Shown in pieces: positions 1 to 36,460 of a stretch of DNA of 36,460 bases (position 1 is the first letter of the stretch; each line of letters starts with the position of its first letter). The DNA is taken from assembly GCA_022823305.1 (NCBI GenBank), contig JAJDXK010000046.1, forward strand, positions 1 to 36,460, read 5' to 3'. This stretch comes from Alphaproteobacteria bacterium. Its GTDB lineage: Bacteria > Pseudomonadota > Alphaproteobacteria > UBA828. The notes beneath the pieces are model-generated. The model was not told the origin of the DNA. It ran no database searches and saw only the letters and a program-made list of their open reading frames with translations. Position numbers and translations under genes: made by a program.

Positions 1-608
1 GTCAGCACGGCCGGCTTGCGATAGAGCACGGCGGCCAGCGGCAGCATGACGGCTGCCATGACGATGGCGACGATGACGAAGGTCTCGCGCCAGCCCCGCG
101 CATCGAGCAGGCTCTGCACGATCGGCGGCCATATCGCGCCGGCGAAGTAGGTTCCGGTGATCACGACCGCGACCGCGAGCCCGCGGCGGCGGGTGAACCA
201 GTGCGAGATGTCGGCGGCGATCGGCGCGAACATGGCGGAGGTGCCGAGCAGGCCCGACAGCACGCCGAGCGAGACGCAGAACTGCCAGAACTCCCCGGCG
301 TAGGCCGCGCCGACCATGCCGGCGGGCAGGCCCACGCTCCCGATCAGGGCCGGCGTCAGCACGCCGACGCGGTCGGCGAGGCGCCCCATCGCGACGCCGC
401 CGATCCCGCCCGTCAGCATGAACATCATGTAGGGAAGCGAGGCGACGCCCCGGCCCACGCCGAACTCGACCGACACGGGCTTGAGCACCACGATGATCGC
501 GTACATGGCGGCGCCGCTCATGGTCACCAGCACCAGCGCGGCGATCAGGCGCACGGCCGGGTAGAGGGAGGACTCCGCCCCCGGCATCGTGCGGTCGGTC
601 TCGCTCAT
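1..608 (-). CDS. MFS transporter, C-terminally truncated by window edge
   Basis: The visible 202 or so residues start at an ATG (606-608) and run off the left end of the window. They hold a short polar N-terminus followed by about six hydrophobic segments. Between the second and third segments lies the loop GRLADRVGVLTPAL, the loop-2-3 signature of the major facilitator superfamily (G-x-L-a-D-r-x-G), and a cytoplasmic basic stretch (FTRRRGLAVAV) follows the fourth segment. The general look is that of the oxalate/formate-antiporter-like MFS group, which carries small carboxylates, but the substrate is not readable. It lies 51 nt downstream of the ThDP-enzyme gene on the same strand, so it is probably the last known gene of a three-gene operon and may move that enzyme's substrate or product. 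Family assignment is confident; substrate is a guess. Confidence 0.85.
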   Translation of the reverse strand, partial: MSETDRTMPGAESSLYPAVRLIAALVLVTMSGAAMYAIIVVLKPVSVEFGVGRGVASLPYMMFMLTGGIGGVAMGRLADRVGVLTPALIGSVGLPAGMVGAAYAGEFWQFCVSLGVLSGLLGTSAMFAPIAADISHWFTRRRGLAVAVVITGTYFAGAIWPPIVQSLLDARGWRETFVIVAIVMAAVMLPLAAVLYRKPAVL

Positions 609-659
609 CTCTCTTCCACGTGGCGGCCGTCCGCGCGGCCGGCGGAGAAGGTCAGCGGG

Positions 660-2309
660 TCAGCCGATCGAGGTCGGCGCGAGACGGGAGAGCTTGCGCG
701 TCTCGGCGGTGATCACGTCGACCACCGCCGGCTGGCCCTCGCGCGTGGCGCGGATCGCGCGCTCCAGCGCAGGGCGCAGCGCCGCCGCCTCGCTCACCCG
801 CTCGGCATGGCAGCCGAGCGCGCCGGCGATGGCCGCGTAGTCGCCCTGCTGCCTGTTGGCGCGGTAGCGCTCGGAAGCCTCGGGAATGTTGCGGTCGTAG
901 CCCGAGAAGATGGAATCGTGCTTGATCACGGTGAGGATGGGGATGTCGTTGCGGGATGCCGTCTCCCAGTCCATGCCGGTCATGCCGACCGAGGCGTCGC
1001 CCATCACGTTGACCACCAGCTTCTCCGGGTTGGCGAGCTTGGCCCCCATGGCGAGGCCAAGGGAAAAGCCGAGCTGCGAGGACTGACCCCAGCCGAGGTA
1101 GCTGCGCGGTGGGCCGGATTCCCAGAAGACGCTCTGGATGTCCCGCGAGGCACCTGATTCGTGGGTCAGCATGGTGGTCTCGGGGTCGAGCACGGACCAG
1201 AGCTCGCGCATCATGCGGTAGCCGTTGACGGGCGATGAGTCATCGGCGAAGAGCGGCTCGTACTCCGCGCGCCATTCGCCCTTGATGCGGGCGATGGCGT
1301 CCGCGCTCTCCGCCCGCCGCTCGGCCCGGCCCTCGCCCGTAATGCGCCTGAGCTCGGCCGCGAGCTGGCCCAGGAAGAGCTTCGCGTCGGCAACGATGCC
1401 GAGCGCCGCGGCGTATTCCTTGTTGATGTCGATGGAATCGTTGGTCGCGTGGAGGATCGCCTTGCCGTCGGGGATCACCGGCGTGAAGGGGGCGCGCGTG
1501 AGGCTGGTGCCGACGGCGAGCAGGGTGTCGCTCGCCTGCAGGTAGTGCGCGGTCATGGCGGTGGTGGACAGCGCGCCGACGCCCGTCGCCAGCGGGTGCG
1601 CTTCGGGAATCGCGCTCTTGCCCTGGAGCGTCGTCGCCACCGGCGCGCCCAGCAGCTCCGCGACCTCGACGAGCTCCGCGCTCGCCTCGGCATAGAGCAC
1701 GCCCTGGCCGGCCAGGATGAGCGGCGTCTCGGCCTGGAGCAGGCGCTCGGCCGCCTCCCGCACCGCGCCTTCGTCCGCCGCAGAGCGCATGCGCCGCACC
1801 GGCGCATAGGGGATGTCGCCCACCTCGGCGGCGCACACGTCGCCGGGCAGCTCCAGCATCACCGGCTGGGGCCGGCCGGAGCGAAGCTGGGTGAAGGCCT
1901 GGCGCAGCTTGACCGGCACCTGGTCGGCGGCCAGCACCTTCTGCGCCATCTTCGTCGTCGCGCGATAATTCGCGGTGCTGTCGAAGGTGGGCGGCTGGTC
2001 GACGTAGGAGGTGCCGGGATGGCCGGGGAGGAAGAGGATCGGTGTGGAATCGGTGTGCGCCTGGGCGACGCCGGCAAAGGCGTTCTCCGAGCCGGCCAGC
2101 GCCTGGACCGTGAAGACGCCGATCTCGTTGCCGTTGGTCGAGCGCGAGACGCCGTCCGCCATGTTGCCGGCGACGCGCTCCTGCCGCGTGGTGACGATGC
2201 GCAAGCCCGCCCGCGCCAGCGCCTCGATGATCGGGCTCATGGGAAAGCAGAAGCACTGGCGGACGCCCTCCGCCTTGAGGATCTTCACCAAGAGGTCGGC
2301 ACCGGTCAT
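660..2309 (-). CDS. ThDP-dependent enzyme, acetolactate synthase/decarboxylase-like
   Basis: A 549-residue protein of the usual length for the thiamine-diphosphate decarboxylase/acetolactate synthase superfamily, with the N-terminal Pyr domain (about 1-170), central domain (about 190-320) and C-terminal PP domain (about 370-535). The catalytic glutamate that activates ThDP is visible as E44 in TTRQERVAGNMADG. The diphosphate/metal motif begins at G437-D438 (GDASVGM) but, 26-27 residues later, the usual Asn-Asn pair is replaced by His-Asp (IKHDS, H464-D465). D465 could still ligand the metal, so activity is possible. The protein lacks the features needed to name it acetolactate synthase. It sits 69 nt after the LLM oxidoreductase gene and 51 nt before the MFS gene. 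A role as decarboxylase or carboligase on a 2-oxo acid made by this cluster is inference. Confidence 0.85.
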   Translation of the reverse strand: MTGADLLVKILKAEGVRQCFCFPMSPIIEALARAGLRIVTTRQERVAGNMADGVSRSTNGNEIGVFTVQALAGSENAFAGVAQAHTDSTPILFLPGHPGTSYVDQPPTFDSTANYRATTKMAQKVLAADQVPVKLRQAFTQLRSGRPQPVMLELPGDVCAAEVGDIPYAPVRRMRSAADEGAVREAAERLLQAETPLILAGQGVLYAEASAELVEVAELLGAPVATTLQGKSAIPEAHPLATGVGALSTTAMTAHYLQASDTLLAVGTSLTRAPFTPVIPDGKAILHATNDSIDINKEYAAALGIVADAKLFLGQLAAELRRITGEGRAERRAESADAIARIKGEWRAEYEPLFADDSSPVNGYRMMRELWSVLDPETTMLTHESGASRDIQSVFWESGPPRSYLGWGQSSQLGFSLGLAMGAKLANPEKLVVNVMGDASVGMTGMDWETASRNDIPILTVIKHDSIFSGYDRNIPEASERYRANRQQGDYAAIAGALGCHAERVSEAAALRPALERAIRATREGQPAVVDVITAETRKLSRLAPTSIG

Positions 2310-2378
2310 GCCTGTCTCCCTGCTGTGCCGAGACGCCCGGCGCCGGCCGGCGGGGCGTCGCGTGGAACTCGCCCGCCT

Positions 2379-3248
2379 TCAGAGGGTGGCGAGGGCCTCG
2401 AGCGCGGCGAGGTCCGGCGCCGTGCCGCCCGCCGGGTCGAGGGGCTGGATGCAGACGTGGCTCGCGCCGGCGTCGAAGTGCGCGCGGATGCGGGCGCGCA
2501 CCGCTTCCGCGCTGCCCCAGGCGACCATGGCATCGAGGAAGCGGTCGCTGGGACGCTCGCCCAGCTCGTCCTCACCGAAGCCGAGGCTGAGCCAGTTGTT
2601 GCGGTAGTTGGTGAGCGGCATGTAGATGCCGAGCGTCTGCGCAGCGACCTCGCGGGCCCGAGAGGCCTCGGCAGTGAGGCAGACCTTCTGCTCGACGCAG
2701 AGCCAGGCGTCGGGGCCCACGATCTCGCGAGCCTGGGCGGTGTGCTCCGGCGTCACGTTGTAGGGATGGGCGCCCTTGGTGCGCTCGGCGGCGAGCGCCA
2801 GCATCCTGGGCCCGAGCGCGGCGAGCACGACGTTGCGCTCCGGCTTCGGGATGCTCAGCTCGGCCGCCTCCATGGCATCGAGATAGGCGCGCATGGTCGC
2901 CACCGGCCGCGCGTAGGCGTGGCCGCGGAACCCCTCCACCAGGGGCACGTGGGAGACGCCCAAGCCCAGGACATAGCGGTCGCCGTAGATGTTGTTGAGC
3001 GAATCGTGGCCCGCGGCCGCGGCGACCGCGTCGCGCGCATAGATGTTGGCGATGCCGCTGGCGGCGCAGAGCCGCTCGGTCTCCGACAGCACCAGGCCGG
3101 CGAAGGTGAAGGTCTCGTAGCCGGTTGCCTCGGGGTACCAGAGGGCGTCGTAGCCCAGCCCCTCCGCCGCCTGCGCGAACGCCGCAATCTCGCGCGCGGA
3201 CTGCGTGTCGGGAAAAATCCACACGCCACGCTTGCCCATCTCCTTCAT
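2379..3248 (-). CDS. LLM-class flavin-dependent oxidoreductase (TIGR03620-like)
   Basis: A 289-residue luciferase-like monooxygenase-fold protein. The N-terminus (GVWIFPDTQSAREIAAFAQ), the segment LWYPEATGYETFTFAGL, the phrase ASGIANIYARDAVA and the later LGLGVSHVPLVEGFRGH match the family described as F420-dependent oxidoreductase, MSMEG_4141 type. Whether this organism uses F420 or FMN cannot be told here. The reading frame extends much farther upstream, but that part lies antisense to dmfA1; the ATG at 3246-3248 is chosen because the similarity begins there and a GGGGAAG stretch precedes it. A second ATG three codons on is also possible. It is the first gene of the LLM-ThDP enzyme-MFS set and is divergent from dmfA1 across 111 bp, suggesting a shared control region. 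Substrate unknown; oxidation or reduction of an N-containing organic is inference. Confidence 0.85.
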   Translation of the reverse strand: MKEMGKRGVWIFPDTQSAREIAAFAQAAEGLGYDALWYPEATGYETFTFAGLVLSETERLCAASGIANIYARDAVAAAAGHDSLNNIYGDRYVLGLGVSHVPLVEGFRGHAYARPVATMRAYLDAMEAAELSIPKPERNVVLAALGPRMLALAAERTKGAHPYNVTPEHTAQAREIVGPDAWLCVEQKVCLTAEASRAREVAAQTLGIYMPLTNYRNNWLSLGFGEDELGERPSDRFLDAMVAWGSAEAVRARIRAHFDAGASHVCIQPLDPAGGTAPDLAALEALATL

Positions 3249-3359
3249 GTGCCCTCGCTTCCCCTGTCGCCCGGACCGGCGCGCGGCAGGGTAGCATGGA
3301 ACGGGGCGCGGGCTATGCTGGCCGCCCCGCCCGCCCACGACCGGGAGAAGGAGCGCCCC
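3249..3359. promoter_or_regulatory. Divergent intergenic region between LLM gene and dmfA1
   Basis: This 111-bp GC-rich spacer must hold the start signals of both the minus-strand LLM/ThDP/MFS genes and the plus-strand dmfA1-dmfA2 genes. A GGGAGAAGGAG ribosome-binding stretch precedes the dmfA1 ATG. TATGCT at about 3314 could be a plus-strand -10 box, but no convincing -35 partner or operator palindrome was found. Confidence 0.35.
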
Positions 3360-3728
3360 ATGACAGCCGAGACCGCCGCCCACCACGACCGGGACCGGGT
3401 CTACCGCGCGCGCTTCGAGAGCCGGCTGCGCGCCCATCTCAGGACCCTGATCACGCCTGCGCTGATCGAGGAGCACCGCGCGAGCCCGCTCGGCCAGCAC
3501 TCGGACGACCTCGAGCGGGTGCTCAACTACTTCCGCCGCGGCTCGCTCAAGCCCGGCTATGCGCTGCACGAGCTGGAGGCCGACCGCACCTACAGGATCG
3601 TGGTCGCGCCGGGACGCGACGGCGAGCTGCCCCGGAACCTCGACGGCACGGTCTACGAGAGCAGGAACGAGGCCCTGCACGCCGTCTTCCTGCGGCGCGT
3701 CGACGCGCTGATGACGAGCGATTCCTGA
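3360..3728 (+). CDS. dmfA1: N,N-dimethylformamidase small (alpha) subunit
   Basis: A 122-residue, charged, mostly helical soluble protein with no signal peptide. Length, charge pattern and position just before a DMFase large-subunit gene match the small subunit of N,N-dimethylformamidase (about 130 residues in characterised enzymes), which packs onto the large subunit in an alpha2beta2-type complex. The open frame continues far upstream, but that part is antisense to the minus-strand genes; the ATG at 3360-3362 is preceded by GGGAGAAGGAG at a good distance. It is separated from dmfA2 by 22 nt that contain a strong GGGGAGGAGG ribosome-binding site. Many genomes carry large-subunit homologues without this small one, so the pair makes a true two-subunit amidase more likely. 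It has no recognisable catalytic motif of its own, as expected. Confidence 0.82.
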   Translation: MTAETAAHHDRDRVYRARFESRLRAHLRTLITPALIEEHRASPLGQHSDDLERVLNYFRRGSLKPGYALHELEADRTYRIVVAPGRDGELPRNLDGTVYESRNEALHAVFLRRVDALMTSDS

Positions 3729-3750
3729 AGGCGGGGAGGAGGCCCGAGCG

Positions 3751-6027
3751 ATGGCGACGACTCATCTGGCTGCCTACTGCGACCGCTTCAGCGCCCGGCC
3801 GGGCGAGCGGCTCGACATCATGGTGAACGCCGAGGGTACCGACGAGGTCACGCTCCAGCTCGTGCGCCTGATCCACGGCGACGAGAACCCGGAGGGGCCG
3901 GGCTTCATCGAGCGCGAGGTCGCGGCCCCGGTGAACGGCGTCTACCCGGTGGCGAGGCAATACACGCAGGTAGGGAGCTTCGTCCGCGTCGCCGACCCCG
4001 ACGGCAGGCTCGCCGCGGGCGGCCCCTTCACCCTCTGGGCCTACATCTGGCCGCGCACGCCCGAGAAGGGCCGCCAGGGCCTGCTCACGCGCTGGCAGGA
4101 GGCCGACGGCGCGGGCTACGCGCTCGGCATCTCGGACGGCGGGGCACTGGAGTTCCGCGTGGGCGACGGCGTCACGGTGGACGCGGTCACCGCCGACATC
4201 CCCCTCGTCGCGCGCCAGTGGTACCTGGTGGCGGCGTCGTACGACCCCGCGCGCGGCGAGGCCACGCTCTACCAGGAGCCTGTCGAGAACCGCTACGGCA
4301 ACCACCTCTCGAAGATCGTGCCGCTCGCGCTCTCCTGCCACGCGAGCGGGCGCCTCGGAGCGACGCCGGCCACGGCGGACGCGGATTTCCTCTGGGCCGC
4401 GGCTCAGGACCGCGCGCCCGGGCGGGGCGCCCATGCCGCGCAGCTCTACAACGGCAAGATCGATCGCGCGGGCGTGGCCGCCGGAGTGCTCGGGCGCGAC
4501 GCGCTCGATGAGGCGCGCGAGGCCGCAGGCGCGCCGGCGGGCGAGGCCATCGCCCGCTGGGACACCACCGCCGGCTACGGCGATGCCGGCATCGGCGACA
4601 CGGTGGTCGACACCGGCCCGCACGGGCTCCACGGCGAGGGCGTGAACCGGCCGGTGCGGGGCATGACCGGCTTCAACTGGAGCGGCCACGACGACTGCTT
4701 CCGCTTCGCGCCTGCGCAGTTCGGCGGCATCGACTTCCACGAGGACGCGATGACCGACTGCGGCTGGGCGCCCACGATCTCCTTCGAGGTGCCAGCGCTG
4801 AAGAGCGGCGTCTATGCCGCCAGGCTCCGGGCGGGCGAGGCGGAGGAGCACGCGGTCTTCTTCCTGCGGCCGGCGCGGCCCTCGGCGCCCATCGCCATGC
4901 TCATGCCCACCTGCAGCTACCTCGCCTACGCCAACGAGCGCATCAGCTTCGGCAGCGGCATCGCCGAGGTGCTGTGCGCCCGGGTGACGGTGATTCACGA
5001 CTGGGACCTGGAGCTGCTGCGGCACCCGGAATACGGCGCCTCCTGCTACGACAGCCACGGCGACGGCGCTGGCGTCTGCTACTCGACGCGGCGCCGGCCC
5101 ATCCTCAACATGCGGCCCCGGCACCGCACGGCGCCCACCGTCGTGCCCTGGCAGTTCCCGGCCGATCTCTCCATCGTCTACTGGCTCGAGAGCATGGGCT
5201 ACGACTACGACGTGATCACCGACGAGGACCTGCACCAGGAAGGGCTCGCCTGCCTCGAGCCCTACAACGTCGTGCTCAACGCGACGCACGCCGAGTACTA
5301 CTCGGAGGCCATGATGAACGCGACCGAGGACTATCTGGCGGGCGGCGGGCGGCTCATGTACCTCTCCGGCAACGGCTATTACTGGGTGGTCTCGTTCCGC
5401 GCGGGCGACATGGACGTGATGGAGGTGCGCCGGCTCGACTACGGCACGCGCGCCTGGAACGCCGCGCCGGGCGAGCACTACATGGCGAGCAACGGCGAGC
5501 GCGGCGGCCTCTGGCGGGGGCGCGGACGGGCGCCGCAGAAGCTGCTCGGCACCGGCTTCACCTCCCAGGCCATGGACGTGTCCGTGCCCTACCGCAAGAT
5601 GCCGGACGCGGAGAACCCCGCGGTCTCGTGGATCTTCGAGGGCGTGGATGGTGACCTCATCGGCGAGGAGGGGCTCGGCATCGGGGGTGCTGCCGGCATC
5701 GAATTCGACCGCTACGACCTGGGCCTCGGCACGCCGCCCAACACACTGGTGCTGGCGTCCTCCGAGGGCCATTCGGACAACTTCCCGCTGGTGGTGGAGG
5801 ACATGCTCTGCAACTACCCCGGCAGAGGCGGGACCCAGGACCACCTGATCCGGGCCGACATGACCTACTTCACCACGTGCGAGGGCGGCGCGGTATGGTC
5901 GGCCTCCTCCATCGCCTGGGGCCAGGCGCTCCCCATCAACGACTGCGACAACAGCGCGTCCAGAGTGACCGCCAACGTCCTCAACGCCTTCATGCAGGAC
6001 GGGCCGCTGCCGGGGGGTGGGGCTTAG
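3751..6027 (+). CDS. dmfA2: N,N-dimethylformamidase large (beta) subunit
   Basis: A 758-residue protein, close to the 760 or so of known DMFase large subunits. Residues about 85-260 form a concanavalin/LamG-like beta-sandwich (FTLWAYIWPRTPEKGRQGLL, later RQWYLVAASYDPARGEATLY). The C-terminal half is the catalytic region. Known DMFase uses a mononuclear iron held by two tyrosines and one glutamate; plausible counterparts here are Y390/Y393 in CSYLAYANE, Y433 in SCYDSHGDG, and E515 in ATHAEYYSE, with H513 nearby. The enzyme hydrolyses N,N-dimethylformamide and related formamides to the amine plus formate; the physiological substrate here could differ. It is translated from an ATG 22 nt after dmfA1. 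Its stop lies 30 nt from the convergent end of the AT-rich Gp37/Gp68 gene, so the insertion boundary falls right behind it. Base composition is like the core genome. Confidence 0.88.
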   Translation: MATTHLAAYCDRFSARPGERLDIMVNAEGTDEVTLQLVRLIHGDENPEGPGFIEREVAAPVNGVYPVARQYTQVGSFVRVADPDGRLAAGGPFTLWAYIWPRTPEKGRQGLLTRWQEADGAGYALGISDGGALEFRVGDGVTVDAVTADIPLVARQWYLVAASYDPARGEATLYQEPVENRYGNHLSKIVPLALSCHASGRLGATPATADADFLWAAAQDRAPGRGAHAAQLYNGKIDRAGVAAGVLGRDALDEAREAAGAPAGEAIARWDTTAGYGDAGIGDTVVDTGPHGLHGEGVNRPVRGMTGFNWSGHDDCFRFAPAQFGGIDFHEDAMTDCGWAPTISFEVPALKSGVYAARLRAGEAEEHAVFFLRPARPSAPIAMLMPTCSYLAYANERISFGSGIAEVLCARVTVIHDWDLELLRHPEYGASCYDSHGDGAGVCYSTRRRPILNMRPRHRTAPTVVPWQFPADLSIVYWLESMGYDYDVITDEDLHQEGLACLEPYNVVLNATHAEYYSEAMMNATEDYLAGGGRLMYLSGNGYYWVVSFRAGDMDVMEVRRLDYGTRAWNAAPGEHYMASNGERGGLWRGRGRAPQKLLGTGFTSQAMDVSVPYRKMPDAENPAVSWIFEGVDGDLIGEEGLGIGGAAGIEFDRYDLGLGTPPNTLVLASSEGHSDNFPLVVEDMLCNYPGRGGTQDHLIRADMTYFTTCEGGAVWSASSIAWGQALPINDCDNSASRVTANVLNAFMQDGPLPGGGA

Positions 6028-6057
6028 GTCACGCGTCGCCCGCCGTTCACTGTGACT

Positions 6058-6774
6058 CTATTGCAACACGCGAGGCATCTGATTCCACACGCGATTGTCC
6101 AGTGTTCGGCCCGTTCTCTTCTTGAAGACTCCGCCCCACTGCTTAAAGAAGAACGGCACGTCGTTTCTCTGACACTGATCGCGGATATCCCGCACCCAGC
6201 CCGCTTCCATCGGTCTCGCGCCCGGCCCGGATTCGCCACCTACGATCACCCAGTCGATCCCCTCGAGCCCCAAATTCGGGAGAGGGCCGAGCAAAGGTTC
6301 CAGAGAGAGAAATTTCACACGGGCATTCGTTTCCTTTAGCTGCTCCAGCCTGCTCAGCCATCGTTCGGATTCAATACTCGTGCCAAACCATATGTTGGGA
6401 GACCAGTACAAACGCTCGTTCATTTGGACAACACGGCTTGGCCGCTTCGTGAGTACCTGAAACACGTGTTGCGGTGCTCGGTTCATTACGTCGAAAACTC
6501 GTTCGATAAATGTGGATGGAACTGACTTGTGGAACAAATCGGACATCGAATTCACAAAAACAAGGCGGGGTTGCTTCCACTTTAGAGGATCGTCGAGAGT
6601 GGATTCGTGAACTGCGACGGAAAAACCTCCTCTGTACTTCTCTACTCCCATCTCTCGCAACCTCTTGGCCATACGCTCCGCATAGCAGTGCTTGCAGCCG
6701 TGGCTGATTTTGGTGCAGCCGGTCACGGGATTCCATGTGACGTCAGTCCACTCGATTCCGGAGAGCGTGGACAT
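6058..6774 (-). CDS. Phage Gp37/Gp68-family three-Cys-motif protein (DUF5131)
   Basis: A 238-residue protein recognised by its N-terminus (SGIEWTDVTWNPVTGC), the three cysteines C20, C27 and C30 (C-x6-C-x2-C followed by YAERMA), the FVNSMSDLFH segment, and the C-terminal FLSLEPLLGPL and DWVIVGGESGPGARPM blocks. These mark the Gp37/Gp68 family of mycobacteriophage and bacterial proteins, regarded as radical-SAM-related from the cysteine motif; the reaction is not established. The ATG at 6772-6774 is preferred to the longer open frame because an AAGGA site sits at the correct distance inside the end of tcmP and similarity starts there. Two bases separate it from the tcmP stop, so the genes are translationally coupled. 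Composition is much more AT-rich than the flanks, with frequent codons such as AAA, TTT and TTG, pointing to horizontal acquisition. Confidence 0.88.
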   Translation of the reverse strand: MSTLSGIEWTDVTWNPVTGCTKISHGCKHCYAERMAKRLREMGVEKYRGGFSVAVHESTLDDPLKWKQPRLVFVNSMSDLFHKSVPSTFIERVFDVMNRAPQHVFQVLTKRPSRVVQMNERLYWSPNIWFGTSIESERWLSRLEQLKETNARVKFLSLEPLLGPLPNLGLEGIDWVIVGGESGPGARPMEAGWVRDIRDQCQRNDVPFFFKQWGGVFKKRTGRTLDNRVWNQMPRVLQ

Positions 6775-6776
6775 GG

Positions 6777-7637
6777 TTACAGATCCTTCATCAGGATGGA
6801 CTTGGCAATGCGTTTGGCGATGGAAGCACCTTGAGGGTTGCCGGCGCAAAACAGAAACTCAAACAACGCTGAATTTTTGGAATTTTTCAGAGGCCGAGAT
6901 TTCTCAAGAAATCTATCGCCGAACAAGTCAGTGAGTTTGCTCTTGTACATCTGAAGTGGCCCATCAACGCCTTGATCTCTCTCATGAGACTCGAAGCCAA
7001 ACAAGTTCAGTTGAGCACTCGGTCTGTACAGACCTCGCCAGCTTTCGTCTCCATATATCGTACTGAGACGCGCAGCCCACTTTTCGTCCACCTCATCGGG
7101 ACGTCGCAATCGGGGAAGTAGTCGAGAGATCGCACCTACAGGAAATAGTATCCATGTATCAAGCGCTTCGAATGCTGCGATCCGTTCCAACGTGGACCAC
7201 TCGACTTGGGTAGCGTAGGGGTCAAGGAATAGAACGCCACGCCTACCACGCCAATCCTCATCCAATGATCTAAGAAATGTGTTAGCGTTTGAATTCTCGA
7301 TTACAATATCCCTATCTTTGTGCGTTGTACGCAACTTGGCCAGTTCGACGCATCGATCAGGGTCTTGTTCGACAAAGACCAGCTTATCAAAGGGTTTGTC
7401 TCCAATATTGATGGCGCGTTCGGCCGAGCCGCTGACAAAGCGTCGAATATCTCTTTGATCGTCGCCGGATAGCTCCATCTGACCGGTGCCCGCAAAAGCA
7501 TCGATGTACCAAAGTCGGAATGGCTGGTCTTTGAGCGCAGTGGTGTACGCGTCCAGGTAGCGTTCTAGTATGGCGAGCTTTTCCTCCGTCCACCGCCCAC
7601 CGAAGGCGGGCGCTGCTCGGGCCGGTTCATCGGTCAT
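6777..7637 (-). CDS. tcmP: Three-Cys-motif partner protein TcmP, methyltransferase-like
   Basis: A 286-residue protein of the family named for its constant pairing with the three-Cys Gp37/Gp68 gene, which follows it here by 2 nt. The N-terminal part reads as a Rossmann methyltransferase fold: glycine motif DAFAGTG at 46-52, an acidic strand end FVEQD at 88-92 suited to binding the SAM ribose, and FLDPYATQVEW at 137-147, which resembles the catalytic DPPY-type motif of nucleic-acid amino-methyltransferases. The C-terminus carries LFGFESHERDQG and a closing FLFCAGNPQGASIAKRIAKS segment typical of the family. Methylation of a nucleic acid is inferred from the motifs, not shown. The start ATG at 7635-7637 has GGTGA upstream; a TTG six codons earlier is possible. 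It is AT-rich compared with both flanks and lies in the same probable transferred segment. Confidence 0.85.
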   Translation of the reverse strand: MTDEPARAAPAFGGRWTEEKLAILERYLDAYTTALKDQPFRLWYIDAFAGTGQMELSGDDQRDIRRFVSGSAERAINIGDKPFDKLVFVEQDPDRCVELAKLRTTHKDRDIVIENSNANTFLRSLDEDWRGRRGVLFLDPYATQVEWSTLERIAAFEALDTWILFPVGAISRLLPRLRRPDEVDEKWAARLSTIYGDESWRGLYRPSAQLNLFGFESHERDQGVDGPLQMYKSKLTDLFGDRFLEKSRPLKNSKNSALFEFLFCAGNPQGASIAKRIAKSILMKDL

Positions 7638-7703
7638 CGTGCAGTCACCATACAAGATTTCGGTCTAGGCGCTGTTGGTGTCCCTACCCAAGCGCCAACA
7701 GAT

Positions 7704-7718
7704 GTTCCCTATTTGTAC
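7704..7718. promoter_or_regulatory. LexA-like (alphaproteobacterial SOS box) candidate upstream of tcmP
   Basis: GTTC, seven AT-rich bases, then GTAC: this matches the alphaproteobacterial SOS operator GTTC-N7-GTTC at seven of eight fixed positions. It sits 67-81 bp before the tcmP ATG, where an operator would be expected. A one-mismatch match in a 140-bp spacer can arise by chance (my estimate is around one in ten), so it is only a lead. Confidence 0.3.
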
Positions 7719-7778
7719 CTATCTGATTGTGCCATGTTGGCCTGCATCCGGCAAGGGGCGTCAGCACCTGATGCCCCC

Positions 7779-9482
7779 TCACCTGCTCCCCCTCCGCCCC
7801 TCGCCGAGGTGGCGCAGCGCCTCGTTCATGAGGATCACCGGGCCGGTGCCGGCGAGGACGATGAGGAGCGCGGGGACCGCCGCCTGCTCCAGCAACTCGT
7901 CCTTGGCGAACTGGTAGAGGTGGGTCGCCAGCGTGTCGAAGCCGAAGGGGCGCAGCAGCAGCGTCATCGGCAGCTCCTTCATCACGTCGACGAAGACCAG
8001 CAGCCCGCCCGCCAGCAGCGAGGTGCCGAGCAGCGGCAGGACGACGCGGACGAGGTTGGCCGGCAGCCCGAGGCCGAGCACGCGGCCTGCCGCCACCGTG
8101 TTCGGCGCGAGCCGGTTCATGCCCGCCGTCAGCGCGCCGTAGCCGATCGCCTGGAAACGCACCATGCAGGCAAAGAGCACGAGGCCGATGCCGCCGGTGA
8201 GGAAGCCGTCGAAGCCGAAGCCCATCACGCCCGAGATCAGCCCGTCCAGCCCGCGGTCCACCGCGCCGGCGAAGGTGACGACGCCGATGGCGAGGATCGT
8301 GCCGGGAAAGGCGTAGCCCGAGGACGCGATGCCGGCCAGCACGGTGAGCGGGCGGCTCGGCCTGTAGGCGAGGGTGATCATCATCAGAACCGCCGCCGCC
8401 ATCACCAGCGCCGCCACCGCGAGCGCCACCCCCACCGAGTTGAGGGTGACGGTGAGCACGTCGCCGTAGTCGGGCAGGCCGGAGCCCTCGACCACGAAGC
8501 TCAGCAGCACGCCGACGGGGACGAAGAACCCCACCGTCACCGGCAGGAGGCAGACCGCGAGGCAGGCGGCGCTGCCCGCGGGCCCGGTGCGCACGCGCGC
8601 GAGGCTCCGCATGCGCCGGCCGGTGTCGACGTAGCGCCGCCTGCGCCGCGACATCAGTTCCAGCACCAGCATCGCGATCACGAAGAGGAAGGCGAGCGAG
8701 GCGATCTGCGCCGCCGCCGGCAGGCTGTTCATGCCGAGCCAGACGTTGAAGATGCCGAGCGTCAGCGTCTCCAGCGCGAAGTAGTCCACCGTGCCGAAGT
8801 CCGAGACCGTCTCCATCAGCACCAGCGCGAGGCCTGCCATGATCGCGGGCCGCGCCAGCGGCAGACCCACGGTGCGGAAGAGGCCGCGGTCGTGCACCCG
8901 CGCGATCTCGAAGAGCGAGAGCGGCGTCAGCTTGAAGGCCGTCCGCGCCATCATGTAGACGTAGGGATAGAGCACCGCGCCCATCACCACGATGGCCCCC
9001 CACATGGAGCGGATCTCGGGGAACCAGTAGTCGCGCCTGCTCTCCCAGCCGAAGGCGTCGCGCAGCGCCCCCTGCACCGGCCCCGCGTAGTCGAGGAAGT
9101 CGGTGTAGACGTAGGCGATGAGGTAGGCCGGCACGGCGAAGGGCAGCACCAGCATCCACTCCAGCACGCGCCGGCCGGGGAAGGCGTAGCGCGTCACCAC
9201 CCAGGCGGTGCTCACCCCCAGCACCAGGCTGAGCCCGCCGACACCCGCCATCAGCGCCAGCGTGTTGGCGACGTAGCGGGGCAGCACCGTGGCGAAGAGG
9301 TGCGCCCACAGACCCTCGCTGTCGCCGGTCGCGGCCGCGATCACCGAGAGGATCGGCGCCGCCATGACCAGCGCCAGCAGGAACGCGACGACCGACCAGC
9401 GGTTCGGTCGCGCGAGAAGGGCCCGGCGCGCCGCGTGAGACCAGTCTATCGCGCGCGTACCGCGCGACGCGGGGCCTACCAC
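7779..9482 (-). CDS. Fe(III)-type ABC transporter permease, fused double domain
   Basis: A 567-residue inner-membrane protein with about twelve hydrophobic segments arranged as two homologous permease domains in one chain, as in the FbpB/SfuB iron(III) importer family. Both halves end with the EAA-type loop that contacts the ATPase: a first near FEIARVHDRGLFRTVGLPLARPAIMAG and a second near NTVAAGRVLGLGLPANLVRVVLPLL. The start is taken as a GTG at 9480-9482, which overlaps the stop of the binding-protein gene by 7 nt, implying coupled translation. No ATP-binding gene follows; after its stop come 141 bp and the unrelated tcmP. So the ATPase must come from elsewhere, or was separated when the AT-rich insert arrived. 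Metal specificity (iron) comes from the partner binding protein. Confidence 0.88.
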   Translation of the reverse strand: MVGPASRGTRAIDWSHAARRALLARPNRWSVVAFLLALVMAAPILSVIAAATGDSEGLWAHLFATVLPRYVANTLALMAGVGGLSLVLGVSTAWVVTRYAFPGRRVLEWMLVLPFAVPAYLIAYVYTDFLDYAGPVQGALRDAFGWESRRDYWFPEIRSMWGAIVVMGAVLYPYVYMMARTAFKLTPLSLFEIARVHDRGLFRTVGLPLARPAIMAGLALVLMETVSDFGTVDYFALETLTLGIFNVWLGMNSLPAAAQIASLAFLFVIAMLVLELMSRRRRRYVDTGRRMRSLARVRTGPAGSAACLAVCLLPVTVGFFVPVGVLLSFVVEGSGLPDYGDVLTVTLNSVGVALAVAALVMAAAVLMMITLAYRPSRPLTVLAGIASSGYAFPGTILAIGVVTFAGAVDRGLDGLISGVMGFGFDGFLTGGIGLVLFACMVRFQAIGYGALTAGMNRLAPNTVAAGRVLGLGLPANLVRVVLPLLGTSLLAGGLLVFVDVMKELPMTLLLRPFGFDTLATHLYQFAKDELLEQAAVPALLIVLAGTGPVILMNEALRHLGEGRRGSR

Positions 9483-10591
9483 CCGGTGCGGTCGATCACG
9501 CGTTGGGCGGTGGGCGCGAGCTCGGCGATGCGCACGATGGGCAGCGCGTCTTCCTTGAACGCGCCCCAGGCGGCGACGCCGGGGGCGGGCTCGACGGCCG
9601 GATTCACCGGGAACTCGAAGTTCACGGTGCCGTAGAGACCCTGCGCGGTTTCCTCAGTCAGGAACTCCAGGAACGCCACCGCCGTCTCCTTGTTCTTCGA
9701 GTACCTGGCCACGCCGCCACCCGAGATGTTGATGTGCGTGCCGCGGTCGCCCTGGTTGGGGAAGACCAGATCGATGGACGCCGCCCAGGCCCGCTGGTCC
9801 TCGATCTCGGAGGAGGCGAGCTTGCCGTAATAGTAGCTGTTGATGAGGGCGATGTCGCAAAAGCCTTCATGGATGGCCTTCACCTGTGCCCGGTCGTTGC
9901 CCTGGGGCCGGCGCGCGAGGTTGGCGACGAGGCCGGTGGCCCATTCCTCGGCCGCCTCCTCGCCGAGCGCCGCGATCATCGAGGCCATCATCGCCCGGTT
10001 GTAGACGTGACTGCCGGGCCGCGAGCAGATGCGCCCGGCCCAGCGCTCGTCCGCCAGATCCTTGTAGCGAGTGATCGCGCCGGCGGGCACGCGCTCCTTC
10101 GAGACCGCGATCACCCGCGCCCGCTTCGAGAGCGCGAACCAGCGCCCCTCCGGGTCGCGCAGGTGGGCGGGCACGGCTGCGCTCAGCACCGCGGATTCCA
10201 CCGGCGCCAGCAGGTCCTTGTCGGCGTAGATGGCGAGCCTGCCGATATCGACGGTCAGCACCACGTCCGCCGGGCTGTTCCTCGCCTCGGCCTGGAGCCG
10301 CTGGGCGAGGCCCTTGGAGGCATAGACGACGTTCACCGCGATCCCGGTCTCGGCGGTGAAGGCCTCGAGGAAGGGCTCGATCAGGAAGGGCTGGCGGTGC
10401 GAATAGAGGTTGAGTTCGTCCGCCGCCTGCGCTTCCCCGGCCGCTACCCAGGCGAGGCCGGCCAGGCCCGCGAGCATCCCGAATACGTTGACGCGCGCCA
10501 GCAGCCTGATGCCGCCGCCGGCGCGCGCCAACGCCCCACGTCCCGCGTGGACCACGCGCTCGCCTGCGGCAGCGACCGCACTCCCACGCAT
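9476..10591 (-). CDS. Periplasmic Fe(III)-binding protein (FbpA/FutA family)
   Basis: A 371-residue extracellular solute-binding protein. A long N-terminus leads into a hydrophobic stretch (FGMLAGLAGLAWVAA) and a signal-peptidase site AQA before DELNLYSHRQPF; this ELNLYS start of the mature protein is typical of the ferric-ion-binding family. The metal-binding tyrosines are visible as a YYY run at residues 253-255 in LINSYYYGKL, the conserved iron-clamp position. The open frame continues upstream antisense to other genes; the ATG at 10589-10591 is chosen because it follows a G-rich ribosome-binding stretch. The resulting pre-sequence (about 56 residues) is long, so a later start is possible. 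It is co-transcribed with the downstream permease, and a palindrome 26-48 bp upstream of the start suggests metal-responsive control. Confidence 0.87.
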   Translation of the reverse strand: MRGSAVAAAGERVVHAGRGALARAGGGIRLLARVNVFGMLAGLAGLAWVAAGEAQAADELNLYSHRQPFLIEPFLEAFTAETGIAVNVVYASKGLAQRLQAEARNSPADVVLTVDIGRLAIYADKDLLAPVESAVLSAAVPAHLRDPEGRWFALSKRARVIAVSKERVPAGAITRYKDLADERWAGRICSRPGSHVYNRAMMASMIAALGEEAAEEWATGLVANLARRPQGNDRAQVKAIHEGFCDIALINSYYYGKLASSEIEDQRAWAASIDLVFPNQGDRGTHINISGGGVARYSKNKETAVAFLEFLTEETAQGLYGTVNFEFPVNPAVEPAPGVAAWGAFKEDALPIVRIAELAPTAQRVIDRTGW

Positions 10592-10616
10592 CGACGGCCC
10601 CCCTCTCCTGATCCAT

Positions 10617-10639
10617 ATGCAAACGCGAACGATTTTCAT
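10617..10639 (-). promoter_or_regulatory. Inverted repeat, candidate metal-responsive operator
   Basis: ATGCAAA and TTTTCAT, separated by nine bases, form an imperfect inverted repeat (six of seven positions pair) 26-48 bp upstream of the Fe-binding-protein start. It is the most AT-rich patch in the 218-bp spacer. Position and content fit an operator for an iron regulator of the Fur/Irr/RirA kind, but it does not match any one consensus fully. Confidence 0.35.
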
Positions 10640-10809
10640 GCGCACCCTAGCCGCGCGCGGGTCATGTGGCAACCGGCTTCGGCCTTGTCGGGAGACGGCG
10701 CCTGCGGTCACGCCATGGCACGGCCGGCAGGGCTCGTCCGGCCCGAGTGGAGGCGGCCCGGACAGCGCGAACGGCCCGCGCCCGAGGGGTGCGAAAAAGG
10801 CGTCTGACC

Positions 10810-11832
10810 TCAGCGGAAGTGGGGGATCACGTGGTCGCCGTAGTCGGCGACGATGCGCTCCTCGGAGCCGTTGGTGAGGTAGATGGTGAACTGGGTCACG
10901 CCCGCCGCCTGCAGCGCCTTGAGCTTGGCCACGTGCTCGTCCGGCTCGCCGAGCACGCAGAAGGAGTCCGTGATCTCCGGCGTGATGTAATAGGTGTTGT
11001 CGGAGACCTTGTCGGCGTGTTGGCGGTAGTTGTAGCCCTCGCCGCCCGCGCCCGCGCCGCGCCGCGCCTCGATATAGGCGGTGAGGCTCTCCGGCACGAG
11101 GTCGGTCCCGGCGCCGTACTTCTCCACGATGTCGGCCACGTGGTTGCCGACCAGCGCCGGGAACCACTTGGTCTGCTGCACGCCCGTCTCCTTGTCGCCG
11201 ACCCAGACGGGTGCCGCCGAGAGTACCCGGTAGCCGCCCATGTCGCGGCCCGCGGCCTCGCCCGCGGCCTTGGCCTGGCCGCCGAACCATTCGCAGAGCC
11301 CCACGTCGGCGAGCTGGATGATGAGCCCGTCGCCGACCTCGCCTGCGGTCTTGAGCGCCTTCGGCCCGTAGGCTGCGAACCAGACCGGCATGGGATGGCC
11401 CGCGACCCACTCCATGTAGACCGGCTCCGGGCAGTCGGCGTACTGCACGGTGTCGCCCGCCACCATCTTGCGCATCGCCTCGCAGAACTCGGCGGTATAC
11501 GCGAGCGTCGCCGGCGTCTTGCCCATGACCCGCATGGAGCTGTCGCCGCGCCCGACCGCGATGTCGAAGCGCCCGCGCCCGACATCGCTCAGCGTGGCGA
11601 AGAGGCTCGCCGCCACCGACCAGTCGCGCACCTTGGGGTTGGTGACCAGCGGCCCGTAGCGCACCCGCTCGGTGTGCGCCATGCAGACCGCCATCTTGGT
11701 GTAGCAGTCGGACCAGAGGATGTGGGAATCGAAGAACCAGACATAGTCGAAGCCCGCGGCCTCGCACTGGCGCGCGATCGCGATCGTGCGCTCGATCCCT
11801 ATGTCGCCCTTGAAGGCAATTCCGAACTCCAT
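10810..11832 (-). CDS. LLM-class flavin-dependent oxidoreductase (TIGR03842-like)
   Basis: A 340-residue TIM-barrel flavoenzyme of the luciferase-like family. MEFGIAFKGDIGIERTIAIA, YVWFFDSHILW, GPLVTNPKVRDW and FDIAVGRGDSSMRVMG correspond to the CPS_4043-type group, annotated as F420-dependent but also found in organisms without F420, so FMN is equally possible. The ATG at 11830-11832 is chosen because GGAGGG stands nine bases upstream; a TTG two codons earlier is in frame. It follows hyuB by 22 nt and is the third gene of a hyuA-hyuB-LLM operon, so it probably oxidises or reduces the same compound, or a product of the ring-opening enzyme. In the related metabolism of cyclic amides, LLM enzymes open or hydroxylate N-heterocycles; application of that here is inference. 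Confidence 0.86.
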   Translation of the reverse strand: MEFGIAFKGDIGIERTIAIARQCEAAGFDYVWFFDSHILWSDCYTKMAVCMAHTERVRYGPLVTNPKVRDWSVAASLFATLSDVGRGRFDIAVGRGDSSMRVMGKTPATLAYTAEFCEAMRKMVAGDTVQYADCPEPVYMEWVAGHPMPVWFAAYGPKALKTAGEVGDGLIIQLADVGLCEWFGGQAKAAGEAAGRDMGGYRVLSAAPVWVGDKETGVQQTKWFPALVGNHVADIVEKYGAGTDLVPESLTAYIEARRGAGAGGEGYNYRQHADKVSDNTYYITPEITDSFCVLGEPDEHVAKLKALQAAGVTQFTIYLTNGSEERIVADYGDHVIPHFR

Positions 11833-11854
11833 GCCCAAGCTCCCTCCGCTCAGC

Positions 11855-13717
11855 TCACGATGGTTGGCTCTGCGCGCCCGTGCCCGTCCCCGGCGCCTTG
11901 AGCAGGCGGCCGAGCGGGTGCACCTCGCCGGGCCCGTACCCTCGCGCCGGCGTCCCGGCGGCGGCGCGCCTCTCCGCCGTCGCCGCCTCGTCGATGCGCA
12001 AGGGGTCGCCCGCGCCGTTGCCGCCGGCCAGAACCACGCCGTAGACCCGCTCGGCCTTGGCGCGCGTGATCCAGCCCTGCTCGACGTCCGCCAGCACCGC
12101 CGCCGGCTCCCTCACGCGGGGATCGCCGAAGCCGCCGCCGCCGTTGGAGCGGTAGATCAGCCGGTCGCCGGGCGCGAGCCGGATGCCCATGGCGTGCATG
12201 CCGAGCTCCTCCTCGACCTCGGGCGAGGCCGCGCGCCGCAATCTCAGCGTGTTGGGGCCGCCGTTGGTGCCGCCTGCGAGCCCGAAGGGCGTCACCTCGG
12301 CGCGATCGCCGTGCATGGTCATGGTCATGGCGCCCAGCGTCCTGAAGCTGCGGTCGATCCCGACCCCGCCCCGCCAGGTGCCGTCGCCGCATGAATCGGT
12401 GACTCCTTCGCAGTTGGTGTAGAGCAGCGGGTACCAGCGCTCCAGGATCTCCACCGGCTGGTTGGTGGCGCCGCCGATGAAGATCATCATCTGGAAGGGG
12501 TTGCCGTCCTTGTAGCTGCGCGCGCCCTGGCCGCCCTCGTTCCAGAGGTAGTTGACGTAGTGCTTGCCGGTCTTGGGGTGGACGCCGCCGATGCAGAGGT
12601 TGGCGAGGTTGATGCCGGCGGCGTACATGCGCGCAGGGTTCACGTCCTGGAAGGCCGCGGCCCAGCAGGCCATGGTGACTGCGGCAACCTTCTCGTAGGC
12701 CCCGCTCGCATAGCCCGAGGCGGGCGTCGGCTCCTCGATGTGGACGCAGCTCCCGGGCGTCGACAGCACCTCGACCGCCCGGCTCAGGCCGTGGTTGAGC
12801 GGCGCGAGCTGCGGGAAGCAGTGCAGCGTGCCGTCGAATACCGCGGTCTCGAGCGAGGCGCGGGGAAAGCCGAAGGGCCCGACCGGCGCGGCGTCGCTCT
12901 CGCGGAAGTCGAAGCTGGCGCGGTCGCCGTCCACGGTGAGCCGGCAATGCACCCGGATGCGCGGCTCGTCGGGGTGCATGATGTCCTTGTCGGAATAGTC
13001 CTCGAACTCGTATTCGCCGTCCGGCAGCTGCGAGACCTGGGCGCGGAAGCGTTCCTCGGTGTAGTCGAAGATGTCCTCGAAGAGCGCCTCGACGGTCTCG
13101 GCTCCGTGGCGGGCATAGAGCTCTAGCAGGCGGTCCTCGATCAGCGCGCCGGCCCGCCGCTGGGCGTGGATGTCGGCGATGCGCTCGCGCCCGGTGCGCA
13201 TGTTGTACTCGATCAGCGTCATCACCGTGCGGTCGAGCGCGCCGTCGTGGAAGAGCCGCATCGGCGGCATGCGCAGGCCCTCGGAGTAGCAGTCCACCGC
13301 GCGCGGGTTGAAGCTGCCCGGCAGCGCACCGCCCACGTCCGGCCAGTGGCCGGTGCTGGAGTTGAAGGCCACGAGGCGGCCTTCGTGATGGATCGGGCGG
13401 ATCAGCTTCACGTCGTTGCAGTGGATGCCGCCCGAGTAGGGGTCGTTGAAGATGTAGATGTCGCCTGGCTCGAAGTTGTCGCCCACCCACTCCTTCACCA
13501 CCTTCACCGAGGGCTCGAAGGAGCCGATGTGCGGCGCCTGGTCGCGGTTGCCGTGGGCGACGAGGCGGCCCTCGGCGGTCAGCAGCGCGCAGGAATGGTC
13601 GTGGCCCTCGCTGATGGTCGGCGCGTAGGCGAGGCGGGCGATCATCTCGCTCCCCTCGTCGCACATGCTGCCGAGCGCGTTGCGCAGGACCTCGAAGGTG
13701 ATGGGGTCGAGCTGCAT
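11855..13717 (-). CDS. hyuB: Hydantoinase B/oxoprolinase family subunit
   Basis: A 620-residue protein of the HyuB/5-oxoprolinase C-terminal family. Hallmarks are the N-terminal ITFEVLRNALGSMCDEGSEMIARLAYAPTISEGHDHSCAL, the YIFNDPYSGGIHCNDVKLIRPI block, the GDGTWRGGVGIDRSFR segment and the glycine-rich end SNGGGGFGDPRVRE. With HyuA it forms an ATP-dependent enzyme that opens cyclic amides (hydantoins, N-methylhydantoin, 5-oxoproline) or, in the acetone/acetophenone carboxylase branch, activates ketones; the exact substrate cannot be read. The start ATG at 13715-13717 lies four bases after the hyuA stop, and the LLM gene follows 22 nt downstream. Domain boundaries and length are normal; no defect seen. 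Confidence 0.9.
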   Translation of the reverse strand: MQLDPITFEVLRNALGSMCDEGSEMIARLAYAPTISEGHDHSCALLTAEGRLVAHGNRDQAPHIGSFEPSVKVVKEWVGDNFEPGDIYIFNDPYSGGIHCNDVKLIRPIHHEGRLVAFNSSTGHWPDVGGALPGSFNPRAVDCYSEGLRMPPMRLFHDGALDRTVMTLIEYNMRTGRERIADIHAQRRAGALIEDRLLELYARHGAETVEALFEDIFDYTEERFRAQVSQLPDGEYEFEDYSDKDIMHPDEPRIRVHCRLTVDGDRASFDFRESDAAPVGPFGFPRASLETAVFDGTLHCFPQLAPLNHGLSRAVEVLSTPGSCVHIEEPTPASGYASGAYEKVAAVTMACWAAAFQDVNPARMYAAGINLANLCIGGVHPKTGKHYVNYLWNEGGQGARSYKDGNPFQMMIFIGGATNQPVEILERWYPLLYTNCEGVTDSCGDGTWRGGVGIDRSFRTLGAMTMTMHGDRAEVTPFGLAGGTNGGPNTLRLRRAASPEVEEELGMHAMGIRLAPGDRLIYRSNGGGGFGDPRVREPAAVLADVEQGWITRAKAERVYGVVLAGGNGAGDPLRIDEAATAERRAAAGTPARGYGPGEVHPLGRLLKAPGTGTGAQSQPS

Positions 13718-13721
13718 GGTC

Positions 13722-15788
13722 CTACCCGCTCGTGCAGATCAGGTTGAAGCGCTCGTCCACCCGCGCCCGCGAGCCGGGGACCAGCAGGGTCGTGCTGTCG
13801 AGCTGCTCGACGATGGCGGGGCCGGGGATCTCGAAGCCCGCAGGCAACGCGGTCCGCTGGTAGACCGCCGCCTCCACCCAGCCCTGTGTCTCGTCGAACA
13901 TCCTTCTGCGCCCGCTCGGCCCAGGCTCACCCGCACCGTTGGCGCCGAAGCTCGGCGCCGCCCCGGTCGCGGCACGCGCTTCCGCCGCGACGCGCGCGTT
14001 GACGATCTCGAGCTCGGCAAGGTCCTCCGGCAGGGTGTAGCCATAGTCCTCGGTGTGGCGCTGGTGGAAGGCGCGGAAGAGGCCGTGTACGTCGTCGTCG
14101 TCGAGCGTGCCGGCGCCCACCTGGAGCGTGAGCCCGCCCGAGACCTGGCCATAGTAGCGCACATCGATCTCGCGGCGGAGCACCACGTCCCCGCCCGCGA
14201 CGCCGTCGCGTTCGAGCCTGGCACGGGCGCGGTCCTCCAGCGCGGCGAAGGCGCCGTTGATCTCGCCCGCATCGAAGCGCTCGTCGGTGGCGAAGATCGA
14301 CTGCACGAAGTCGTGCCGGACCTCCACGTGCAGCACGCCCATGGCGGAACCGAGGCCCGGGCGGAAGGGCACGATCACCTCGGGAATTCCGAGCTCGCGG
14401 GCGAGCTCGACGGCATAGAGCGGCCCGGCGCCGCCGAAGGCGACCAGCGCGAAGTCGCGCGGGTCGTGGCCGCGCTTCACCGACATGAGCCGGATCGCGC
14501 CCGCCATGTTGGCGCGCATGACGCGGAGGATCCCCGCCGCGGCTTCGGCCCGCGCGTAGCCGAGCGGCCCTGCGATGCGGTCGATCGCCTGCTCGGCGAG
14601 CCCGGAGCGCAGCGTGACGCGGCCCGCGAGCCTGGTGTCTGCGCCCAAGCGGCCGAGCACAAGGTTCGCATCGGTCGCGGTGGGCGCGCACCCGCCCTGG
14701 CCGTAGCAGGCCGGCCCCGGCCTCGCGCCCGCGCTCTCCGGCCCCACCTTGAGCACGCCGCCGTCGTCGATCCGGGCGATGGAGCCGCCGCCCGCGCCGA
14801 TGGTGGTGACGTCGACCGAGGGGAAGCTGATGACGATGTTGAACTCGATGTTCCACTCGGGCCGGATCAGCGGGCGGCCCCGGCGCGAGAGCGAGACGTC
14901 GGCGCTGGTCCCGCCCACGTCGAGGACGATCACGTCGGGCCGGTCCGCCGTGCGTCCGATGGCGGCGCCCGCCATCACGCCTGCCGCCGGCCCCGACTGG
15001 CAGATGCGCGCGGGGATGCGGCGCGCGGCCTCGATCGACATCACGCCGCCGCCGGAATGGGTGATGAGGACGGGCCCCGCGTAGCCGGTCTGCTCCAGCC
15101 GGGCGAGGAGGGAGGCGAGATAGCGCTCCAGCACCGGGCCGAGATAGGCGTTGGCGACGGTGGTGCTGGTGCGCTCGAACTCGCGGATCTCGGGCAAGAT
15201 GTCGGAGGAGCGGCAGACGTAGCCCGCCGGCATCTCGTCGCCGAGGATCTCCTGCGCGCGGCGCTCGTGGGCGTCGTTGATGTAGCTGTGGAGGAAGCTC
15301 ACGGCCACCGCCTCGATGCCGCGCTCGCGCAGGCGCGCCGCGACCTGGCGCAGGCCGGCCTCGTCCAGCGGCTCCAGCACCTCGCCCTCGTAGGTGGTGC
15401 GCTGGGCCACGGTCATGGTGTCGCGGCGGTCCACCAGCGCCGGCGCCGGGTCCCAGTCGGAATCGTAGAGCGTGGGGCGCGCGGCGCGGGCGGCGTGCAG
15501 CACGTCGGTGAAGCCCGCCGTGGTCACCAGCGCGGTGCGCGCGCCGGCGCGCATGATCACCGTGTTGGTGGCGATGGTGGTGCCGATCTTGATGAGCGCG
15601 ATGGCCTCGGGCGCGGCACCCACGGCCTCGATGCCGGCGAGCATCCCGTCGATGAAGTCGGGCGGGGTGGACGCCGTCTTCGCCACCTCCACCGCGCCGC
15701 TCTCGGTGTCGTGGCGGATCACGTCGGTGAAGGTGCCGCCGACATCGATGGCGAGCACGAAGCAGCGACCTTCTGCGGCGGTGCTCAT
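13722..15788 (-). CDS. hyuA: Hydantoinase A/oxoprolinase family subunit
   Basis: A 688-residue ATP-binding subunit of the HyuA family. The phosphate-1 motif of the actin/hexokinase-like fold is at residues 15-22 (DVGGTFTD); further landmarks are the TTIATNTVIMR segment, AVSFLHSYINDAHE, THSGGGVMS, VLDVGGTSADVSL (phosphate-2 motif) and FGGAGPLYAVELAREL (adenosine motif). It phosphorylates the amide oxygen or enolate of the substrate and works with HyuB, four bases downstream. The ATG at 15786-15788 is the natural start, since the conserved fold begins ten residues later. It heads the hyuA-hyuB-LLM operon; a promoter should lie in the 131-bp spacer before it, shared with the end of the Mo-hydroxylase operon, but no clear box was found. 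Substrate unknown: 5-oxoproline, hydantoins or ketones are all possible. Confidence 0.9.
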   Translation of the reverse strand: MSTAAEGRCFVLAIDVGGTFTDVIRHDTESGAVEVAKTASTPPDFIDGMLAGIEAVGAAPEAIALIKIGTTIATNTVIMRAGARTALVTTAGFTDVLHAARAARPTLYDSDWDPAPALVDRRDTMTVAQRTTYEGEVLEPLDEAGLRQVAARLRERGIEAVAVSFLHSYINDAHERRAQEILGDEMPAGYVCRSSDILPEIREFERTSTTVANAYLGPVLERYLASLLARLEQTGYAGPVLITHSGGGVMSIEAARRIPARICQSGPAAGVMAGAAIGRTADRPDVIVLDVGGTSADVSLSRRGRPLIRPEWNIEFNIVISFPSVDVTTIGAGGGSIARIDDGGVLKVGPESAGARPGPACYGQGGCAPTATDANLVLGRLGADTRLAGRVTLRSGLAEQAIDRIAGPLGYARAEAAAGILRVMRANMAGAIRLMSVKRGHDPRDFALVAFGGAGPLYAVELARELGIPEVIVPFRPGLGSAMGVLHVEVRHDFVQSIFATDERFDAGEINGAFAALEDRARARLERDGVAGGDVVLRREIDVRYYGQVSGGLTLQVGAGTLDDDDVHGLFRAFHQRHTEDYGYTLPEDLAELEIVNARVAAEARAATGAAPSFGANGAGEPGPSGRRRMFDETQGWVEAAVYQRTALPAGFEIPGPAIVEQLDSTTLLVPGSRARVDERFNLICTSG

Positions 15789-15919
15789 GTGGCCTCACGC
15801 TCTCGCGTCACGGTTCTGCCCCCGGTTTCCGCGACAAAGCGCGCACGATAGTCGCCCCCCGCGCCTGCGCCAAGCGGGCGGACCCCTTCATATCCCTCAG
15901 GCGCCGGGCGCTCGAAGCC

Positions 15920-18244
15920 TCAGGGTGCGGTGCGCCCCTCGATCATCGCGAGGATGGCGGGCGGATCGAGGGGATGGGCGCGGACGCGGGCGCCGAAGGG
16001 TGCGAGCGCGTCCTCCACCGCGCCGCAGAAGGCCGCGGCCGCCGGGATCACGCCGCCCTCGCCCACGCCCTTGACGCCGAGCGGGTTGAGGCTGCAGCGG
16101 CTCTCCATGTGGTGGATCTCGATGGGCGGGATCTCCATCGCGGTCGGGATCAGGTAGTCCATGAAGGTGGTGACGAGCGGCTGGCCCGCCTCGTCGAAGC
16201 GGAGCTTCTCGTAGAAGGCGCCGCCGATCCCCTGCGCCGTGCCGCCCAGGATCTGCCCGTCCACGATGGTGGGGTTGATCATCACGCCGCAGTCGTGGAC
16301 CACGACGTACCGCTCGATCTCGACCATGCCGGTGGCGGCGTCCACCACCACGACCGCGCCGTGCACGCCGCTCGCGATCGCCACGTCGGAGCTGCGGAAG
16401 TAATCGGCGGCGCGCAGGCCAGGCTCGCTGCCGGCGGCCAGCGTGTTTATGGGATTGGCTGCCTGCGCGAGGGCCGCGAGCGTCACCGCCATCTGCGGCG
16501 CCCCCTTCACGTGCACCGCGCCGTTCGCCATCTCCAGGTCTTCCGCAGCGGCCTCCAGCTCTTCCGAAGCGAGCTCCAGCGCCCGCGCGCGCACGGCGTT
16601 CGCCGCGCCCAGCGCCGCATTGCCGCCGACCACGGCGGCGCGGCTCGCGAAGGTGCCCACACCCCAGGCGAAGCGGTCGCTGCGCCCGCTCTCCACCACC
16701 ACCATCTCGGGTGCGACGCCGAGCGTCTCCGCCACAATCTGCGCCAGCGTGGTGTGATGGCCCTGGCCCTGCGAGGGATAGCCGGTCGCGACATGGACGT
16801 GGCCGGTGGGCTCGACGCGCACCTCCACCCCTTCGTAAGGCGGGATGCCCGTGCCCTCGACGAAGAATGCAAGCCCTGCGCCGCGGTGGATCCCCTGCTC
16901 CCGCTCTGCCGGCTGACCGCGCCTGACGCCGGCATAGTCGAGCGCCTCCAGCGCCGTCTCGAGCTGGGCCGGATAGTCGCTGTCGCGGTGAATGAAGGGG
17001 GTGTTGCCCTGGAAGATGCGCTCGGTATCCCAGGGGCAGTCCTCCGGCCGCACCAGGTTGCGCCGCCTGATCTCCGCCGCATCGAGGCCCAGCGCCCGGG
17101 CCACGTGGTTCATGGCCATTTCCGTGACGAAGTTGCCGTGCGGCTGGCCCGCGCCGCGATAGGGGCTCACGATCGGCGTGTTGGTGTAGACCGCGAGGAA
17201 TTCCGAGTGCACCGCCGGGATCATGTAGGGCCCCGGCAGGATGGCCTGGGCGCACTCGGCGTTGATCGGGCCGTAGGGGCAGTAGGCGCCGCTGTCGTAG
17301 AGGAAGCGGTCCCTGATCCCGAGGATGCGTCCGTCCCCGGTCGCCGCCACCTCGATGCGGTGCACCATCAGGCGCTCGTGGTTGGAGCCGACGAAGTGCT
17401 CGCGCCGGTCCTCGATCCACTTGACCGGCCGGCCCAGCAGGCGTGCGGCGAAGGGCACCAGCACCTCCTCCGCATAGACCAGCATGATCTTCACGCCGAA
17501 GCCGCCGCCCACGTCCGGCGCGATCACCGTGAGCGCGGCCTCCGGCATACCGAGCTTGTCCGCGATGACGCCGCGGGCCGAGACCGGCGCCTGCGTGGTG
17601 TCCCAGACCGTAAGGCTCGCGAGGCTCTGGTCGTAGCGGGCGACGACGCCGCGCGCCTCCATCGGCTGGGCCGCGCCGCGCTCGGGCCGCAGCTCCTCGC
17701 GCAGCACGAAATCGGCCTCGGCGAAGGCGCGCTCGATGTCGCCGCTCGCATCGACCGTGCGGCAGGCGACGTTGGAGTCCGTGTCGTCGTGGACCAGCGG
17801 CGCGCCCTCTTCGGCCGCGGCTACGAGGTCGACCGCCGGCGTCTCGGGCGCGTAGTCCACCTCGATCAGATCGAGCGCGTCCTCCGCCAGGTAGCGGCTG
17901 TCGGCCACCACGAGCGCCACCGCCTCGCCGACGAAGCGCACCTGCCCCGGCGCGAGCGCCCGGTGCATGCGCGGATGGATGAAGCCGGGGTTGTCGTTCA
18001 GGAGCGGCATCGGCGCGTTGGCGGGGCCGAGGTCCTCGTGGGTGAGCACCGCGTGCACGCCGGGAAGCGCGAGCGCGGCGCCGGCATCGACGCGGGTGAA
18101 GCGCGCCTTGGCATGGGGGCTGCGCAGCACCGCCGCGTGCAGCATGCCGGGCAGCGCAATGTCGTCGATGAAGCGCGCACGGCCGGTGAGCAGCCGCGCG
18201 TCCTCGCGGCGGGCCACCGGCGCGCCGATCAGCCGCGTGGTCAC
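15920..18244 (-). CDS. Molybdenum hydroxylase large subunit (xanthine dehydrogenase/CoxL family)
   Basis: A 774-residue molybdopterin-cytosine-dinucleotide-binding subunit. The a/b hammerhead domain (about 1-120, LIGAPVARREDARLLTGRARFIDD) precedes the Mo-binding domains. The active-site loop reads PYRGAGQP, unlike the AYxCSFR loop of true (form I) CO dehydrogenase, so it belongs with form-II-like/aldehyde-oxidase-type enzymes. GYPSQGQGHHT carries the Mo-cofactor glutamine, and GVKGVGEGG holds the catalytic glutamate at E729. It starts with a GTG (18242-18244) overlapping the Fe-S subunit stop as GTGA; the longer open frame upstream is antisense or overlapping and is rejected. It would hydroxylate a heterocycle, aldehyde or similar small organic using water. 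The three-gene order FAD subunit, Fe-S subunit, Mo subunit resembles coxMSL, but no cox accessory genes follow. Confidence 0.92.
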   Translation of the reverse strand: MTTRLIGAPVARREDARLLTGRARFIDDIALPGMLHAAVLRSPHAKARFTRVDAGAALALPGVHAVLTHEDLGPANAPMPLLNDNPGFIHPRMHRALAPGQVRFVGEAVALVVADSRYLAEDALDLIEVDYAPETPAVDLVAAAEEGAPLVHDDTDSNVACRTVDASGDIERAFAEADFVLREELRPERGAAQPMEARGVVARYDQSLASLTVWDTTQAPVSARGVIADKLGMPEAALTVIAPDVGGGFGVKIMLVYAEEVLVPFAARLLGRPVKWIEDRREHFVGSNHERLMVHRIEVAATGDGRILGIRDRFLYDSGAYCPYGPINAECAQAILPGPYMIPAVHSEFLAVYTNTPIVSPYRGAGQPHGNFVTEMAMNHVARALGLDAAEIRRRNLVRPEDCPWDTERIFQGNTPFIHRDSDYPAQLETALEALDYAGVRRGQPAEREQGIHRGAGLAFFVEGTGIPPYEGVEVRVEPTGHVHVATGYPSQGQGHHTTLAQIVAETLGVAPEMVVVESGRSDRFAWGVGTFASRAAVVGGNAALGAANAVRARALELASEELEAAAEDLEMANGAVHVKGAPQMAVTLAALAQAANPINTLAAGSEPGLRAADYFRSSDVAIASGVHGAVVVVDAATGMVEIERYVVVHDCGVMINPTIVDGQILGGTAQGIGGAFYEKLRFDEAGQPLVTTFMDYLIPTAMEIPPIEIHHMESRCSLNPLGVKGVGEGGVIPAAAAFCGAVEDALAPFGARVRAHPLDPPAILAMIEGRTAP

Positions 18245-18729
18245 GGCGCCTCGGCCCGCAGCATGGCGGCCGCACGGCGTACCGCCGCGACGATCTGCTG
18301 GTAACCGGTGCAGCGGCAGAGGTTGCCGGAAAGCGCCTGGCGAATCTCCGCCTCGGTGGGCTCGGGATTGGCGGCGAGAAAGGGTTTGAGCGTCATCAGG
18401 ATGCCGGGCGTGCAGTAGCCGCACTGCAGCCCGTGCTCGCGGCGGAAGGCCTCCTGCAACGGGTGCAGCGCATCGCCGTCCGCAAGCGATTCCACCGTTT
18501 CGATCGACGCGCCCTCGGCCTGCACCGCGAACATCAGGCAGGAGCGCACCGGCGCGCCCTCCAGCAGCACGGTGCAGGCGCCGCAGACGCCGTGCTCGCA
18601 GCCGACGTGGGTGCCGGTGAGCCCGGCCTCATGGCGGATGAAGTCCGAGAGCAGCAGCCTGGGCTCCACCTCCTTCTCGTGGCTCTCCCCGTTGACGGTC
18701 ACGCGGACGGTGCGGCGGGCGGCGTCCAT
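18241..18729 (-). CDS. Molybdenum hydroxylase 2Fe-2S subunit (CoxS-like)
   Basis: A 162-residue iron-sulfur subunit with both expected clusters: the plant-ferredoxin-type cluster cysteines C44, C49, C52 and C64 (GCEHGVCGACT ... SC) and the helical-domain cluster cysteines C103, C106, C138 and C140 (CGYCTPG ... CRC). It carries electrons from the Mo centre to the FAD subunit. The ATG at 18727-18729 directly follows the TGA of the FAD subunit with no spacer, and its own stop overlaps the GTG start of the Mo subunit, so the three are tightly coupled. No signal peptide is present, so the complex is cytoplasmic. Length and motifs are normal. Confidence 0.94.
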   Translation of the reverse strand: MDAARRTVRVTVNGESHEKEVEPRLLLSDFIRHEAGLTGTHVGCEHGVCGACTVLLEGAPVRSCLMFAVQAEGASIETVESLADGDALHPLQEAFRREHGLQCGYCTPGILMTLKPFLAANPEPTEAEIRQALSGNLCRCTGYQQIVAAVRRAAAMLRAEAP

Positions 18730-19596
18730 TCAGGCCTCCATCCCCGTCGCCGCCTCCATGGAGGCGCGTGCGGTGAGCGCCGCCACGAGCCTGCGGCGAT
18801 ACCAGGCCGGCGCGTGCGGGTCGTCCATCGGCTCGACCGCCTCGGCCGCGGCTGCGCCCGCCGCCTCGCAGGCATCGCCTGCTGCGCCCCGCGCGGCCAG
18901 GATCGCCTCCGCCGCGGGCACGCGGACCGGCCCGTTCCCGGTGCCGGTGACCACGACGCGGGCGTTGAGACCGCCGCCGGATGCGGGCCGCAGCAGGACG
19001 CAAACGGCGACAAGCGCGAAGTCGCCCTGCCGCCGCGCGGCCTCGCGGAAGCTCCAGCCGGTGCCCTCGGGCAGCGCCGGCACGGCGATCCCGGTCAGCA
19101 GCTCGTCCGCGTCCAGCGCCGTCTCCATCGTGTCGGTGAAGAAGTCCGGCGCCGCGATGGCACGCGTCCCCGCCGGGCCCCGCGCGGTCATCTCCGCATC
19201 GAGGGCCAGCATCACCGCCGGCAGCTCGGCCGCGGGATCGTTGTGGGCGAGGCTCCCGCCGACGGTGCCGCGGTTCCTGATCTGCGGGTGCGCGATGTGG
19301 CCGACGGCCTCGGTCAGGATCGGCCAGCCGCGCGCCACCGCGGGCGCGGCCTCGACCGCCGCCTGCCGCGCCATGGCGCCGATGCGGAGCGTGCCGTCCT
19401 CGACCGCGACGTGGGCGAGCGCGGCGATGCGGTTGAGATCGACCAGCACGGCCGGCCGCACGAGGCGGAAGTTGAGCAGCGGCACCAGGCTCTGCCCGCC
19501 GGCCAGAGGTCGCGCATCGGCCCCGTGCGCCGCCAGCAGGGCGACGGCGTCCGCGACCTCGGTCGGGCATTCGTAGGCGAACGGTGGCGGCTTCAT
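18730..19596 (-). CDS. Molybdenum hydroxylase FAD-binding subunit (CoxM-like)
   Basis: A 288-residue FAD-binding subunit of the PCMH fold. MKPPPFAYECPTEVADAVALLAAHGADARPLAGGQSLVPLLNFRL is the classic start, with AGGQSLVP as the FAD-pyrophosphate motif at about 32-39; the second FAD motif is GTVGGSLAHNDPAAELP at about 114-130. It passes electrons from the Fe-S subunit to the final acceptor. The ATG at 19594-19596 follows an AAGGGG ribosome-binding site. It is the first gene of the Mo-hydroxylase operon and lies 63 nt after mutS on the same strand. TATAGGAT in that spacer could be a -10 element for a separate promoter, so co-transcription with mutS is uncertain. Confidence 0.92.
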   Translation of the reverse strand: MKPPPFAYECPTEVADAVALLAAHGADARPLAGGQSLVPLLNFRLVRPAVLVDLNRIAALAHVAVEDGTLRIGAMARQAAVEAAPAVARGWPILTEAVGHIAHPQIRNRGTVGGSLAHNDPAAELPAVMLALDAEMTARGPAGTRAIAAPDFFTDTMETALDADELLTGIAVPALPEGTGWSFREAARRQGDFALVAVCVLLRPASGGGLNARVVVTGTGNGPVRVPAAEAILAARGAAGDACEAAGAAAAEAVEPMDDPHAPAWYRRRLVAALTARASMEAATGMEA

Positions 19597-19659
19597 CGCC
19601 CCTTGCGAGCCTGCGCTTGTCGATCCGGATCCAATCCTATACCGGCGCGAGGCCCCGGG

Positions 19660-22386
19660 TCAGTCCGGGCTCTCATCGTCGTCGAGCGCGCCGTAGAGCG
19701 CGTAGACCAGCTCCAGCGCATCGCGCGGCGTGAGTTCGTCCGGGTTGAGCGCAGCGAGGCGGGCGCGCAGCGCATCGGGCGCGGGCTCGGGTCCCGCCGG
19801 CGGGCGCGCCTGGAAGAGCGGCAGGTCGTTCGCGAGCCGGGCCGCGACCGCGGCCTGGTCGCCCTGCTCCAGCAGGGCCAGCACCTCCTCCGCCCGCGCC
19901 AGCACCGCCTCGGGCAGACCCGCGAGGCGCGCGACGTGGATGCCGTAGGAGCGGTCGGCCGCGCCCGGCGCCACCTCGTGCAGGAACACCACCGAGCCCT
20001 GCCACTCCTTGATCCGCATGGTGTGACAGGCGAGCCGGTCGAGCTTCTGGGCCAGCGTCGTGAGCTCGTGATAGTGGGTCGCGAAGAGCGCCCGGCAGCG
20101 GTTGGCATCGTGCAGGTGCTCGATCGCGGCCCAGGCGATGGAGAGCCCGTCGTAGGTGGCGGTGCCGCGCCCGATCTCGTCGAGGATGACCAGCGAGCGC
20201 TCGCCCGCCTGGTTGAGGATGGCGGCGGTCTCCACCATCTCCACCATGAAGGTGGAGCGCCCGCGGGCCAGGTCGTCCGCCGCGCCGACGCGGGAGAAGA
20301 GCCGGTCAACCGTGCCGATGCGGGCAGACGCGGCGGGCACGAACGAGCCCATCTGCGCTAGTACCGCGATCAGCGCGTTCTGGCGCAGGAAGGTGCTCTT
20401 GCCGGCCATGTTGGGGCCGGTGACGAGCCAGATGCGCCCCGTCTCGCCGAGGTCGCAGTCGTTGGGGACGAAGGGCGTCTCCGCGCCCGCGGCCGTGGCC
20501 TCGACCACCGGGTGCCGCCCGCCGTTCACCTCGAAGGCGGTCGATGCGTCGACGACGGGCCGGGCGTAGCGCCGCTCCACGGCGAGCTGCGCCAGCCCCT
20601 GCGCCACGTCGAGCGACGCCAGCGCGCCTGCGGCACGGGCGATGTCGTCGGCGCGCTTGAGCACGTCGGCGCGGAGGTCGTCGAAGTGCTGCTGCTCCAG
20701 CGCGAGCGCCTTGTCGGCAGCACCGTTGATGCGGGCCTCGAGCTCGCCGAGCTCCACCGTTGTGTAGCGCATGGCGCTCGCCATGGTCTGGCGGTGGATG
20801 AAGTGCTCGGGCAGCGCGCCGGCCCGCGCCGCCGGGGTCTCGACGTAGTAGCCGAGCACGTTGTTGTGGCGCACCTTGAGCGCGTTCACGCCGGTCTCGG
20901 TGCGGTAGCGGGCCTCCAGCTCACCGATCGCACGCCGGCTGTGGTCGCGCAGCTCGACCATCTCGTCCAGCGCCTCGTCGTAGCCGCGCGCGATGACGCC
21001 GCCGTCCCGGATGCCGGGCGGCGGGCTCGCCACCAGCGCGAGGCCCAACCGGTCGACCAGGCTCTGGTGGTGGCCGAGCGCCTGCACGTCGGCCTCCAGC
21101 GCCGGCGGCGGCGCCCGCAGGCCGCCCGCCGCGTCGCCGGCGAGCGCCTCGCGGATCGCCGGGATCTGGCCCAGCGCATCGCGCACCGCGGCGAGGTCGC
21201 GCGGCCCGCCCCGGCCGAGGTCGAGGCGCGAGAGCGCGCGCTCGGCGTCGGGGCAGCGGCGCAGCCCTTCCCTGAGCGCCTGGCGCGCGCCCTCTGCTTC
21301 CACCAGGAATCCCACCGCGTCGAGGCGGGCGGCGATGGCGGCAGGCTCGGTGAGCGGCGCGGTGAGCCGGGCCCGGAGCAGGCGCGCACCGGCGCCTGTG
21401 ACGCTGCGGTCGATGACCGCGAGCAGGCTGCCGGCCATGCCGCCCTCCAGCGCCGCGGTGAGCTCCAGGTTGCGGCGCGTCGCGGCGTCGATCGCCATGG
21501 TGGCACCGGCCTGGGTCGCGCGCAGCCGGGCGAGCCGGGGCACCTGCCCGTTCTGGGTGAGTCGCAGGTAGCCGAGGATGGCGCCGGCCGCCGCGAGCTC
21601 GGCGCGGCCGAAGTGGCCCAGCCCGTCGAGGGACGCGAGGCCGTAGAGCGCCGCCAGCCCGCGCGCCGCGGTGACGCTGTCGAAGAGCGAGCGCGGCTGC
21701 GGCGTCAGCGCCTGCTTCCACTCGGCGAAGAGCTCGAAGAGCGCCGGCGTCTCCAGCAGCGGCTCCGGCACCAGGATCTCGCCGGGCTCGAGCCGGGCGA
21801 GCAGCGCCGGGAGCGTCGCCTCCGTGACCCCCATCACCTGGAACTCGCCGGTCGACATCTCGGCCCAGGCGACCGCGAGCGCGCCTTCCGCCCGCGCCAG
21901 CGCGGCCAGATAGTTGGCCGCGCGCGCATCCAGCAGCGCGTCCTCGCTCAAGGTGCCCGGTGTCACGAGGCGGATGACCTCACGGCGCACCACCGCCCTG
22001 GGCCCGCGCTTGCGTGCCTCCGCCGGGTCCTCGACCTGCTCGCACACCGCGACCTTGAAGCCCTTGCGGATGAGCCGCTGCAGGTAGCCCTCGGCGCTGA
22101 CCACGGGCACGCCGCACATCGGGATCTCCTGCCCCTGGTGCAGGCCGCGCCTGGTGAGCGCGATGTCGAGCGCGGCCGAGGCCTCGCGCGCGTCGTGGAA
22201 GAAGAGCTCGTAGAAGTCCCCCATCCGGTAGAAGAGGAGGTGATCCGGATGGGCGCCCTTGATCTCGAGGTACTGCGTCATCATCGGCGTCGCCGGCTCC
22301 GCGCGGCGTGCGCGCGGCCGGCCCCGTCGCCCGCCGCGGACCTGGTTCGCCTCGGCAGGCGCTTGCGCCTCGGTATCCTCGGGCAT
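19660..22386 (-). CDS. mutS: DNA mismatch repair protein MutS
   Basis: A 908-residue MutS. The mismatch-reading F-x-E motif is F58-Y59-E60 (MGDFYELFF), the connector and lever regions follow, and the C-terminal ATPase has Walker [10 protein letters not shown] near residue 657, Walker B/signature [18 protein letters not shown] near 731 and ATHYHEL. It binds mispaired bases and recruits MutL. An N-terminal basic tail of about 34 residues ([20 protein letters not shown]) precedes the conserved [11 protein letters not shown]; the start ATG at 22384-22386 is the one that gives this tail, but a start at the MM pair (residues 35-36) is conceivable. A longer open frame upstream is antisense to phoR and is rejected. 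It is divergent from phoR with a 134-bp spacer, and the Mo-hydroxylase genes follow 63 nt downstream. Confidence 0.96.
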
Positions 22387-22439
22387 GGGTCGACAGTAGC
22401 ACAGGCGAAAGCCGAGGTTTCCCGCCCGGCGACACACGC

Positions 22440-22457
22440 CTGTCGCAAATTCTTCAT
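22440..22457 (+). promoter_or_regulatory. Weak Pho-box-like sequence upstream of phoR
   Basis: CTGTCGC, then AAAT, then TCTTCAT: the 7-4-7 layout of a Pho box with a good first half (six of seven against CTGTCAC) and a poor second half (four of seven). It lies 64-81 bp before the phoR ATG. It could give phosphate-dependent autoregulation of phoR but is weak by itself. Confidence 0.22.
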
Positions 22458-22520
22458 GCCGGCGTTCACGGGCCTTTGGTAGACTCGACGGGGGACTACG
22501 GTGTGGAGGAGAGCCGGGCG

Positions 22521-24017
22521 ATGGCGGCGCGCGTTGTTCCGCTCCGCCGCTGGGCACGGCTCAGCCTCGCGGCGTCGGTGCCGCTCGGGCTCGCGTTCCT
22601 GGTGCTCGCCGCGCTCGGCCTCGTCCCGCCCGTCGCAGCGGCCCTCGCCTGGGCCGGCTTGAGCCTGCTCGCGGCCGTCGCCATCGGCCTGATCCTGGCC
22701 GACGTGGGCGCGCTCGTGCGCCATGTGGAGGCGGGCGCGCCCGCCGAAGGCGCACGCCGGCGCGGGGCGCCGCAGGGCCTTCTCAGCCGCGAGCTCGCGC
22801 CCTCCATCGAGCGTCTGGTGCGGGAGGGCGCGGAAGAGCGGGCGCGGCTCGCCCGCGAGCGGGCCGAGCTGGAACGGGCCTTCGACGCCCTGCCGGAGCC
22901 TCTCCTGCTGCTCGGTGCCGACCGCAAGATCGTGCGCGCCAACCGCGCCGCGGAAGCCCTGCTCGACGGCGAGGTGACGGGGCGTCACATCTCCGCATCC
23001 CTTCGCAATCCCCAGCTCATCGAGGCGGTGGAGCAGACCATTGAGGGCGGCGGCGGGCGCGAGGTCGAGTTCACCCTGCCGGCGCCGGTCGAGCGCACCT
23101 TCGCCGCGCGTGTGGAGCCGTTGCCCAAGCCGCGCGAGGGCGGCGGCGCCGTGCTGCTCGCCCTCGTCGACTTCACCGCGGTGCGCAGGACCGATCAGAT
23201 GCGGGCCGATTTCGTCGCCAACGCGAGCCACGAGATTCGCACGCCGCTCGCCACGCTCATGGGCTTCATCGAGACGCTCCAGGGCTCCGCCCGCGACGAT
23301 GCGGAGGCGCGCGCGCGCTTCCTCGCCATCATGGACCAGCACGGCAAGCGCATGGCGCGCCTGGTCGAGGACCTGCTCTCGCTCTCGCGTATCGAGATGA
23401 ACGAGCACACGCCGCCGACCGAGACGGTGCCGCTGCCCTCGTTGCTCGGCCAGGTGCGCAACACGCTCGCCTGGCAGGCCGAAAATCGCGGAGTCGCCAT
23501 CGTCGTCGAGGCCGAGGACGAGCTGCCGCCGGTGATCGGCGACAGCGACGAGCTCACCCAGGTGTTCCTCAACCTCGTCGACAACGCGATCAAGTACGGC
23601 GACGACCGGGGCGCCGTGAGGGTGGAGGCGCGCCGGGCCGCCGACGTGCCGGCCGGCGCCGGGCGGATCGAGGGCGGCGACGGCGCCGTCTCCGTCGCCG
23701 TCACCGACCGGGGCTCAGGGATCCCGCGCGAGCACCTGCCGCGGCTGACCGAGCGCTTCTATCGCGTGGACAAGGCGCGTTCGCGCGAGCTCGGCGGCAC
23801 CGGCCTCGGGCTTGCCATCGTCAAGCACATCGTGAACAGGCACCGCGGCGCGCTCGCCATCGACAGCACCCCGGGCGAGGGCAGCACCTTCACGGTCTAC
23901 CTGCAGCCGGCCGAGGCGGCCGAGCAGGCAGCGGCGAACGGAGGCGAGCGGGCGAGCGACGACGGAGTTCCCGACCGGGTGGAACAGCGGGAAGAGGGCG
24001 CCGTCACGAAACCGTAA
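22521..24017 (+). CDS. phoR: Phosphate-regulon sensor histidine kinase PhoR
   Basis: A 498-residue membrane kinase. Two N-terminal hydrophobic segments (about 13-60) are followed by a PAS domain (about 118-215, [22 protein letters not shown]), a dimerisation/phosphoacceptor helix with H237 ([19 protein letters not shown]), and the ATP-binding domain with N box [11 protein letters not shown]1 DRGSGIP, F box [10 protein letters not shown] and G2 [12 protein letters not shown]. Under low phosphate it phosphorylates PhoB. The ATG at 22521 has GGAGGAG upstream; an in-frame GTG six codons earlier is less likely. After the kinase domain there is a tail of about 35 charged residues rich in Ala, Glu and Gly; its last codons double as the first repeats of the Pho box for pstC. 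It leads the phoR-pstCAB-phoU-phoB set. Confidence 0.94.
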
Positions 24018-24029
24018 CCGAACTGTCTT
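24001..24029 (+). promoter_or_regulatory. Tandem Pho box driving pstC-pstA-pstB-phoU-phoB
   Basis: Three 7-bp repeats stand at an exact 11-bp period: CCGTCAC (24001), CCGTAAC (24012) and CTGTCTT (24023), separated by GAAA and CGAA. They match the PhoB-binding unit CTGTCAY at six, five and six of seven positions, with A/C variation at position five being normal for the family. The first two overlap the last codons and stop of phoR, and the array ends 53 bp before the pstC ATG, where a PhoB-activated promoter would be expected. Confidence 0.68.
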
Positions 24030-24082
24030 ATCCATGCCCCGGCGGAACCATACCGTCGAGTCGCGCTCGCCCGAGCGGGCGC

Positions 24083-25489
24083 ATGCCGCAGGGACGGCCG
24101 CAGGGCGTGCAGCTCACCATCCTCCTCATCGCGATCCTCGCGCTGGCGCTCATCGGCCTCTACTTCGGCCGCAGGCGGGCGCTCGGCACCGCCGGCACCA
24201 ATCTCAGCAAGCTCCACTCGATGCCGAGCTATCACGGCTGGTACGTGGCGCTCTGGTGCGGCATCCCGTCGGGCATCGTCCTCGTCGTCTGGCTGGTCAT
24301 CCAGGGGCCGGTGCTGGAGGCGCTGCTGCTCTCCTACCTCGGGCCGCAGGTGGCCGGGCAGTCGGACGCGATGATCGGGCTGCTGCTCAACGACGTGCGC
24401 AACCTGGCCTCCGGCGACGTGGTGAGCCGCGACGTCGACCCGGCGCTGCAGGCCGCGGCGGACCGCTACGCCAGCATGAAGTCCACGGCAGGTGCTGCGG
24501 TGCTGGCGATCGGGCTTGCGCTCGGCGGTGCCGGCTTCGGCTGGGCCTGGCGGCGCATCTCGCCCGGCTTGCGCGCGCGTAACAAGGTCGAGCGGGTGGT
24601 CAACATCGTGCTCATCCTGTCCTCCTGCGTCGCCATCGTCACCACCATCGGCATCGTCCTCTCGGTGCTCTTCGAATCGATCCGCTTCTTCTCGATCATC
24701 CCCTTCTGGGACTTCCTCTTCGGCCTGAAGTGGAGCCCGCAGACCGCCATCCGCGCCGACCAGGTGGGCAGCACCGGCGCCTTCGGCGCCATACCACTCT
24801 TCACCGGCACGCTGATGATCACGCTGATCGCCATGCTGGTCGCGCTGCCGGTCGGCCTCTTCGCCGCCATCTACATGGCCGAGTTCGCGAGCCCGCGCTT
24901 CCGCAACGTGGTCAAGCCGATCCTCGAGATCCTGGCCGGCGTGCCCACCGTGGTCTACGGCTTCTTCGCGGCGCTGGTGGTGGCGCCGACGATCAGGGGG
25001 ATCGGCGAATCGATCGGCCTGGACGTGGCGTCGGAGAGCGCGCTCGCCGCCGGCATCGTCATGGGCATCATGATCATCCCCTTCATCTCGTCGCTCAGCG
25101 ACGACGCCATTGTCGCCGTGCCCAACGCCTTGCGCGAGGGCTCGCTCGCCATGGGGGCGACCAGGTCGGAGACCGTGGTCAAGGTGATCCTGCCGGCGGC
25201 GCTGCACGGGATCGTCGCCGCCTGCCTGCTGGCGGTGAGCCGCGCCATCGGCGAGACCATGATCGTGGTGATGGCCGCGGGGCTCGCCGCCAACCTCACC
25301 GCCAATCCGCTCGACGCGGTGACGACGGTGACGGTGCAGATCGTCACGCTGCTGGTGGGCGATCAGGAGTTCGACAGCGCCAAGACGCTCGCCGCCTTCG
25401 CGCTCGGTCTCATGCTCTTCGTGGTGACGCTCGCGCTCAACGTCTTCGCGCTCCACATCGCGCGCAAGTACCGGGAGCAGTATGACTGA
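24083..25489 (+). CDS. pstC: Phosphate ABC transporter permease PstC
   Basis: A 468-residue inner-membrane permease, long as in other alphaproteobacterial PstC proteins. An N-terminal helix (VQLTILLIAILALALIGLYFGRR) and an extra N-terminal region with two more membrane spans precede the canonical PstC core: FWDFLFGLKWSP, GTLMITLIAMLVALPVGLFAAIYMAEFA, VKPILEILAGVPTVVYGFFAA and the EAA loop AMGATRSETVVKVILPAALHG. It forms the phosphate channel with PstA. The ATG at 24083 gives the quoted length; a GTG at 24107, just before the first hydrophobic residues, is an equally good start by comparison with homologues. Its end overlaps pstA by 8 nt. The periplasmic binding protein PstS is not coded next to it, so it must be elsewhere in the genome. 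Confidence 0.93.
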   Translation: MPQGRPQGVQLTILLIAILALALIGLYFGRRRALGTAGTNLSKLHSMPSYHGWYVALWCGIPSGIVLVVWLVIQGPVLEALLLSYLGPQVAGQSDAMIGLLLNDVRNLASGDVVSRDVDPALQAAADRYASMKSTAGAAVLAIGLALGGAGFGWAWRRISPGLRARNKVERVVNIVLILSSCVAIVTTIGIVLSVLFESIRFFSIIPFWDFLFGLKWSPQTAIRADQVGSTGAFGAIPLFTGTLMITLIAMLVALPVGLFAAIYMAEFASPRFRNVVKPILEILAGVPTVVYGFFAALVVAPTIRGIGESIGLDVASESALAAGIVMGIMIIPFISSLSDDAIVAVPNALREGSLAMGATRSETVVKVILPAALHGIVAACLLAVSRAIGETMIVVMAAGLAANLTANPLDAVTTVTVQIVTLLVGDQEFDSAKTLAAFALGLMLFVVTLALNVFALHIARKYREQYD

Positions 25490-26807
25490 CATCGCCCAAC
25501 CCGGGGCCCAACCGGGGGCGCCCGCCGGCGCCTGGCAGGACGCGGACTGGACCGAGCGCAGGCTGCGCCGGCGCTACCGCGCGGAGCGGCGCTTCAAGAT
25601 CTACGGGCTCGTCGCCGTCTGCATCGCGCTCGCCTTTCTCGCGATCCTGATCGGCAGCGTCGTCGCCACCGGCTACCCTGCGTTCGTCAGGACCTCGGTC
25701 GCGCTCGAGGTCAATTTCGACCCCAAGGTGCTCGGCCTCGGCGAGGCGCCGACGGCGGACGAACTGCATGGCGCGGAATATCCCACGCTGCTGCGAGAGA
25801 CGATCTTCGCCACCTTCCCCGAGGTAACGACGCGCAAGGAACGGCGCAAGCTGCTCAAGCTCGTGAGCAAGGATGCGCGCTTCGAGCTGCGCGAGCTGGT
25901 CCTCGCCGACCCCTCGATCATCGGCACCACGCGGCGCGTCTGGCTCACCGCCTCCAGCGACGTGGACATGCTGATCAAGGGGAACGCGAACCGCGACGCG
26001 CCGGAGGACGAGCGCCGCCTGGACGACCGGCAGATCGCCTGGATCGATTCGCTGGGCGCCTCGGGCTTCGTCGAGACCGGGTTCAACGGCGCGTTCTTCA
26101 CCAACGCGGACTCGCGGGAGCCGGAGATCGCCGGTATCGGCGGCGCCATCATGGGCTCCTTCTACATGCTGCTGGTGACGCTGGTGCTGACCTTCCCCAT
26201 CGGCGTGACCGCGGCCATCTACCTGGAGGAGTTCGCGCCCAAGAACCGCATCACCGACATGATCGAGGTCAACATCAACAACCTCGCGGCGGTGCCCTCG
26301 ATCGTGTTCGGGCTGCTCGGGCTCGCGGTGTTCATCAACCTCTTCCACCTGCCGCGCTCGGCGCCCATCGTGGGCGGGCTCACGCTCACGCTGATGACGC
26401 TGCCGACGATCATCATCGCGGCGCGCTCCGCGCTCAAGGCGGTGCCGCCCTCGATCCGCGAGGGCGCCTACGGCGTCGGCGCCTCGCCCATCCAGGTGGT
26501 GTTCCACCATGTGCTCCCGCTCGCCATGCCCGGCATCCTCACCGGCACCATCATCGGCATGGCCCGGGCGCTGGGCGAGACCGCGCCGCTGCTGATGATC
26601 GGGATGGTCGCCTTCATCGTCGACATCCCCGGCGGCCCCTTCGACCCGGCGACGGCGCTGCCCGTTCAGATCTTCCTCTGGGCCGACAGCCCCGAGCGCG
26701 GCTTCGTCGAGAAGGTCTCGGCGGCGATCCTCGTGCTGCTGGCGTTCCTCATCGCGATGAACGCGGTGGCGATCTACCTCAGGCGCAAGTTCGAGGTCCG
26801 CTTCTAG
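25482..26807 (+). CDS. pstA: Phosphate ABC transporter permease PstA
   Basis: A 441-residue permease. A membrane span at about 35-60 is followed by a long periplasmic region (about 62-215), the DUF3333-type N-terminal extension found in alphaproteobacterial PstA. The core permease domain follows ([32 protein letters not shown], then [20 protein letters not shown]) and the EAA loop is [24 protein letters not shown]. Its ATG (25482-25484) overlaps the pstC stop by 8 nt, so the two are translationally coupled. It pairs with PstC in the membrane and with PstB in the cytoplasm. No oddities were seen. Confidence 0.94.
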
Positions 26808-26826
26808 GCGGGCCGGGAGTGATATC

Positions 26827-27675
<849 letters not shown>

Positions 27676-27710
27676 GCGGGCGCCGGGCGGACAGAGGAAG
27701 GAGAAGGCCG

Positions 27711-28439
27711 ATGGCTGCGGAGCACACGGTCAAGGCCTACGACGAGGAGCTGGACCGCATGAACAACGCGGTCCTCGAGATGGGCGGGATCGTCGAGCAG
27801 CAGCTCGCCGCATCCATCGCCTCGCTCGTGCGCCGCGACGACGGGCTCGCCTCCCGCGTCATCACCGACGACCGGCGGGTGGACGCGCTCGAGTCCGAGA
27901 TCGACCAGCTCGCGGTGCGCATCCTCGCGCTGCGCCAGCCGGTGGCGGTGGACCTGCGCGTGATTACCGCATCGCTCAAGATCGCGAGCGACCTGGAGCG
28001 CATGGGCGACTACGCCGCCAACGTCGCCAAGCGCTCCATCGCCATCCACGAGATCGACCCGATCCGCCTCACCCACGCGATCTCGCGCATGGCCGGCATC
28101 GCCCAGGGCATGATCAAGGACGTGCTCGATTCCTTCCGCGACCGCGACGTGGAGCAGGCCATGGCGGTGTGGCGCCGCGACGAGGACGTGGACGAATCCT
28201 ACAACAGCCTCTTCCGCGAGTTGCTCACCTACATGATGGAAGACCCGCGCCGCATCACGCCCTGCGCGCATCTGCTCTTCATCGCCAAGAACATCGAGCG
28301 GATCGGCGACCACGCCACCAACGTCGCCGAGACCGTCAGCTACATGGTGACCGGCACGCCGGTGGAGGAGGAACGCCCCAAGGGCGACGTCACCTCCTTC
28401 CTCCAGGAGGAAGAGCGCACGGAGGCGCAGGCCCGATGA
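27711..28439 (+). CDS. phoU: Phosphate signalling regulator PhoU
   Basis: A 242-residue, all-helical protein built from two PhoU repeats (about 15-105 and 120-210). The metal-cluster motifs are visible: ASDLERMGDYAANVAKR in the first repeat and AKNIERIGDHATNVAE in the second, both E-R-x-G-D-x-A-x-N-V-A. It links transporter state to PhoR, holding the kinase in its phosphatase mode when phosphate is plentiful. A strong AGGAAGGAGA site precedes the ATG 35 nt after pstB. Its stop overlaps the phoB start as ATGA. The C-terminus (EEERPKGDVTSFLQEEERTEAQAR) is an unstructured acidic tail. Confidence 0.95.
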   Translation: MAAEHTVKAYDEELDRMNNAVLEMGGIVEQQLAASIASLVRRDDGLASRVITDDRRVDALESEIDQLAVRILALRQPVAVDLRVITASLKIASDLERMGDYAANVAKRSIAIHEIDPIRLTHAISRMAGIAQGMIKDVLDSFRDRDVEQAMAVWRRDEDVDESYNSLFRELLTYMMEDPRRITPCAHLLFIAKNIERIGDHATNVAETVSYMVTGTPVEEERPKGDVTSFLQEEERTEAQAR

Positions 28440-29128
28440 AGCCTTACATCCTGGTGGTCGAGGACGAGGCGGCGCTGCTGACGCTGCTGCGCTACAACCT
28501 GGAGAAGGGCGGCTTCGAGGTAGGCGAGGCCGTCGACGGCGAGGAGGCGCTGCTCATGGTCGAGGAGCGCCGCCCCGACCTGATGGTGCTGGACTGGATG
28601 CTGCCGACGCTGTCGGGCATCGAGGTGTGCCGTCGCATCAGGCGCAGGCCCGACCCGCGCCCGCTGCCCATCGTCATGCTGACCGCGCGCGGCGAGGAGG
28701 CGGACAGGGTGCGCGGGCTGGACGGCGGCGCCGACGACTACGTGGTCAAGCCCTTCTCGCCGGCCGAGCTGCTCGCCCGCATCCGCGCGATCCTCAGGCG
28801 GCTCAGGCCTGCGCTCGGCGACGAGGTGCTCTCCTACGCCGACCTCCGCATGGATCTCGCCGCCCACCGGGTCACGCGCGGTGAGGCCTCGATCCACCTC
28901 GGGCCCACCGAGTTCCGCCTGCTGCGCCACCTGATGGAGCACCCGGGCCGCGTCTTCTCGCGCGAACAACTGCTCGATTCCGTGTGGGGCCCGGACATCT
29001 TCATCGAGAGCCGCACCGTCGACGTACACGTCCGCCGCCTGCGCCAGGCGCTCAACGGCTCGGACCGTCCCGACCTCATCAGGACCGTCCGCTCAGCCGG
29101 CTACGCGCTGGATTCCGCCGCCGGCTGA
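28436..29128 (+). CDS. phoB: Phosphate-regulon response regulator PhoB
   Basis: A 230-residue OmpR/PhoB-family regulator. The receiver domain (1-120) has the acidic pair E9-D10, the phospho-acceptor D53 (LMVLDWMLPTLSG) and the switch lysine in VVKPFSPAEL. The winged-helix DNA-binding domain (about 135-227) ends in ESRTVDVHVRRLRQALN and the typical LIRTVRSAGYAL. Phosphorylated by PhoR, it binds Pho boxes such as the one found before pstC. Its ATG (28436-28438) overlaps the phoU stop by four bases; longer upstream frames are artefacts. It closes the phosphate operon and converges on the next gene over 100 bp of GC-rich DNA with no clear T-tract terminator. Confidence 0.95.
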   Translation: MKPYILVVEDEAALLTLLRYNLEKGGFEVGEAVDGEEALLMVEERRPDLMVLDWMLPTLSGIEVCRRIRRRPDPRPLPIVMLTARGEEADRVRGLDGGADDYVVKPFSPAELLARIRAILRRLRPALGDEVLSYADLRMDLAAHRVTRGEASIHLGPTEFRLLRHLMEHPGRVFSREQLLDSVWGPDIFIESRTVDVHVRRLRQALNGSDRPDLIRTVRSAGYALDSAAG

Positions 29129-29228
29129 AGTCGCGCGGGCCTGAGTCGCGCGCGCCCGCAGGGTCGTGCGTGCGGAGAAAGGGTCCCGCGCGCGAAATCA
29201 ACAGGGTCGCGCACGATGAGCGGCTCGC

Positions 29229-32433
<3,205 letters not shown>

Positions 32434-32561
32434 CGCTCCCGCACGGGCGACTCACGCAGCCTTGAGTTGCCGTGAGCCGCCGTCGGTGCCATGTCTCTCG
32501 GCAGGAGCCCCGGGCGCACGCCGCGGGGCGGGACGCAACTGCGACGAGCGGAGGGTCCTCG

Positions 32562-33554
32562 ATGCTGATCAAGATCAGGCGCGGCTGGGAGCTGCCGGAA
32601 TCCGCCGCCACACCCGAATCGGTGTTCACCAACCGGCGCACGGTGCTCAAGGGGCTCGCCGCGGGCCCGCTGCTCGCGGCCGGTGCCGCCGCGCCCTTCG
32701 CGGGCGGGCTCGGGCGCGCGCTTGCAGACGAGGACGAGGCCGACCCCTCGGCCCACCTCTACCCGGTCGACCGCAACCCGGCCTACACGCTGGAGCGCCC
32801 GCTCACGCCCGAAGACATCGCCACCACCTACAACAACTACTACGAGTTCGGCTCGTACAAGGAGATCTGGCAGAAGGCGCAAGCACTCAAGATCCGGCCC
32901 TGGACGGTCGAGATCGACGGGCTGGTGGAGCAGCCCATGACCGTCGCCATCGACGACCTGCTGGCGCAGATGCCGCTGGAGGAGCGGCTCTACCGCCACC
33001 GCTGCGTCGAGGCCTGGTCGATCGCGGTGCCCTACAGCGGCTTCCCGCTCAAGGCGCTGCTCGACTTCGCCAGGCCGCTCGGCGACGCGAAATACCTGGT
33101 GATGCAGACCTTCGAGGACGACGACGTGGCCGAGGGCCAGCGGCAGTTCTGGTATCCCTGGCCCTACATCGAGGGGCTGACCATGGCCGAGGCCGCCAAC
33201 GAGCTCGCCTTCATCGCCACCGGCTACTACGGCAAGCCGATCCCCAAGCAGAACGGCGCGCCGCTGCGCCTTGCCGTGCCCTGGAAGTACGGCTTCAAGC
33301 ACATCAAGGGCATCGTCCGCTTCAGCTTCACGGACGAGCGGCCGGTCTCGTTCTGGGAGGAGCTGGCGGGCCACGAGTACGGCTTCTGGGCCAACGTCAA
33401 CCCGGACGTGCCGCACCCGCGCTGGAGCCAGGCCAACGAGCGCTTCTACGGCCCCGACGGGCAGGAGCGGCGCCCGACCCTGCTCCACAACGGCTATGCC
33501 GAGCAGGTGGCCTCGCTCTACGACGGCATCGAGAACGAGTTGCTCTACATGTAG
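32562..33554 (+). CDS. msrP: Periplasmic methionine-sulfoxide reductase catalytic subunit MsrP
   Basis: A 330-residue Mo-cofactor enzyme of the YedY/MsrP family. The N-terminus carries a twin-arginine export signal (NRRTVLKG, R25-R26, then a hydrophobic alanine/glycine stretch), so it is exported folded to the periplasm. The molybdenum-ligand cysteine is C148 in YRHRCVEAWSIAVPYSGFPL, and the YNNYYEFG and WKYGFKHIKGI segments are family marks. It repairs oxidised methionines in periplasmic proteins. The ATG at 32562-32564 is chosen because similarity starts there; a GTG 30 codons earlier is not needed. The haem-b partner MsrQ, normally coded directly after msrP, is absent; a 401-bp gene-free stretch follows instead. 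Confidence 0.94.
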   Translation: MLIKIRRGWELPESAATPESVFTNRRTVLKGLAAGPLLAAGAAAPFAGGLGRALADEDEADPSAHLYPVDRNPAYTLERPLTPEDIATTYNNYYEFGSYKEIWQKAQALKIRPWTVEIDGLVEQPMTVAIDDLLAQMPLEERLYRHRCVEAWSIAVPYSGFPLKALLDFARPLGDAKYLVMQTFEDDDVAEGQRQFWYPWPYIEGLTMAEAANELAFIATGYYGKPIPKQNGAPLRLAVPWKYGFKHIKGIVRFSFTDERPVSFWEELAGHEYGFWANVNPDVPHPRWSQANERFYGPDGQERRPTLLHNGYAEQVASLYDGIENELLYM

Positions 33555-33598
33555 CGTCGCCGCCCTGCGGTGCGGCGCAACCCCGCCGCAGGGCGACG
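33555..33598 (+). terminator. GC-rich hairpin directly after msrP
   Basis: Starting at the base after the msrP stop, CGTCGCC...CTGCGG (33555-33570, with a three-base bulge) pairs with CCGCAGGGCGACG (33586-33598), giving a 13-bp stem around a loop of about 15 bases. No T tract follows, so it may be a Rho-type or 3'-end-protecting hairpin rather than a classic terminator. Confidence 0.4.
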
Positions 33599-33704
33599 AA
33601 CCGTGGGTCGCGTGGCGCAGGCCGCGCGGCCCCGCTTCGCGATCACCCTTCCACCACGCGTCACACGCATGACCCGCTCGGGCGAGCCTGTTGCGTGCCG
33701 TCCG
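33599..33704. other. Gene-free spacer between msrP hairpin and RNA terminator
   Basis: These 106 bases are GC-rich and carry no supported gene. Several open frames cross the stretch, but none has a family resemblance or a good start site. Confidence 0.4.
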
Positions 33705-33735
33705 AAAAAAAGTGGCCGGGCCCGAAGGCCCGGCC
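33705..33735 (-). terminator. Strong intrinsic terminator, minus strand
   Basis: GGCCGGGCC (33714-33722), loop CGAA, GGCCCGGCC (33727-33735): a perfect 9-bp stem whose minus-strand loop is the very stable TTCG tetraloop. On the minus strand it is followed by AC and seven T residues (the A run at 33705-33711). It faces away from msrP, so it ends transcription coming from the right: the candidate small RNA or the lysR transcript. Confidence 0.85.
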
Positions 33736-33870
33736 AGTCTAACAGGGAGGCTTCACGTCTAGGAGACGTGGGATCCGAGGATCCCCCTTCAGGCCTTGCA
33801 CCTGAAGACGGCATGCCGGGGCAGGCGCCCCGGCAAATCCTCTATGGCACGGCGCGAGCGCCGTGCTGCA
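33705..33870 (-). ncRNA. Candidate small RNA made of serial hairpins
   Basis: Read on the minus strand, this stretch folds into six near-perfect hairpins in a row. By plus-strand position they are 33847-33866 (8-bp stem), 33815-33834 (8-bp stem), 33787-33807 (7-bp), 33770-33785 (7-bp), 33755-33769 (6-bp, loop with the sequence CCT) and the terminator at 33714-33735. The single-stranded stretch just before the terminator contains CCTCCC and the 33755-33769 hairpin presents TCTCCT, both complementary to ribosome-binding sites, as is common for alphaproteobacterial trans-acting small RNAs. An AT-rich region upstream (33870-33940) could hold the promoter, but no clear -35/-10 pair stands out, so the 5' end is a guess. 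It does not resemble 6S, SRP, tmRNA or RNase P RNA. An alternative is a long structured 3' end of the lysR transcript. Confidence 0.5.
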
Positions 33871-33955
33871 ACGCAACATGTAATCGAATTGACGCTTTTG
33901 CGCTAGAGTACAAAACACAAACCAGCCATGCGTTGAGCGCATGACTATACGCGCA
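33871..33955 (-). promoter_or_regulatory. AT-rich stretch between lysR end and candidate RNA
   Basis: This segment is noticeably richer in A and T than its surroundings (for example the run CAAAACACAAACC). On the minus strand, TTTGTGTTTTGTACTCT could include a promoter for the hairpin RNA, but neither hexamer is convincing. Confidence 0.25.
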
Positions 33956-34846
33956 TCAGAAGCGCCACTGGGCCACCTCGTTGAGCAGGAAGTCGCGGAA
34001 GACGCCGATGCGCTTCGAGTAGCGTAGCTCCTCGGGATAGGTGAAGAAGGCATCGAAGGGCGGGCCCTGACACTCCGGCAGCACCCGCTTCAGGTGCCGG
34101 CTGTCCCAGGCCACGTAGTCCGGCAGCGCGGCGATCCCCAGCCCGCTCTCGACCGCCTGGCGCATGCAGTAGATGTTGTTCGCCTCCAGCACGATGCGGC
34201 CCTCCGCGCGCGGATCGCCCGAGATGGCGATCAGCCAGTCGGGATTGGCGATGTAGGTGAGCGGCCCCTGGCCGTAGATGATGAGCCGCTGGCGGGCGAG
34301 GTCGTCCACCGTCTCGATCGGCCCGAAGGTGGCGAGATAGTCCGGCGCGGCGTAGATGTGCCAGTGCACGGTCATCAGGTGGCGGCGGATGAGATCGGGC
34401 TCGGTCGGCTCGCCCATGCGGATCGCGACGTCGGCCTCGCGCATGGAGAGGTCGAGCAGGTCGTCCGCAGCCAGCAGGGTGATCTCGATCTCAGGGTACA
34501 GGTTGTGAAAGGCGCGGATGCGGGGCGTGAGCCAGACCGAGCCGAAGGCCACCGTCGTCGTGATCTTGAGCGGGCCGGAGGGCCGGTCGCGGGAATCGGC
34601 GATCTGCGCCTCGGTCATTGCGAGCTTGGCCGAGACCTCGCGGGCGGTGCGGTAGAGCGCCTCGCCCTGCTCGGTCAGCAGCAGGCCGCGCGAGTGGCGG
34701 TGGAAGAGGACCACGCCGAGGCTCTTCTCCAGCGCCGCGATCTGGCGGCTCACCGCCGACTGGCTGAGCTCCAGCATGTCGCCGGCGCGGGTGAAGCTGC
34801 CGTTCTCCGCGACCGTCTGGAAGATGCGCAGCCGGTTCCAGTCCAT
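33956..34846 (-). CDS. LysR-family transcriptional regulator
   Basis: A 296-residue LysR-type regulator. The N-terminal winged helix-turn-helix (MDWNRLRIFQTVAENGSFTRAGDMLELSQSAVSRQIAALEKSLGVVLFHRHSRG) is textbook, followed by a linker helix and the periplasmic-binding-like effector domain from about residue 92 (GPLKITTTVAFGSVWLTPRIRAFHNLYPEIEI). The effector is unknown. The ATG at 34844-34846 is the natural start; a GTG two codons upstream is in frame. It stands 26 nt after trxB on the same strand, so it is probably made from the same transcript and might respond to redox state. LysR genes are usually divergent from their targets, so this layout is less usual. The longer open frame through trxB is an artefact. 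Confidence 0.93.
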   Translation of the reverse strand: MDWNRLRIFQTVAENGSFTRAGDMLELSQSAVSRQIAALEKSLGVVLFHRHSRGLLLTEQGEALYRTAREVSAKLAMTEAQIADSRDRPSGPLKITTTVAFGSVWLTPRIRAFHNLYPEIEITLLAADDLLDLSMREADVAIRMGEPTEPDLIRRHLMTVHWHIYAAPDYLATFGPIETVDDLARQRLIIYGQGPLTYIANPDWLIAISGDPRAEGRIVLEANNIYCMRQAVESGLGIAALPDYVAWDSRHLKRVLPECQGPPFDAFFTYPEELRYSKRIGVFRDFLLNEVAQWRF

Positions 34847-34872
34847 GGTCACGCCCGGCGCGGCGTCGGCCC

Positions 34873-35841
34873 TCACGCGGCCGCGGCCGCCTTGGGCGCT
34901 TCGGCCTCGGCGAGAAACTTCTCGGCTTCCAGCGCGCCCATGCAGCCGGTGCCCGCGGCGGTCACGGCCTGGCGGAACACCTTGTCCTGCACGTCGCCGG
35001 CGGCGAAGACGCCGGGCACGTTCGTCCTGGTGCTGTCCGCCTCGGTCAGGATGTAGCCCTCGTCGTCCATCGCGAGCTGGCCGGCGAAGAGCTCGGTGTT
35101 GGGGCGGTGCCCGATGGCGATGAAGACGCCGGAGAGCGGGACGCGCTTGACCGCGCCGGTCCTGACGTGGCGGAGCGCGACCCCCGTCACCGCGGGCGGC
35201 TCGCTCTCGCCCTCGATCTCGTCGAGCACGTGGTCCCAGAGGACCTCGATCTTCTCGTTGCGGAACAGGCGGTCCTGCAGTATCTTCTCGGCGCGCAGCG
35301 CGTCGCGGCGGTGGACGAGGGTGACCTTGCGCGCGTGGTTGGTGAGGTAGAGCGCCTCCTCGACCGCGGTGTTGCCGCCGCCGATCACGGCGACATCCTT
35401 GCCGCGGAAGAAGAACCCGTCGCACGTCGCGCAGGCCGAGACGCCGAAGCCCATGAAGCGCTGCTCGCTCTCGAGCCCCAGCCACTTCGCCTGCGCGCCG
35501 GTGCAGATGATGACGCTGTCGCCGATGTAGGTGTCGCCGGAATCGCCGGTGCAGACGAAGGGACGCGAGGCGAAGTCCGCCGCCACCACCATGTCGTGGA
35601 TCAACCGCGTGCCCACCGCGCTCGCCTGGCCCGCCATCTGCTCCATCAGCCACGGACCCTGGATGATGTCGGCAAAGCCCGGGTAGTTCTCGACATCGGT
35701 GGTGATGGTGAGCTGGCCGCCGGGCTCCAGCCCCTGCACCATGATCGGCTCGAGATTGGCGCGCGCGGCGTAGATCGCCGCGGCGTAGCCGGCGGGGCCG
35801 GAGCCGATGATCACGACCTTGCTGCGGTGGATCGTCGCCAT
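34873..35841 (-). CDS. trxB: Thioredoxin-disulfide reductase
   Basis: A 322-residue flavoprotein. FAD motif GSGPAG is at residues 13-18, the NADPH motif GGGNTAVEEALYL starts at 154, the redox-active pair is C137-A-T-C140 in SACATCDGFFF, and the second FAD motif is GVFAAGDVQDKVFRQAVTAAGTGCMGA. It transfers electrons from NADPH to thioredoxin in the cytoplasm. The ATG at 35839-35841 has GGGGAGA upstream; a start eight codons earlier is possible but lies beyond that site. The C-terminus ends in an alanine/lysine-rich tail (EAPKAAAAA). It is followed by lysR after 26 nt and preceded by the ELM1-family gene 74 nt upstream on the same strand. Confidence 0.96.
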   Translation of the reverse strand: MATIHRSKVVIIGSGPAGYAAAIYAARANLEPIMVQGLEPGGQLTITTDVENYPGFADIIQGPWLMEQMAGQASAVGTRLIHDMVVAADFASRPFVCTGDSGDTYIGDSVIICTGAQAKWLGLESEQRFMGFGVSACATCDGFFFRGKDVAVIGGGNTAVEEALYLTNHARKVTLVHRRDALRAEKILQDRLFRNEKIEVLWDHVLDEIEGESEPPAVTGVALRHVRTGAVKRVPLSGVFIAIGHRPNTELFAGQLAMDDEGYILTEADSTRTNVPGVFAAGDVQDKVFRQAVTAAGTGCMGALEAEKFLAEAEAPKAAAAA

Positions 35842-35915
35842 GGGAGTCTCCCCGATCGCTCGCACGGCGCGCGGCCGCGCCGCACCTCAAACATAGGGGC
35901 CGGATGTGCGCCCGT

Positions 35916-36460
35916 TCAAGGGGCGGGCCGGCGCGCGGCCCAGGCCTCGAAACGCTGGCGCACGATCGCGGCGGCGCGCGCGGTCTCGTCGAGCGGCGGG
36001 CGCGGCGCCCAGTCGTCGATACGGCCCTGGAAGGGCGCGATCAGGCGCTCCGCGGCGAGGCCGTCGAAGAAGCGCTCGATGCGCCTCGACCCGCGCCCGG
36101 CCATCGCCGCGACGTAGACCGGCTTGCCGCTGGCGCAGGCCTCCGAGGTCATGCTGACCGAATCGCCGGTGACGACGATGGCATCGGCGTGCGCCAGGTA
36201 GCCGAAGTAGGGGTTCTCGCCCGCGCCCTGCCAGTGCTGCAGCGGCACCTCGCCGAGCGCCTGCACCAGCGCCTCCATGCTGGCGGGCGCGGTGCGCCTG
36301 GATGCTGTGAGCGCGAGGCCCGCGCCCGCACGCCCTGCCATCGCCGCGAGCGCCTGGCCCAGCGCGGCGGCGTCCCCGGGCTCGAAGCGGTGGCGGCGGC
36401 TGGCGCCGCCCACCAGCACCGCGACCAGCGGCCGGGGCAGTTCTTCCAGGGCCGGCGCGA
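35916..36460 (-). CDS. ELM1-family (DUF1022) protein, N-terminus beyond window
   Basis: The last 181 residues of a protein whose start lies to the right of the window. VLVGGASRRHRFEP, LALTASRRTAPASMEAL, NPYFGYLAHADAIVVTGDSVSMTSEACASGKPVYVAAM and GRGSRRIERFFDGLAAERLIAPF match the bacterial homologues of the mitochondrial-fission ELM1 family, a GT-B-like fold related to glycosyltransferases that is common in alphaproteobacteria. Enzymatic activity in bacteria is not established. The VTGDSVSMTSEA segment corresponds to the sugar-nucleotide-binding region of GT-B enzymes. The gene is on the same strand as trxB, 74 nt before it, so it may share a transcript. Composition is normal. Confidence 0.85.
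   Translation of the reverse strand, partial: APALEELPRPLVAVLVGGASRRHRFEPGDAAALGQALAAMAGRAGAGLALTASRRTAPASMEALVQALGEVPLQHWQGAGENPYFGYLAHADAIVVTGDSVSMTSEACASGKPVYVAAMAGRGSRRIERFFDGLAAERLIAPFQGRIDDWAPRPPLDETARAAAIVRQRFEAWAARRPAP

Follow-up and report, generated by a model that had tools for sequence, protein, structure and literature searches.

The analysed window is a 36,460-nucleotide stretch of the alphaproteobacterial contig JAJDXK010000046.1, in which the GC content of 500-base windows fell from about 0.71 in the flanks to 0.50–0.53 within a small insert flanked by the stop codons of two chromosomal genes in convergent orientation. The insert measures 1,748 bases with a GC content of 0.531, while the lowest value among the 31,215 same-length windows outside it was 0.665, in line with the sharp drop in composition that a previous sequence-only reading of this DNA had reported. 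The following features were delineated:

3751..6027, plus strand: dmfA2, the left flank gene (PF20254, 306 bits)
6028..7775: AT-rich insert (cassette), delimited by GC content and homology breaks
6058..6774, minus strand: DUF5131 (phage Gp37/Gp68) gene, 238 amino acids, radical-SAM-like (PF07505 over its full length, 337.8 bits against a cut-off of 28.9)
6777..7637, minus strand: tcmP, 286 amino acids, putative RlmJ-like SAM methyltransferase (TIGR04474, 158.3 bits against a cut-off of 53)
7638..7775: region upstream of tcmP that extends to the right edge, from its position the presumed promoter region of the pair
7779..9482, minus strand: ABC transporter permease, the right flank gene (PF00528, BPD_transp_1)

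The coding content of the insert consists of tcmP and the DUF5131 gene only, both on the minus strand and separated by 2 bases, as the sequence-only reading had it, and the motifs quoted there (DAFAGTG and FLDPYATQ) were both present, as was a three-cysteine motif, Cys-x6-Cys-x2-Cys. A consensus scan revealed neither a sigma-70-like promoter nor a terminator. The earlier claim that the insert fits exactly between its flank genes held for the ends of dmfA2 (at 6027) and of the permease (stop codon at 7779), but the right edge had to be shifted outwards from 7740 by about 35 bases, because homology to relatives resumes only at 7774–7776 (at 7776 in relatives without the pair and at 7774 in the pair-bearing genome G005). 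At the left edge, homology with the pair-less relatives stops at 6017–6022. As also noted before, neither an integrase nor a repeat marks these edges: no repeats of at least 11 bases pairing the two edges were found, and the insert, holding two genes only and neither an integrase nor a transposase, does not qualify as an integrative element such as an integron, transposon or integrative plasmid. The right flank gene had been called an iron permease, a name that is supported in part only: the protein matches BPD_transp_1 but scored below the cut-off for all 13 NCBIfam families that it matched.

Comparison with relatives revealed that the gap between dmfA2 and the permease is an exchange site with variable small cargo in seven genomes of one genus. 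Orthologues of dmfA2 (81–84% identity) were present in five genus genomes and additionally in G007, where the gene is split over two contigs, and permease orthologues (89–91% identity) in four. TcmP and DUF5131 occupy the site in three of the seven dmfA2-bearing genomes (G000, G005 and G007), while G001, G002, G003 and G006 carry four other small cassettes, among them RelE/HTH in G006 and DUF5615-PIN/DUF433 in G002, where DUF433 is the antitoxin partner. The clean empty site expected in close relatives was not encountered, since all seven sites carry some cassette, and an eighth genus genome (G004, 62% complete) has neither a dmfA2 orthologue nor the permease. The opposite outcome, with the same two genes in all relatives and matching composition, was not found among the genus relatives either. 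Spread of the pair by transfer, as proposed earlier, is supported by the scattered position of the pair-bearers on the unrooted flank tree, by the other cargo in four of the seven genomes, and by the AT-richness of all three pair copies (GC3 of 0.52–0.57 for tcmP and 0.65–0.68 for the DUF5131 gene, with 0.95 for dmfA2). The three copies are equidistant from each other at 74.0–74.7% nucleotide identity, and their flanks stand at 83.4–87.5%.

These comparisons also bear on an alternative that concerns origin rather than function, namely that the pair was ancestral to the genus at this site and was later replaced in some lineages, so that the insert would be old. The dN of DUF5131 (0.098–0.102) is indeed similar to that of dmfA2 in the same genomes (0.079–0.127), and the pair gene tree is poorly supported (0.351). 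Such an origin nevertheless seems rather improbable given that GC3 is far from that of the host in all three copies, that G005 and G007 have the closest flanks yet the most different tcmP (dN 0.203 versus 0.163–0.172), and that G001 and G002 retain at their left edge an open frame resembling the start of the G006 antitoxin. The dS values (1.4–2.3 for the pair and 0.36–0.39 for dmfA2) were not taken to prove that the copies arrived independently, since the flank-gene GC3 of 0.95 compresses dS. The dN values discriminate poorly.

The name of the NCBIfam family TIGR04474 (three-Cys-motif partner TcmP) states no activity. We here link it to RlmJ, the 23S rRNA A2030-N6 methyltransferase, a link that was not found in the sources searched and that provides TcmP with a testable chemistry of two named residues and one substrate class. 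An hhalign comparison of TcmP with RlmJ yielded a probability of 97.5% and an E-value of 5.5e-12 (for one comparison), and aligned TcmP K20 with RlmJ K18 and D139 with D164. According to the RlmJ study, activity is abolished by K18A and D164A and also requires Y4 and H6 (PMC3814359). K20 and D139 are, together with Y27 and G50, invariant in all 31 aligned TcmP members, and the features expected of a putative RlmJ-like exocyclic-amino methyltransferase (motif I, the lysine and the motif-IV aspartate) are all present. RlmJ was also the best Foldseek match of the predicted TcmP model (E 3.6e-7; middling model confidence with a pLDDT of 72.6), and nine of the first eleven fold matches were RlmJ, at 12–14% identity. 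A PDB sequence search with the single TcmP protein gave no match, and the TcmP profile retrieved RlmJ at an E-value of about 0.5 only, ranked below other methyltransferases. As this profile match is weak, the claim rests on the hhalign comparison and the fold.

The likeness thus extends to the fold, the motif I region and the catalytic lysine and aspartate, while RlmJ differs in its D-P-x-Y motif and its essential Y4 and H6, and TcmP in being mobile and paired with DUF5131. In an alignment of 15 RlmJ-like proteins, Y4, H6, K18, D164, P165 and Y167 were invariant. In contrast, D-P-x-Y occurred in none of the 31 TcmP proteins, the fourth position never being Y (with DPYA, DPFG, DQYG and other variants, and DQ replacing DP in 12 of the 31), and Y4 and H6 fall outside the aligned part. 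TcmP as an RlmJ orthologue was ruled out on these grounds. Judged by sequence alignment and modelled fold, TcmP is a distant RlmJ homologue that keeps two catalytic residues.

For DUF5131, cysteines C20, C27 and C30 were invariant in all 16 aligned members, in a CX6CX2C spacing that is unlike the canonical CX3CX2C of radical SAM enzymes. The best fold match of its model was spore photoproduct lyase (SPL; probability 1.00, E 1.4e-3, TMq 0.51), which heads the matches together with lipoyl synthase, although it is a weak match and none reached an E-value of 0.001 or lower. PDB sequence searches with both the single protein and the profile gave no match. The protein also matches phrog_2045, and membership of Radical SAM mobile pair A (TIGR04471) was rejected at 79 bits against a cut-off of 355. 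The SAM-dependent action on nucleic acid that the sequence-only reading had suggested thus gains support from TcmP, and more weakly from the SPL-like fold of DUF5131. With SPL as the best structural match, DUF5131 might in principle reverse a lesion as SPL does, with TcmP assisting and stress survival as the benefit. Such a repair role appears very unlikely, however, as the SPL match is weak, the cysteine spacing departs from the Cys-x3-Cys-x2-Cys of SPL, and the distribution is patchy with cargo being exchanged rather than conserved. Moreover, one UvrD-helicase gene near the R. rhizogenes copy was the only repair gene named beside the plasmid copies.

The TcmP–DUF5131 pairing is near-strict, and the three-Cys-motif neighbour that the TIGR04474 name implies is represented in this insert by DUF5131, 2 bases downstream of tcmP. 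All 27 above-cut-off TcmP matches, found in 24 of 398 phylum genomes (about 6%), had DUF5131 within 1.5 kb, in three different gene arrangements, and TIGR04474 additionally picked up RlmJ-like genes below its cut-off. On plasmids, DUF5131 stood beside TcmP at seven of eight loci, and at the eighth, from Nostoc, its place is taken by another radical SAM protein, which carries CX3CX2C. For this replacement partner the PDB offers no close relative (best E 0.45), and its relatives in 71 of 200 genomes lie away from the TcmP loci listed in the survey. The two genes constitute a family present in some 6% of the sampled phylum genomes as well as in plasmids and phages.

This near-strict pairing might in turn indicate a toxin-antitoxin-like addiction pair, in which a harmful modification by one enzyme (of tRNA or rRNA, for example) is blocked or reversed by the other, and the pair would then share its site with the RelE/HTH and DUF5615-PIN/DUF433 cassettes because of addiction. 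The RlmJ-like fold of TcmP, suggesting RNA, would fit such a role as well. We nevertheless regard it as unlikely, since DUF5131 occurred without TcmP in 16 of the 40 genomes with an above-cut-off match, phage records with TcmP are far fewer than those with DUF5131, the genes are arranged in three different ways, and neither protein matched a DNA-binding antitoxin family in Pfam or NCBIfam.

Among 50,697 phage records, DUF5131 was found in 160 and TcmP in 2, so that most records with PF07505 show no TcmP match. The pair is adjacent in two Synechococcus phages and at 4 of 33 IMG/VR DUF5131 loci, and in a few of the 30 phage DUF5131 records listed the match overlaps a gene annotated as (DNA) methyltransferase. 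These phage copies are in keeping with a phage-derived anti-restriction function, in which the pair modifies the nucleic acid of its own carrier against restriction and the bacterial copy has been domesticated. Against this stand the rarity of TcmP in phage records, its absence from a pattern scan of IMG/VR (which detects close relatives only), the bacterial defence genes adjoining TcmP at most plasmid loci, and an insert devoid of any further gene; we consider this explanation improbable.

In PADLOC, the best match of tcmP was PDC-M41A (E 2.1e-73) and that of DUF5131 PDC-M41B (E 7.5e-118), both nearly full length, with PDC-M30B matching DUF5131 almost equally (E 4.2e-113). As both proteins lie side by side, with adjacency as the criterion, the pair is the phage-defence candidate PDC-M41, a kind that is already known, and the copy described here stands alone in the chromosome. 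The PADLOC literature presents the PDC systems as unvalidated "guilt-by-embedding" candidates (PMC10855318). A phage assay of the pair was not found in the literature searched.

Known or candidate defence genes adjoin six of the eight distinct plasmid loci, including BREX-1, the Hna/PDC-S28 helicase (two loci), Hachiman, AbiD/AbiJ-type genes and a defence-type reverse transcriptase. Defence words occurred in four of six case versus two of twelve control stretches (Fisher p 0.11), as scored by eye from annotation only on six annotated plasmids, the controls being judged by annotation words rather than a PADLOC scan. The defence count left out VapBC/VapC in two Agrobacterium controls, a Fic gene from an Acetobacter stretch and the DNA methyltransferases adjoining two case loci, and two of the six case stretches (10.8 and 12.9 kb) were shorter than the controls (16.8 kb). 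Among the nearest relatives, GmrSD_N or ResIII/AAA genes adjoin four of five loci, three of them being close copies of each other.

No corresponding enrichment was seen on chromosomes, where 28 PADLOC families (families, not proteins, being counted) were found at 20 pairs versus 27 at 19 control loci with RlmJ-like TIGR04474 matches below the cut-off, 25 families being listed for each set. The case set comprised 150 neighbour proteins from 20 of the 24 pair-bearing genomes (leaving out the own genome, G087, G160 and G187) and the control 145, with ORFs of more than 900 amino acids (3 case, 5 control) and one control locus (8 proteins) excluded; some neighbour genes are spurious, as a simple ORF rule served to select them. 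The 25 most frequent neighbour families, of 159 and of 210, contained no Pfam integrase. The neighbour survey for enrichment in defence islands that had been suggested earlier thus gave an excess on plasmids at a Fisher p of 0.11 and none on chromosomes. Likewise, the suggested role against phage gains from the PADLOC listing and the plasmid contexts but not from the chromosomes, and as phages themselves carry the pair, and many DUF5131 alone, counter-defence fits too.

On balance we favour, with about an even chance of it being correct, a horizontally acquired TcmP and DUF5131 cassette that most likely acts as a modification-based phage-defence module, in an exchange site that relatives fill otherwise, two of them with toxin-antitoxin-like cassettes. 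TcmP, as an RlmJ-type Rossmann methyltransferase, would methylate a base at its exocyclic amino group, with adenine N6 as the most likely target and RNA more likely than DNA, using K20 and the motif-IV D139 as RlmJ uses K18 and D164. DUF5131, as a radical-SAM-type enzyme, would follow with a radical reaction at its Cys-x6-Cys-x2-Cys site on the nucleic acid that TcmP acts on, and in this way the pair would most likely alter the nucleic acid of phage or host when infection occurs. A more specific version appears possible but doubtful: a self-sufficient immune module that moves between exchange sites in a bare cassette of about 1.7 kb, with neither nuclease nor pore, in which RlmJ-like methylation and an SPL-like radical conversion of the same nucleotide would spoil phage RNA or DNA, or that of the host upon infection.

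Known chromosomal defence hotspots, such as the core hotspots of Pseudomonas aeruginosa, likewise combine fixed flanking genes with exchangeable cargo, whereas the cargo of the site described here is limited to one or two genes and no integrase. The site allows small cassettes that replace one another at a single locus to be compared in a natural setting.

The insert between dmfA2 and an ABC transporter permease has a GC content of 0.53 across its 1,748 bases (up to 7775), and every other window of the same length in the contig has at least 0.665, so that the AT-rich island described by the sequence-only reading is real. It carries only tcmP and a DUF5131 (phage Gp37/Gp68) gene, which starts two bases after tcmP; the two genes together fill the insert, with 1,751 bases separating the stop codons of the flanking genes:

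dmfA2, stop codon ending at 6027, left flank
6774 to 6058, minus strand, DUF5131, 238 aa (PF07505, 337.8 bits)
7637 to 6777, minus strand, tcmP, 286 aa (TIGR04474, 158.3 bits)
ABC permease, convergent with dmfA2, stop codon at 7779, right flank

As that reading had also stated, neither an integrase gene nor an edge repeat was found at the insert, and no promoter or terminator consensus was found there.

The window comes as a single contig from the draft genome G000, which was compared within a set of eight genomes of the genus (G000–G007). An orthologue of dmfA2 is present in seven of the eight, G000 included; it is full-length in five besides G000 (81–84% identity) and split over two contigs in G007 (80% identity over residues 1–492, 88% over residues 532–757). 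The clean empty site anticipated in close relatives was not found in any of these seven genomes, all of which carry cargo at this position. After the dmfA2 stop lie the TcmP/DUF5131 pair in G000, G005 and G007 (the relatives' TcmP being 74% and their DUF5131 84% identical to those of the window); a 243-aa protein with weak TIR/deoxyribosyltransferase similarity in G001 (PADLOC TIR effector, E 2.7e-7; Pfam below cut-off); DUF5615/PIN and MerR-DUF433 in G002; an unmatched 163-aa protein with DUF1828 in G003 (PADLOC PDC-M24B, E 1.4e-9); and RelE with an HTH protein in G006. The gap between dmfA2 and the right flank is an exchange site. The lowest 300-base GC of the cargo is 0.46–0.48 in G001, G002, G005 and G007, and GC over the cargo is 0.53 in G003 and 0.64 in G006, making the G006 cargo less foreign in composition. 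Directly after dmfA2 in G001 (L022:6158-6349) and G002 (L023:9444-9665), open frames begin like the intact G006 HTH protein and look like remains of an older RelE/HTH cassette next to newer cargo.

The permease forms the right flank in G000, G001, G002 and G005, and presumably in G006, where two contig ends have 17 bases in common. A glutamine-synthetase-type gene (Pfam) replaces it in G003 (L024:8600-9949), and an open frame in G007 (L027:2457-3923) reads like that gene, indicating that a larger rearrangement has also taken place at the site. G000 holds nine DmfA2-like matches (window 3751-6027 and other contigs), three of them interrupted by one in-frame stop; the relatives show the same pattern.

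The spread by transfer proposed by the sequence-only reading is supported, and independent arrivals of the pair at this site are favoured but not proven. On the unrooted flank tree, (G002, G005, (G001, ((G000,G006),(G003,G007)))), one member of each of the two cherries has the pair, and so does G005; the cargo is different in G002 and G001, the nearest relatives of G005. The pair copies are equidistant (74.0–74.7% DNA identity), and flank identity is 87.5% between G005 and G007 and 83.4–83.6% between either and G000. GC3 is 0.52–0.57 in tcmP and 0.65–0.68 in DUF5131, as against 0.95 in dmfA2. Independent arrivals are weakened by a DUF5131 dN similar to that of dmfA2, a pair tree without resolution (support 0.351) and a dS contrast distorted by GC3. 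A second lineage of the pair, only distantly related, occupies two further sites in the genus as AT-rich stretches some 2 kb in width, one common to G005 and G002 (91% identity across insert and flanks) and another in G006.

TcmP resembles RlmJ, the 23S rRNA A2030-N6 methyltransferase. The NCBIfam TcmP profile also picks up RlmJ-like genes, below cut-off; the RlmJ start signature was present in 12 of 15 such genes read, with variants in the other three. Comparing TcmP with these 15 proteins as profiles gave 97.5% probability over 110 columns (E 5.5e-12, for one comparison), aligning DAFAGTG with DTHAGAG, K20 with RlmJ K18 and D139 with RlmJ D164. K20 and D139, like Y27 and G50, are invariant among 31 aligned TcmP sequences, and PMC3814359 reports that K18A and D164A abolish RlmJ activity. 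RlmJ also needs Y4 and H6 (PMC3814359), whose positions fall outside the alignment. The best PDB match of the TcmP model (pLDDT 72.6, 6 sequences) was RlmJ (E 3.6e-7, TMq 0.46), the tenth being the tRNA methyltransferase Trm1. Given the alignment with K18 and D164 and RlmJ as best fold match, TcmP is likely to act on an exocyclic amino group, methylating it in the manner of RlmJ. Identity with RlmJ itself was rejected: D-P-x-Y, invariant in the 15 RlmJ-like proteins, is absent from all 31 TcmP sequences, which instead read DPYA in this copy and, in other members, DPFG, DQYG and further variants.

The three cysteines of DUF5131 are invariant in 16 of 16 sequences, though with CX6CX2C in place of the canonical CX3CX2C spacing. 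Its model (pLDDT 88.0, 16 sequences) best matched spore photoproduct lyase (prob 1.00, E 1.4e-3, TMq 0.51) and then lipoyl synthase, both radical-SAM enzymes; the fold search gave no match with E ≤0.001.

Pairing was surveyed in a sample of 398 genomes of the phylum, G000 included. TcmP exceeded the cut-off in 24 (27 matches, three of which are an extra tcmP at a locus that already has one), always with DUF5131 no more than 1.5 kb away: in 14 cases the genes are in tandem with DUF5131 leading, in 5 they are in tandem with TcmP leading, and in 8 they are convergent. DUF5131 exceeded its cut-off in 40 genomes, hence in 16 without TcmP. Among 72,556 plasmid records, TcmP was found in 10 and DUF5131 in 402; the TcmP records represent eight distinct loci (three same-score S. 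meliloti records counted once, one of them examined), seven with DUF5131 nearby. At the exception, a Nostoc plasmid (L182:4823-5797), the gene beside tcmP is divergent and codes for 324 aa annotated as a radical SAM protein; this protein has the canonical CX3CX2C and is not matched by the DUF5131 profile. The swap points to radical SAM chemistry as the partner's role, although a single case may be chance. Among 50,697 phage records, DUF5131 occurred in 160 and TcmP in two, both Synechococcus phages with the genes adjacent and convergent. In IMG/VR, TcmP adjoins DUF5131 at 4 of 33 DUF5131 loci, some cut by contig ends.

PADLOC names the proteins PDC-M41A (TcmP, E 2.1e-73) and PDC-M41B (DUF5131, E 7.5e-118; PDC-M30B nearly as good), so that this combination is already on record as a candidate phage-defence system (PDC). 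PMC10855318 describes PDC systems as not experimentally validated; among 32 P. aeruginosa strains carrying PDC-M30, it reports 68.8% to be phage-resistant, which is a correlation and concerns a related candidate, not PDC-M41. The open-access papers searched, PMC10855318, PMC12429752 and PMC12445080 among them, yielded no functional work on DUF5131, TcmP or PDC-M41; with the PADLOC listing, this leaves the kind known at candidate level. What this analysis adds is the assignment of an RlmJ active site, the exchange site and the partner swap in Nostoc.

Known or candidate defence genes lie near 6 of 8 TcmP loci on plasmids, but chromosomal pairs showed no enrichment (28 PADLOC-matching neighbour families at 20 pairs versus 27 at 19 control loci). 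Near TcmP lie BREX-1 genes pglZ, brxL and brxA (Nostoc); an 845-aa helicase matching PDC-S28 in the unannotated S. meliloti record, taken as Hna because PMC12445080 treats SMa2243 TcmP and hna (SMa2245) as one putative unit; a PDC-S28/Hna-kind helicase with DUF262 and type ISP restriction genes (R. rhizogenes); HamA/HamB Hachiman (Agrobacterium); AbiD and AbiJ-type genes (Leisingera); and a reverse transcriptase with a PADLOC match to RT-DUF3800_VII-A1 (Rhizobium sp.). The Acetobacter and Deinococcus loci had no defence gene by annotation, their DNA methyltransferases not being counted. By annotation words, a defence gene occurred in 4 of 6 plasmid case loci, versus a possible one in 2 of 12 control stretches on six of the case plasmids (p 0.11), in both stretches a reverse transcriptase on the Leisingera plasmid. 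Of the five nearest relatives in the genome collection, three, near copies of one another, adjoin a GmrSD_N gene, one ResIII and AAA genes, and one an NAD synthase.

The best fit is a transferable pair of base-modifying enzymes engaged in phage-host conflict. Data stand behind the exchanged-cargo site, the pairing of the genes and an active site of RlmJ type, the last bearing out part of the earlier proposal of SAM-dependent action on nucleic acid; the substrate would be a base of a nucleic acid, the partner would contribute a radical step, and the pair would protect against phage.

Two tcmP genes accompany one DUF5131 on plasmids (L181, L189, L190) and in genomes (G275, G303, G360), perhaps as a three-gene variant; at the plasmid loci one TcmP is shorter and one about 415 aa. 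A second-lineage DUF5131 in G007 (L194, G007:C19:5907-6623) had no TcmP by tblastn in the 2.5-kb stretch searched, and a DUF5131-like gene in G004 (G004:C628; L196, L199, L200) lies in three separate pieces, one with an in-frame stop.
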